Below, one piece after another: positions 1 through 64,000 of a stretch of 64,000 bases of DNA; the stretch's first letter is position 1; each line of letters begins with the position of its first letter. Both the position numbers and the translations under genes were made by a program. The stretch comes from Fistulifera solaris (Eukaryota > Bacillariophyta > Bacillariophyceae > Naviculales > Stauroneidaceae): positions 434,001-498,000 of the forward strand of contig AP026141.1 of NCBI GenBank assembly GCA_030295235.1. The letters run 5' to 3'. The notes under the pieces were generated by a model that worked only from the letters and a program-made list of their open reading frames with translations, did no database searches and was not told the origin of the DNA.

Positions 1-1481
1 AAGGAGAATACGATGCCATGGCCGTCTGGCAAGCCACCGGCATTCCCGCGATTAGTTTGCCGAATGGATGCCGGTCTCTGCCCGTGGAAGTGCTGCCCTT
101 ATTAGAAGATTATGAAAAGATATACCTATGGATGGACAACGACGGACCGGGACAAGAAGGTGCTCGTGTTTTCTCACAAAAGATTGGTCTCGGAAGGTGT
201 TTCATGGTGCAGCCGACTCTGGAAAGCACGGGTTGCCTCGAATTCGCGGATTTACCAAAAGACGCGAACGATGCACTATTGCAAGGCCATGACTTGAAAC
301 GCATCATCATGGAAGCGAAACCAGTACCTCATGAGCAGGTTTTGTCATTCAGCGATTTGCAGGACAGCGTATTGCACGAGATACTGCACCCCGAAAAGTA
401 CGAAGGAACGAAGTTACCTAGCTTGCCGAAATTCTCTGCAGTCGTGAAAGGTTTAAGAAGAGGTACGTTTACTTCACTGTTGTTTCTACTATTCATGTGC
501 TTCTGCTTTGACACTTACAAATCGCCTTTTGGTATCTTCTCGTTACAGGTGAACTTACCGTTGTGACTGGGCCCACGGGATCCGGAAAAACTACTTTTCT
601 AGGTACGCGTTGATAGTTTCCTGCCTTCTTTAAATCGTAAAGTTATCCTCACTAGCTGCACGACAGGTCAAATGTCGCTGGACTTGGCCGAACAAGGTGT
701 AAATGTTCTTTGGGGCAGCTTTGAAGTGCGAAACACAAGACTCATTCACAAATTGCTGCAGCAGTTCGCTCGACAACCCTTACCGAGAGGCGATCCTTCC
801 TCCGCGGATAAGCTGAAAGATATAGCCAAGCGCTTTGGGGAGCTCCCCTTGCACTTTCTCAAATTCCATGGGGCGTCCGAGCTCGAAGAAGTGCTGGATG
901 CCATGGAATATGCTGTTTACGTCCATGACTGCGAACATATCGGTAAGCTTCAGACAAAGTCTTGCTTTCTCTTGTCACATTCCACTCACACAACATGCAC
1001 TATTTTTTTTGTAGTCCTGGACAACCTCCAATTCATGATTTCACGACAAAACCTTGCATCGCGCAGCGGGAACTCTAATTTCGACAAATTCGATGCCCAA
1101 GACATTGCGATTGAGAAGTTTCGCAAGTTCGCCACCGAACGAAACGTTCACCTGTCGCTGGTGGTCCACCCACGCAAGGAAGACGAGTCGGCCCGACTCG
1201 GCATTTCCTCCATCTACGGCAGCGCGAAAGCGACACAGGAAGCCGACAATGTACTAATATTACAAAAAGACAATCAAAAGAAGTATCTCGATGTCCGCAA
1301 GAATCGCTTTTCCGGCGATTTGGGCGCCACCGAAATTTTCTTTGATCGCGCGACGAACCGCTATAGGGAAGCGCCCACCAATCACGTCGTAACGCCCAAA
1401 ATCACGAACAAAGCTCCTATCGCATCAATTGAAGATCACTGGGACAAGTATTTCTCGTCGCACCTCACCGAAAACAGCTGA
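1..1481 (+). CDS. Twinkle-type primase-helicase (TOPRIM end plus RecA-like helicase), 5' end outside window
   Basis: Replicative DNA helicase of the Twinkle/T7 gp4 family, which acts at organelle replication forks. The frame is open from base 1 (EGEYDAMAVWQATG context of a TOPRIM domain), so the start lies upstream. The TOPRIM end carries an acidic patch (WMDNDGPG). After a linker comes the RecA-like domain: Walker A GPTGSGKTT (exon 2), a Walker-B-like VLDNLQFM and a final PRKEDE/GSAKATQEADN segment typical of the family. Exons: 1-462, 549-602, 667-942, 1015-1481; introns of 64-86 bp with GT-AG ends, all phase 1. The ATG at 18 is internal. Twinkle serves mitochondria in animals and mitochondria and/or plastids in plants and algae; the targeting sequence is not in view, so the compartment is unknown. 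No frame break is seen. Confidence 0.9.
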
Positions 1482-1550
1482 GTCAACACAATTGCTCTAT
1501 TCATATACTCTTTAGATGATTCTCTTTTGCCATGTGCTAGCTTACAATTT

Positions 1551-2290
1551 CTATTTGTGCTCCTCAATTAATTCCTGTAACTTTGTAGGATTCGCCCCCA
1601 TCATTCGATCGACTATCTCTCCTCCTTTGATGAACAGAAATGTAGGCATGGCAGATACTAAAGGATAGAAAGAAATAATAGAGTGAGATGCAATTGTCCG
1701 AGAAATCAAGTTTCCAAAAGATGGACTTACCATTGTACTTTGCAGCCGCTGTAATGATTCGACAGAGGCAACAATTCGAGAAATAAGATGAGAAAATACA
1801 AAGAACGACCCTGATGTGTGTCATCAACACTTACTATCCGGATTCTCGTCAACATCTACTTTCAAGAATACAACATCATCGAAGGAATCCGACAATTCAT
1901 GAAACTGGAAAAAACGACGTGAGCTGCCTGTCGTAGAAGGACGCGCAATACACAAAAGATACGTACCACCGGAGAAATCATTTTGCAAGGTCCACACCTG
2001 CAAAGAGGGCCGTGAGACGTTTTTCAAAGAACCTTAAAGGAGAGACTGGAAAAGACTTACCATGTGGCAGTGAAATCAATCACCACAAGTTTCGATTCCG
2101 CACCGGCTTTAAGTAAAATGTCTTCGACATCTTCTAAGGTATCCGGCTCAACGACAGATCCACCACGAACTTGCAAGGCTGGAATACGTTGCGGAACGCC
2201 AAACAGCGGTGTCGGTCGAGGGGAGGGCGTAGCGTGAATCATGATCACGTTCCAAACGAACAAAAGAGCGAGCTGAAACCGAATCATCAT
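1551..2290 (-). CDS. Thioredoxin with N-terminal signal sequence, six exons including an 18-nt microexon
   Basis: Thiol-disulfide oxidoreductase. The start at 2290 gives a hydrophobic signal peptide, a short linker and one thioredoxin domain with active site WCGPCK, the DVDENPD strand and the cis-Pro motif AMPTF. Exons on the minus strand: 2290-2061, 1997-1967, 1904-1835, 1748-1731 and 1657-1551. The fourth is only 18 nt and encodes residues around TAAKYN, completing the expected helix before VSAMPTF; it is flanked by a good acceptor (cattacag) and donor (gtaagt). Without it the frame still closes but the conserved helix is lost. The presequence suggests ER/secretory or complex-plastid targeting; there is no clear ASAFAP motif, so the location is open. 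Its 5' side faces the DOMON gene across a 1.1 kb divergent spacer. Confidence 0.88.
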
Positions 2291-3431
2291 GGCTGATTGA
2301 AAAGGTTGATTATTCAGATAGAAAGCAAGACAAACGATACCAGGTAATAATAGTAATCATTTACTGCAACATCACGAGGCGATGTGGGTGCGGTGATCTT
2401 TGGTTGACGCCAAGTGGAGATTTTTGCATGTCCGTGTCACGTACAGTGTCACGTTTCAGTAGGAGTCACCGGTACCGGTACCCGGTACGACATGAAAAAT
2501 GGACGAGCTGAGAAAATGCAAAACTGGTCGCACATGGCCCATGCTTTGCCGCCTTGCCTCTTTCGAATGCTATTTCATTCGTACAGAAGCCTCACAGCAC
2601 GAGCTTTCGGAGATTTCGAGGAACGTTCAGATAATGGTCGGTCAGTTGTCTGACGGGAAAAATAATTCATTCCTGGGAGAAAGTTGTTCTACCGAAATTC
2701 CTTGTATTTCAGTTAGTTACAAGGAACATTTTCGCATTTCGCCTCAGTTTCTTCTAATAACAGATAATGGAAAAAAGTCGAGAACATTGCATCACTGTCA
2801 TTGCTTCTGCGCAAAGTGACAATATCATGCTTCAGATGTCGGGAAAGTTGCCGGAAGCATAGAAAAAGAGATTCGTTTCTCTACGACATTGGGATGTTTT
2901 AATCGCAAAAGAATGACGCTTTCGAGAGAATTATCAATGAAAGAATGGTCTTTGATTTTTTAGCTTCCTTTCAAGAGGAATTTCATCGTTGGTTTCACAG
3001 AAAAAGCTTAGACCTAGTCTTTAGGAAAAAGTGAGGTGTCTGGTTTCTTCGGAATGAAGATTGTAACCTTACCAGGTACCTGGTACTGTAAAATTCATTG
3101 ACGTGTCCCAGTGCGTGATGACGTCTAATTTCAAAACAGTCTCCCGCGATAGCATTATCGGACATACAGTGCTAAATGTTTCGAGACACTTACCAACCAC
3201 TCTCTTGACCGTTGTCAGTTTTCTTCACCTCTACTCCAACGTTTTATTCATGCCTCCGTGCATTCACGTGTGTGTGTGTACCTTCTTCGTAGTCACCGAT
3301 CGTCGCACTATTTCAAAAATATTGCTCGAGCAGGTTCTTACAAAATAGCATACCCATCAATCGTGTATCTTTTTGCAAATCCAATTAAACCTTTCATATT
3401 ATTTCCTATCTTGTCAGAGTTAAGATCGAAA
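2291..3431. other. Divergent intergenic spacer between thioredoxin and DOMON genes
   Basis: No convincing gene is present; the open frames have no recognisable composition or domains. It must hold both promoters. Short GGTACC-rich inverted repeats are visible near 2469-2491 and 3071-3087. No TATA box or other factor site can be assigned with confidence. Confidence 0.6.
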
Positions 3432-5139
3432 ATGATGAAACTTGCATCCAGCATTCTCTGGTTCTTGTGGGGCGCGACGGCGTTTGCGAGCCTCGATTGC
3501 CCCTTGCAAGGTAACGTCGTCTTGACCGACGGTTTCTCATTGTCGCAAGTGATGAACACCGAAGAGCAGACCGTCACCGTGCAATTGACTTACCAGGGTC
3601 AGGGATGGATTGGTATGGGCTTTGGGACGGGTATGTTGAATACGGTCGCAGTGATTGGCTTTCCGGACGAAAACCCCGCTTTGTATACACTCGGCGGTTA
3701 TGACAGGGCCAGTGTGACGGAGTTGGACGACCAATCGGCACTGCGAGATCGAGATTTCACGCAAACGGAAACAGAAAGCATTTTGACGTTTACCCTGTCG
3801 TTGACGGAAAATGTAGGAATAAATCTCATGGCGGGGGAAGAAACGAGCATCATCGCCGCATTCGGAATGTCGAACACGTTGGACTATCATTCCTTCCGCA
3901 CCGTGCAAAGAGTGTTTTTTACGGAATGCGCCGGCGGTATGCCAACAGATTCCATGGCGACGCCTGCTCCCGTGGCCGGCGAAGATTCTATGCCTTCTGT
4001 CGAAAGTCCTGTAGAAGCTCCTGTAGAAGCTCCTGTTGCAGCTCCTGTGTCGGCACCGGTGGCCAGCGATTCGGCCCCCTGCCGAGGGCGTCATCAGTAT
4101 CGGCAATGGTGCCACACTATTCACCGAGGCAAATGAGGAGCAAGGAACCATTTTCTTTGAAATTGTGTACGAAGGACAAGGGTGGATTGGTTTCGGTGTC
4201 TCTCCTGGTCAAACAATGGCGGGTAGTGAAGTGATTATCGGCGTTCCGGGCAGCGCCGTCGGACCCACTAACCCTGGAAAGTATGTTTTGTCGAGCCAGT
4301 CTCTCGCCGGTGTTACCCTGTTGCCCAGTGAACAACAAACATTGATTGATGCTACCATTGAACAAAACGAAACGCACACTGTACTTCGGTATTCGAAGCT
4401 GATGGAAGAAGATGGAGAGTTTTCGCTTTCTGCCGATGAGCCCAACCCTTTCGTGTTTGCTACTGGTATCAGCAACGCTTTGGGAAATCATAATCAGCGT
4501 TTCACATTCAGTGCAAGTGTTGGCGGTAGTGCTTCGGGGTTCAGTAGCGAGCCTCGACGTGAATTGTGGGCGGCACATGGTGCATTGATGACGATTGCTT
4601 GGGGTATTCTCGTCCCTCTTGCGATTAGTTGCAGTCTGCTGCGTGATCTGATTCCCGGACCAGAAGGATTGTGGTTTCGGCTGCATCAATTTCTCAACTC
4701 TCTGGCCATCACATTCACGATTGTCGGGTTTGCCATCGCGGTATATGCCATCAATGATCAGTCAGAGGGAGAACCCGAACATTTTGATGACTCCCCAAAA
4801 CACAAATTAATTGGCTTGATCATTTTCATCTTGGCTGTCGTTCAAGGCTTAATCGCAGCCTTCCGTCCTCACCTACCGAAGGCCGACAAAAATGAAGAGA
4901 ACGTAGAACAGCCAAAGGAGAAGTCAACATTGCGCTTCATATGGGAAATCAAGCATCGAGTTGTTGGCTTTACCCTTCTTGGTTTATCTTGGTACAACGT
5001 CGATTCGGGGCTTAAATTATTCGCCGACCTTTTCCAAGAGGACGACATGGGTATAGTGTTTTGGGTGGTCGTCGGAGTAATCAGTGGTCTGGCCATTCTC
5101 TTGTTCGCATTTACCAAGCTACGAAAGAGTGGCGATTGA
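3432..5139 (+). CDS. DOMON-DOMON-cytochrome b561 membrane protein (one-base frame change in a C5 run)
   Basis: Probable transmembrane electron-transfer protein. The ATG at 3432 starts a signal peptide (cleavage near AFA|SL), then a first DOMON domain (residues about 22-165; GQGWIGMGFG), a Pro/Val/Glu/Ala linker made of PVEAP-like units, a second DOMON domain (GQGWIGFGVS) and a cytochrome b561 membrane domain of 5-6 helices. Four heme-ligand-type histidines are visible: WAAHGAL, FRLHQF, PKHKLIG and EIKHRVVG. The frame moves by one base at the C5 run 4075-4079 in the linker; both sides are clearly one protein (SAPAEG if the run were C4). A 61-bp intron could also restore phase but has a poor donor (gtcctg). 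Family members (ferric reductase-like, SDR2-like) move electrons from cytosolic donors to extracellular acceptors; the substrate here is unknown. Confidence 0.85.
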
Positions 5140-5212
5140 TTAGGGAAATCTAACGTTTCTACATAAAAAATAGTTTTGTTGCTGAAAAGCCAAAGTCTTT
5201 TACATCGCTAAG

Positions 5213-7331
5213 CTAGATGATCGCCGCCGGCGTAGAACGGCTGTTTTGTCGGCGAATTTGCGGGTCCCCAAGCCCAATGATTCTCATCAGAATTGTCCAG
5301 AGGCTTAATGGAAAGAAACCTCTGTCACCTGGAGGCCGTAGTACAATGGCCGTTGACTGCCCTGTGCTAATCTGATCCGAAGTTACAGTGACAGAACTGT
5401 CTTTCTCGGGTTTACCAGTATCGTTCAACTGGCTCTCAACGGTTTTACCAGTAGGCTGGATTTCCGCCGTAACGCTCGGAAGTTCCCCGCTTTTCTTTGT
5501 TGATGTTACACTGCCTTTATCAGGATTCTGTGACATTGAATGGAACTTAGATTGTAGCAAGCTTATCTTCGTGCAACACTCTGCATCTCCACTCTTAACT
5601 AAAGATATTTTGTAGTCGAGATCCTTTATTTGTTCACGCAACCCGCGAACCAAGTTGATTCCACCCGAAAGCCCTCGTTTCTCCACTTCTGACAAATTTC
5701 GAGCATTTTCTTCTGAAAGATCAGCAATCGATACTCGGAGCATCCTAATTTTACTTTCAGAAGCTGCAATCTGACCAATCAGTTGCTGTCTCTGGTGTTC
5801 TTCGTCTTCATTCGACTCGGGCGGTCCCCGTTTCGTCAAAAATATTTGCGATGCAATCTTTTCTCCTTCTGGTCCACACTTTTTCACCCAGTACTCCAAC
5901 TCATCTTCGCTGTTCACCCATGCTTCCTGCAATCTATCCAATTCATCTTGCTTTGACTCAAGTGAAGACCGTAAGCTCCTTACATGTGATGCTAGGGCCG
6001 ACGCTCCACTTCCTAAAAGAAGAAGACCACTGCATACAGCAACCTCCTCTCCAAGGTTGTCAAGACAACTCGATAATGCATTCGACAGCGCTTGCGATTC
6101 ATCAAGGCGGTTGAGAAGACTAGAAATAGACTGCGGTTCACCTCGATTCAACACGACTGATTTTTTTCGGTCCATTGCCATTCGTTTCCTCACCATTACT
6201 ATTAGCGCGTAGCTGTGTAGGCCGTAGCAGTTCTTCGCACTTCAACGCTCCCATTTCCACACTCCAATCATACAAGTGTTTGCCCCCGATGTCAATTTGA
6301 TGCGGCATACCCGATGTCAAAAGCTGTCGCAGTCTGTCTACTTCATCGGATCCAATGCAGCGAAGTGCTTCGGCCGTAAACGCATGCCGGATCCCCTCGC
6401 GTTTCGACAGAGGAATATCCAGCGGCTCAATCTTGGTCCTTCTACGATTTTCAAGCGTGGTTTCATTCAACGCGATGGTATCTCGTCCAAACACCAACTC
6501 CCACGCCGATGCATCATCGTAGCGATTCAAGTGACTCCTTGATTTCTCATTTGGTCTTGTCTTTTCTTGAATCGAATTCACATTGGGGCGGATACTCGGA
6601 TCAGCACCCATTCTAAGAAGGCAATTCGTGGCGTTGACAGATCCGTACGAGACAGCAATATGAAGCGGTGGTATTGTGGAATTATCGTTGCCATCTAAGA
6701 GGGTTGTAGGTCCATCCTTTTCCTCCGCCAAAATCGAATTCAAAATGTCAACGCGATCGTGTTCTGCGGCAAGTGATAGCAATGATAGCTTCTCGGCCGT
6801 GGAAGTCACATCTTCTTCTTCCTCCTCTTCGTCATCGCTGTGATTTTCGTTCGGATGTTCTCTTTCGCTTTCCGTCTTTTGTTTTGTATTATTGTTTCGT
6901 TGAGGCGGCTCGGAATCATCATCCGAGTCCGAGTCAGGCAACTGATAATCGTTTTTATCACGGTCTTCTTCATCCCCGAAAGTTAAGCCGGAATCTAATC
7001 TCGCACGGGCCGATGATTTCGCCGTCTTGACGAATTCGATGGGAACGCATTCAGGTTGGTTCTCGAAACCGTTCTCGTCCTTCTCTACGGTTGCTTTATT
7101 TTCACGTGACGGAGGGTTTTCCGTTTCCGTTTCCTTCTCTTGTATCTCTTCCTTTTCTATTTTCTTAACGGTATCTTCAGGTGCAGCATTCGGTTGTTCG
7201 TTATCGTTTGGGGGCTCTTCATTTGCAGCCAAATCTTCTTCGTCGAGCTCCTCCGACGAATAATCCTCCGAATCATATTCACTCGAGTATTCGTCTTCGT
7301 CTTCCTCGGCCTTTCGCCAAAACCAAGGCAT
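5213..7331 (-). CDS. Ankyrin-repeat/coiled-coil protein, probably one gene with a frame change at an A7 run
   Basis: I do not recognise the family. The start at 7331 (MPWFWRKAEEDEDEY) leads into a highly acidic Ser/Glu/Asp-rich region of about 170 residues. Next come one or two ankyrin-like repeats (PLHIAVSYGSVNATNCLL, GADPS) and a region ending NGNGPKK. The second half, in the next frame, is a coiled coil (LRSSLESKQDELDRL, then EVEKRGL and following heptads), a Ser/Thr-rich stretch and a short hydrophobic C-terminal segment (FFPLSLWTILMRIIG). The halves overlap in different frames around 6138-6196; the minus-strand A7 run (6161-6167) joins them if it is really A6, giving about 705 residues. 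An intron of roughly 105-122 bp across the same place is possible but its splice sites are weak. Two adjacent genes cannot be excluded. Confidence 0.65.
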
Positions 7332-8102
7332 GATTGAGTATAAGCAAGCTTACGGAGCCTCTCTATGTGATTGTAAAACACTTAGTCGTCGAGCCTTCGG
7401 TATCTGAGAGACCCAATAACAACAAATAAAACGATCATCTCGATCGTCTTTTTTACCAGGTATTTTGCGCTTGTTACGAGTGTGCAATTTGTACTGAACG
7501 AATCTGAGCCTGTTTTGTTGTTAAGGCTGAACGGCGGCGGTCTACTGATTGCGGCAGTCAAATATGTCTTCTCGAGATTCAGAGAACTAGGGTTGCAAAA
7601 AATAAAATAAAATAACCAAGTAAACGAGAAGCACGAGAGGCACAAGCCCAGCTTCGATAGTTCCAGGATTAATTACTGTTACACGACGGCGAACAGCAAA
7701 CAAATTTATGACGAGCGGTAGGCTAGTCTTTTAGATTCTTTGTCACTCGGAATCTCGATCGTCCGTTGTTGAAGGTAGATGTAGCTGAAATTAAGTTACC
7801 AGTATTCTCGAGCGAGGCCTTACTTATCCCCTCTTCTTACCGGATCCCTTGATCCAGATCTTAACTTTGTATCGTTGCAAGATCAGCGACGTACGAGTTA
7901 AAGGGCATCGAAAAACCAAGCAGGGATGAACGGCGCAAACTATAGAGGGAAGAGAAAAGACACATTGACTGACACACAAGATGCACAGAGATGGCTAAGA
8001 CACTATCTCATAGGACGCAACATCTATAGCATCAATATTTGTTTTTAGAAAGCCAATGAAAAGAGTTGACGAAGGTACAAGAAAAGCGTCTAAATAAAGC
8101 AA
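7332..8102. other. Intergenic region
   Basis: It lies between the 5' end of the ankyrin/coiled-coil gene and the 3' end of the small plastid protein, both on the minus strand. I see no supported gene, RNA or repeat. It should contain the promoter of the former and the 3' UTR of the latter. Confidence 0.55.
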
Positions 8103-8878
8103 TTAGGCTTCAGCGGTTCCAGTGGCCTTGTCCCAAGCTTTCTTGAGCTGACTGGGACTAGCTTCCAAGAAACCAGAGTATCCCATAGCACCTACCAAAG
8201 TAGACATAACTTTATCAGCGTCAACACCGTTATCTTTGCCAAAGGCCTCGGCCTTAAATTTGGCGGCATCCTTCGTGAACGCCTTGAGTGTCTCTTCCGC
8301 CTTTTTCAAGTCGAGACTGACCGTTGAAACGGCCTCCGCAAACCAAGGTTCGTCTCCACCATCCGCGGCACCCGAGTAGGAACTCTGGCCCACGGGGCTG
8401 GTTCCAGGAACTCGCCAGTTGTTGGGGCTTACGGCACCGAATTGACCCTGGCCACCGTCTCCAGCTGAGGCAGGAACGTAACTGTTCTTTTGCCAAAGTC
8501 CAAGTCGAAGCTCATGGACAAAGACGAGGCTGTTGTTGAGTGAATATGATGTAGTAATGAGCAGGGTTCCAGGTCAAATAAAAATCATACACGAGGCATC
8601 ATTGCAATACGCGCAATCAAGAAGCCCAGAAGCGAATTGTTGAAGATTGACAGAACAAAAAAGGTAACATAAGATCAGCGAAAGAGAAAGAGTGAGATAA
8701 ATTCCCATAAAACTCATTTACACCGAATATTAAAGCCGCTGTTGGGTTACCAATGGGTGATAACACGGTTTCAGCCTACATCGGATAAATAAATCTACGT
8801 ACATCGAACGCCGAAAGCGGCGGGGGCGAAAGCCGAAGTCGTGGCAGCAGATGCAAGCAAGGCAGCAATGATCTTCAT
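8103..8878 (-). CDS. Small plastid-targeted protein of unknown function (one-base frame change in an A4 run)
   Basis: A two-exon gene. Exon 1 (8878-8803) encodes a 25-residue presequence with a textbook diatom plastid-import site, TTSA|FAPAAFGVR. The intron (8530-8802, 273 bp) is long for this window. Exon 2 continues SSSLSMSFDLDFG, then, after one base is added to the A4 run on the minus strand (8488-8491), KNSYVPASAGDGGQGQFGAV and an alpha-helical, Lys/Ala-rich C-terminal half ending TGTAEA. The SLSM sequence resembles a transit-peptide processing site. The mature protein would be about 140 residues, soluble, with no membrane segment. Its size, composition and targeting would suit a photosystem-associated or stromal subunit, but I cannot assign a name. 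The alternative 96-residue frame begins inside the gene and is not the true start. Confidence 0.75.
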
Positions 8879-9272
8879 GGTAATAGTGTTGATTGGGCTT
8901 TTTTTAGTGAGTATGAATGCAAACGCAACGTCCAAGATATCCACGCGTTTCGTCCAGTTTTTTTTAGGTAACCGATGTTGAGGTAAAAAGATCGAACGTT
9001 GCTACCGATCGTATTCACTCTATAAGTAAAGTGTACAATGGCTCGTCAGCCTTTCTCGTTGGCCTTTTCGCTGTGTCACGAATACACGTGAATAAATTTA
9101 GGAATTGGGATTGGTATACACGGGACTGCCTTTTCCAATGTTCTCTACGGTCTGTACGGTGCGCGGTTACCTTTCCTGATGATGATGGTTTTTTCTTTCT
9201 CACAAAACAAAACCTTGCGTTCATAAATAATTACCTGTAATACGCTCCTAGTCTAGTGTTCATAATCGCCTA
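8879..9272. other. Divergent promoter region
   Basis: This spacer separates the 5' ends of the plastid protein gene (minus) and the histidine-phosphatase gene (plus). The small open frames on both strands here overlap each other and have no support. No defined motif was assigned. Confidence 0.5.
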
Positions 9273-10287
9273 ATGCTTACCCGCTTACTCACAGTCTTCT
9301 ATTTGCTAGTACCCACTTGCGCTTTCGTAGCAAGCTGTAGGCGCAACACAGCGATCAAACTATATTCAGCAACGGAAACTGTTTCCATTCCCTCCGAATG
9401 GAAAATATGGAAAGACGATGTACCAGATGTTCAAATTGTCAATCAAATGCCAGAAAATCTTCCTAGAGACATGAAAAACAAGTACTACTTGTTGAGACAT
9501 GGACAATCGACCGCGAATGTCGACGAAATCATCTCATCGGCGAGATCGCTGGCCTACACCAACAAACACGGCCTCACGTCCGTAGGATACGACCAAGGCT
9601 TCGATTCTGCTTCATCATTGATTGAACTACTGAAAGAGTCAACCGAGAAAGGAGACCGCGTAGTTCTTGTTTCTTCTCCTCTCGCACGGGCGAGGGAGAC
9701 AGCCGAAGCCTGTCTGGATGGTTTATTTCAGAATGAGACAAATGCGAAGCTATGGAGAGACGAACTGGGTGTTGCTGTAGCAAAGAACATTTACTATCAC
9801 GACTTGTTAGTTGAAAGAAACTTCGGAAGGCTAGATGGCGAAGGTAAATTCTGTGTTGTTTTTTCCACACGGTGGTTTCATATACCTGCCCTCATGTGCA
9901 CTATTCTCGACCCAAGCAATCTATACTTATGCATACGTCTGGCCGCTCGATCGAATGAATGTAACACACACTGCGTTTGATGTAGAATCGGTTGCAGCTG
10001 TTTGTACCCGTTTAAAGAGGTTTTTTGAGGATCTCGAAAAAGCGGACTTTTCAAGATCATTTGAACATGTACCGGAATGTAAAAGAGTCACTCATGTGGT
10101 GTGTGTTTCACATGCGGATGTTTTGCAAATAGCTCAGCTCTACGCGGCGGAAGTACCGAATGTGGGCGAGTTTTCGTCTTATCGATTTGCGAATGGAGAG
10201 ATTCGGCGACTGCAACCGGGTGCTGGTTTGGCGTCCTTGCCGGAAGCGAACCACTTGCAGAAACCATACAGAGGAACTCGAACATAA
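9273..10287 (+). CDS. Histidine phosphatase (phosphoglycerate mutase-like) with plastid-type presequence
   Basis: Member of the histidine phosphatase superfamily. The ATG at 9273 gives a signal-like N-terminus ending PTCAFVAS, which fits an ASAFAP-like plastid site (Phe at +1). The catalytic RHG motif is LLRHGQSTAN at about residue 75, followed by SSPLARARETAEACL (second catalytic Arg region), LLVERNFGRLDGE, and in exon 2 VVCVSHADVLQ, carrying the second catalytic His. Exons are 9273-9843 and 9917-10287; the 73-bp intron is phase 1 and joins GE to AIYTYAYVWPLD. The family ranges from sugar-phosphate mutases to phosphatases; the long insertions point to a phosphatase-like branch rather than glycolytic PGAM, but the substrate is unknown. 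The 3' end converges with the EDR2-like gene. Confidence 0.82.
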
Positions 10288-10326
10288 TTTGAAACAACTT
10301 AAAAGCTTATAATTGCCGGGCTTAAG

Positions 10327-12854
10327 CTACTGCTCTGGGTATTGCTCATCATCCAAATTGAAGTCTGGCAAGATGGGGCAGTTCTCTAAATGTAGCGAAT
10401 GCATCTGGAAGCAACACAAGACCGACTCCGGCAATTCCTCCTCGGACACTCCTTCTATTATGAAGGCAAAGGCTATTGAAACCGATTTTGTGTGTCCTCT
10501 CACCACGCTTAAAATACCTTTTGCAATCGAAGAAGCAGTTATGATGACATCAACTTCGTATACTCCTTTTCGAGTGAGATCCCTATCGCGGAAGAAATAT
10601 TGCAAAGGAATGACCTTTCCCAGCAAGGCAGGTGACTTTCCTGGACCCACGGCTGCTTTGACAATCCATGGACCTTCAACAACTACGGGAAGCAATTTTA
10701 GGCGGGCATCACGGTATTCTTGATCACCGTTACAGAACCTGTCCCAAACACCCTGGAGCTTTTGCGGAAACATATCCAATGGCGGTATCGAAAAGTATGC
10801 AACCAGATTGCCGAAAGGTAGCATAAAGTTTACAAGAAAGGTGTCTTCGTCGGCCAATCGTCCACCAAGAACGCTCGGGTGGCGTGCAATATTATGTCTG
10901 GGATTATCTGTCATCCACATGTCAACTCCGCGACATGTCAGGGTGCTGGCCCCGACAAAACTTTTACTTTGTCGGTTAAATAATTTGCCCCACGCACATG
11001 AAAAATTTTCGTCTCAGGTTGGCTCCAGCATGAATGGCCGTCTTTCGAAGGGAATTTTGGCAGCGGTGACGATAGTCGCTCATCCTCGAAAGACACGAAT
11101 GGATGAAGCGGACTTGCTTCTTCGCCGTCAGACTCTTCGCAATCATCATCGATAGAGATTTCACGTCTTCTGACCTCAGTATTCTTAATTGTGACCTGGG
11201 GAGTGCCGTCAGCACTACCTCGCTGTTCCTTCACAACGGGAGGTTGACGCCGTGACGGAGCCAATTCGCTGCTCTTCCCCATAACTATCGATCCAAAGCA
11301 GGCAGCACCAGCCCAGGATAAGAATAGTAGATCGAGTCGTATCGTAACAACAGGAATAAATTGCCCAAGAACACGACCTGTTAATGGGAGAACAGCTGTC
11401 GCAAGAAATAGCATTGATTGAGAAGGAAAAGGAATCAAAGCTTTATCGCCCCAAAGGTAACCCAAGGAGAGCACTCGAGCGGCAAACTCATCGACTGCTG
11501 ATTGCTTTGTAGCACACGAGTGTAACCATTCCTTGACGAAACGGTCCGTAGATATTGTACTATGAAGAGCGATTGCTGTCTTTTTCGTCAAAATTGATAG
11601 ACCATCATGCCCCTCTAACAGGCGCACGGAGAGTGGAGCAACATTTGCCTGTGAAGGCGACGAAGCCGACGATAGGCACAGAAATGATTTCAATGCGCTG
11701 GTATTGACGGTTTTAGCATCCACAACGACACTTCGAAGCAAGCTGTCAACAACGGAAAGCGTCGCTTTCAGTTGTTCCGCACTTGGACGAGTCGACAGTC
11801 GGGATATTTGATGAATCATTCCTCTACGCGAATCGCCCATTTGAAAGTCGATATTGTCCACCAGCTTTTGAAAGTCGTCAGCTGTTCGAAGAATAGACCA
11901 TTGTTCTGCTACTTGTCGTCGCTGTAACAAAAGCACTCGAATCTCGTAAGCAATCTCAAAGCGAAGACTTCGCGCTAGTCGGACCACGCGATACTGCGTG
12001 ACGCGAGTAATCACAATTTTGGAGGGGTTGCTGTCTGCTTTGGAAGACCTCGACGCATGGCGCTTCTGCATCCCAGTTGAACCGCTATCTCGGGTCGTCA
12101 CGGTCGTCACGGTCGTCACGTCAATCTGTTCAGACTCTGTTTCATTCACATGACTGGTCGTTAATATTAAATTTTCAACAGGAGACTTGGTCTTTGTGTC
12201 TTCTTCTTCAAAGGTGCAAGATTCTAAAACACGAACACCCAACATGTCCTCATTCTCCGAAATGGACTCATCAATCCTGGGTGTTAGCAAGGGTGATGGT
12301 AATTCGTCCTTCCACCACGGGCTTACAATCGGACCTGACCTAGGAGATGCTAACGTGGTTAAATGAGTGACGTTCCTAGTAGCAGCCCACTGCAAAGCGA
12401 CAACCCACATCTGGGCCTCTTCCAGAGTCGCTACTGCACACAAGAAATCACGCTGCTCATGCTGAACTGGATCGGGCGAACATTGTAACGTTTCTGTATC
12501 AGACGACAGCAGCCTTTGCCCACGAAACATAAAACCATAGGTACTGGTCGGCAATCCGACATGCATATCACGGAAAGTAGTCGCATCTAGAATTCGCGCT
12601 TGGAATAGAATGAGTGTGTACCTAGGAACACGACATCCCGAACCATTTTCTTCGTAATACCGAACCAACCCATTATCCCAAACTTCCAGATAGCGCGGCC
12701 TCCACACGCGGCGAATTTTCCCTCTCACGTGTGCTCGACCAGAGTGACGAATTTGGGGTTCTGTCGGAAACGGAGAATGTCGATCAAGTGAAACGCGCCG
12801 TGCATTGCTGTTCACCTGCGAACCGTCCTGCGGTGACCTAGCATTGGATTTCAT
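10327..12854 (-). CDS. PH/PX-like/EDR2 C-terminal (DUF1336) lipid-binding protein (frame change in a G4 run)
   Basis: Likely membrane-associated lipid-binding protein of about 840 residues. The N-terminus has a PH domain (about 35-175: AHVRGKIRRVWRPRYLEVWD, VRYYEE). The middle has a PX-like domain (about 285-420: YEIRVLL, QWSILRTADDFQKLV, LKSFLCL), then a hydrophobic stretch (FIPVVTIRLDLLFLSWAG). The C-terminus is an EDR2_C/DUF1336 domain starting VRGANYLTDKVKV and running through PRHNIARHPSVLGG and FLVNFMLPFGNL. The frame changes at the minus-strand G4 run (10950-10953); with five G the protein reads LSGASTLTCRGVDMW without a break. Plant EDR2 combines PH, START and DUF1336; here a PX-like region occupies the middle. 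No introns are seen. Plant relatives bind phosphatidylinositol 4-phosphate; the ligand here is not known. Confidence 0.8.
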
Positions 12855-13455
12855 TTTTGCTCAGAATGACCGACAACTCCTTACTATCTAACATCAACGC
12901 TTCACGTTATTACCGTTCAAGAAAGAAAAAGAGAACCGTGAGAAAAGATAGTCTAGGATGCCTGCAGTCTTTTCCCAATTCCTTAAACGTTTCGTGTTGT
13001 TGATGTGCTGCTCATCACGAAGGTGTTCGGTGTAAACAAGAGTTTTGACATCAAAAACTGCGGGAAAGGGCGGGCGTACGCATTGTACAGTTTGATCAAG
13101 TGTAATTTCATCTTTAGCTAAATAAAAAAATAGATTACTGTTTTTTTTAAAATGGGCCATCGATTCGGGTCACGCTGAAGCTATGGTTCTAAACATTTTG
13201 TCTGATCTCTGCATATAGCTTCTTCATTCTCAGTCAGCCATTCAAGCAACTGTCGACATGGCAAAGTGCACGCAATAATCCTCAACAGCATGTCAACCGT
13301 TCATATTTGAACACTCACAATTCACCTGGTCGAAAACCTTTCGGTTATGACTCAAACTTTTCACATTAAAGTCGTCCGAAACGAATAGAAGAATGGTCCA
13401 ATGTCGATCGCAATAAATCTAGCTTTAAGCAGGGTTGCTACTTAGATTAAGAGAG
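12855..13455. other. Intergenic region
   Basis: It lies between the start of the EDR2-like gene and the 3' end of the ORC1-like gene (both minus). The 88-residue open frame here has no domain or coding-like composition. No RNA gene or repeat was recognised. Confidence 0.55.
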
Positions 13456-16400
13456 CTATCGACAACTATTCGCGACAAGATACTTGTTGACAAGCTTTGC
13501 ATGAGGGGTGTTCTTAAAAGCTTGGATCAGAGTAGTGTCTTCAGCTTCTGTATAGACCAAGGGCCAATATCCACCGCAACCTGTCACCACCGAGCGAAAT
13601 GAGATGCTCGTGAACCTCTCCGGCGTACCGACATTTATAAGTTGCGAACATGATAGACGGTTGACAAGTCCAAGCGTTTCTTTCAGATTTGGAGGAGGAA
13701 GATACATCTCATCTCCAGAGGATTTTGCGAGGTGCTCCATTTTCGTTATAATTTCTTCCAAGTCGAATCCTTTGCTCTTGATACCCGTATTTTTTCTTAA
13801 GACAGCTAGGGATATTAGAAGCAGAGCTTCAAATGGTGCGCACTGAACAATGCCTTTGAACTCTGCGGAACTCGTAGTTTTTTGAACGGCGGCTACCACA
13901 TCTTTGACCATGACCACTGGATTACCAGTACTCTTTTCTTCTCGATCCAAAACGATTTCCGCCGCCGTCTGACAAATATGAAATGCTTTTCGGATATCTC
14001 CGGATGCCATCGATGTCTTTTTAGAAGCAAATAAAACCGCATCGTCCTGAAATACTTTGTAAAGGGCGATGCCTGTGAAATTTTGGCCGACAAAATTGCG
14101 ACCGTCTGCGTCACGTCGTAGGATTGAAAGGGCAAATGGTTTTTGCCGATACGAGATTGTATGCGATGGTGGAGCCTGTCTAACAAGTCCAATGTATTGG
14201 AAATGCCAATAACAACAAGATTCAAAGGCGCGCCAACATTTCGTGATGTCGCAGGCCAATTGAAAAAGTCGTATAGAACCTCCTCCCTCGGCGTAACAAG
14301 GTAGTCAATTTCATCTAGAAGAAGGACAATGACACGTGGTTCTTGCGACTCGGGATTTGCCTTTTCAAAATATTCCGCAAGCTGCTTGCGGGCTGATTCG
14401 GCCGTGTGTCTTTTGCCGTCCCTGCATATCTGTTCCAGGAACCTAGTGTACGCTTCATTGGGATTCCGCATCTCCATACCATTCAGCGATACAAATTCGA
14501 ACGACGATATCAGTCCTTCTTTTTGATCTTGTTTCAAATCACCGATAGCTGCCCGAATGCAGGAAGTTTTTCCCACACCAGGAGGACCCGCCACAAAATA
14601 CGAGGCTCTGAAGTTGTCTTGATTTTGACCAATAATAGAGTTTCGTAAAAGGACTTGATAATATTTTGCTCGCTCTGTCTCCCAATTAAGGCCGTGCTGC
14701 GCTCAAAACCTTCTATCGACGCGTCCGTAAGCGAAAGCTTTTTTATGACACTTCGAAACGATTCTTTCCAATCTCCATTTGTATTGGATGGCAACAGCGA
14801 GCTGCTTTGCATCTGATTTTCATTTGATGTAGTGGAAAGAAAATTTAACTCCTTGGAATATTTGGAGTGAATTCTAGCTCTCCCAATCCGACCGCTGAGG
14901 TCACCTATTGGAATTAGACTGCGACGACGAGGGGACCAGAAGCGGCGACAATGGAACTGAATTACTGGCATTCCGAACAGGTACTTGGCCTCTGAAACCT
15001 TCGCTGTACTCACCAGCTCAACAGGAGCTAGTATATTGCAAGGAGAAATCTCATCGTAATGGTCGCTTTCGAGTACTTCTTCTACCGCATTCCACGTCGG
15101 ATCCCTCTCAGTGTCAATTCCCTTTAATTCCGATGCACGGTACAACCACCTTATTTCGAATACGATCTCATATTTCATATTATCTGCCAAAGATCTTCTC
15201 TTGATAATTGCGACAAGCTCAGCGACGGCCCATTTGATTTCGTCCGCGAGCGGAAAGTTCCTTGACGAATTTGGTTGTTCGATGTTGGTTCCAAACGACG
15301 TTCTCCCAGAACCGAAACCGTGTCTAACGATGAAGACATCACCAAGTCGAAGTTTCCAAACGGAATCTTCCGGAACGGAAAAAGCAGGGAGACTAGGACA
15401 GAAGACACCATAGCGAGGTCGTACGCAAGCCTCCTGGTAAAACTCACAGCTCGCCCCGTGGTCAACGTAGAACGCTGGGCCTAAAAGCCGGGCGTTGCTT
15501 TCAACGAAACGCACAGAAGACGATTCTGAAGCAGTTGTTTTCTCGTCGTCATAGGATATACTTCTCAAATGCATCATATGCGGTTGTATTATGCCGTGCA
15601 TTTTTGAGCTGTCATTCACAGCCTTTGTGACTTCGGCAAAGAGCTTTTGAATCGTCGTTTTGTCGTACTGATTGGACGCTTCAAGGCACCGCTTTAAAAG
15701 GGTGCATATTCTTTGGGACGTACTTTGATGCTTCTCGACCCGAGCTTCATAAATTCCCCCATAAACATTAATTGAAACAGGGAGATAGCTTTGCATCTCC
15801 ACATGAGACCATAGCGATTCTCTCTCACGTTGCTGTAACTTTGTGATACCGGTCATGAAAATATTAATTGGACCAATGAGTGCATCACATTTTACAACTT
15901 CCACCTGGCTCTTTTCTCCATCGGCATACTCGTAAACGACGCCTAGTCCACTGCCTTGGGCTGAAAAAGTAATATCTCTTCTCAAAAGCCAGCGGATTTC
16001 CACCATACAATTCTTCTCAAAATCACTCGAACCCCTTTCCAAGCATTGGAAAATAGATACGATTTGCGCCGCCCTCCACGGTACAGAATACGGGAAGTAC
16101 GAACTCGTTGTGATATTACTGCTGTGCACAGCCACAATGTCGCCAACACAGCCGACCCAAACCCGATCTTTTCGATCGGCTTCTGGAAAGAGAACATCAG
16201 AAAGTGCATACCTGTCCCACGACGGAGTAAGAACGCAATTAAAAAAAGAAACGGCGATCTAGATTTGTGGTTTCCTGAGAGCATAAGCGCGTTTCTGTAT
16301 GAACGCCTTCGTTGCCAATTCTCCGTAGTCGCTTAGTGGACGACCGCGGGCAAGCTTCATTATCCAGAAAAGGAGCTTGAAGAGCACACAGCAACTCCTT

Positions 16401-18892
16401 CCGTTCCTTTATGATTGGAGACAGCTTTATAGCTTTTAGCGTCATTGATTGAAACCAACTCTTGGGACTCGCTTCGGCGGTGAAGAGAGGTTGAAATTGA
16501 CTGAAATGGTGTAAAAACAGGTATCTGCAGCGAAATTCTACCGCCAAGGCACTTTCATTGAGTCGACCCGGAACTTTTTGAACGTGATTTGCGATGAATA
16601 GGTCAACTGTGCCTAAAATCCTAGAAGCTTTCACGTCCCTTTCGAAAACGTCAGTTTGAAAAATTTCTGGGACAGACCCTGCTGTCGGCGGCATCCAGCT
16701 GATTGTATTTGATGGCATTTCACACCGCCGGTTGAACATGCATAACTCTACTAACGGTTCATTTGACCCTGGACTCTGTTTTGTAGTTTCCCTATAGATA
16801 CAAGTAACTTGACCAACCCGCCAGGGAGCAACAAACGGGTACCATGGATTCGTCGTCTCGCGAGACCTTGGAGGATTGGCTGTATCCCAAGCAACACAAA
16901 CAAAATCACCTATCTTCACCTTCCATGAATGAGTGTGAAAAGAACCCTTGTTTGCCGTTGTCCGTGATACATTTCGTCGTGGAACGAGAGGAACAAGAAC
17001 AGATGAGAGGTAGTCCACATACTTTCCTTTCGTGGGTATCTCTTTATAGATTGTTCGACAAGTGTCATCAGTAAATGCTTCAACATTCATGAGTTCCAAT
17101 GGCCATCGCGTGGAAACTTCATTTTCGCCTGTCTCGGAATACTTGGTGTTACTGCTAAACAGCCCACTCTCTAGATCGCCGCTTAATCCTAGACGCCGCT
17201 TTATAGCATCCAAATATCGCAATTGCAAACCAGGATCCTTTCCAGGGTGCGCCTTTTCGCATAAAAGTCCACGACTTAGCGGCCCCGCAACTCTTCCTTT
17301 GAAGGAAGTCCAGTCACTAATGTCGTCCAGAGAAGTGGCAATTATTTTACTTTGGTAGAAATGCCGACAAATATGAGGAACTTGGGGACTTTTTGTTTTG
17401 TCAACGAAATCATTCAACCATTTCAATGAGGGTTTGGGATTACTTGTAATTTCGATATTCCCGAGCACTTTTTCGACAGGTATAGAACTCACAAACTCAT
17501 CAACTTCAATAAGCATCTTGGCTGCATGCTTGTTCTCCAGTAGGCCTTTCTTTTCATTGTCTGATAGGTGCAAGTCTTCGAGGAGGTCTATATCCGTAAG
17601 GCGGTACAGGTAGCGAAACTCAACGAAGACCTGACTTGAGGGTGAGTTTTCTTTTCGATAAATAGCAAGAACTTGGGCGGCAGCCCATGACAAAGTAAAG
17701 GGCATCCAAGGATTCTTCACTCGTTTGGGAGGAACTTCAGCAATCGTAGATATTGCTACGACGTCTCCGACATGAAATGTAAGCTTTCCAGATAGTCGAC
17801 CTCGAATGGACGAGTCATAATTCTCCTTACACAAACTCAACTTGACCGATTCGAAAAAGTAAAGTTCAGCCGCACTCGTGCCTTTTTTACCCTTGCGACG
17901 AATAGCATACAACGGTTCTTTTGGGAAGAGCTGTTCCACTTTAGCAAGCATGTCAGGTTCGGCAGTGGAAGCGGATGTCGACGTAGTCCGTGTAGCCTCA
18001 TCGACAGAGATTTCATCGAGTTCAACGCGCGAGTTTTGCTTTTTTGAAGGGCGCCCTGGCTTAGAAACTACAGGCTTGCGCTTGTTACTAGCTTTTGTTG
18101 TGATAGAGGGTTTCGGCTTGAGTGTATTCTCCGATTTAGTCGCCACATCTTTCTCAGGAACTCGTGCGTTACATCGGTGTCGCGAGGGTGACGAATTTTC
18201 CGAAAAGTGCCCCTCTTTTGCAATGGGAAAATGTGCTCTTTGTACAGTCTTTGCAAAGTTAGACTTGATTGTTGCTGGTTGTCGCTGCTCCATGCTCTTA
18301 ATAAGGAAAGAGGCAACTCGCCGTCGTCGCGAACATAATGATCTAGCCCACGACGCTCAAAAGACTTCATCGGATCGAGGAAACCAAGAGGGCAGTAAAA
18401 AATTGTATATGTGCCAGGAACTTGCATTTCTGGCGGAATTTGGTTCCGATCTCTGAAAAAATCGGGCCTTTTGAGTTCCACCACAGCTGGGAGCAAGCGT
18501 TCGATAGGAAAGGTTTCTTCGACTTCCGTCTCGACTATGCTGTGTTTAGGTCTGCATAGTTCATTAATGACGCTCTTTGATTCCTTAGTCGCGTGCTTGT
18601 CACAGTATGCACTTGATACGAAAGGGAAGCATCTGACTGTGACGTCGTAATTTTTGGTCGAGTTTACCTTCGTCATAGTCAATTGAATCACTTGCCCTAT
18701 TGTCCACTTCTCATTCCGAAATGGGGCCAGCCTGAGCTTTCCCTTCTTCTCAGATCTATAAGCATAAAAATCTCCAAGAAAAACGCGTTGACAGAAATCC
18801 CCGTGGTTAATTTCAAGGCCACCGAAAGCAACACATTTGTTCGAGCGGTCTATTTGTTCTGTCAGTGCGATAACCTGAAATTGGGATACCAT
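13456..18892 (-). CDS. Giant ORC1/CDC6-like AAA+ ATPase with five tandem BAH-like modules (four frame changes at runs)
   Basis: About 1,810 residues when the frames are read through. The C-terminal third is an ORC1/CDC6 ATPase: IGRQSEQ, Walker A AGPPGVGKTS, Walker B VIVLLLDEID, sensor 1 VIGISNT, Arg-finger segment RIQSRIGKNHLPF, sensor 2 SGDIRKAFHIC, then a winged-helix-like end. Upstream are five BAH-like modules, each with a GD(V/F) entry, a W..(A/G)Q(V/I) core, an FRYLYR-type strand and a late RCRY/HCRRF-type strand: about residues 30-185 (GDFYAY, WTIGQV), 365-530 (GDVVAI), 665-810 (GDFVCVAW), 910-1060 (GDIVAV) and 1180-1335 (GDVFIV). A basic linker (KPGRPSKKQ) separates the first two. The frame changes by one base near 18216-18219, 16241-16247, 14623-14626 and 14055-14057, all run-associated. 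Known ORC1 has one BAH domain, which reads histone methylation in animals. Role inferred: chromatin-directed origin licensing or a divergent paralogue. Confidence 0.82.
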
Positions 18893-19464
18893 GCTTTGAA
18901 CACAGAACGGCCGAATGGATATTGTTGATTTTGTGTGTAAAGTTAGAACTGTTGTGAATCGTTGAATTCAGTTAAATGCAACGCTACAGGTTTTCTTGCT
19001 TCATTGTCATTCTTTCATGTCATTGTTGCGCTCGCATCTCGCATCGCATTCGAACTTCGAACAGGTTTCCCGCCCAACAGATGGTGCGGCGTCCAGACCA
19101 GACAAGCGCCTGACAGACGACAGGCGCGAGCGGCATCATCGATCATCGCGCCGGCGTTTTGGATTTTGGGTCATTCTAATCCTGCAATGCAATAAGTCAT
19201 TACAGTCACAAGTCGTAGGTCAAAAGTCCGAACTCTCGTAGTATCAGGCTGGTCGGAGTATTTCGCTAGTTACCGGAAAGTGCAAGGCTCAAGCCCATGC
19301 ATTTTGGGCCTGTTGGCACTACTACTTCTGTGAATGGAGACATTGAGACACTGATACGAAATTTGGATTTATGTTCCGAGCTTTCCGCCTTGGCGTTTTC
19401 GCCCGCCAAACACCCGAAGGTCTTCTTTCGTTTCCGGAGCTAAAAATGCACGGAAATCCAACAA
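18893..19464. other. Divergent intergenic region
   Basis: It separates the ORC1-like gene (minus) and the polyproline membrane protein gene (plus). The short open frames are unsupported. A missing first exon or signal peptide of the plus-strand gene could lie here, but none is recognisable. Confidence 0.5.
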
Positions 19465-22400
19465 ATGCCTTGCAACTATTATCAAAATAAATGGATATCA
19501 CAGCTCCTTCCGTCGCAATTGATTCATAGAAAAACTATGAATTCCCTCAACATGAATCGGAGCTTGCAGCAGGACTGTAAAGAGCGAACGTCTATTACAA
19601 CAACCTTCAATAACGATGATCGGATTCCTACCTACACAGGCATAATGTTCGAAATATATCCTAACATGGATCTCGAGTTGTTAACAATGGAGCTTGATGT
19701 TCGAATCGATGGAACAGGTGGACAACCGGACCTCTGGGTTGAAGTTTATACGCTTGTGGGGAGTTACGAGCTTTTCGAAGCCTACACCGCGGACCGATGG
19801 ACTTTGGTGACCGAAACAAACGCTGTTTTGCTACCCGGCGGTCAAGGAGCTATCATACCAACCAGCGATTTCAATAAGGTTGAGATGAAAGCTGGGGAGC
19901 GAAGATCATTCTACGTTACTTTTCGTAAATCGGTAAGCTTTTTAAATCTCAGCAGTGTTTCCGTTTTGCACTGCGTCGTCTCATCGCTGTCTCTCGCCTG
20001 CTAACTTTATTCGCAGTACATTGATTTCGTTGCCGACGCCCTTCAGAAATCAGGAGAGGTACAGATGACAACTCCTGAACTTGATATCTCAGTTGGAGTA
20101 GGCTTCAACGAATACAAATTTCCCGGTGATTTCGACCGAACACTAGATCCGCAATTCGCTGGAGTGCTCCATTTGCGTCGATCCGGAGAATGCAGTCTAT
20201 TTGTGAAAAATACGGAGCTGACTTTCAGCTACCTTGTGGAAGCCGAACCTACACCCGAAATTTCGTCTCAGCTAGTCGAAGCAGTTCAAGAAGCGATTAA
20301 GTCTCTAATGGCAACTGACTCGATTTTGCTCTCGTACCAAAAACAATTTGGTCTGGTTCAATTGATGGAGCCCATAGGGACCATGGATAATAACGGCGGT
20401 AAGTTAACTTGTCGTGCTCAATGTGTGTCAGGAATGAAGTACTAACTTTTGACTAGGAGCTTGTCCTGATCAGTGGACCATTTGTCCAGAGCGATACTAC
20501 AACATCAACGTGTCCTTCGAGCACAACGATAAATTAGATGAAGGAGAACTCAAATATCAATTTTATCACCACTACGGAATAGTAGACGGTGCTGTGAAAG
20601 CGAAGATCACAGGTTACAGTTCTCTTTACGTCGGACTCGCAAGTGTATCAGCTGATATAACTATGTCTTTGAGCGGAACGCCAGAAAACAGTATAATGGA
20701 CGGCGTGCAAGCGGATTATTTCAAAGAGGCTGTGGTTTCATTTCTTCAGGCCCACATCGATCCTAAGGCAAGCATATTTAGTCTCGCTATTGATAGCCAG
20801 TCGAGGTCCAATAAGGTCCGTCATGCACGAGCGTTGCAGGGAAGTGACTTGATGGTAACAGGGAAGCTCTTTGGAGGCCAGGGCCTATATTATTCTGCTG
20901 AGGATTTTCGCTCGGAAGTAGAAGCTACATTTAGGAGTGGACAAGAGATTTTTATAGAAAGCTTAACTACGAATGGTTTACGACCAAGTGATTTCAGCGA
21001 GAACGGCGGGATGGAGATATTTAACGGGGTCACCAGCGTCGGTGGTTATGTCAGGGTGGATGAGACACCGCAACAATCTGCGCCTGGTATACAAGGTCCC
21101 GTGACGCAGTCTGCTAATTTTGGCTTGATAGTTGGTGTAGTCTTGGCTGTCGCTTTCACTTGCCTGGTGGTATGGCTTGTCAGTCATTTCTGGCGTTTAT
21201 ACCAGCGAAGAGAAGACAAAGAGCGCATGAGGGAGTACCGGGAAGAGCGAGAGAGAATCGACAGAATGAATTGGCAGAAGCAAATTGATGACGAATATGA
21301 CGAGGTTTTTGGAGACGGTAATGAGAACAAGGAAGCCGATAATGAAGCGCCACTTGATGCGCGACGGTACTTGGAGTCCATTACAGATACCGATGATGAT
21401 GTAAATTCCCGTGATATAGAGAACGGTGGCACACTGAAACGATCAAGCTCTTTCCACGACCCGCGCATAACGTCACAGAGAGTGCTCCCAGCCCGATCAA
21501 AATCTTGTCAAGGAATTGATGGCGATTCATCTCAATACGAAATGACAAGGACCGGTGGATTATACAAAGGCGTCGTAGAGCCAAAGAAAGGAGAAAAAAC
21601 CACAACTACCGAAAGCGACACTAGATAAGTTCCTGGAAGACGAAGAAGGGACTTTTTTTACGGCGAGGCAATGCGAGAAGTGTTTCTTCTTCAGCACTCA
21701 GTATTGGATCTTATTCTGCGGCCAAACCACCAACACGATCACGTTCTGGGCCGGTCCTTGGGTTTTCTGGCCCTTCATCAAAGCCTACCGCCACACAAAA
21801 TGGACCGGTGCCTTCTCGATTGCCACCTGGTAGATCGGCTTCAGGTCCCAATCTCTTTCAAAATCAACCTCCTCGCACAGGGCCACCGTTACGAGCACCG
21901 CCTGGTCGTGCGAGGTCATATAACTCGCTTCCACCAGGAATCCGCCCTCCTCCTCCTCCACCGCCGCCTCCTCCTGGTATTGATCCTCGGTCCCATGGGG
22001 CACCTTCAAGAATACCTCCTGGTAAATCTCAGTCCCTCAACCAAAGTCGGCCATTTTCCTCTGCTCATCCGCAACCTCAGGTTTTCCAGTCTGGTCCTCC
22101 AATAGGCTTACCCTCAAAAATATCCGGTTCTCAATCGTCACCATGTCTCAGTGATTCGAAACCATTGCGTTTAGGTTTCGAAAACACTGCCGTTGTGTCA
22201 CAGCAAAGATCAGAGAACCCGTCGATAGCATCGCAGCGTCCCCAACACCCGCCCCCAGTCAAGATGCACAAGCCGGTTGCAACAATTACTCCAGTTCAAC
22301 AGATAGACAGCCAGGCAGCAACAATGCTTTTGAGCAGACAGCAAAACACAATTGCAAAAGAAAGCGTCACATTATCGAGAAACGATTCGGCAAAGTCGAG

Positions 22401-22705
22401 CGAAGAAACCCTACAAGCCGCGAGAGACTTGCCTCCCCGAGCCGAGACGCCACCAATTGAGACGTACACGAAACCCGCTAGTTCACCTGTCACCTCAACA
22501 TCATCTATGTCTATAGAAGAGGAAACAGAGCAGAAGAAGGACAAAAAGAAAAAAGGATAAGAAGGAGAAAAAGAGCAAAAAAGAAAAGAAAGAAAAGAAA
22601 GAGAAGAAAGAGAAGAAAGCGAAAAAGGAAAAGAAGAAATCGAAAGAAACCAAATCAATCGACATACAAGGGCAGCAGGAAATGGCTGTTAGAAACAATG
22701 TATAG
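19465..22705 (+). CDS. Single-pass membrane protein with large ectodomain, polyproline tract and lysine-rich tail (three frame changes)
   Basis: Unrecognised family. Exons 19465-19932, 20017-20398 and 20457-22705 (introns of 84 and 58 bp). The N-terminal ectodomain starts TYTGIMFEIYPNMDLELLTM and is followed by acidic beta-rich regions. A transmembrane helix lies at about 21112-21195 (LIVGVVLAVAFTCLVVWLV), then a charged juxtamembrane segment (REDKERMREYREERERIDR). The cytoplasmic tail is Ser/Pro-rich with ten consecutive prolines (about 21949-21978) and ends in a Lys/Glu-rich block. Frame changes sit at A6 21594-21599, T7 21653-21659 and A6 22549-22554; shortening each by one gives one continuous tail to the stop at 22703. 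No signal peptide is evident, so the true start may be upstream (19537 is a second Met). The polyproline stretch resembles profilin/SH3-binding tracts; function is unknown. Confidence 0.68.
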
Positions 22706-23109
22706 ATTGAAGCAGAAGATACTCTAGATGATAGCTCATAATTATGACAAGACAGCATAGGCGTCATGTCTACGAGAGGCATTACCGGCCGATACTTGTC
22801 TATTTGCGCTTATTGAGTAAGATGCAACTCGATAATGCAAATGTCTATAAAACCGATTTACAATAAGTGTTGCAGTAAGCTGATTTAGGTCGCTTTTGTC
22901 TTTTCGCTTGATGTATACGACGTTGACGTATTGGCTTGTGTGTGTTGTCAATAGTTCATAGTGAACTCGTGACAGGAAACGGTTCTCGATTCTCCAATCA
23001 TGAATCATCATCGAGTAAAATATTTTGACACTTTTGTTGCGGCCGCTTGACGCCTCCTTTTTGTGTCAACAATAAGCCACAGAGCTTCTTGTTATTCATT
23101 ACCTTGACC
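22706..23109. other. Intergenic region
   Basis: Holds the 3' UTR of the preceding gene and the promoter and 5' UTR of the Mpo1-like gene. No other feature is visible. Confidence 0.5.
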
Positions 23110-23874
23110 ATGGTTTCTGTCAAAATAGAACAAGCTAGTCCGACTTTACTCCCGACTATTCCGTCGCGATGGAGCATAGGATACATTGTCGCTCATGTTT
23201 TATCAGTTTTGGTCGTCGCAATTGTGGGAATTGCAGCGGCAAGTTTTCAGGACGCGTCTTCTGCCATGGCATTCTATGGAGTGTATCATCGTGAGCCATT
23301 TAATCAATTGATTCATTTCTTTGGTGTGCCCATTATTGTGTGGACTATCTTGATCTTTCAAGCGCATTTGCCTCTCACGACGAGGATGACGTTAAATTTG
23401 CCAAGAGCACCACACCATCCTTCTTGGGCTACCGTCACGACCGTCTTTTATCTTATTTATTATTTTCAAATCGATGCACCGGGAGCTCTCATGTATGCTC
23501 CGTTACTGTGTTTCATGTACTACACTTCTGTGATATGGGCGGCTCAAGACCAGTATCAAACGAAGAAAGCGAAGCAATCGTGGACTGGAACTGGACGCTT
23601 ATTGCGCCTTGCGGGCTTACTTCATGCCATGGCGTGGTACCTTCAGATTCACCCAGGTCATAAAATCATCGAGGGTGCTCAGCCAGCCGTTTTACAAAGT
23701 GTGGGTGGAGCGTTATTTACCGGTCCGCTGTTCGCGTTTTACGAAGGTATTTGGTACGTGGGGCTACGAAAGGACTTTCAACGACGTGTCATCACTTTGG
23801 TAGATGAGTATACAAGAGAGTTATGCGCGAAAGGCGTACCCATGAGAGCATGTGATACTATAAAACTCTATTAA
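23110..23874 (+). CDS. Mpo1-like (DUF962) membrane dioxygenase
   Basis: Protein of 254 residues of the Mpo1-like family. The yeast member is an ER iron-dependent dioxygenase that removes one carbon from 2-hydroxy fatty acids in phytosphingosine breakdown. The family hallmark is present at about residues 60-80: FYGVYHREPFNQLIHFFGVP, with the histidines expected to bind metal. Further hydrophobic segments follow (WATVTTVFYLIYYFQI, ALMYAPLLCFMYYTSVIWAA), then a late LLHAMAWYLQIHPGH with further histidines and GPLFAFYEGIWYVGLRKDF. The Met at 23110 is chosen over the in-frame codon at 23047 because the family begins near there; the upstream 21 residues have no support. No introns or frame breaks are seen. 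Its 3' end converges with the DHHC gene 48 bp away. Confidence 0.82.
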   Translation: MVSVKIEQASPTLLPTIPSRWSIGYIVAHVLSVLVVAIVGIAAASFQDASSAMAFYGVYHREPFNQLIHFFGVPIIVWTILIFQAHLPLTTRMTLNLPRAPHHPSWATVTTVFYLIYYFQIDAPGALMYAPLLCFMYYTSVIWAAQDQYQTKKAKQSWTGTGRLLRLAGLLHAMAWYLQIHPGHKIIEGAQPAVLQSVGGALFTGPLFAFYEGIWYVGLRKDFQRRVITLVDEYTRELCAKGVPMRACDTIKLY

Positions 23875-23922
23875 GTGTATTAGATATATAATAGGCGGTT
23901 GGAAGTACTTGCTACGCGCTAT

Positions 23923-25332
23923 TCAAACCCCTTCGCCGTCAAAACTGTCACTCGTACACAAGCTCTCTTCGTCCACGCGCGACAGTCGGCCGAGTATGGG
24001 CATTGGTAAATATTCAGGGTCTCGTGCACTAGGTAATAGAGACAAAAACCACGGCCTCTGCTTCCCAAAAACTTGATCCCAGTTAGCATGGAGACTACCT
24101 AAAGAGTACGGATTGCTCCATTTCTTGTTGATAGCTTTTGCTTGTCGCCTATGTGACAGGTTTGCATGAAACTCAATCGTAGTTTGGCCCGTTAATGTTA
24201 GGTACACATGAAATCCACCAAGAAGAAGAACCGCAGCACCAACAGCCGCACAAAGCATGAAGCAAAGTGTCACGAGCATCTTCTCGTCGCGAAATGGGAG
24301 CATAGGAGAAAGTCGCTTGGGTTTCATACCTAAGCGCTTTTCCATTTTATACTGATTTTTGTAATCTTCGGATCCAATCAGAAGAAAGGGCTCCAAGGAG
24401 ATAGATACGCCGTACAGCATGCCGACAAAGACAAAGATAAGGAACGTAACAAAGAAGCGATAATTGAAATATCCAACTAAATATTTGTGAGCGCGGAACA
24501 TACCCACACAGCAACATGAAGCAACTTTGAGCTTGACTTACTTGCATTGAACATCCATGGGCAATAATGATCTAAATTAAGCACCAACTTTCGAGAAACA
24601 TGATCATAATGTGATCGAGGAGGCTTAGGTTGGTTCGTTTCGCGACAGTATCCCCACTCAAACGGACCCATGATCATCCAAGCTCGTATAGATTCCTTCT
24701 TCTGCTGAGTGCTCCCAGATTCGGCTTTGACGCTGCTTGCTGCGGTCGCATGACGCTGCACCACATTACTACTACCACCACCACCACCATCTGTAACTCG
24801 CCCAGCTGTCGCCGAGCGAGCCATCCGTCGTTGCATTCTCAAGTAGATGCGGTCTTCATAATCTTGCCGATATTGCTGCATTTGTGCCGGCGTTTCAGGA
24901 TACAAAAGTCCAGTCCTTTGCGCTAGTACCCGAACAAGTTGATCATACTTCGGACCGGTGTGTTTTGTCACGAGACACCAGTAGTAATTAAAAGAATGTT
25001 TCCGACGACAAAAATGACAAAAGACGTGTGTAACGCCAAGAGCAAATGCTTGAAAGGTGACAGCTCGTACTTTTGTTCCAGCATCGGCAGCAAAATTGTA
25101 AAGTAGGAGAACGTCAAAACTCCTATTATTGCAAGTGCGAGAAGTATCAACAACGGCCCGATTATATACACGAGTGTTTCCAACAACCAACTCAGTCCGT
25201 GAAGCAGGATATCAATCACACGTGTACTCGATAGGCGAAAACGGAAGCCCCCAGTGAAAAGATCCGCTTCCGCCGTCTGGATCGAATTCCGGCATCGTCC
25301 GAAAGAGGCTCTGCTTCTGCGGTTGAAGGCAT
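23923..25332 (-). CDS. DHHC-family S-acyltransferase with DHYC motif and depleted zinc ligands (two frame changes)
   Basis: Protein palmitoyltransferase-like membrane enzyme. The start at 25332 gives MPSTAEAEPLSDDAG, a membrane pair (PLLILLALAIIGVLTFSYFT; TSFVIFVVGNILFNYYW), a long cytosolic linker, the cysteine-rich-domain equivalent, then two more helices, a TTIEF (TTxE) motif and NPYSLGSLHANWDQVFG near the end, as in the DHHC family. The catalytic motif is DHYCPWMFN. Most cysteines that bind zinc in canonical enzymes are replaced (PPRSHYDHVSRKLVLNL), as in yeast Akr1-type enzymes. The intron is 24477-24541 (65 bp, phase 1), joining FNA to IGYFNYRFF. The frame moves at A4 25238-25241 and A4 24990-24993 (plus strand); each needs one more base. 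There are no ankyrin repeats. Confidence 0.8.
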
Positions 25333-26229
25333 CCTTTAAGGCTTAAAATGTGTTTGCAATAGAAAACAAAAGTAGCATGATGAGAGCGGCGTATTGAAAA
25401 TACTTAACTGAACAAACACAATCCTAAATATTTATTCCTAATTTTCCTGAAATGCGGATGCTTTTTCGATATTTGACTGAATTTTCCATTGGTTTTTCTC
25501 TTTTGTAACAAATATCGTTTTTTCTTGAAAATGGCATTTTTTGGCAATTAAAATGCGTGACTGGATGTCCACACCCGGATCCAGTCCTTCTGAAACACAA
25601 ATTCCATCCCTAATGAAAAAAGAGTAATGTGGTTTGTCGCTTTACTACTAACTGTGGTACAGTGATTCAGAAATCGGAGTTTCTGAAAGAAAAAAAATGG
25701 CTAGAATTTTACTATGCTTACGTCCTATCCCTACCAAGAGAACCGAATCCCTAATCGAGTTAGAGAAACACAACTAACCCTGTGGACAATGCTAGAAAGG
25801 ACAATGGATGGAATCCACCGAACACCGAACCGTTGCTAGGTCACAATCGGAGCAGAGGGGCTCCTGTCTGATTCAGACACGACCGGGGACCACCGATCGT
25901 CTCAAGACTCTCATCTACGGCGCTGGGCGCCAAGATCGACCAACCACCGTATCGAACCTCGCCCTCCGGTTTCGTCAACCGGAGAGTAACCAACTGTGAG
26001 AAAAAAGATTTGTGATAAAAGCGAACAAAACCAGTGCAAAATGAATTCGAATGTCAAAAGACCATTCGGACTTTAGGAAAATAGGAATAAATATTAGTCA
26101 TTCTGTTTGTTAATTTTGTAAAAACAAGTTGGTGATGATTCAATCAATGTATTCAATCGATTCTAGATCGATGCGTGGAAACTGGAAACCTGGGTAAAAA
26201 ATAATCCTCATCTCAAATAATTATTGACA

Positions 26230-26860
26230 AGCTATCAATCAAAGAGTGGTTAGATCGATTACAAACACTCGATGTCTTAGAGTGGTAGCAGAAGATGGTT
26301 CAGTTTCTTGGCAATATCTTTCGATAGCAGATGCACTTTCGGTCTGTGAGCATACCCAAGACCGACTCTTAAATCGAGTTACGGGCCTCGCATTATCTCA
26401 CAAAAATCAAACGTTAGCCTATTGTGCGATCGTGTAGGACACCTAGGCAAAGTACCGCAGGAAACTTCGGTGGAAACAGAAGAAGGTGGAAAGTGTTTAG
26501 GCGTCTGGATGGCGACGAAGATGTTAATGGGAGTGAACTAAGGATGGGTCTGACAGTGAATGTTTCAAGATCACCAACCTCAAGTAGAAGAAGCAACGGA
26601 GAGATATCGAGGAAGTGGACGGCGGTGATTTTTATTATTAGAGAAGTGGCTAGACTAGTCTATGGTGTGGGGTTCTATTCGGTGGGTCTGGCATCACGCC
26701 GCGTTAAGGCCAAGTTGACACAGTTGACACAAACTTCAGACTCCAACCGAACAAAGATCTTCTTTATTACCCAGCCACCGAGAAATCGAATAACAACACC
26801 ATCCGAAGCAAGCTACCCTATATCTACTCACGGTACCTGATCCGTTCTACCTAATTTGAA
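26230..26860 (+). mobile_element. Possible decayed retroelement fragment
   Basis: Short stretches resemble the late part of a reverse-transcriptase-type open reading frame seen in repetitive elements of protists and fungi (a GVW-type motif followed by an acidic stretch). It is clearly broken in several places and old. Class and ends cannot be set from sequence alone, and the similarity is a weak impression. Confidence 0.2.
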
Positions 26861-28078
26861 TACAAGTAGAAACGCATATCATTTTGTGAGTGAACTAGTC
26901 TCTTACAAGCGAGTCAGACTCACTGTAGCTCACAGATCTAAACTTGAAGATCGTTTTTGCTGCGAAAACAAATTATTCAATGAAACGAAATTCAGTCCTG
27001 GCTTTGTCGGCGTTTCTCGACACAAAGCAATAATCAGCCTAGTCTAAAACTCGTCGAATACCTTTTATTAGGCAAAAACAAATATAATCTTAGCGAACTG
27101 AATATTTTTACCGATTTTTGAAAGAGCAGTTCCGGTATTAAGGTTCCAACGAAGTGGTGAACCAAATAAAAAGTTTGGTCAAATCTATCGTCGATTCGTT
27201 ATCTACGATATAAAATTGTTTCCATCAAGTCAAAAAGTGTTCCAACCATCGAAACACGATACATTGAAGAACGCTTTCTGATATCTCTTCAGCACTTGTC
27301 GATTCGTTCGACATTGATATTAAATGACAGCAAATAATGCAGTCATCATCGCATTGCACAAGGTCGCTCGAAGAAATTACTTGATGCCGCCGTAACAAGC
27401 GAGCCCTCCATTTATGTTCCTTATCACCTTCAAGATTGTAATATCTCAAGCTTGAGGTTTAGTGTGTTGATGGGCTATTTGCGCTTGACATTAGATGCTT
27501 TTGACAGGAAGGATTAGCTGTGACGAAACTCGTGATCAAAGCAATGAGAAATTTCTGTGGTATTTCTATTGTTTGAATTGATGAATCATCAAATACTGCT
27601 TCTCCCGCCGCAAAAATAAGAATCCTTAAATGGCCAGTTTAGTTTAACATTATTTCCGATTAGGAGAGTTATCTTGCGTCTGCTGTGACGCAAGTATTGG
27701 TGCTTAAGATTCAATTGGTTTATGAAGACGTTCATCATATTCCGTCCTGGATTGGTACGTACTGTCTGGTGATAGATTGTTGTAGGTAGGTAGGTTAACG
27801 GGCTTCAGGAGGGGCGGAGGCATGCAGAACCTTAGGGGCGGACCGAAGTCGCTGTAACCCCGGCAGAGGTCACTCCGCTCCCCCAGCTTGCTCATTGCTT
27901 TAATAAATTCTTTAACTACTACTATCATCTTTTCCACGGTAACCGGCTCTCTATCCCACCACCTATGATAGCGAGTGCCTTCCGGCCATGATGGGTCTAG
28001 GGCCAATGTAGTCTTCGATCGTGCGCTGTCGGCGTGTGACGTACACCCGCATAGGCCACAGACCGGCTACTTCCAGAG

Positions 28079-28096
28079 CCCCCCTCGATAGGGGGG
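28079..28096. repeat. C6-loop-G6 inverted repeat
   Basis: A perfect 6-bp GC inverted repeat with a 6-nt loop (tcgata). It could form a hairpin in DNA or RNA. There is no adjacent T-run or gene to suggest a role. Confidence 0.5.
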
Positions 28097-29411
28097 TAGA
28101 CCCACTCCTCCGAACCAGCTCTCTAGTTTTAAAGCCCTAGTACTGATGATCGGTAAAAAACCACACGAGGTGACTACACCACTACGGTTGTCAAGATCTC
28201 TGGTTGATATGGGAAATCTTGAGTCTTCGACTCGAAAAATACTAATTTCTTCTCTTTAATTCAGCGTATCTGGATAAGCACGATTTTGATTTTCCTTAAT
28301 CTTGAATTGTTTGTTTTAATACTTTCGGACGAGTTTCAGTTGTGCAGAGCGAAACAATTTTATTCTTCTTTGCGCTAAATACTCGGAACTTTATTTTGTT
28401 GACGACGGAGCATCTCCACTTTCTGTATTTAGGTGGCTGTTATTCATTTTATTTGTTTTCCAATAGCTTCTTCTTTAGGTGCTTTTTCAGTTTTGGTTTC
28501 AAATAAGCTTTGGTTCCCTTCTTTCAGGCAAGAGAAATTTTTCACTTGGATGCGTAGTTTACTTTGTTTTTTCGTCGGGTTTCATTTATTAAATTTCCTT
28601 TGCTTTTATCATGCAGTTTTGCCTCATCTTGAATGTACAATTGATGACGGCTGGAGGTAGAATTTTTAAAGGAAGTCGCGCGGGTAGTCTAAGTGACATT
28701 GCGAAAAATGTTTTTGCTAAAGGGGCAAGATAAGTGAAGTGTGTTGTTGATTGTGGATCATGGTTTCCTGTTTTACCTATTTTAAAAAAAATAACCACGG
28801 AAAGTGACGCAATTCTAAAAATTCTTATTGCTCATTTTCTACAGGTCGAATGAGATTTTGACATGACTGAAGTTTCCACTGTTTTTTCCTCTTTTGTCAC
28901 AAATGCTCCGATTCCGTTCTGGTACGTTGCCCTGAAGTTCTAGAGCTCTAGAGCCCTAGAGTGCTGCTAGTACAAGTAGAGAACGGGGAGTCCAAAACCC
29001 GTATCCCAATGAGGTGGAAATTGTCTTTTCCTTCTTTCTCTTGGGTTCCTTCCGGAGAAGCATACTGACAGACCGGACCAGAGAAAATCTCATGCGCGCT
29101 CTTATTGAAAGAACTGCTCTGGCTCATATACCTACTGGCCTTCCTTGCATGCTTGTTTTCTGTCTCTACTTTTGTAGTCTAGCTTCAGAAGAGAGTTTTC
29201 GCATCGCATTTCGTTGATAAGTTGCTAGTTTGGTCTGGCCTGCATCGGTACCTGGTAGCACGTGGCTCATCACCTCGATCATCGTTCACCGTGCGCCTAC
29301 CAAAATTTTCCGAAAAAACGTTCCAAAATTCCGTCGTGCTTGGTCGCGATCCATACGACGATGGCGTTGTCCCTCCTAATAACTGGAAAACTTGCTCAAA
29401 CATCGTTTACA

Positions 29412-30913
29412 ATGAGAACAAAGACTTTGTCTTTAATCGCGTCTACCGTGCTTCATAATTTGCACTACGCGTCGGCTTTCCACAATCAATTACGTTTCAC
29501 AAATTCTTTATCAAAGAGCTTTTGTTCTACGAACTTTGCCGTTCGAAGACCGCGATTGGACGTCCCCGATTTCACAATATTAGACGATAACAACGAAGAA
29601 GAGGGATGGGATTCCAACAATGAACGTGAAACGGGAAAAAGTCCTGAGTTGAGTGATCACTCTTCGGCGCCCGACGTCGCCAGCAGAGAACTCAAAACGG
29701 ACCGTCGCGGAAGATCAGATCGCGGCTCGCGGCGTCAAGGAGCCGGGGATCGAAAGAAAGACTCTCTACAATCTGCAAGTTGGATGCAGCGAAATAAGGT
29801 GTTCGCAAACGACAATAGTGACGACTGGAATGATCGAAATACAGGTATCGACGAAAACGTCGAGAATGCAAACTTTCGTCAGAATTTCAGAGGAACTCGT
29901 GTTTTTGTGACCGGCCTTCCTGACGACGTAACATGGCAAACCTTGAAGGATCACTTTCGTCAGGCGGGCGAAGTTGTTTTTGCGTCAGTAAGTGCTGATA
30001 TGGAAACAGGGAAATCCAAAGGATACGGGGTAGTTCAGTATGAAACGACACACGAAGCGCAAAAAGCAATTGAAACTATGCGTGAATATCCGCTAAATGG
30101 CTCTCAATTATGTAAGATTATTGTCATGTTTGCTTGCCAATCTTATGATCTTTCTCACTTACACACGCCTTGTGTCCTAGATGTTCGCCCAGATGTCCAG
30201 GAGAAGCAGGGGAAGGAGTTGGGAACCAGTTCCAGCAAGGGAGCGCGAGGACCAACACCACCTTCCAAGTGGAAGTGTGCAAACGAAGAAAACATTAGCA
30301 TGCTTTCTGAAAGTGAGCGTAAAGCTATTTTGTCACTGATAAAAGCTCGTGACGACGCCCGTAGACGTCGTCAGTATGATGCATCGGATACAATGCGTGA
30401 GGAGTTGAAAATTCGCTACAACGTTCACTTAGACGACCGATTGAAAATGTGGTGGTCAGCTATTGACGGAAATCAAGTACCTCAGTCTATACAAGAAATA
30501 AAAGGTGACGGCAGATGGGGAGATCAAAAGCCATGGCGTCAAATTCCAACCACACCGGAGAACGACGCTAGCGTAGATCCTGATCTTGTTAATGGGTTGT
30601 TGACCCAGCGAGATATTGCTCGTCGCGAAAAAGATTTCAAAACGGCTGACGTTTTGCTAGAGCAAGCACGAAATTCTCCGTCCGGCGACCTCTTTTGCGA
30701 ATACACGACGAAAGCCGAACATGGAGAATATGGACAAACGACCCCCCTTTGAAGGCAGTAAGACACCAAAAGGGCCCTGCTGAGCAATGTCTTGATTTAC
30801 TTGAAGAATTCGCACCCCACAAAGTCGACGAAATGAAAGTTCTTTTGGAGAAATTTCCGGGACGCGAATACAACATCTTGAAGAAGCTGAAGCAACTTTA
30901 CTTGAAAGAATAA
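29412..30913 (+). CDS. Plastid-targeted RRM protein with two cysteinyl-tRNA-synthetase-like C-terminal modules (frame change in a T4 run)
   Basis: The Met at 29412 is chosen because it opens a signal peptide ending HYASA|FHNQLRF, a clear diatom plastid-import site. An Arg/Asp-rich linker follows, then one RRM (about residues 157-245: TRVFVTGLPDDVTWQTLKDH as RNP2 region, KSKGYGVVQYET as RNP1). The intron is 30112-30180 (69 bp, phase 1), restoring LYVRPDVQ. The C-terminal part has two helical modules with ARDDARRRRQYDASDTMREE and RDIARREKDFKTADVLLEQA, closely resembling the AR..KD...AD..R..L helix of CysRS C-terminal domains, one followed by VHLDDRLKMWW. The T4 run 30693-30696 must be T5 to continue as LFLRIHDESRTW to the stop at 30913. 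Likely role: plastid RNA binding or translation. No catalytic tRNA synthetase core is present. Confidence 0.8.
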
Positions 30914-31023
30914 AGTTACTGCGATGTAATAAGTAGTTCCTAGTACAAAGGATCAGAGATTATTATTTGTTGCTTTTTACCAACTGATTAGTGGTTTAGA
31001 AGGCTCTGGCTTCGTCTCTGCTG

Positions 31024-32685
31024 CTACCTAGCATCCATGTATGGATGATTGCGGAGATCTCCTGATATGAACACGGCATCTTCTTCTTCCGCAACGTCTT
31101 CGTGCGGATATAGCTTGACCGCAATTCGACTAAAAATATTGGCTCCTTGCAGTTCAATGTGTTTGTAATCTAAAGGTTGGAAGTTGACCTCGCCGAACAT
31201 TGGTATAGCAACGACACCTCTGCCTTGTACTGTGGTCCATCCTTTCGACTCCCATCGCAGTTTCATTGGATGGACAGCGGCTTGTCCTCCAAATAAGAGA
31301 AGACGAGCGAATTCATCGCGACTGACCACCCAGGCTCCCATCCCAACTAAGCAAACCACCAGTGGCGCGAGGATCACGACAAAAAGCCGTGTCTCAACTT
31401 CTACAGGTCGATTCAAAGGTATCACCTCTCCAATCATCACAATGAGAACGATACAGATAAGCGCCGCCAGGGAGTATAAATTTCCAGCGGTTAGCTGCGA
31501 CTCTGTAAGGCGGTAATACCCGATTTGGTGCCCATAAATAATATACAACAGCGACGCTGAAACGATCGCCAGAAAAGCAATGATCGGACTCAATACTATC
31601 CGCCATCGTATCGAGTCTTCACCATAGTCGACTTTTAATATCGTCAACACCACAGAAGAGAATGCGAGAACCCAGCACAGTATTCTGAGCAAGTCTTGTG
31701 TTTTACAAATTATCCCGTTCACGATACCGCCGGTCAACAATATCCACAAGGGGAATAAAGCCCCAGTTAGTGAGATCGATTTGCGCGTGAGTCGAATGTA
31801 AATAAGAATCTCAAAGAGGAATAAACAGAATGACAGAAGACCCGTTTTAAATCCATATTTCAAAGATCGTTGCAGCAATGGCAAATACTCAGTCCGATTG
31901 AGATGATCTCGTGAATCAGACCTTTGTCTGTTCTCATTTGCTTCAGTAATAAACGCTGATAAGGCTTTTGCTGCCAATACGTGGAGCCAGAGTAAGCCTG
32001 CGTGAGAGGTCCATGCTGGCAATAGAATGAACCAATATGGCAGGCCAGGAAGGAGTCTAGTCCACTTTGACATACCGAAAAGGATAGTCAGAGCGAAGCC
32101 GACCGACACAACAATCTGAATGACAAGCGTGAGAGAATGACAGCAACAGAAACATTGATGGCGCAATATACTTTAGTCATATCTCACCCATGTTCTAGTT
32201 AAGGGCTTGAGTACTGTCAAGGCAGCCTTTCGCACCGTATAAACTTCTTCCGGAATTTCCAAAACAGGTTGATGAGAGGAGGTACTTGACGACATCCCGC
32301 TACCCGAGATCTGTATCCCCGAGAAATTTGAGCCATATCGTTGCGATGCGGAATCTTGTTGTGGCGGTATAGAAGACGTTGAAGCAGCTGTGTTGTAAAG
32401 AAGAGACTCTTCGTCTCGAGTTGTTTGTCGGGGGGATTGTGCGAAACGAGTGCCGTCATCAAGCGATTCATACCCATTGTGATTAGAAATGACATCATCT
32501 TGAGACATCATAACTTTGAAGTGTTGCTGATCAATAGGCGACGTACTGGTGCCCCGGCGCGACCGAACCGAACCCCCGCTATTTGCGTTGCGAAGCAGAG
32601 GGTCGGTTTCTCTCGCTATTGCAGGAATGCTACTGTTCTCTTCGTTTTTCTTCACCTTTTCACTAGACAGCAGTTGGAGACTCAT
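31024..32685 (-). CDS. Multi-pass membrane protein, TMEM185-like
   Basis: The start is set at Met 32685 (MSLQLLSSEKVKKNEENSS); the longer frame begins without ATG. The N-terminal 165 residues are cytosolic and Ser/Gln-rich, including TDPLLRN, a possible dileucine sorting signal. The intron at 32116-32187 (72 bp, donor gtgaga, branch-like tgactaaag, acceptor cattcag) removes an in-frame stop and joins TRTW to IVVSVGFALTILFG. About eight hydrophobic segments follow, including a FLFEILIYIRL pattern that recalls the TMEM185/fragile-X-F group, then a cytosolic tail with acidic HEDVAEEEDAVFISGDL. Function is unknown in the family. It converges with the RRM gene, the ends being 110 bp apart. Confidence 0.7.
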
Positions 32686-33378
32686 GTGTCGTCCCCGCGG
32701 TACGTGGAAAGCTTCCCTAGCTAAAAATGGATAAAATTGCTTGCGCCGAGTGTGAACACATTCGAACAATTCAGACAATAAGCATTTGTGCTTTTCTCGG
32801 TGCTCATTTTGGGCAGAAGCTGCGAAACGACCAAACACTTGCGAGCAACGAGCAACGAGCAATAACGAGCAAGCCAGCAAGCCGTGCTCCGTCGCGAAAA
32901 CCAACGGTACGCGTTAAACTTATCAGTAATCTGTGAAGGAGACGTACCGGTTATTGGAACGGATTAAACTTTCCGTTGCACATTTCAAACATACTATGAC
33001 GGATTACGAATTTTACGAGCTTGATTACTGATTACGAGTAACACCACTCTCCACGAGTCACGAGCGGAAATTTTTTGAATGAGTCATGAGTTTCAAATGA
33101 AATCTGGTGTACTTTTCAATATCGACATCATAACTCGTACTGGCACTTCTTTACAGTATGCGTGGCACTAATGAATTATTTGATGACGTCGTGGCTTTCT
33201 TTACGTGAGCCACGGTACGGTACAGGTACAGACGTAGTTAGCTGACGTCTGCGACGGTTTGCTGCTCGATCCCCGATCTTTCTCGCATCGCGATCGGCGA
33301 CGATGGCGCATTGATGTCGATAGGTTCTCTGTCAATTGAAAACAATACCTGTATCTTCCCTTGATTTACTCAACGAAA
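32686..33378. promoter_or_regulatory. Divergent spacer with two TGACGTC sites upstream of the BASS transporter gene
   Basis: No gene is seen. An imperfect CAACGAG/AACGAGC microrepeat lies at 32841-32880. TGACGTC occurs at 33184-33190 and 33243-33249, about 195 and 136 bp before the BASS start. Motifs containing TGACGT act as CO2/cAMP-response elements in the P. tricornutum carbonic anhydrase promoter (established); their role here is only suggested by sequence. Confidence 0.4.
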
Positions 33379-34853
33379 ATGAGATTTAATAACTTCCTCG
33401 TCGCCGCGTTGCTTCCCAGCTTCGGTAATGCTTTCGCGCCTTCTGCGCGCACCTCAATGGTAAGCAATGATGCATGATGTTTTCTATTGGTGGTTCGTCT
33501 TTTCGCTCACATTTGCTTATAAAAACAGCATGTCTCGCCTTCGAAAATAGCTACCGTGAGACCTTCTTCTCTCTCGGCATCGTATCCGCGCCATTATACC
33601 ACCGTAAGTAGGAGCGCTAATCTGTGTATCGATCTACTGACGAAGCTACATTTCACGGCGGCATTTTCCTAACGTCCGCATCTCTTCGTAGCTCGCCATG
33701 TCTGCAGAAGCCAGCGAGACACCCGAGACCAGCGAAACACCTGCGGAGTCCGTAGAGAAAAAGGCAGAATCATTTGGCTCGAAAGCCTTTGATTTGTACT
33801 TAAAGACAGCCGATGTAGCAACAAACTTGTTTCCTTTCTGGACAGTTCTGTTCACAGCAATTGCTCTCAAGAGTCCCCAGTCCTTCGCATGGTTCTCGAC
33901 GGAATACTTCACTGCTTGCTTAGCAGCACTCATGCTCTCAATGGGAATCACATTGACACCTAAGGACTTTGCCGACGTTGCTGCTAACCCGGTTCCCACG
34001 ATTCTGCAGTTTGCTCTCTGCTATGGTATGATGCCCGGTTTGGCCTTGGTTCTCGGTAAAGCTTTCGGAATGAGCCCCGCGATTATGGCTGGTATGGTGT
34101 TGGTAGGTAGCGTCAATGGTGGACAAGCTTCGAACTTGTGCACCTACATTGCCAAGGGTAACGTTGCTCTTTCGGTCCTTATGACTACAGCAACCACTTT
34201 GGGAGCCATTTTTATGACACCCATTCTTTGCAAGGCTCTTTTGGGTGCCGTCGTTCCTATTGATGCTTTGGGCATTGCCCGATCCACGATTGAGGTACGT
34301 CTGAATAAACTCGTGTCATTTTTTCTTGCCAGACGTTGACTCACATAGGACCGTCCTTTTTTTTCGAATGCAGGTTGTGTTGGTCCCGATCGTTGTCGGT
34401 ATGACAACCAACAAGTTCTTCCCCAACTTTGTTAAGGCTATCTTGCCTTTTGCTCCAGTTGTTGGTGTCGTCTCAACATGCTTGTTGGTGGGAAGTTCTG
34501 TGGCTCAAGTCGCGCCTTCCATCCTGGCCGCTGGATGGGGCTTGCAGGTTGCATTGAGTCTCTTGCATTTGATCGGAGGTATCGTTGGCTACTACATCCC
34601 CAAGTGGACTGGTTTCGGCGAAACGTCATGTCGCACCATGGCCATTGAGACTTCGATGAAGTCTTCGGCTTTTGGATTCTTGCTGGCCAAATTGCACTTT
34701 GGTGAATTTGCTGCCCGTGTTCCTTCCGCTGTTTCCGTTGTCTGGATGGCACTGACTGGAAGTATCTTGGCAGTGTTCTGGCGCTCTCGACCGGTGCCGG
34801 CGGACGACAAAGATGAGTTCAGCTTGAAGAAAATCTTCTCCTTCGGCAAATAA
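33379..34853 (+). CDS. Plastid BASS-family (bile acid:sodium symporter-like) transporter
   Basis: Sodium-coupled organic-anion transporter of the BASS family; plant plastid members carry pyruvate (BASS2) or glycolate/glycerate (BASS6). Exons are 33379-33459, 33529-33603, 33692-34294 and 34374-34853 (introns 69, 88 and 79 bp, all phase 0). Exon 1 encodes a signal peptide ending FGNA|FAPSA, a near-perfect plastid-import site, and exon 3 begins LAMSAEA, typical of a processed transit peptide. The mature part has 9-10 helices: FWTVLFTAIALKSPQSF, LAALMLSMGITLTPKDFADV (the family SMGLTL-type motif), VGSVNGGQASNLCTYIAKGN (the GGxxSNxxxxxAkGn ion-site motif) and AFGFLLAKLHFGE. No frame breaks. Likely sited in the plastid envelope. 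The substrate cannot be read from sequence; pyruvate is the best guess by similarity to BASS2. Confidence 0.9.
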
Positions 34854-34942
34854 GCGGTGTGCTACATGTACTTAGATTTTATTAAAACGAAGCTAATACC
34901 ATCTTTGACCAGATCGCCTTTTAAGGTGTCTTAGATTATCGT

Positions 34943-35599
34943 CTAGTCTCCCCGCTTTAAATAGCGGTTAAACTCCGAATACGCTGAATTTAAATCATGT
35001 TCGAGTTGCAAAGCATCATTATCCCCAATGACGTCAACAGCTCTCATTTCATTCAGCTTCTTCAGCCAGGACTGCACTTTCCGATTCGGTTCAAAGTCAT
35101 TCGGTGTGTCCGGTAATCTCGTCAAGGCATCCATGAGGTCGGATAACAAAGGATGCAATTCGAAGACTTCCCTCTTTCCTATTTGTATGGCATCCATGAC
35201 CGTAATAAATATCTGCACTGCCTCTGCAACTGTTGCAGCATGATTCGCATTTCCGGAACTCGATTTGAGCGGCTCCGGAACTCCCATACGCAGGAGTCTT
35301 TCTGTAGCACGAGGGCAGTTCATCTGATAGAGTGCCATAAACGTTTCGGTAGTCATGCTATCGGGCAAAACACGCTCCGCCAGTCGAAACTGACTAATTA
35401 ATTTTTTACATTGTTCCGTATAATCTTTTGGATCGATGGCATCACGGGCAAACGCTCGCTCCAGATGTTCGGTTGCCATTATTATGGAAAACAAATTCGC
35501 TTGCTCGTCTAATTCTTCGCGTTCTCTGCCATTCTCATAAAGAGGGACCTCGAATTCCTCGTCCGAATCGTCATTATTTGTTAATTGAGTCACACTCAT
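34943..35599 (-). CDS. VPS28: VPS28, ESCRT-I subunit
   Basis: Core ESCRT-I protein for sorting ubiquitinated cargo into multivesicular bodies. The 218-residue length matches the family. The N-terminal core domain (about 20-115) has FSIIMATEHLERAFARDAI, YTEQCKKLISQFR and FMALYQMNCPRATERL, which pack with VPS23/VPS37. After a short linker (VPEPLKSSSG) the C-terminal four-helix domain (about 130-215: AVQIFITVMDAIQIGKREV, LHPLLSDLMDALTRLP, WLKKLNEMRAVDVIGDNDA, FNRYLKRGD) is the part that binds ESCRT-II in yeast. The start at 35599 gives MSVTQLTNNDDSDEEFEVPL. Single exon, no break. It is divergent from the PhoD gene, with a 383-bp shared upstream region. Confidence 0.93.
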   Translation of the reverse strand: MSVTQLTNNDDSDEEFEVPLYENGREREELDEQANLFSIIMATEHLERAFARDAIDPKDYTEQCKKLISQFRLAERVLPDSMTTETFMALYQMNCPRATERLLRMGVPEPLKSSSGNANHAATVAEAVQIFITVMDAIQIGKREVFELHPLLSDLMDALTRLPDTPNDFEPNRKVQSWLKKLNEMRAVDVIGDNDALQLEHDLNSAYSEFNRYLKRGD

Positions 35600-35982
35600 A
35601 GTTGATGCTTGTTAAAATAAGCTGTATTCGCGTTATAACATCGATGAAGGTTTAAACGTGCCTCTTCAGTTTTTTGTTTTCATACTTTGCGGCAAAAGCG
35701 CTTGCTTTCCGCAATCGAATATTCGGTAATTTGAAACCGGTACGAGGTAAGGAACAGTTGGTATTAATTTGTGATGTGTCGCATTTAATAGAATGGGTAC
35801 CGTTAAGAGGAAAAGGCTTTCGCTCTGCCGGCGTGACATCAAACCTGGCAAAAGAACGAAAAGCAAAGTTCATTCGTTTCGTCATCACTTTTGTGAAGCA
35901 GGAAGAATCTTCATCATTCATTTTTGAATGGAAAGCATCCAGACCTTTTATCGTCATCGAATTACAACTAGAGGAAACCAAG
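35600..35982. other. Divergent upstream region of VPS28 and the PhoD-like gene
   Basis: A plus-strand frame is open from 35674 in phase with the PhoD gene, so a longer N-terminus is possible, but its composition is not coding-like and it has no signal peptide. It is treated as 5' UTR/promoter. Confidence 0.5.
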
Positions 35983-37675
35983 ATGCCGGACCGCATTCAG
36001 TTTGGTTCCTGCAACAGCCAGCATTACGAAAACGTCATGTGGCCTCACATGAAATCGCGTCAACCTTCCGCGTTCGTTTGGGTCGGCGACGCTGTTTACG
36101 CCGACGATTTTGAGTGGACGCCGGCCGCCGAACGTCAATCGATCAAGGATTCTCTCAAACGTAGAGTAAAAGAGGCTGTACCGGAGGATTTGGAGCGTCT
36201 GTATCAGAGTCTGTTAAAGAATGACGGCTATCGAACCTTCATTCAGCCCGAGAAAGAAAATGAGACCGGACCGCTGATCATGGGGACTTTTGATGACCAC
36301 GACTACGGACGAAATAACGGTGATCGCACCTACAAGTACAAACGAGAAAGCGCGATGTCATTTATGGATTTTATTGCAAAAAGCAACAAAAACGCACAGT
36401 CCAGCGAGTTCGGAACGATGGAGAACCGGGCTGCTTCTGGGAAGGGGTTATACGGTGTCAAAGTTTTAGATTTCAGTAAGCCGCCGGGTAAGCAGGTCTT
36501 ATCGGATCAAGAAGCTGGTTTGGATTCAGATGCGGTTCCGGAATGGAATCCAGCTCTTCGGTTGTCGGATAAGACTGTCGCCATTTTCGTGCTAGATTGT
36601 CGAAGTAACAAAACACCTTGGCCAAAAAGGTCCTTTTTTGCACCGTCTACCAGCAAGGGAGATTTTCTTGGTGAAGAGCAATGGCGATGGTTTAAAGAAG
36701 CGCTGCGGCGATCGACTGCACGCGTCAATATCGTCGTACAGGGACTGCAAGTCCACGCCGAACACATGTTTGACGGAAATATAGCCGAAGAATGGAGGTA
36801 AGCTGTCACTTTACCGGTCAAGGTAGACTCCCACATTTCGATGATCCTCTTTCCCTGACATATTCTATTTTAGTTTGTTTCCTCGCTCCCAGCATCGCTT
36901 GTATCAGTCTATCTTGCAATCAAATGCGAGTGTCCCCATCCTTGTCAGCGGAGATGTGCATATGTTCGAATTGTCACGGAAAGACTGTAGAAAGGTTACG
37001 GAAACGAACGAGCGGTACGACGTAGACGTGCAATATAGGCCGCTCATTGAAGTAACAACAAGTGGATTGACGCATTCATGGGGGACGAGATCATGCGCCC
37101 GACCAAAAGAGAACTTTGTTTGTACTTCTCCCTATTTTCAACGCGCAATTCACATGGCGGCACACTTGGCACATTTGAGTGGTGCCTGGACTGAACTAGT
37201 TGATTTGGATTGTAATGAGGCACAAGAAGGCGCAAAATGTGGCATCCAGTACTCTATTTTGCAGAATTTTGCCGAATTTGAATTCGATTGGCACAAAGAA
37301 GAAGTCACACTTCGTGCCTTTGGAAGTGACTTGAATACTTCACCGCTTGTAAGCACGACGTGGAATTTCACCTACTTATCGACTCCTACCACACGCAACG
37401 AATCACCTTTTGTGAAGCTAACTGATTATACCGAAAAGTTTCAGGATCCGGTGCTGGAAGGATTCGCCCAGGGTGGAGACTGGATTTGCATCAATCACAG
37501 AGGGCCAGTGACCTTTGCTATGAAAGTATACGGTGTAGCTGGTCCCAGCCTTATCATCTGTTTTGCTATGATCTTTCCTTTGGTTTTACCGCTTGTGCTT
37601 ACTTTCGGCCTCATCAAAATTCAAGGACGAAAGAACAAGTCTAGACATAACTCAGAAAATAGTCGTCAGACTTGA
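35983..37675 (+). CDS. PhoD-like metallophosphatase with C-terminal membrane anchor
   Basis: Member of the PhoD/alkaline phosphatase D superfamily of metal-dependent phosphomonoesterases or phosphodiesterases. The Met at 35983 gives MPDRIQFGSCNSQ, close to the family's opening F(A/G)SC motif. Metal-site motifs follow: FVWVGDAVYADDF, MGTFDDHDYGRNNGD and, in exon 2, PILVSGDVHMFEL and GLTHSWG. Exons are 35983-36797 and 36874-37675 with a 76-bp phase-2 intron joining EEW to SLFPRS. A hydrophobic segment near the C-terminus (SLIICFAMIFPLVLPLVLTF) and a basic tail suggest a type I-like anchor, although no signal peptide is clear at the chosen start. Diatom PhoD-type enzymes help scavenge organic phosphate; whether this one is extracellular, ER or vacuolar is open. 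Confidence 0.85.
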
Positions 37676-38412
37676 TTACATATTTGACTGGATGACTATG
37701 GCTAGTTCCTCGAAACTTGTGATAGATTGTTTTTGATCACTTCATAATGAGTTGCATCTTTTTGCAAAGATTTAGATGTTAGCTGTTCGACTAAACACAA
37801 GACCACTTTTGTGTAACCCGAGCTAACTTTTCTATGTGACATCATGGTGTGACTTCTATTATTGCGCCCAGATGACGCGAGGAACATGAAAGTCATCCAC
37901 TGTGACATTTCTTTTCTGTTTTTCAGATAACAAGAGTAGTTTACACTGAGATTTAACGTACTCCAACGGTACAAGCGATTTTCAACTCCTTGCGCGAGTC
38001 GTGATCAAAGCGTGCTCTGTGAATGTAGGCCGTAAGAGTAGGAGCTCGATCGAGGATCGAGTGATTGATTCGGTTTGGATTCTTTTATTCCATCCTTTTG
38101 ACGTTAACGAGTGCGGTACTCCGGCGTTTCGCGGAAGAGCAGAGCAGAGATCTGGCGATTGATGAGAGTGAGTGCAGGAATAGAGAAGTCGTTGCCGGTT
38201 CACCAAGAGTCTAGTTGATCCACGTATTGTGACGATAGTTGCTTGTTTTGATCTAACACAGAACCACAGATTTTCCCGACGAGTGAGATTGACTGCTCCG
38301 AATAGAACATCCGGAAAGCTTCAAGGCTTTTTCTTGTGATCTTTGAGTGTTACAGACGATCGATCAACAGGCGATCTTCTCATAGACTAAAAATTGGGAT
38401 CTGTTTAGAGAT
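37676..38412. other. Intergenic region and 5' UTR of the CELF-like gene
   Basis: No supported gene. The small minus-strand open frames are unsupported. It contains the 3' UTR of the PhoD gene and the promoter/5' UTR of the next gene. Confidence 0.5.
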
Positions 38413-40168
38413 ATGACTACGACTGACGTTTCGAGAAACGAAGACATCATGGCAAGTGAATTAGCTGGCGGCGATAGCAAGATTACATCTTCGAACCGTG
38501 AAGATACGCAGCCTGCTGTTGTTAACAAAGCAGCCGATGGAAAAGATTCTGAAGACACTTTAAAAGCTGTATCGCCAGACGGGGCTCCCGAGAACGAACC
38601 CGAAGCCCCGCGATCGGAAAGCCAGTCATCTCGACCGCTCCCGGTTCACCCATATCCGCAGGCGTCAGGATACTTTGAAGGATACACTTACCCCGGCGTC
38701 AATGCTTCGTCACTCTCTTTCAATGACCAGGCTGTGCCTATTCCTTACGAAACTACAGCTGCCGCTTTTGCTCCGCAGCCAGGAGTATTTACGGCCGCTC
38801 AGTCAAGTCCCTTTGCTGTTCCTAGCAACACAACTCTTTCACCTCCAAGATCCAGCAAAGCTGTCGTGATCGGCATTCCTCCCGCATCGCCCCTGTTCCC
38901 TAGATCGACAAGTTCCGGAATGGATAGTGCGCTCCCTTATATTTCACCCGCTTTGGGAAGCTCTGCTTCACCGATGACATATCAAGCAACATACGCAGGG
39001 TCTGCAGGTAGAGTTGACTCTCAGGGTTCGTCAGATGAAGGGAGTTGGGATCGGTACGTCATAGTTCGCTTGTTGCATACAAAAATTCAATGCGTGGGTG
39101 ATTATTCTAACATCCCTCTCTGTTAGTGGTCAGAATCACAATGCTTATCCATCACCGCAGCTGAGCGCTCAAGGCATGATGTATGCGATGCCGAGGGGGA
39201 CCCGAGCATATTCGTTTGATGGGGAAACGGTACTTCTGCCTGCAATGCTTGATCACGAAGCGGCGTATTCTCCTTATAATGCGAGTCATATCAGCCCCGC
39301 CGGTAGCGCAGTCTTTGCAGCTCAACAATCTTGGAGCTACCCTGGACCTCCGCCGGATCTCTATAGTACACCCGCATCGCCACTACAGCCCCGCCCTACC
39401 GCTCACCATATGTATGCAATCGGTGGACCTATGCAGCCGATGGGATCGTATGGTGTGCCTCCCCAATATTTTCCTGCGTCCTCCCCGGGCCCCCCTATTC
39501 AGACAACAGCCTCTAATAAAGGCCCCGACGGTGCTAATTTGTTCGTATTTCACATTCCGAACAATTTTACCAACATGGACATGTACAATTTGTTTTGTCG
39601 GTACGGAAATCTGTTGAGCGTTAGAATCATGGTGGAAAGGGATACGGGAAGGAGTCGTGGTTTCGGTTTTGTTTCGTACGATAATGCCGCATCAGCAGCT
39701 CAAGCGATTCAAGAATTGAATGGATATGCCGTAAGTAACGAGGGAGCTGTTCAGCTTCGTTTACAATGAATGACTAATCTCTCTCCTCCTTTTTAGGTCG
39801 GAAATAAACGGTTAAAAGTTCAGCACAAGCAGATCCGTTCTAGAGACAATGCAGACAGGGATGGCGTCGAAGGAGCGTCTTACGATCACGGTCACGACGA
39901 AGACCACTTTGCTCCAACAGGCAGTTTTTCTTCGCCTTTGCCAAACACTCAGAATCTATGGTTCGATCCAGTTACGGAAGGGGCACGCAATATGGAAGCA
40001 GGGGATGCCGCTACTCAAACAATTAATGCTGAGCGTATGAAAGGTGGAAACGAGGCGGGATCTAGCAATGTCGAGCAGCATGGAGAGAACACCGTAGGAT
40101 CCCCTTCTTTGGATATGGGAACACTCCAGTCTGCTCTTTCGGAAGTATCCGGGGAAGCAGAAAAGTAA
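38413..40168 (+). CDS. CELF/Bruno-like single-RRM RNA-binding protein
   Basis: Probable post-transcriptional regulator. Exons 38413-39053, 39127-39730 and 39797-40168; introns 73 and 66 bp. The first intron joins WD to RGQNHNAY, the second lies inside the RRM and joins NGYA to VGNKRLKVQHKQ. About 350 residues of Ser/Pro/Ala/Tyr-rich low-complexity sequence precede one RRM (about 353-435): ANLFVFHIPNNFTNMDMYN (RNP2 region) and GRSRGFGFVSYDNA (RNP1), with GNKRLKVQ at its end. This arrangement is closest to the third RRM of CELF/Bruno proteins. The tail is acidic and Gly/Glu-rich. The low-complexity N-terminus suggests condensate or assembly behaviour (inference). No frame breaks are seen. Confidence 0.85.
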
Positions 40169-40304
40169 TTTAAGCACCGAGTTGAAATTATTAAAGGATT
40201 ATCCGCTGAGTTGGTGCAATAAGATACTAACCGAAACTCAAACATGAGGAAAGGGGTTCTAAATTTTCTAAACAAATTAGGTGCCGAGACAAAGACTCAA
40301 ATAG

Positions 40305-40443
40305 AGCTGAAACAAAGCATCGTCCTTCAAAGATGACTAGTTACAGCAATCTAGCATCGTGCCGGTTAAGGGTCAAATACAGCTGAAACAAAGCATCCTC
40401 CTTCGAAGACGACTAGTTACAGCAATCTAGCATCGTGCCGGTC
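40305..40443. repeat. Direct tandem duplication, period 76 bp
   Basis: About 62 bp starting at 40305 recurs at 40381 with only a few substitutions (agctgaaacaaagcat ... catcgtgccggt). The second copy includes the last codons and stop of the minus-strand Cys-tailed protein gene, so the first copy lies in its 3' flank. Confidence 0.85.
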
Positions 40444-40919
40444 GTTGTAGGACAGCAGGTACCGATCAAATGAGCACAGTTTGGATGAGCGCTGCATGAG
40501 GAGCTTCCATCTAGATCCTTTGATTTGAATGATTTTTCATGCTCCGCTGACTTGACTGGGCTTGTCTGTTCCCCTCCATGATATTCTACAGCAGATACTG
40601 TCGTTGTATGTCCCGCCTCCCCCTTAATGACTTGTTCGCTTCCACGAGCCGGATACAGAATCGACAAGTTGCGCAACAAATACAGAGTAAAGAATCCCAG
40701 CATCAAAGCAGCCAGTAAAATGGGCACTGCGGCGACACCATACTTTCTTAGCTTTTGCTGAAAACTCAAGTTACTTTCGCTTTTCAAATAGTATGTGTGA
40801 TCAGCGTCAAAACTACGGTCCACGGCTTCTTCGTCATCTCGTCCACCCCCAGCTTTCGCAGTAAAATACGACGTTTCTGTAGCTTCACTGACAGATCCGT
40901 AACTAGGCACTTTTGACAT
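40413..40919 (-). CDS. Small single-pass membrane protein with Cys-rich C-terminus
   Basis: 168 residues, unrecognised family. The N-terminal 60 residues are cytosolic-like (PSYGSVSEATETSYFTAK, acidic), then comes one transmembrane helix (AAVPILLAALMLGFFTLYLL) and a lumenal or extracellular part ending in a compact Cys cluster: SCSAHPNCAHLIGTCCP and LDCCN. The six cysteines and HPNC/GTCCPT spacing suggest a small disulfide or metal-binding knot. The start at 40919 is the only Met before the conserved-looking PSYGS motif. The last codons lie inside the 76-bp tandem duplication. Confidence 0.65.
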   Translation of the reverse strand: MSKVPSYGSVSEATETSYFTAKAGGGRDDEEAVDRSFDADHTYYLKSESNLSFQQKLRKYGVAAVPILLAALMLGFFTLYLLRNLSILYPARGSEQVIKGEAGHTTTVSAVEYHGGEQTSPVKSAEHEKSFKSKDLDGSSSCSAHPNCAHLIGTCCPTTTGTMLDCCN

Positions 40920-41329
40920 GATTATTCGGTACCAGTTGCTTCTTTCTAATGAATTGTATGTTCTATGTATTATAGGATTACAGCTAGCATGTGCTCTTCT
41001 GCGTCCCGCTTCATGGGTCTGCCGAAATTATTTGGGAAAAGACGGCAACTGCAACAAAAAAGCAACACAACAGCATTTTTCGCAGGGTTCAGTTTTTGCG
41101 CGCAAGATAAAGCTTCGCGCACTTCCGTACCTCGATACTGGTACAGTTAACGGCACTGTAACCTCATTCAACGACCCGCCATAATAAAATGTCGTAACGT
41201 ATAAGAGCGTCACGCTGCAACTGCGTCGCGCACTTTTCTTCATCGCACCTTTTCGACTTTCGACCACCAATTTTTATGACAACGAACCACAAAACAAAAT
41301 AGACAAATGCATCAACAACTAGTTAAGGA
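40920..41329. other. Divergent intergenic region
   Basis: It separates the Cys-tailed protein gene (minus) and the sulfotransferase gene (plus). The small open frames on both strands have no support. Confidence 0.45.
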
Positions 41330-42659
41330 ATGGAGTCGTTGGGACGTTATCCTTTATCAGTAATACTCTCATTTCTTAGCGAAACAGAGGGGACAAGCTT
41401 GCTGATAACGAAGAAACGCTATGCACTCTTCCTCCTCCCCCTGTTTCGAGTGAGAAGCGATGAATTCGACGGTTTGAAGGTCAACGGATCGAAAAAACGC
41501 CACCGATTTGTTGTTTGCCCAGCTCAAGATCCCATTGTTCTCTTAAATCGGCTCAACACGCGAAAGTTGTTTAAACGGAAAACCATACCTATCAAGCATC
41601 GTATGACAACTTCACAAATGGCTGCCGAGGAATGGAAGCAACAACCCCGGAACTTCCCGGCACAACTACAGTGTCTCCGCTTTCTCGATAAGACAATTAC
41701 TAAACAGTTCACAGATATGATCGGCACACTTCTAGTATCCTACCCGAGAAGCGGAAATACTTTGATGCGCACCTTGCTGGAAAAAAGCCACCGGAATCGT
41801 GACCGGATCCGATACCCGACCGGATCGTTCCCTCTCGCTCGAGTTAGCTGAACGCCATAATTTAGTCGGAGAAGGAGTCACCCATCCGTCGATGGTTGCA
41901 TTTGTGAAAACGCATTGGCCCGAGCGCACAGGAAATCAAGTCTACAAAGGGAAACGTGCGATCCTGCTGGTGCGAAACCCTTACGACGCCATTGATTCGT
42001 ATTGGAACCTGAACGTCACCAAAAGCCACACCAAAACCGTCACAGACAGTGTCTACGAGAGATTTCACGATAAGTTTGAAAGGTTGGCGAGGAACGAAAT
42101 TTGCATCTGGCTCCAATTTCAGGATTACTGGTTGCGAAAAGCCAATATCCCTGTCTTGCTGATCCGCTTCGAAGACCTGATCAGAAATCCTGCGGAACAA
42201 CTCGCCCGGGCTATCATGTTTGCGTCGGGAGCTAACGAAATACCGCTTTTCTGGAAAGAGCGCATTGACTATGTCGTGAATGGATGTCAAAGTATCGAAG
42301 GAATGGGATCTTACAAACCCCGATCGAGTACAGGATCCGGTTTCGGAAAATCTCTCTTGAAGGGCAGATACACCAAGGATACTATTGATTATATGCACAA
42401 TGCCGCACAGCAAATCTCGTGTACGGATTATCTGAGTTGCCTTGGGTATAGCGTGAAGGAACACAATTTTCCTTCGGAGGATTTACTGGATCGCTTTCGA
42501 CAAAAATCTTTCGACAATCTTCCTTCCGAGAGAGATGATTATCTGATGGTAAACCAAGGTGTACCCATTCGTCCGGATACGTGTGAATTCGGCAGGCAGA
42601 TGACGCCGTGGAGGCATTCTATCACCGACAACGATGCCAACCCACTTCCCACCATATAA
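41330..42659 (+). CDS. F-box-like/sulfotransferase protein (frame change in an A6 run)
   Basis: The N-terminus (about 1-45: RYPLSVILSFLSETEGTSLL) resembles an F-box. The rest is a PAPS-dependent sulfotransferase: the 5'-phosphosulfate loop is LLVSYPRSGNTLMRTLLEK, the 3'-phosphate motif is ILLVRNPYDAIDSYW, and IRFEDLIRNPAEQLARAIMF follows, as in WSC-domain/carbohydrate sulfotransferases. A catalytic-type His-containing FVKTHWP lies between. The frame shifts at the A6 run 41781-41786; with five A the protein reads LEKATGIVTGSDTRPDRS into the second half. The spliced length would be about 443 residues. No signal peptide is visible, so the sulfotransferase would be cytosolic if the F-box is genuine. 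The initiator could also be the internal Met near 41602 (MTTSQMAAEEWKQQ), which would drop the F-box. Confidence 0.75.
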
Positions 42660-43478
42660 TCCGAAGTCCTCCGGTTGCGCGGGACGCGTCGACGAAGTGA
42701 GGACTCACAGAAAGATGATTGCTTCTCTGACATCTGTGCGTGCGCAAATGATTTTGCATAGGTGGTGGACTGTGCTGAAACTAAGTCGATTAGGGAGTTG
42801 GCAACAACGAACGTAACATCACGATTCATGTCGAACGAACACTTCTACTTAGACTAGACTAAATGCTACGGATTACAAGCTTTAAGCCATGAGCTACGGA
42901 CTAGAACTAGAAGCGATAAAGGATGCAAATGGGATGAAAGTCGACATCATCGTGACTTTACTGGGCGGTCATCCCGGTCATTTGTCCAGTAACAGATATT
43001 TCTAATATTCTTTTGTTAATTTCCTAAAAAGAAACTAAAATTTGTTACAATCTGACTCCTATTTGTCTATTTGTCTCAATTTTTCACTCGATTGATTATC
43101 GTTTTTAATGAAAATCGCACGGTTGCACATTGAATACGTACTCCATCTATACTAACCCATAAGTGTAGATCCGACACCTAAAAAGACACTCACACCTATA
43201 GTATACACGACCAATATTGTGAATGGTTCATTGCACCGCGAGCCGTGAGACCGTGAGGCGTGAGGCACCGTCACGTCTCAAGTGCCAATAAATATCACGA
43301 GAGATTGCATGCAAGATGCATAGTTGTTCGGAAGTCGGACGACTCGGAAGATCCAACTTGATCCGACAAAGCAAAATCAATCGGGCAATAAATTTGAACA
43401 TTGACTTTCATTGGCATAATTTGTCGTGCGGTTACCTATCTCACTTTCGAATTGGCGTGAAGTGTTTCATCAATCACC
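42660..43478. other. Intergenic region
   Basis: No supported gene in 820 bp. The AT-rich stretch at 43000-43120 and the short open frames have no recognisable features. It contains the promoter of the C11-type protease gene. Confidence 0.5.
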
Positions 43479-46079
43479 ATGAAGCTCCTTGGCGTCTCCT
43501 CCATTCTCACATCCTTCGCTCTTCAGTCGATCTGGCTGGATGTAGCCAAAGCGAACGTTTGCATGATGCTCTATCAGATGGCCGGTGCGTATCTTTCATA
43601 TGTCTCGCGCGTCATCGGATTCGACTTCTGTCACTCACTCACCTTCCTTCTTAGACAACGATCTCGAGTACTTCATTCGACAGGATAACAACGAACTGAT
43701 TAACTCGGCTGCTGTTCGCGAGCCTACTTTGACCACCTGGGTGTACTTCGATAGCCGCAATTACGGCACCGCCGAAGATATCACGGTACCTTTGGAAGAT
43801 GTGTTTGCCCCGGATGGAACTCCTCTCGCAGAAAAACTTGAAGGCAGTCTGTACATGACCTGGGATCATGCCAGAGAACAGATGATCGTTAATGCATCTT
43901 CGACGGCCGAGTTGAACGGCGACGATCCTCAGACTCTGTTCGACTTTTTGGCGTACGCATTGACCGACTGCGTCGCTCGTGGCTCCACCGAGTACATGTT
44001 GATTTTGTCTTCGCACGGTAGTGGAATGTTCGGGTTTGGAGGGGACGAGAATGTGGCGCGTCGTCGTCGTATGGCGCAGGCGAATCAAAATATCGTCAAC
44101 GCGGTGCAGTCAGCCCTCGGTGCTGTGGAGGGCGCGCCCGCCAAATTGGACGTTCTGGGATTCGATGCTTGCTTGATGCAAGCGGTCGATGCTCTCGACG
44201 AATACCACAACATTACAAAGTACTACATTGCCAGTGAAGCTGTGGAGCCCGGTCACGGTATGATTCTGATTGGTTTGTTTGCTTGGATTGTGTTACACCC
44301 CTCTCACTCGTCGACTACTTCGTCTCGTCACAGGCTGGGCTTACAACTTTCTGGAGCCCTCTGCTACTGCTCTGGAATACGCTACCAATTTCCATGACAA
44401 CTTTCTGGGGCAAACACAGGGTTCGGACGTCCACATGACCCCCAAGACAATGGCCATTGTTGATGCGGACCTTTTCATTCCGTTTCTCAATGCGTGGGAT
44501 GCACTGTTTTCGCAGCTCAGCATTGAAATTGCGAATGACAAGAACGTGCACACGATCATGCAACGTTCTCGTCTAAACACGTTGGCTTTTATGGGTGCCA
44601 CCGATACTTCGGATACCAACACACCGTCGGCAATGGATATTGGAAGCTTTTTCGAAACGTTCCGCACTCTTTGTTCGATTGATCCGAACAGCGAAGTTGA
44701 AACTTTGATGGCAGCGGCCGAAACTGCTTATGCTGCCATGTTCGTCTCGCGAGGAAACGGTCCAGGAACACCACCCGCATCCGGTATGCACATCCTGTGG
44801 CCGCAGCGCCAAGTTTACGAACAATATGACCTGTCCGTGATTATCGAAAGTGATAGTCTTGCTGCAACAGGCGATGCTCCCAATTGGATTAACTTCTTAA
44901 TGACTTTCTATCAAGCCCCCGCTCCTGAAGCTGTCAGTGAGAATTCGGTTTGTCAACAATCTATCGTCTCGGACCTTGAGGCAACCGCGGATGGTAGCCT
45001 GCTTTTGAATCCCGCAGTTGAGGGAACTGACAGTGGAGTTGCCGCATCCAGCGCATTGGCAATCGGAACCGATGAAATCTATGTGAACTATGGTATCGAC
45101 ATTACGTTCCTCATGGACGGCCGCCTTCGCCATCTCAAAGAAACCATTCCTTCCATGGCTAGCGCCAATCGCAAAACGAGCAACCACCCCTCAAGCCCCG
45201 CTGGGAGAACGCTCAAAGACGTTTGCAAACGGAAACCGGTGATTATTTTATTTTGTTCGGTGGTGATGTTCTTGGTGCATTTGAAGGACCCGAGTTTGTC
45301 GCAACCTGGGACAAGAACTTTTATCTCCTTGGCAACAGCGAATCGGCGGAACAAGTTTACGCCACGGATGGTGAAAGTGGACTGAAAAGCATTCCTGTCA
45401 TGTACTTTTCTAGCAGTACCCCGATCACCGCCGACAGCATTCCCCTCGGCACTACCATTGAGCAAGCAGCGGCTTTGGGCGGTATCTTTGGTTTTCTCAC
45501 CGTCTCTCTCGCAGATGCCGTAGAATCTGTTATCAGCAACTACGTCCTTTACACGTTCGATGCAACAACGGGAGCTCTCAGTGAAACCCCCGCCTCGGCT
45601 GGAGGTCAAATTACCCCCGTCCTTTTTCGGAACTTGTCGTTGGCGATGTGGTGGTTACTGAACTGGTCGGTGGCTTTGGAAGTACCATTTTCCCTTGGGG
45701 CTCGGATGCTGTTGTCGACGTTGTCGTTGTTGATGCGATCACTTGGATCAGCCAATTCGATGGGTTAGATTCTGTTGTGGTTGACATGACTGCGTACGAT
45801 AACGATGTCCAAGACGGTGTGGACTTCTTTTCAGCGTATGTAACATCTAGTGAGCTTGGAGGATCGACTGCTGGACCCCCTACTGCAGAAGCACCGTCTG
45901 CTGGACCTCCAACCGCTGGACCTCCTACCGCCGATGCTCCTTCTGCGGGTCCTCCCACGGATACACCTCCCACTGGAGATGCTCCCGCTGCTGCACCCAC
46001 TAGTGGAAGTATCGGAAGTCGCTTCATGTTGTGGACGGCTTCACTGTTTATCCCCGCTGTGATGCTCGTGTTGTTCTAG
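43479..46079 (+). CDS. Clostripain-type (C11) cysteine protease with Pro-rich stalk and GPI-like C-terminus (two frame changes)
   Basis: Secreted or surface cysteine peptidase of the C11 clostripain family, related to caspases and gingipains. Exons 43479-43584, 43655-44257 and 44334-46079 (introns 70 and 76 bp, phase 1). The signal peptide (SILTSFALQSIWLDVAKA) is followed by VCMMLYQMADNDLEYF, the family's opening strand. The catalytic His is in MLILSSHGSGMFGFGGDE and the catalytic Cys in LDVLGFDACLMQAVDAL; WAYNFLEPSATALEYATNF follows. The C-terminus has repeats of (A/T)GPPTAEAPSA type and a terminal hydrophobic segment, as expected for a GPI-anchored protein. The frame changes at A4 45173-45176 and near T5 45623-45627; one extra base in each joins the pieces. 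C11 enzymes usually cleave after Arg or Lys; specificity here is unknown. Confidence 0.8.
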
Positions 46080-46682
46080 ATGCAGACGAGTCATTATTGA
46101 CAAACTAGAATGATTAGCGGGTCTAGAGTAGCGAATGCCTAAATAATACAGTAACTAGTCTATCACAGGATCGCGAAACGTTCGTCCTTTGTGTAAGCAG
46201 AATGGGTACTTAAGCTAGGAAATCGATGACGAATGATGATTCGTTTTCACGATTATTCATGAATCATCAAGTGTCATGAGTCATGAGAGTCATGTTTCGT
46301 GAGCGGGGCAAGAATCAATCGTGAGACGTGCAGACGGAGTCACAATTATTCGACGGACGGTCATTGAAAGAGTCATTTGCCGCATGCCAGACTACATTAA
46401 AGGCTAGTGTAGCTGGTTGGCTCGCCGTTGAAATAAATCATTGTCGCAGAGGCTTTCTAAAATTTAGTCCGAAATAGTCATCGTTTGGAAGCTCTCTTGC
46501 AACGAAGATCTTGCCAAGAAATTCGTCGAGCGTCGGCGCAAAAGAGACACTTTTTCTGCAAACGCTAGCGATGTCCAAGAGCAGCTCAAAACTTTGTCAG
46601 CAATCAGCAAATCTACGAAATTCATTCATCTGACCAATCGTTTGAATAGTAAGAGCTTCCCGAATAATTTTATCGACTCACT
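46080..46682. other. Intergenic region
   Basis: No gene. Around 46225-46310 there is a dense run of ATGA/TCAT-containing words that make short imperfect inverted repeats; no function can be assigned. Confidence 0.45.
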
Positions 46683-47536
46683 ATGACCGAAACTTCCCGA
46701 CCCGCCGTCAACATGGACCAGAAACTCGCGTTGAACGCGCAAATCGTTTCAATGGCTTTCGACCAGTTGAGTCCTCGCTCCCAAGTTGACGTCGTGTCGA
46801 GGAACATCCGCAGCAGGGCAAATCAGACAACGACAGAGTGGAATGTCGGTGCCAGTGGCGGTGGTGGTACTTTCCAAGAAGTCTGGCCGAGTCATCTTCC
46901 TCGACCGCCGTCGCGCAAAGGGTTACGGTCGACGAGGACGACGACAACCCGAATGCTCCACGTGTTGTGATCTTTCAGGCAACAACACAAGAAGGAATTT
47001 CCCTAGTTCGCGCCATGTCCGACAGAGGACTCAAAGTCAATGCCGTGGTACGTGTTACTTCCAACCCGAAAACGAAGAAGTTGATCAAAATGAAAGGAGT
47101 CACCGTCAAGGTTGCCGATCTCAATAACCTGGAAGCCGTGCAAATGGCCGCCCAAGGCTGCCAGCAAGCTTTCCTCGTTACCAAATACTGGGGACGCTTC
47201 GAAAATCCCATTGAAGAAGGCATGGCTCGTGTGGTTCTCCAAGCCTGTTCGGAGGCCGGTGTCACCCGTCTGGTTCTAGCATCCTTCGAGGATACCACGG
47301 AACTCCGCAACCGCGGCCTCAAGTCCCAGCTTCGCCCTACGGCCGATGGTCGTATCTTCCCGAACTTTGATACTATGGCATCCATTGATGCCCAGGCCAA
47401 GAAGGTCAATGTTCAGCTTACACACATGTTCACCAGTTTCTTGGACGAAGCCGACAAGAAGCGTTCACTGATCTTGATCCGTGGAGGCAACGGCAAGATC
47501 ATTACCCAGTCTCACGTGCAAGCATTGAAGAAGTAA
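46683..47536 (+). CDS. NmrA/atypical SDR-like Rossmann protein (frame change near 46876)
   Basis: Probable NAD(P)-binding or regulatory Rossmann protein. The N-terminal 60 residues (MTETSRPAVNMDQ) are not conserved-looking. The core reads PRVVIFQATTQEGISLVRAM (modified nucleotide-binding loop), VNAVVRVTSNPKTKKL, GVTVKVADLNNLEAVQMA (typical NmrA strand with acidic D), QQAFLVTKYW and TRLVLASFEDT. The classic G-x-x-G-x-x-G is altered to QATTQEG, so cofactor binding may be changed or lost. The protein is shorter (about 285 residues) than usual NmrA proteins. The frame moves by one near 46874-46879; one extra base would join TFQ to RSLAESSSST. Alternatively translation starts at 46838 and the upstream frame is spurious. 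Function unknown. Confidence 0.62.
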
Positions 47537-47791
47537 TAATGAGCACAGATATGCCTCTCTAAGTAGGATAGTAATAACTTTTGTGAAAAACGAAGCATCT
47601 TTATATTCATGAAAAAACATTCTATAGTATTTGGCTAAACACTCCACCGAAAATTCCGAAAAGTGAGCTCAGCTCGATACCTAGAACATTAGAAAACAAA
47701 TTATCAGTTGAATAATTAGGTGTTTGATGTAAGCACTGCAATTCAAAGGGCGACGGCCTGTAGTTCATGGCTAAGAAGACTCCTGAGTGCT

Positions 47792-48118
47792 CTACTTCTT
47801 TAAAGAACTTTTTTCTTTTTTCTCTGATGATAATTTCTTCTTTTTCTTTTTCTTCTCTTTCTTAGTTGTTTTGAGTGGCGGTGCTTCCTCGTCGTCATCG
47901 TCTCCACCAAAGTGATCGGCTCTGGCCTCATTCAATTCTTGGTCAGCCCTCTTGGCAGCTGTAACCCATGAATTGATTTTAATACACATGCAAATCCCTC
48001 CAAGAATAACGACGCAAAGGACAATGGCGTAAGCCATGTCGTTGTCCGTCACACTCAATTGGCGCTCCAGAAGATACTCATCTTCCGAAAGGTCTCGGTC
48101 GAAATTTCGAAGTGGCAT
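47792..48118 (-). CDS. Small single-pass membrane protein with acidic and lysine-rich tail
   Basis: 108 residues, not recognised. N-terminal NFDRDLSEDEYLLERQL is acidic, then one transmembrane helix (AYAIVLCVVILGGICMCI), a short basic/acidic segment (GGDDDDEEAPPL) and a C-terminal block of lysines (TKKEKKKKKKK then SSEKKEKSSLKK). The start is Met 48118. The coding strand has many A-runs, so its 3' end may be affected by the frame problem described for the window. Confidence 0.5.
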   Translation of the reverse strand: MPLRNFDRDLSEDEYLLERQLSVTDNDMAYAIVLCVVILGGICMCIKINSWVTAAKRADQELNEARADHFGGDDDDEEAPPLKTTKKEKKKKKKKLSSEKKEKSSLKK

Positions 48119-48704
48119 ATCTCTAATGATAGTGAAATCTCAAAACACAGAATACTGGGGGCAGGTTACAAAGAGCTATCTTCTAGATTATTCGATGTGA
48201 ATGATCGCAAAGAGGATTTTGATTTCATCAAAAATATCATCATCAACAACAAAAAGGGGGGCGAAATAAATTTTGATTCCGTCTCCGTTCTTCATTCTTG
48301 TCATTCGCGATCATCACAAACATCCGTGAACCAGAAGTCCAGAATGTGAGATTAAAATGACCGTTGTCTATGGTATAATGTGTACATTGCGACAATTCGG
48401 TGTTCCATGAGCGAACACGAGTGCCGCTCGTATTAGAATAACGTACATAGCAAAAGACTGATACTACACTTATGCTTAGAGTCTCCCTTCACTTCAATCA
48501 CAACAGATTTGATAGTTTTTAGTACGTAAAAGCTGTCAGTGCAGTAAGGTTATAGTTCACATCTCCCGACGTCCGACGTCACGCGTTCTCATTTCGACTT
48601 CACTGGGTCAACACTCTAGTAGCTAAAGTTGGCAACAGTGACCTAGCAAGGGTAAAGATTGCTTTCTCTATCGTTCCAACAAAAGACACGTAACATAAAG
48701 ACAG
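48119..48704. other. Intergenic region
   Basis: Between the small membrane protein gene and the 3' end of the scramblase gene (both minus). No supported gene, RNA or repeat. Confidence 0.5.
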
Positions 48705-49508
48705 TTAGTTAATAACAATCATATCAAGTGTTGAATCAAGGACACGGAATACGGAGAAAGAATGATGTTTACTTCTCTTGAAGAACGTTGCATTCACCAA
48801 CAGCGCAGATCCCATCAAGAGGGCCTTCTGAGTTACATTGGCGTCACTAGGGAAAGTAACATCGAATGCATCCGAGTCGGTGAATACTTCGACCATGAGA
48901 CTCTTGGGAACTTTGACAATCTTTCCGAGCATCTTGGCGTTCGATCCGTTCGTTCTGTTGTCCTTGGCATCAAAGATCCAGAAGGGAACCTTGCAGCAGC
49001 CCTTTCCGCAGCACGGGTTGCCCTCAGTGAAGCAGTTGACGCACATTCCGCAGCAACAGGTGGGAGGGTGGAGCTTGTAGATCTCTTCGTTCTGAGCTCC
49101 GTAAATCTTGAACTCAGGAACGCAATAATAGCAAGTTTCTTTGATCGATCCCATAGACTGCCCTCCAGAAGTCATGATCAACTCTTGGTAGCAGCAGCAC
49201 TTGCAAAAGCCAGCCGCGCAGCGGCACGGGCGCTCCACCGAGAGAAGCTCAGCATCCGAATTGAGCTCCTTGACCTGCGCGGTGAACGGATAGATGGGCT
49301 TGCAGAAGATGCGGCAGCAGCAGTTGGCATCATCCAAGGATTGAGCGACTTGATTGTCTCCGATGAAGTACTTGAACTCAGTACGGGCCTCGCAGCCGAA
49401 GCACTCCTGCAACCAACCTCGTCGGGTCTGGCGGATGCTCATACTCGCAGTGCCACTCAAGTGGGCCTGGAGGGCGTCGGTTCCGCGGTCCATCTCTTGC
49501 TTCTGCAT
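48705..49508 (-). CDS. Phospholipid scramblase-like protein
   Basis: Member of the PLSCR/Tubby-like fold family, reported to bind Ca2+ and move lipids between leaflets. 267 residues, single exon, start Met 49508. The motifs follow the family: GWLQECFGCEARTEFKYF, RIFCKPIYPFTAQV, CRCAAGFCKCCCYQEL (Cys-rich, typically palmitoylated), MGSIKETCYYCVPEFKIY, CCGKGCCKVPFWIFD, DAFDVTFPSDANVTQKALLM and a terminal hydrophobic helix (GSALLVNATFF). The many cysteines are the lipidation region. A minus-strand ORF covering the same DNA has no independent support. Human PLSCR proteins are about 230-330 residues, so the length is normal. Confidence 0.85.
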   Translation of the reverse strand: MQKQEMDRGTDALQAHLSGTASMSIRQTRRGWLQECFGCEARTEFKYFIGDNQVAQSLDDANCCCRIFCKPIYPFTAQVKELNSDAELLSVERPCRCAAGFCKCCCYQELIMTSGGQSMGSIKETCYYCVPEFKIYGAQNEEIYKLHPPTCCCGMCVNCFTEGNPCCGKGCCKVPFWIFDAKDNRTNGSNAKMLGKIVKVPKSLMVEVFTDSDAFDVTFPSDANVTQKALLMGSALLVNATFFKRSKHHSFSVFRVLDSTLDMIVIN

Positions 49509-50181
49509 GGTTTCTTTTGCTTGAACGAGTACGAGCTTTATTGATTTAAAACGTTGTTCGACAAGACTAGAAACGTGATTGTGGTGCGCTCACTGGTCCA
49601 TAGTTGGCAAACGAAAGTCATGAGGGGTAAAACGCTGCACGCGTATCTTTGGAGATGACTTTCAAGATCAAAAATCAAAACTGAGAATTGACCAGTTGAC
49701 CAGCGACAGCGACGAGCCAAAAAACAAAAAACGGAACGATGGAAAACAGTACTGTTGAAGATCGGCGCGCGCGCCGCTAAAGTCTGAAGTTCACGTTTTC
49801 ATTCATTATACAGAACAAAGTCAAAGAATACAGTCGTAAGTCGTAAGTCATAGTAGTCATCGGTCCAATAATTGTTTGCTACAAGTACAGTACATACTCC
49901 GGAGTACTACATACTGGAAACCTATTCAGAAAACGAACTACTTAAAAATTTATATTGAACAAAATTTTTGGCTTTCGACTTCCGATGTCCAGTGTCAGTG
50001 TCTGTTGTCTGTACTTCACTCCTCAAGTCAGTAAACCTTCGATCGTCGATCGTCGATCGTCAACCATCATCGATCATCGATCATCGATAACAAAACCGCG
50101 CTTCCTTTTGCCTCCCGTCAATTATTTTTCACTTTTTCCAATCTCCACACGGGGCTTTGTGATCGCTCGGAAAGAGATGCA
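49509..50181. other. Divergent intergenic region with CGATCGT/ATCGATC microrepeats
   Basis: It separates the scramblase gene (minus) and the thioesterase gene (plus). At 50040-50090 short tandem units cgatcgt and cgatcat recur, making a run of GATC-containing inverted repeats. No gene is supported. Confidence 0.5.
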
Positions 50182-50892
50182 ATGTTTTACGCTTCCAGTA
50201 CTTCCTTGATGAGACGGGGAGGAAGTCTGGTGCCGTTAGTTTCCGCTCTTGTTGCAGGGTGCTGCGCCTTTCAATCAGAAAGATCGCGAGTCCGACGCCC
50301 TGCGTATTGTCTTGATAGCTTATCGCACGAGCCAGTTCACGTCCCTTCTTTCTCGACGCCTTCAACTCATGCTATTTACGGGAGCTTGCTGACAGCTCAA
50401 AATGGCATTTTATCGTACAACGTCTTCCGTTTAACAGTGTCACGACCATGGATTAAAAGTTACAGAGACCAATGGCTGACGCAACAAAAGACTGGCAAGG
50501 AAATTGAACCCGATTTACTTCGAGAAATGCCGATACCTTTGGTGGAATCCATTGTACAGTTAGGTACAGCGCTGGATGGTCATGTTGGTACGGTACATGG
50601 GGGTATACTGTCATTGCTGATCGACGATCTTTTGGGATATGCGTTTGAGGCTCTGGGCATCACTTATGCCGTTACTGCAAACCTCTCCATTGACTTTCGA
50701 TCGCCAGTTCCGGCCGGATCAAAGGTCAAGCTCAGGGCCGTACTGACTGGATGGGAAGGCAGGAAGCTGTACTTCAATGTACACCTCACTGACCCCGAGA
50801 CGGACAGGTTGCACTGTGAAGCTGTGTCCTTGTTCATCATCCCTCGAGAAGCACACGAAAAGCTTTTACAAAATGGGTTCATGAAGCTCTAA
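50182..50892 (+). CDS. Hotdog-fold thioesterase (THEM4-like)
   Basis: Probable acyl-CoA or acyl-ACP thioesterase. 236 residues. The hotdog core has the family motif DGHVGTVHGGILSLLIDDLL, then FEALGITYAVTANLSIDFRS, VPAGSKVKLRA and LTDPETDRLHCEAVSLFI, as in THEM4/PaaI-type enzymes (the G-(x)-HGG motif and a downstream acidic residue). The N-terminus (LVPLVSALVAGCCAF then QSERSR) resembles a signal peptide with an ASAFAP-like end, so plastid or secretory targeting is possible, not certain. Single exon, no frame break. The substrate cannot be inferred from sequence. Confidence 0.78.
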   Translation: MFYASSTSLMRRGGSLVPLVSALVAGCCAFQSERSRVRRPAYCLDSLSHEPVHVPSFSTPSTHAIYGSLLTAQNGILSYNVFRLTVSRPWIKSYRDQWLTQQKTGKEIEPDLLREMPIPLVESIVQLGTALDGHVGTVHGGILSLLIDDLLGYAFEALGITYAVTANLSIDFRSPVPAGSKVKLRAVLTGWEGRKLYFNVHLTDPETDRLHCEAVSLFIIPREAHEKLLQNGFMKL

Positions 50893-50996
50893 ATTATTTG
50901 AGACAGCGCTTACATTTACGATATCATATGGAAACATCTCCACTGGCTATGGTCGTGTAATGACTCATAGTTCTGGTTTGAGTTGCGTCTCAAGTT

Positions 50997-53189
50997 CTAA
51001 ATGTTGGCGAATCTCTCAATTCGCAGTTTATGAAGCAATTGAATATGCAGGTGTCGGTCTTCATGTTTCGAACGGATCCACGATTTTGTCACTGCGAGGA
51101 GCAATTCCAGTGTTGGACCTTCGCCGATCTTTTGACTATGACAGAGCTGATCCATCTCGAAGAGCAATTCCTCGGCGCGTTCTGGGTCGTTATTAGACGC
51201 CATGCTCATTACGATGCGCGAATAGGTGACAGAGCGTGGGCGAATGCTGCGAAACTTCTGTGAGGAATGGAGGTCCCACATGTGTCGTAGAAGGGCTTCG
51301 GCTCGATGAGGATCTGCGTCGTTTTTGTATGATCCAGTCCAGCTGTTTAAAACAATTTCAAACAACTTTGAATTCGGTTTGGCTTTTGATTTCCACCCAA
51401 ATAATCCTCGCACATCTCTCGCAGAAGCGATTCGGCACGGTCGGGGTTTCCATTCTTGGCCAGAGCACTGATACACGTTGTGTATTTTATCACGTCCGGG
51501 CAAGCAGCTTCATCGCCTTCATTAAACTGCTCTTTCATCCAATACAAACATTTGAGAGCTTGGGAAACACCTTCTGGATGCTTGGAAGACGCCCTAAAGT
51601 AAAGCAAAGGTGTGAGATTATCAAGAGTGTAATAGTATCAGTTTCGGAAAGTACTTACCATGTCTTCAAAAGCAGACAGTATGTATACGGATCGGGCGCA
51701 ATGTTCAAGATTCTTTCTTTGCAGAATTCAAGCATGCGAAGAACTATAGTTTGAGCTTTGTAAGGCGCGATATCCTCCGTCGATTTGGACCACATGGCCA
51801 TGATCGTATTGAAATTGCGAATCTTTGGCTCCGCGAAATTATTTCCCGTGAGAAAGTCATGAACCATTGCCCAGAGTAGTTCTTCTGCGCGATTATTTGT
51901 CGTCGCATTCTTGGTGAAAATGTTGATGACATTTGAGTATAAAATCGCGTCTGGTTGCAAACCGCTCTCACCGGCCATGTATCGGCTCTCCATTTCACGG
52001 AACAAACGATCGGCTCGCTCTGCGGCTTCGTGGCGATTCGATTCCGCCCAGCAATGGAAGGCAACGGTATACGAAAAAGCGTCGGGTTTGCAGTTAGGAA
52101 GAGCGCCGGTGTCCGAGAGTCGATTCATTGTTCCGAGAATCTTCTCACAACGCTCTGGACCGTCTGGCGATTTCGATTTTCGCCAAGCATGTAAGATATT
52201 AGTGTAAATTTTCGCGTTCGGCTCAGCATTTGCGTTGCCCTTCTCGAAATCCTGATGCATAAGCGTCAGGATGTGTTCAGCAGCGTGTGCATCGCCCATT
52301 TCAGCGTAGGCGTGAATGACGGCGTTGAAGCATGCTCCATCGGGACGATACTTGGATCGCTTGTGCTCAAAATCGTCGATCATTTTACGCAGCATTCGTT
52401 CCGACAGCTTTGCTCCGTCAATAGGATTTCCCGTCTTTGCTGCATCTCGGATGGCTCGACCAAAATCAGCAGGCGTTTGAATCTTCTCAGGAAACTGCGA
52501 ATAGACCAAGTTTTCCGTTTCGACATTCGAACCATAATAGTAGCTTTGTACGGGGAGCTTCGGTGGGGGTGGAGGCAAATTTGCACGCACCGCATGAGCA
52601 AACGAAACTGGTTTCTCTCCTTGTGTTGCGACTCCCGTGATCCGAGTGGGGACTGCAGGATGACCAAGAATCGATAGATTAGACCCTTGTAGTGAGTCTG
52701 AAAAAGAGGTAAGCTTTGCTTCGGCGGCAGCTTGTGGGTCAATAGAGCTCCTTGTGTTGCGCTTCCCGTGATCTGAGTGGGGACTGCGGGATGACCAAGA
52801 ACCGATAGATTAGACCCTCCTAGTGTGTCGGAAATAGGAAATGAGCTTTGCTTCGGTGGTAGCTTTTGGGTAAATAGAGTAGGAAGTGAGGAGCGTTCTT
52901 GGGATGCGAAGATGGGCGGGTCCGAAATGCTCTTGCTGAGTACGCTTTGCCAGGCCAAATTCGCTGTATTCTCACTTGGCAGGTCAATACTGGTCGAACG
53001 ATAAGTGAAATTAGTCACGTTTCCCCCAAAGCTGCTTTGAAGAGGAGGCACGTTTTCCTTGTCAGCAGCTGTGGATGCAAATCGAATCGGCTGTCGCTGC
53101 TTCTTGCCTGGCTCATATGCAGGGTCCCATGAGTCCGATTCCGGGACCGGCGGTTGATGGATATTAGTGTTTCGTGGACGGAAAGCCAT
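50997..53189 (-). CDS. Pentatricopeptide repeat (PPR) protein with 44-residue tandem repeat (two frame changes)
   Basis: RNA-binding protein of the PPR class, probably acting in an organelle. The start at 53189 gives MAFRPRNTNIHQPPVPESD, a low-complexity N-terminus holding two 44-residue copies (KLPPKQS, NLSVLGHPAVPTQITG). The C-terminal two-thirds are PPRs of about 35-38 residues: CFNAVIHAYAEMGDAHAAEH, YTNILHAWRKSKSPDGPERC, YTVAFHCWAESNRHEAAER, YSNVINIFTKNATTNNRAEE, YTTCISALAKNGNPDRAESL and YSRIVMSMASNNDPERAEEL. The intron is 51594-51658 (65 bp, phase 2). Frame changes occur at A5 52701-52705 and T4 51384-51387 (plus strand); adding one base to each restores the reading. No plastid presequence is clear; a mitochondrial signal is possible. 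Confidence 0.82.
52617..52879. repeat. Two-copy coding tandem repeat, 132 bp
   Basis: Copies start at 52617 and 52748. The second is 132 bp (44 codons); the first is 131 bp, missing one base in its A5 run relative to its partner. About 85 percent identity by eye. Confidence 0.85.
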
Positions 53190-53524
53190 ATTTTATCAAT
53201 AAAACTGCTTATGCTGCTATTTTATGCTCCATTTGCAAATGCTTCGCGTTTCCAGCATGATGTTGTTGATGATGGAAACGTTTTGTTCTTTCATCTCTCC
53301 TCGTACCAGGGTACGTAGTATCCAAAACCGCAGTCACAGTCGGGTACTTAATAGTTCACTTTGAAGTCGGCGCTATAGGCTCGTGGAGTACCTCAAGCTT
53401 GGCCTCAAATAGTGGTGCGACAAGAAGTGGAAAATTGTCTATGATATCTCGCGTGCAGTGCTAAACCATAGTTTTTAGAAGCGATTATCTTTATGTACCA
53501 CTATTTACAATGTAATTCATCCTC
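53190..53524. other. Intergenic region
   Basis: Lies between the start of the PPR gene and the 3' end of the LRR-type gene (both minus). Nothing recognised. Confidence 0.45.
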
Positions 53525-54935
53525 TCATTCCACGCGACACACGAGAGGATTGCTCGAAACAATCTGATAAATGGTAGAAGTAAGCACATGGTCCGATTCG
53601 CCATCGCTATCGGCAACTCGAGCGAGGGCTTCCACCCATTGCTGCGACAAGCTGGTTTCGGGAGCCAAATCCCAGTATTGCGCTCGATTGAGTCCTGTTG
53701 AGATACCAATTTGGCATAGCGCTGCAGCGCAAGTTGTGCAAACCTCGTTTTCGAGCAAGTGTTCGACAACGACTGGATCAAAATGAACTTTGGAAATGGA
53801 CAAATTTTTTGAAACAAGATCACGGACTGCATGAAAGAATGCCCGGAGTCCTGCCATCGATGAATCGCAAACATTTTCATCATCATTATAAATTAAAAAT
53901 GAGTATCGACTGTGTCGATGAGACTGAGCTCCCGGATGCAGGGATGGCCGGAAAGTGCTTTCAAAATGCGACACAGACGACCTCCATGTGAGATAGGATC
54001 AAAAGCCATGCGTGTCTTCGTCAGAATCAAGGATTTCAACGACTTGTTTTTCAAAAGTGCCGTTGATAGTCCGGAGACTTCCAGGGGTAACATAGAAGAT
54101 GTTAAATCAAGGCGTTGGACGGATTGATTTGAGTCTAATCCCGAGAGCAGTGACGAAGTATCCTTTTCGTCGTCTCCCATACTACGATGCTCGGCGGCAG
54201 CAAAGACACAAGCAGTAAGTGCCAGCTCCTTCAAAGATGTATTGCGACGAATCGCTTGAGCGCAATAGAGCGCACTACCGGCGCCCCATAGATTGAAATG
54301 ATGAGCGGATAGTCGCTGTAAACGGTCATTAGAAAGCACCGACAGTAAGGCCGACAAGGTCAAAATGGGCCGGCTAAAGTAAGCCGTCGTCGAAGATATG
54401 CTCAAACTTGTAAGATTAGGACAAGCAGAGATGGCTTGAACAAGTTGACTGTAGAAAAGCCAGGAGTCGGCTCTATTCTGCTGCACAAAGTAAATTTCCT
54501 CCAAATCGATCGCGACGATGTTGCATTGATGTTCTGCCGCCTTTTTAGTTTCTCAAAAGGTCTAACTTCTTTATGACCGCCATGGTCTTGCTCCAGTGAT
54601 AAGCCGACACCATGTAGATGCAATTTGTTGAGACTAGGGAAATGCTGGAACACATCGGCTAGCTCGGAAATTGCCAATGCATGTTTTCCCGTATGATCAA
54701 AGAAGCAAGAAAGGGAAAGGCTCGTCAAAGACGGAAAGGCAGTGTATACGCAGGAAAGAACTGGATTCCATGTTACTTTTGAAGCTTCAGGCTCTGTCTG
54801 GTCTTTCTTTTGAATCTCAATGCTGACGGAAGTAACTTGATCGCGGCATAAGGAAGTGTGGAGGAAGCCGCCTTCTTCCACCGAATCGGCCGTCTCGTAG
54901 ACCAAAGACAGATGATTTCCTTCCAGCTGCATCAT
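53525..54935 (-). CDS. Leucine-rich-repeat-like protein (two frame changes)
   Basis: Intracellular LRR-type protein. The most likely start is Met 54935 (MMQLEGNHLSLVYETAD); the longer frame to 54992 lacks ATG. Repeat-like segments with leucine spacing: FPSLTSLSLSCFFDHTGKHA, FPSLNKLHLHGVGLSLE, CPNLTSLSISSTTAYF, RLQRLSAHHFNLWGAGSAL, NTSLKELALTACVF, SVQRLDLTSSMLPLEV and KSLKSLILTKTRM. The C-terminal part (STIYQIVSSNPL) is short. The frame moves at T5 54542-54546 (one more base gives KLKKAAEHQCNIVAIDLEEI) and at A5 53895-53899 (one more base gives THFLIYNDDENV). The repeats resemble the RNI-like class. Function is unknown; no kinase, NB-ARC or membrane domain is present. Confidence 0.7.
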
Positions 54936-55465
54936 TCTAGACAGCCACTTCCTTTCTCTTGAGTCAAGTAGAAGGCAAGTAAAGCAAGGCAATCCGACGG
55001 AATATTTGATTTTTGATGGCTGTCGATGAAAGAAAAATGTCGGAACAAAAGAGGAAACAACGAGAAAGGCAACATTGCCCTGTCTTGTGTGACGTCACTG
55101 TATCGTCAAAAGTACAAACGCAGCAGTCGAGAATCACACGTCATCCTTTTCTCCACCACGGAGGCAAATTTCCGCAAGGACGTCATTGCGGCCGCGGTCA
55201 TTGGCGAAAGGGTGATGTCATCCGCTGGTTTTATCAGTCCCGTAAAACTCAGGACTCATGGATCCGTGAATGAAATCGTTCTGATTGAAGGGGGATCTTT
55301 TGGATGGACAACAGACGGCCGCATGTTTCGCCCACGAAAGGAAAAGCATTTTGAGACGAATAATAACAAGCGACAAAAGCATTCTCATCCTATCCAAGGT
55401 ACATAAGAGTCTAATCAGCTATCGGCACGGCTGTAAAGGAGATCATCTCTAGAAATCGAACAAAT
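54936..55465. other. Divergent upstream region
   Basis: Between the LRR-like gene (minus) and the signal-peptide protein gene (plus). Contains a TGACGTCA palindrome at about 55090-55097. A plus-strand frame of 126 codons (55026-55406) has no recognised domain and is not called. Confidence 0.45.
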
Positions 55466-55945
55466 ATGCGCACAACAATGCACTATTTTTGCTTCACAAT
55501 ACTCGTTGCACTCCTCGCCTGTTTCGGTGTTTCTCCCATTGACGGTTTTTCACTCGCTACAAAGACCATCAACTTACAAAGGCAACAATCACACGGCAAT
55601 GGCCCTATATATATTAAAGGAAATACACGAAAACGGACGTTCTTCCGCTCGTCGGCAGATGATACCGACGACTTGGCGAAATCAACCGAAACTCCCACCG
55701 AAGCATCGGAACCTACAAAAGTGCCCTCTCAAAAGTCCTGGGGTGTTACCAAAACCATTCTCTTGACTGTACCGCTCTTCTTTAAGTTTCTCGTGGTATT
55801 GGTGATCAAATTCATGACCGATTTGGTGGTATTTCCTCTCCTGTTTTCGTATCGAATGTGTCGTAGGGCGAAACGAAAAGTTCTCGGTGTGTTTAGTAAG
55901 ACAAAGAACGACACCAAACTACCCAACGGGGAAACGCGTCCATGA
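55466..55945 (+). CDS. Small signal-peptide protein with one or two membrane helices
   Basis: 159 residues, unrecognised. The Met at 55466 starts a clear signal peptide (HYFCFTILVALLACFGVS) ending PIDG|FSLAT, which could be a plastid site because Phe is at +1. The middle is polar and Thr/Ser-rich (SSADDTDDLAKSTETPTEAS), then comes a hydrophobic region (TILLTVPLFFKFLVVLVIKF, VVFPLLFSYRM) and a basic tail (CRRAKRKVLGVFSKTK). Possible plastid membrane protein; function unknown. No break seen. Confidence 0.6.
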   Translation: MRTTMHYFCFTILVALLACFGVSPIDGFSLATKTINLQRQQSHGNGPIYIKGNTRKRTFFRSSADDTDDLAKSTETPTEASEPTKVPSQKSWGVTKTILLTVPLFFKFLVVLVIKFMTDLVVFPLLFSYRMCRRAKRKVLGVFSKTKNDTKLPNGETRP

Positions 55946-56113
55946 AGTGGATATTTCTATGTTTGTAGGAACGTGTGAATAGTGTCCATGCCCGATGTGT
56001 AAACTAAAAAAGTCATAGACCCTGATTTTTGTGCATCTATTAGTATGATCAAAGTTTGCTGTGGTGTCTCTGCAGAGGCCGAAAGAAAGTATTGTTCTAG
56101 CTAAGCGTAAATG

Positions 56114-57306
56114 TCATTGAATTGGAAATTGCGAATGAAGCCACAGACTAATTCCAGCCAGCAAGCCACCCATCCACTGCTGTAAACTGACTCGTTTTTG
56201 TTCATGCTCCAGTTGATTCTGCAGTGCACCGGAAAGAACCATTCCTAATATTAGAGCAAAACCCTTTTCTACGGCACCCGCGTACTTTGTCACCAGTCCT
56301 ACCAAAATACCTCCCAGGGCGTTCGTCACGACGGGTATCCACGTCCAGAGCGACCAGCCCGTAGTCCAAGTGCTGGAGGATTCTTGGGGTCGTACAAAAG
56401 CAATTCACCCGCCAGCAATCCGATCGAAATGCAGGCCAATTCTACGGAAAACAGCAACGAGTCACGTGTCTGTAACGTGCGCTGTATCAGTGCACCGGCC
56501 AAACCAGAAATGGCGCTCGCGAGAAGAACAGGGATGACTCCCAGCAGATAGTATTCGCGCCGTTGTGCGTTCGTCATTCGGATTCGTTGAATCTCGTCCT
56601 CATTTTCGTGTGTTTGATTTGATGATACGAACCATTTTGTTAGATCCACTTCCATAACAAAGACTGCCAGAAAGAGCAGAGCCAAGGCCCCCATTTGTAC
56701 TTTCGATTGCGACTGTCCTAGTAGTAAGAAACAAAAGATTGCCGCCGACAAGGTCTTGCTCTGATTCAAAACATTGAATGTAATTGGCGAAAGATGTTGA
56801 TACGCCGTCAGACTGAATCGATTTTGTAAAATATAGAGCACTGCCGGAATTCCGACCGTCGTGAAACACACGCGATAGTTCCAACCCCGGGTCGCACCCT
56901 GCCAATTTCCCGTCAAGAGCAAGAGCGATGTCGCCGTCACGAGACGCACTAGCTCTTGTGCCAAGACGTATGTGCTCTTGACAATGGTTTTAGGAGCAAA
57001 TTTCTGTGTCAAAATGGGCTGGGATGCAAATTGCAGGGCCAATAAAAACATGTAGAGATATCCGACTGTCGATGTCGTTGTCGACGTCCAAGCGGAAGCG
57101 ATGCTGGCGGAGTGAGTCGTCTTGCTAAGACGGTCTCGTCTTCTTATGTGTAGCGCATTATGCGTCTGCTGTAATGGTGTTGATATAAACTTTTGAAGTC
57201 GAATAGTATGTCGGCAGGGTGACGAGAATGAGTAAGCAGGGAATGTACTGACGACAACCGCAAGAACAGCTATTCGAAGTAGCCATCCTTTGTGAGTAGT
57301 GCTCAT
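56114..57306 (-). CDS. Nucleotide-sugar transporter, possibly plastid-targeted (frame change in a C4 run)
   Basis: Drug/metabolite-superfamily carrier, nucleotide-sugar transporter branch (UDP-galactose/CMP-sialate type). The start at 57306 gives a signal-like N-terminus ending FPAYS|FSSPCR, which may be an ASAFAP-like plastid site; most nucleotide-sugar carriers sit in the Golgi without such a presequence. Motifs: YLYMFLLALQFASQPILTQK, NVLNQSKTLSAAIFCFLLLG (the NQ-K-(x)-TA-type motif), QMGALALLFLAVFVMEV, ISGLAGALIQRTL and, after the frame change, WIPVVTNALGGILVGLVTKY with GFALILGMVLSGALQNQ. About 400 residues, about ten helices. The frame changes at the plus-strand G4 run 56386-56389; with one more base it reads PQESSSTWTTGWSLWTW. 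Confidence 0.78.
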
Positions 57307-57672
57307 GGGTTTCCGACAAAGTGTCTTTTCAAGAGATAAGTTCTATTAATTGTTGGTTTCAATGATCCATTGATTTTTAGGCAACCTCGCGTCCGGCCGA
57401 TCGAAATGAGTGAAGTATAGAAAAATGTGTGGTGTCAAAAAACGTCATGAGTTTCTTGACAACAACATAAAGCTCTACAGTACCAAGACCACGTATTTAC
57501 CTACTTTCAACTATAGTGTATAGTCTCGTACCGGTACTATCCTTTCTGCCCCGCAAAAGATGTTTCGTTGCGAAGCAGTTAATAGGTTCACAATGGCGGA
57601 TCTTGTCCTATTGATAGATGTTTTTACCTTCTACATTAAAAGGATTTTTGCTTACTTTACTGAAAAGGAAAA
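57307..57672. other. Divergent intergenic region
   Basis: Between the nucleotide-sugar transporter gene (minus) and the dioxygenase gene (plus). The plus-strand frame beginning at 57560 has no support. No motif is assigned. Confidence 0.45.
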
Positions 57673-58554
57673 ATGTCGAAGGCCACAGTTGCTGTTCCAG
57701 CCAAGGAAGCGGCGAATCAACATCCGCAGATCACAATCGATCAGGAAGCGCCGCCGAGCGAGGAGGCGACTACTGTGACAATATCACCCGATCACGCGTC
57801 TCATCGACCCGACAAACGACTCCGTCGTACACCTCGCAATACACAATGTATACGATTTCCCCGAAAACGTCTCTATGTTACCGTCGTCTCAATGAACTCT
57901 TCTTTTCGGCAACACCCGACACGGCTCTTAGCTCGTACAAGAAACCCTGGAGAAAGGTTCACGCAGAACCGAATATTTATGTTCTCGAAAACTTTTTGAC
58001 GACCAAAGAAATTAGCCATTTGATGGATTTTGTCGCCACAAAACGGTTTCAGCGATCCTTTGTGGATGGAGAAAACAACACTTCCAGTATCGATCGATGG
58101 CATCGTACGAGTACATTCTTGTCTTTCGCGAAGCAACACGACAAGACGATTGCTACCATCGAACAGCGTGCTGCGGATCTATTAGGAATACAACCGCGGG
58201 CGCTTGAAGCACTCCAACTTGTTCGCTACGAACAAGGACAGTTCTTTGGAATTCATCATGATCTTGGAATCTACGATGAAGAAGAAGATACCGTCGAACT
58301 ACCCCCAAAACGACATGGAGTCCGCGGCGTTTAGTCACACTTTTTGCTATCTGAATGACTGTTCCGAAGGGGGTGCTACCTATTTCCCGAAAGCGCAGTT
58401 GCGGGTTCAACCGGTAGCAGGAAGTGCGGTCTTGTTTTCGAATGTGCTGTCAGATGGTATGCCCGATGTTCGGACACTGCATGCGGGAGAACCGCCTACT
58501 TCGACTCAGTGTGTCAAGTATGGACTAAACATTTGGTTTTGTGAGGAATTCTGA
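57673..58554 (+). CDS. Prolyl 4-hydroxylase-like 2-oxoglutarate/Fe(II) dioxygenase (two frame changes)
   Basis: Iron- and 2-oxoglutarate-dependent oxygenase of the prolyl-4-hydroxylase alpha family. The start is probably 57673 (MSKATVAVPAKEAANQH), with a polar N-terminal region. The core is NIYVLENFLTTKEISHLMDF, RWHRTSTFLSFAKQ, ADLLGIQPRALEALQLVRYE, then the iron ligands: HHDLGIYDEEED (His and Asp) and the distal TLHAGEPP (His), with CYLNDCSEGGATYFPKAQLR and VKYGLNIWF (the basic residue for 2-oxoglutarate). The frame changes at C4 57859-57862 (one more base gives CIRFPPKTSLCYRRL) and near GG 58326-58327, where one base fewer gives VRAFSHTFCYLND. No signal peptide is evident. The protein substrate is unknown. 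Confidence 0.78.
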
Positions 58555-59144
58555 GGCTTGGATCAAGGCGATCCAAGATGAATCGATTTTATTGTTTTGG
58601 TGATGATTCACTTGTCACTTGTCCGTTGAACCTTAAGCCCCTCTGGCTTGGTAAAGACGGATACTATAAACCGTCTGACATACACAGTCAGACACCTTCG
58701 ATTACGGGTCCCATTGTTTGCCGCGTGATGCGATGAAGCGTTATGAGGGTTCGTCTGGGATACGAGAACTTGCCGCCCGACTCGTTTCGAACGAAATTGC
58801 ACAAAAAGGGACTTCGGAAGGTCACTTTCCGAGTCCCGTTGGGGAAAACTTTGTAGATGGAAGAACCGGACTTTGATTATTGGGGCAAATGTCGAGTCAA
58901 AGTACAAAAATCCGAAAAGGTGAACATCGACCATGGCACTCGCCATCATCATGTCCGCTTGGACTAACTCGGATAATTGGGTTGCACCGGATTTCAATAG
59001 TGAAGCAAATCCGCGTTCGAACGTAAAACGCCGGGGTCGGAGACTCCAAGCGAAGCAAAATGTTTGTTGAATTAAATTTGGTCATAAAAAGCAACATCCG
59101 CTGCGGTGAACACGAAACTAGTTTGAGCCTTGTCGACGTTCAAC
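58555..59144. other. Intergenic region
   Basis: Between the dioxygenase gene and the GH1 gene. A minus-strand open frame of about 130 codons (58608-58997) starts with TTG and has no recognised domain, so it is not called. The rest holds the promoter of the GH1 gene. Confidence 0.45.
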
Positions 59145-60522
59145 ATGAGACGATTTCCAGCTAATTTCAGATGGGGAACAGCCACTGCGGCTTATCAAAT
59201 TGAAGGCGCGACTCGTATCGATGGTCGTGGACCGAGCATTTGGGATGCCTTTTCTCAAATTCCCGGTAAAATTCATGGGGGGCACACAGGAGACATCGCG
59301 TGCGATCATTATCGCCGCTTCAAGGAGGACGTTGGTCTTCTTAAATCAATGGGTGTCAAGTGCTACCGATTCTCTATTGCCTGGCCTCGCATTTTGCCCC
59401 AAGGACGAGGGGATGTCAACGAGAAAGGAGTGGCATTTTACAATGAACTCATTGATTGTCTCATTGAGAATGACATTGAGCCTTGGGTTACTATCTACCA
59501 TTGGGACTTGCCCCTCGCGTTGCAGATTGAGATGGATGGGCTATTGAATCCTGACATTGCCAAATGCTTTGCAGATTATGCTCGCGTTTGCTTTGAACGT
59601 TTTGGAGATCGTGTTCGTCACTGGATTACCTTGAACGAACCGTGGTGCAGTGCCGTGTTGGGACATGGCAACGGGTATTTCGCTCCCGGTCGCGTGTCTG
59701 AGACAGAACCGTTCCTTGCTGCTCACAATCTTCTGCGCGCCCATGCTTACATAGTTGACGTCTATCGCCGCGAGTTTCAAGAAAGTCAACGAGGTGTGAT
59801 CGGCATCACAAACAATTCTGATTGGCATGAGCCCCTCACAGACTCTGCGGAAGACCGCAGATCGTGCTTTGGAGTTTTCTCTTGGATGGTTTGCAGATCC
59901 AGTCTACTTTGGTGACTATCCGTCGAGTATGCGCGACCGGCTTGGGTCTACTCTACCGCAGTTCAGCGAAGAAGACCAAAAACTTTTGAAAGGATCGTCT
60001 GATTTTTTCGGTCTCAATCACTATAACACTAACATGTCTGCGGCGGAGAGAAGCATCGATTCTATGTTGCAAGACTTGTACAATAATGAGGGCGATCATG
60101 TCGATCTGTTGCGCGATCCTTCGTGGAAACAAACTGATATGGGCTGGAATATTGTGCCGTGGGGAATCCGAAAATTGCTCGAATGGATCGACAGACGTTA
60201 TGACCATCCGCCCATCTACATTACAGAAAATGGCTGCGCTTTGCCTGGAGAAGATGTTCGTGAAGTGGCTTTAAACGACGTTGGTAGACTGGAATTTTTC
60301 AAAGGGTACCTTGGTGCCTGCCACGAGGCTATTGAGAACGGAGTCGATTTGCGTGGATATATGTGCTGGAGCATGATGGATAATTTGGAATGGTCGCATG
60401 GCTACAGTAAGCGCTTTGGCCTGACGTGGGTAGATTTTAAAACTGGTGAACGTCATCCTAAAGCGTCTTTTCGGTGGTACTCAACCGTCTGCGCGGAAAA
60501 CGCAATGCGCCCAGTTGAGTGA
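59145..60522 (+). CDS. GH1 family beta-glycosidase (one-base frame change near 59855)
   Basis: Retaining beta-glycosidase (beta-glucosidase-like) of glycoside hydrolase family 1. The start is Met 59145 (MRRFPANFRWGTATAAYQ); the TTG-initiated longer frame is not needed. About 458 residues, the normal length. The acid/base is in WITLNEPWCSAVLGHGNGYF and the nucleophile in PPIYITENGCALPGE; other hallmarks are YQIEGATRIDGRGPSIWDAF, YHWDLPLALQ, FGLNHYNT and GYMCWSMMDNLEWSHGYSKR. The frame moves near CC 59855-59856; one base fewer joins SAED to ADRALEFSLGWFADP. No signal peptide, so probably cytosolic. A likely role is turnover of glucosides or storage-glucan oligosaccharides, but specificity cannot be read here. 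Confidence 0.87.
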
Positions 60523-60812
60523 GCCTTTGAAGCTGAACATTAACTAACCACGCATAGAGGAATATGCAGATTAAAAAGATGAGAAACTTTGACTTTACGT
60601 AGAATGTTAGCGTTTAACTAGCAGCAATTCAGCGAATACGCTTCGACTTAATCAACAATTTGTTTTCCCGACTCTGAGTGCTTGCGTGAAACTATAGACT
60701 CATCTATTCTTACTCCGCATTTTGCGGTTGAACCGTTGCAGACAAAGTACATGTCGGTTTATCGGCAGCGAGAAATTACAGAGGTAACTGCTTCTCGGGG
60801 CTATTAATTCAC

Positions 60813-62807
60813 TTACTTTTTGAGAATCAAAGCCCTGTACTCCTTAATAGCTCGTCCCCATATTTCATAGCCTTTCTTGTTCGGATGAACGCCATCCGCG
60901 TACAAATCGGCCTTCACCGTCCCGTCCGAGTTCAGGAACAAGTTTGTTGCTTCAAAGAATGCGACGGCAGTTCCCGTCGACTCAGCAAAGCATTTGAGCT
61001 TTGCATTGATAAGAGGAATAACATCAAAGCCTGTATCCATGCGAGGAAGGATTGAATTGATGACAATTCTTGCTTTTGGTTGTCGGCTCAAAATTTCTTT
61101 TACTATAATGATGTTTGCCGCAACGATGGTATTAGGATTGCAGTCGTCGGTAATATCATTCGTCCCGATCAGTATCCATACAACTGAAACGTCGAGTTCG
61201 GAAGGGAGTTCCCCGTTTTGAATTCGATGTAGTAGATATGATGATTTGTCTGCTGCAATGCCCATTACTAGCGTGGATTCGATAGAAAATAGTTCGGCAA
61301 ATACGTCCGGTATATCCCTGTAGCGGAGCGATGGAGAACCCAGAACTGTTCCGAGCCACAGTTCTGTTATCGAATCCCCCATGAGCATAAGCTCCACCGT
61401 CGCATTGTTTGCTAGAAACGGAATCAGCTGGTCTTTATTGCGCTGGAATGTTTTAATCCATCGTGCATGCATTCTCGGGTCATCATTTGTCATGGGTAAA
61501 TAAGGATCTAGACACAGACACGAATCTTTCTGCCGGCAACGGTTTGTCGGCGCGGTCGAAACTTCATTCACCAACGCGTCGAAATAGCTGGCCTCTCCAC
61601 AAGTAGGTTGAGATGTAATATTCTCATCACCCGACATTTCTAGTTGAATCTCTTTGACTCGCTGAACGATCGCGTCGCCCCATATTTGGTAGCCCTCACT
61701 CGATAGGTGAATCGGATCTTGGTATAACGTAGCGTTACGATAGTCGGGACTGTGGTGCGCCACAAACAGACGGGTGGCGTCAAAAAATTCGAGGGCGCTG
61801 GATGCAAGCATTTCTGAGTAACATTCGAGATGCTTGTTCACTCGTAGTGCCTCTTGCCAATTTCGATCCTTTATGAGATGCGTATCACTGGCGTTTCGAC
61901 CGCTGCGAGGCAACAATGAATTCAGCACCACTTTTGTTCTGCTGGAGTCAACGGCGTTCAAAACAAATTCCGCGACTGCAATGTTCCCTGCCACCACAGC
62001 GTCGACATTACAATGATCACCACCCAAGTCGTTGGTCCCAATATTAATCCAGATAACTTTTGCCGTCGTCACCAGTTCACCCACTTTCATTCGGTACAAG
62101 AGATGCGGAATGCGGTCCCCGGCTATCCCTAACGCCAGACCACGCAGCGTCCCTTCTTGAAAATAGTGCCGATACACCGGAGGAACTCCATCGAACTCGC
62201 TATTTGGTCCACCCAAATCCGTTCCCAGCCAGTGTTCGGTCAAACTATCACCGAGCAAGAGAACGTCTAAGGCTTGTGAACTATTATAGCGTTGAGCCAT
62301 GTCCACGTTGCGCTGGAACGCCTTGTTCCATTTTTTGTAATATCGATAATCGTCCTCCTGTGGTCGAGAAATGGTCGGATTCTGGCAAAGACACTTTCGT
62401 TCTCGACCAATATCATCACACAAATCCATATTATCCAGTTTCTGGCGCAATTCTTGATAATACTGAAGACTGGGACAAGATCGAATCACTTCCGGGAGCG
62501 TAGGACCGACATAGATTGGATCCACAAAGGTAATAGGTGCGGGAAACGCCGTCGGTGCTTGAGAACGCTCTTCTGATTTGTCCACAGAAGACTCTTCCGT
62601 CGGCGAATCCTTCCGTTCCTCAAGAACTACATCTGATATGTTGTTATCTGGCAAATAGTAGATAATAATACCCGTGACGATGAAGAGAAAGAGGGAAAGG
62701 AGCGTATAAATCAGCGTGCTTCTCGACGAACGATCGCCTTTCGGTCCGGTCGAAAGCGTTTCCTCATCTTCCCTTACTGGAAGACTTTCATAGGCTCCTT
62801 TTGTCAT
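60813..62807 (-). CDS. Type II membrane protein with two tandem SGNH/GDSL hydrolase domains
   Basis: Predicted esterase or acetylhydrolase of the SGNH (GDSL) superfamily, PAF-AH beta/gamma-like branch. 664 residues, single exon, start Met 62807. A basic N-tail precedes a signal anchor (STLIYTLLSLFLFIVTGIII), then a Pro/Glu stalk and two domains of about 250 residues. Domain 1: GDSLTEHWLG (Ser), LALGIAGDRIPHLL (Gly), WINIGTNDLGGD (Asn) and DPIHLSSEGYQIWG (Asp/His). Domain 2: GDSITELWLG, VMGIAADKSSYLL, WILIGTNDITDD and DGVHPNKKGYEIWG. Each domain keeps all four catalytic blocks. The duplication is ancient. Cys pairs (CLC, CGEAS, CRQKDSCLC) suggest a lumenal or extracellular face. The substrate is unknown. 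Confidence 0.85.
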   Translation of the reverse strand: MTKGAYESLPVREDEETLSTGPKGDRSSRSTLIYTLLSLFLFIVTGIIIYYLPDNNISDVVLEERKDSPTEESSVDKSEERSQAPTAFPAPITFVDPIYVGPTLPEVIRSCPSLQYYQELRQKLDNMDLCDDIGRERKCLCQNPTISRPQEDDYRYYKKWNKAFQRNVDMAQRYNSSQALDVLLLGDSLTEHWLGTDLGGPNSEFDGVPPVYRHYFQEGTLRGLALGIAGDRIPHLLYRMKVGELVTTAKVIWINIGTNDLGGDHCNVDAVVAGNIAVAEFVLNAVDSSRTKVVLNSLLPRSGRNASDTHLIKDRNWQEALRVNKHLECYSEMLASSALEFFDATRLFVAHHSPDYRNATLYQDPIHLSSEGYQIWGDAIVQRVKEIQLEMSGDENITSQPTCGEASYFDALVNEVSTAPTNRCRQKDSCLCLDPYLPMTNDDPRMHARWIKTFQRNKDQLIPFLANNATVELMLMGDSITELWLGTVLGSPSLRYRDIPDVFAELFSIESTLVMGIAADKSSYLLHRIQNGELPSELDVSVVWILIGTNDITDDCNPNTIVAANIIIVKEILSRQPKARIVINSILPRMDTGFDVIPLINAKLKCFAESTGTAVAFFEATNLFLNSDGTVKADLYADGVHPNKKGYEIWGRAIKEYRALILKK

Positions 62808-63478
62808 ATTCTTATCGACAAATAAGAAGTTGAGTATAGCATGTTACAAAAGATTGTCTCAATGATGAAACGGTCATTTTTCTGCTCTGCTTATTATCGT
62901 TGCACTCGGCGGTGCAGAAAATGTTTTTGCGCGCGGCTTTTTTGTGTCCGCTCGCCAGGCCGATTTTGGCGACCTTGTACTCTCAAGCACCATACTACTA
63001 TTTCCGTGATCCAATGCATGCGTGATTCAATGAAGTCGCTAAAGATACTATGGAGAGTATTGCAATTAATACTTACTCCGGGTATCGGTTTATGAAGCGT
63101 AGCTTCATGACTGCAACTTGCGTTTCATTTTTGCGCAGCTAGGTCGAACGGTTTTACACCTCTACAAAGCAACGATGTCAAGTTAAACAGTGTTTGTCAC
63201 CTGAAATGTCGATGTCTGCGTTCGTTTCGAGCTCGACCATGCAATCCCTCATTTAGCTCCACGCATGTTCGATTTGTTTCCCTCCTGCTACTTTGACAGT
63301 GAAGATAGTGCTCATGATGTCGTAACCAAATCTATTTGTCGTAGCAGGTATCTTCACGATCTTCATACCTATCTTGTGCGAGACCCACCTAATTGGCGAT
63401 CTTACAGTGATATAATTGTGGCCAGCTGAAAGCACGCAAAACTGCGAGATCAGCCGCTAAACTTTCAGCAGTTCGATT
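62808..63478. other. Intergenic region between two SGNH genes
   Basis: Nothing else recognised in about 670 bp. Short open frames on both strands (62841-63095 plus; 63253-63435 minus) have no domain support. Holds the promoter of the two-domain gene and the 3' flank of the next. Confidence 0.45.
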
Positions 63479-64000
63479 TTAAGGTCCATCTGCCGTCTTC
63501 CAATCCAAAATTTCTACCTTCATCTCATCCAATATCCGCTTAACCCGTTGAACAATCGCCCGTCCCCATAGTTTGTAGCTTCAGCATTCGGATGTATAGC
63601 GTCTTGAAATAGCGTTATATTTCGATGCAAAACATCCTTGATTCCATAAAGAGTGCCGTGGCGTCAAAGAACTCCACGTGGGGAGTCGCTTCCGCATAGC
63701 AATGCAACAATTCATTCACCTGTCGGGCCAGCGTTTGCCGTCGCGTCACTGGCAAGATCGAATTAATGACCACACGGGTAGGTTGATACCTATGTGCTAA
63801 GATGGCTTGCACGACTTCCATGATCCCCGACAGGACCGCCTCGGGTGTACAATCTCTCTTTAGAATATCGAAAACTCCAACCGTGATCCAAACAACCGGT
63901 GCTACAACTACGTCGCCTTTCAATTCTCCGTTTCGTATTCGATACAACAGTTGACTGTAACCATCTTCACCCACTCCGAGCGGAACGCCCTTGACCGACG
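63479..64000 (-). CDS. Partial SGNH hydrolase paralogue with altered block III, runs off the window (two frame changes)
   Basis: Only the C-terminal half is inside the window. Recognisable are LLYRIRNGELKGD, VVWITVGVFDILKRD, RVVINSILPVTRRQ, ATPHVEFFDATALF and, in other frames, LFQDAIHPNAE, then KLWGRAIVQRVKRIL, to a stop at 63479-63481. The order matches the neighbour's domains. In block III the family G-x-N-D is GVFD, so the oxyanion-hole Asn is missing. The frame changes at the AAA run 63648-63650 and near 63579 (one extra base each); the second is not at a run, so real damage is possible. It looks like a tandem paralogue of the preceding gene. Confidence 0.6.

Follow-up and report, generated by a model that had tools for sequence, protein, structure and literature searches.

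How does the ORC1 of a diatom compare with its described counterparts? In textbooks, it is the single BAH domain of ORC1 that connects histone marks with the licensing of replication. Animal ORC1 has one N-terminal BAH domain (mouse ORC1 BAH, PDB entries 4dow and 4dov), plant ORC1b has the layout BAH-PHD-AAA+, with one BAH domain and a PHD finger, and yeast Orc1 and Sir3 have one BAH domain each. The BAH domain of yeast Orc1 binds Sir1. More than one BAH domain per protein occurs in polybromo and likewise in DNMT1 and MET1; however, these proteins have two BAH domains and are not replication initiators. The ORC1 protein P0087, in which Pfam lists PWWP, BAH and AAA domains, resembles the protein described below in its extended chromatin-reading N-terminus. 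In a passage of a paper on ORC evolution, the BAH domain is described as patchily distributed in ORC1 (PMC7058166), and part of another source describes nucleosome binding by the N-terminal BAH domain of yeast Orc1 and Sir3 (PMC6602975).

Here we describe an ORC1 gene within a window (the whole stretch of DNA analysed, to which all positions refer) of 64,000 nucleotides from the allodiploid diatom Fistulifera solaris. Diatoms are a major algal group, and their origins are little known. The window protein contains five BAH-type modules, in contrast to the one BAH domain of animal ORC1; unlike plant ORC1b, its frames contain no PHD domain detected by Pfam; and it carries an array of modules where P0087, with one BAH domain, has PWWP. 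We found no description of a multi-BAH ORC1 among the papers listed from the literature searched, most subscription papers lying outside its scope, in agreement with an earlier note on this DNA that knew of no described case. The architecture may be visible in public databases without having been described.

One ORC1 gene in two homeologous copies

The earlier note had read this span as a single gene for an ORC1/CDC6-like ATPase, and the motifs and coordinates that it gave are right. The principal features are as follows.

18892-13456, minus strand: ORC1 gene from ATG to stop (1,812 codons, intron unnecessary, four one-base indels)
13915..14710, minus strand: ORC1 AAA+ ATPase and lid (phmmer to PDB; Pfam AAA and Cdc6-ORC lid)
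14588-14562, minus strand: Walker A, GPPGVGKTS
14324-14304, minus strand: Walker B, LLLDEID
14004-13981, minus strand: lid motif, SGDIRKAF
13459..13914, minus strand: C-terminal region, at the position where ORC1 has its winged helix (dN/dS 0.11 between homeologs)

The ATG at 18892 and the stop at 13456 enclose a joined product of 1,812 residues; however, the span on contig C38 consists of five overlapping ORFs in three frames rather than a single open frame. Alignment to the homeologous contig C39 places the breaks near 18209, 16247, 14651 and 14064, where each is a single-base indel at or beside a homopolymer. Contig C39 belongs to the same assembly (51.7 Mb, 61 contigs) and carries, at a nearly identical position, a second copy that is colinear with the window copy; the two are 88.8% identical in DNA across the aligned part of the gene region and 85.6% identical in protein. 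This copy is intact at all four break sites of the window and has three breaks of its own elsewhere. F. solaris is allopolyploid, with 42 homoeologous chromosome pairs, as stated in a portion of PMC5935921. Genome editing has been reported for this species (PMC13276009). The four sites are also read straight through in three public proteins: P0001, an NCBI F. solaris protein with an inner Met start, which covers 90% of the query at 100% identity and probably comes from another assembly (its contig has 704,126 bases, C38 706,851); P0002, a JGI protein of 1,815 residues in one ORF that is 82% identical to the window protein; and P0003, the gene model of the homeolog. Because the homeolog, the public gene model and the one-frame relative all read through, we take the four breaks for assembly errors rather than gene borders, and the span for one gene. 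Introns were rejected as an explanation, since the reading frame has to shift inside a stretch of only a few codons, and the homeolog aligns colinearly, with gaps of one base.

What kind of ATPase does the gene encode? Compared with the PDB by phmmer, the AAA+ part matches ORC1 best (5uj7, 2e-25), followed by human CDC6 (7.7e-22) and ORC4 (7e-8), and Walker A, Walker B and the ORC/CDC6 lid are all intact; by sequence, the ATPase is of the ORC1 type. As a genome query, the protein's own AAA+ part finds C38, C39 and, weakly, C11; carp ORC1 finds C38 and C39, weakly the CDC6-like pair on C11 and C12, and one place on C4 at E 0.02. The two CDC6-like genes are 79% identical to each other, and the one on C11 matches AAA and, weakly, the Cdc6 lid. 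Since neither genome query found an ORC1 besides the homeolog, the window gene and its homeolog appear, as far as the search reaches, to be the cell's ORC1, with CDC6 encoded separately; a second, ordinary ORC1, which the earlier note had suggested looking for, did not emerge. Pfam Cdc6_C was not found in the window protein or the 11 relatives scanned, and was found in carp ORC1; the position of the C-terminus suggests that a winged helix would lie there.

The BAH module array

The N-terminal part of the protein is laid out as follows.

18323..18811, minus strand: M1, divergent BAH domain, residues 28-190
17862..18322, minus strand: M1-M2 linker, about 154 residues (dN/dS 0.41 between homeologs)
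17259..17861, minus strand: M2, BAH-type, residues 345-545 (sequence basis)
16344..16988, minus strand: M3, BAH-type, residues 636-850 (sequence basis)
15575..16225, minus strand: M4, BAH-type without the canonical late CR.F strand, residues 890-1106 (mostly from profiles)
14843..15430, minus strand: M5, canonical ORC1-type BAH, residues 1155-1350, adjoining the AAA+ part

The earlier note had recognised the modules by a four-part motif. The recurrence is real, and the motif itself is loose in places: M1 contains VRCFPF and lacks the RCRY-type strand, the late CR.F strand is missing from M4, and in M5 the core reads WAVAEL instead of W..(A/G)Q. We built a profile of each module from its close orthologues. 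In a set of 19 proteins, the M2, M3, M4 and M5 profiles match each other, down to about 1e-15, while reversed and shuffled decoys (100 in one run, 288 in another), scored on an E-value scale set to 10,000 sequences, gave no match below E=10; the recurrence of the modules is therefore above chance. The M1 profile matches M1 alone in this set, and the M3 profile touches M1 of P0005 at 0.017. Profile-profile comparison with hhalign gives M1-M2 at 8.9e-12, M1-M5 at 8.2e-10, M4-M5 at 2e-20, M4-M3 at 9.3e-21 and M2-M5 at 5.7e-22.

The diatom module profiles match the Pfam-defined BAH domains of carp ORC1, P0087 and P0120; for example, the M5 profile matches that of P0087 at 1e-11, and the M3 profile matches the BAH region of carp ORC1. 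Pfam BAH is found in 6 of 12 orthologous fragments of M2 (best 1.7e-3), 4 of 10 of M3 (best 2.7e-4) and 1 of 9 of M4 (9.7e-6). The fragments used, here and in the cage counts below, are 7 of the 7 listed for M1, 12 of 13 for M2, 10 of 11 for M3, 9 of 10 for M4 and 14 of 16 for M5. In PDB profile searches, the top match of M3 is human ORC1 (E 0.23), and for M2 the BAH domain of polybromo (E 0.1) comes second, after an unrelated row at 0.039. Pfam BAH (PF01426) gives no match above cut-off in the window's own frames or modules; M5 alone reaches 7.1e-4 and 19.9 bits against a cut-off of 30.8, with no match for the other window modules. The same model is passed by the whole orthologues P0004 (44.1 bits), P0006 (48.8), P0007 (47.4), P0008 (45.6) and P0012 (49.3), and finds no match in whole P0002 and P0005. 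The frames holding M2-M3 and M4-M5 gave no BAH match in phmmer searches of the PDB. A PF01426 family search of the genome gave 0 matches and also recovered 0 of 14 controls, and is hence uninformative.

Predicted structures, available from AlphaFold for M1 and for M4+M5, place the two ends of the array in the BAH fold. The M5 model matches solved BAH folds, that of mouse ORC1 included. The weak M1 model (pLDDT 54) does likewise, the first 38 of the 50 Foldseek rows listed being BAH proteins, with a best probability of 1.00 and TM-scores of 0.33/0.47 to the mouse ORC1 BAH domain; once the fold search was done, weak Pfam matches of M1 to S1CSD-TOTE-1 (0.015) and CFAP161 (0.046) were discarded. 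Alignments of the M4+M5 model span the two BAH domains of DNMT1 (743-1105) at an rmsd of 14-17 A, and the BAH fold of M4 appears solely in these two-domain alignments of high rmsd. The five BAH-type modules proposed in the earlier note are thus supported, M2-M5 as mutual homologues by profile, and M5 and, on a weak model, M1 by fold; M2 and M3 are assigned from their sequences and M4 mostly from profiles. The M1-M2 linker has an AT-hook-like stretch, which the homeolog does not keep and which we do not claim as a feature.

Module number among diatom ORC1s

Looking for the same layout in other diatom proteins, as the earlier note had advised, showed the array to be shared by many of them. The sample comprises 144 proteins listed from three protein searches, one of which gave the best 120 of 187 and two of which scored just the candidates sharing most words; names and rank divided it into 82 diatom-type and 62 other ORC1s. 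Counting modules at a threshold of 0.01, with split pieces fused, we find 2-6 modules in 58 of the 82 diatom-type proteins and at most one in the 62 others. Since the profiles are diatom-tuned, the latter is a statement about the profiles, which miss some outside BAH domains: P0047-P0049 score 0 though Pfam lists BAH in them. Among the diatom-type proteins, one has no module, 23 have one, 11 two, 25 three, nine four, eight five and five six; among the others, 39 have none and 23 have one. Among the named rows, six modules occur in Cylindrotheca and Nitzschia inconspicua, five in Fistulifera and Thalassiosira exigua, four in Pseudo-nitzschia australis and Ditylum, three in Thalassiosira sp. and two in Skeletonema potamos; Corethron, with a protein of 663 residues, has none.

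A P-loop is present in 76 of the 82 diatom-type proteins. Where it is preceded by 800 residues or more (46 proteins), there are always at least two modules, and 24 of the 30 with fewer than 800 have one module or none. Many of these 24 short proteins may be fragments; the single-module P0050, though, is labelled as complete by its source. A quick tree without bootstrap, with 61 rows (51 of the 82 diatom-type proteins and 10 of the 62 others), separates all 51 from the 10 on one branch with an SH-aLRT of 100. The range from one to six modules offers a natural series in which to study the duplication and divergence of a reader domain within an essential gene, and its upper end, up to six BAH modules, stands against the single BAH domain of animal, plant and yeast ORC1.

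Selection, cage residues and possible functions

Purifying selection acts on the gene. Between the homeologs, dN/dS is 0.07 for M1, 0.24 for M2, 0.34 for M3, 0.46 for M4, 0.20 for M5, 0.11 for the AAA+ part and likewise for the C-terminus, and 0.25 overall. M1 has the lowest value of all segments, yet it is the most divergent module in sequence; being the most conserved module between the homeologs, it would seem to have a specific role rather than to be decaying.

Are the modules equivalent? According to a passage of PMC6013494, the SHL cage consists of Tyr41, Trp63 and Tyr65. The RW.Y of the M5 profile aligns with the RWYY strand of SHL, and at two of the three cage positions, Trp63 and Tyr65, M5 is aromatic in 14/14 and 14/14 fragments. 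The corresponding counts are 5/7 and 1/7 for M1, 10/12 and 7/12 for M2, 4/10 and 3/10 for M3, and 5/9 and 3/9 for M4. In the window protein these two residues are C/P in M1, Y/Y in M2, M/N in M3, W/L in M4 and W/Y in M5. The M2 of the window, aromatic at both positions, blurs the division between M5 and the other modules and may keep part of the cage. M5 resembles the ordinary ORC1 reader module at its normal location, with M2 intermediate and M1, M3 and M4 diverged. An aromatic residue preceding [AG]-[QE]-[VI] is conserved in 52 of 52 rows; we dropped it as a third cage residue, SHL Tyr41 presumably aligning one place beyond it. Alignment gave no confident counterpart of Tyr41 in M5.

We propose, with a probability of about 0.78, that the gene is the F. 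solaris ORC1 and that internal duplication has lengthened the N-terminus of the protein to five BAH domains in tandem. M5, beside the AAA+ part, would be the ancestral ORC1 BAH domain; its most likely ligand is a modified histone tail or the nucleosome face, and it would thereby place ORC on chromatin. M1-M4 would have diverged and most likely provide further contacts, to nucleosomes or proteins, which keep ORC on chromatin or bring in partners. The yeast Orc1 BAH domain binds the H4 tail, the nucleosome face and the acidic patch, as described in part of PMC6602975, and cage loss would therefore be compatible with nucleosome binding. A more speculative extension, which we regard as rather doubtful, is that the BAH chain acts as a chromatin ruler, docking on successive nucleosomes or silencing partners so that nucleosome arrays set diatom origins; in this picture M5 would read a specific mark, and M1-M4, mostly lacking a cage, would clamp nucleosomes.

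Other readings have to be weighed against this proposal. M1-M4 could bind proteins rather than histones (ORC partners, silencing factors or remodellers), by analogy with the interaction of the yeast Orc1 BAH domain and Sir1. Cage residues are often lost in these modules while selection persists, the fold of M1 is kept, and the Orc1-Sir1 structures 1zbx and 1zhi are among the structural matches; however, no partner is known, and the yeast Orc1 contacts just cited show that BAH domains can also attach to nucleosomes through other surfaces. We consider this reading a tentative possibility for the four modules. Alternatively, all five modules could be working histone readers that read several marks or neighbouring nucleosomes at once, in line with the multivalent histone reader suggested in the earlier note. 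The dN/dS below 0.5 in every module, lowest in M1, the retention of arrays in 58 of 82 diatom-type proteins and the Y/Y of the window M2 speak for such an arrangement. Nevertheless, the cage aromatics invariant in M5 are often lost in M1-M4, with C/P in the window M1 and M/N in M3; equivalence among the five is not supported, and readers throughout seem unlikely to us.

Two further readings concern the gene rather than its modules. A specialised paralogue beside an ordinary ORC1, which the earlier note had also entertained, would suit the unusual length of the protein; it is very improbable, given that carp ORC1 leads back to C38 and C39, with the weak C11/C12 matches and the single C4 place as the remainder. 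Improbable to a slightly greater degree is a span that holds more than one gene, or a pseudogene in decay. The four frame breaks in the window contig and the three in the homeolog are what such a reading would draw on, but the homeolog is intact where the window is broken and broken elsewhere, P0001, P0002 and P0003 read through, and the overall dN/dS is 0.25. Moreover, other ORFs show frame breaks as well: when 25 of the 27 others of at least 230 residues are compared with C39, the 22,963 bases covered contain 31 indels that break the frame and 19 that keep it, a rough rate, as some of these ORFs overlap or may not be genes.

The favoured reading, an ORC1 enlarged by BAH duplication, makes it testable whether added BAH domains shift ORC binding sites. 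As a separate observation on candidate histone methyltransferases, a SET-domain search gives 71 matches.

Public models of the ORC1 pair and one-base indels

The NCBI models of the Fistulifera solaris ORC1 pair, P0001 for the window gene and P0003 for its homeolog, both start at inner methionines, and module M1 is wholly or partly missing from each. When the homeologs are compared with one another, M1 has the lowest dN/dS among all ORC1 segments. Comparison of window positions 1-64000 with the homeologous contig C39 revealed 168 one-base indels across 54,344 aligned window bases; consequently, genes of this assembly besides ORC1 may also appear broken.

Other genes in the window

Two further proteins carry the following domain matches:

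10941-12854, (-) strand: 638-aa protein, downstream neighbour of ORC1, with a partial EDR2 C-terminal domain match
60816-62807, (-) strand: 664-aa protein with two tandem GDSL-lipase matches

In the 638-aa neighbour, only the start of the EDR2 C-terminal domain is matched, and this match lies at the extreme end of the protein (Pfam 3.9e-4, below the cut-off). Thus, the frame of this gene is perhaps also cut, either by an indel or by an intron.

ORC1 relatives with enlarged N-termini

The Nitzschia inconspicua ORC1 relatives P0008 and P0009 contain six modules, and their public record name, "cell division control protein 6", is most likely a misnaming. In Thalassiosira exigua, P0023 contains five modules, whereas the nearest proteins with long N-termini contain three; these five may represent either a separate expansion or two genes fused in the gene model. 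Finally, the ORC1 proteins P0087, P0086, and P0089 contain both a PWWP domain and a BAH domain, a further case of an enlarged chromatin-reading N-terminus.
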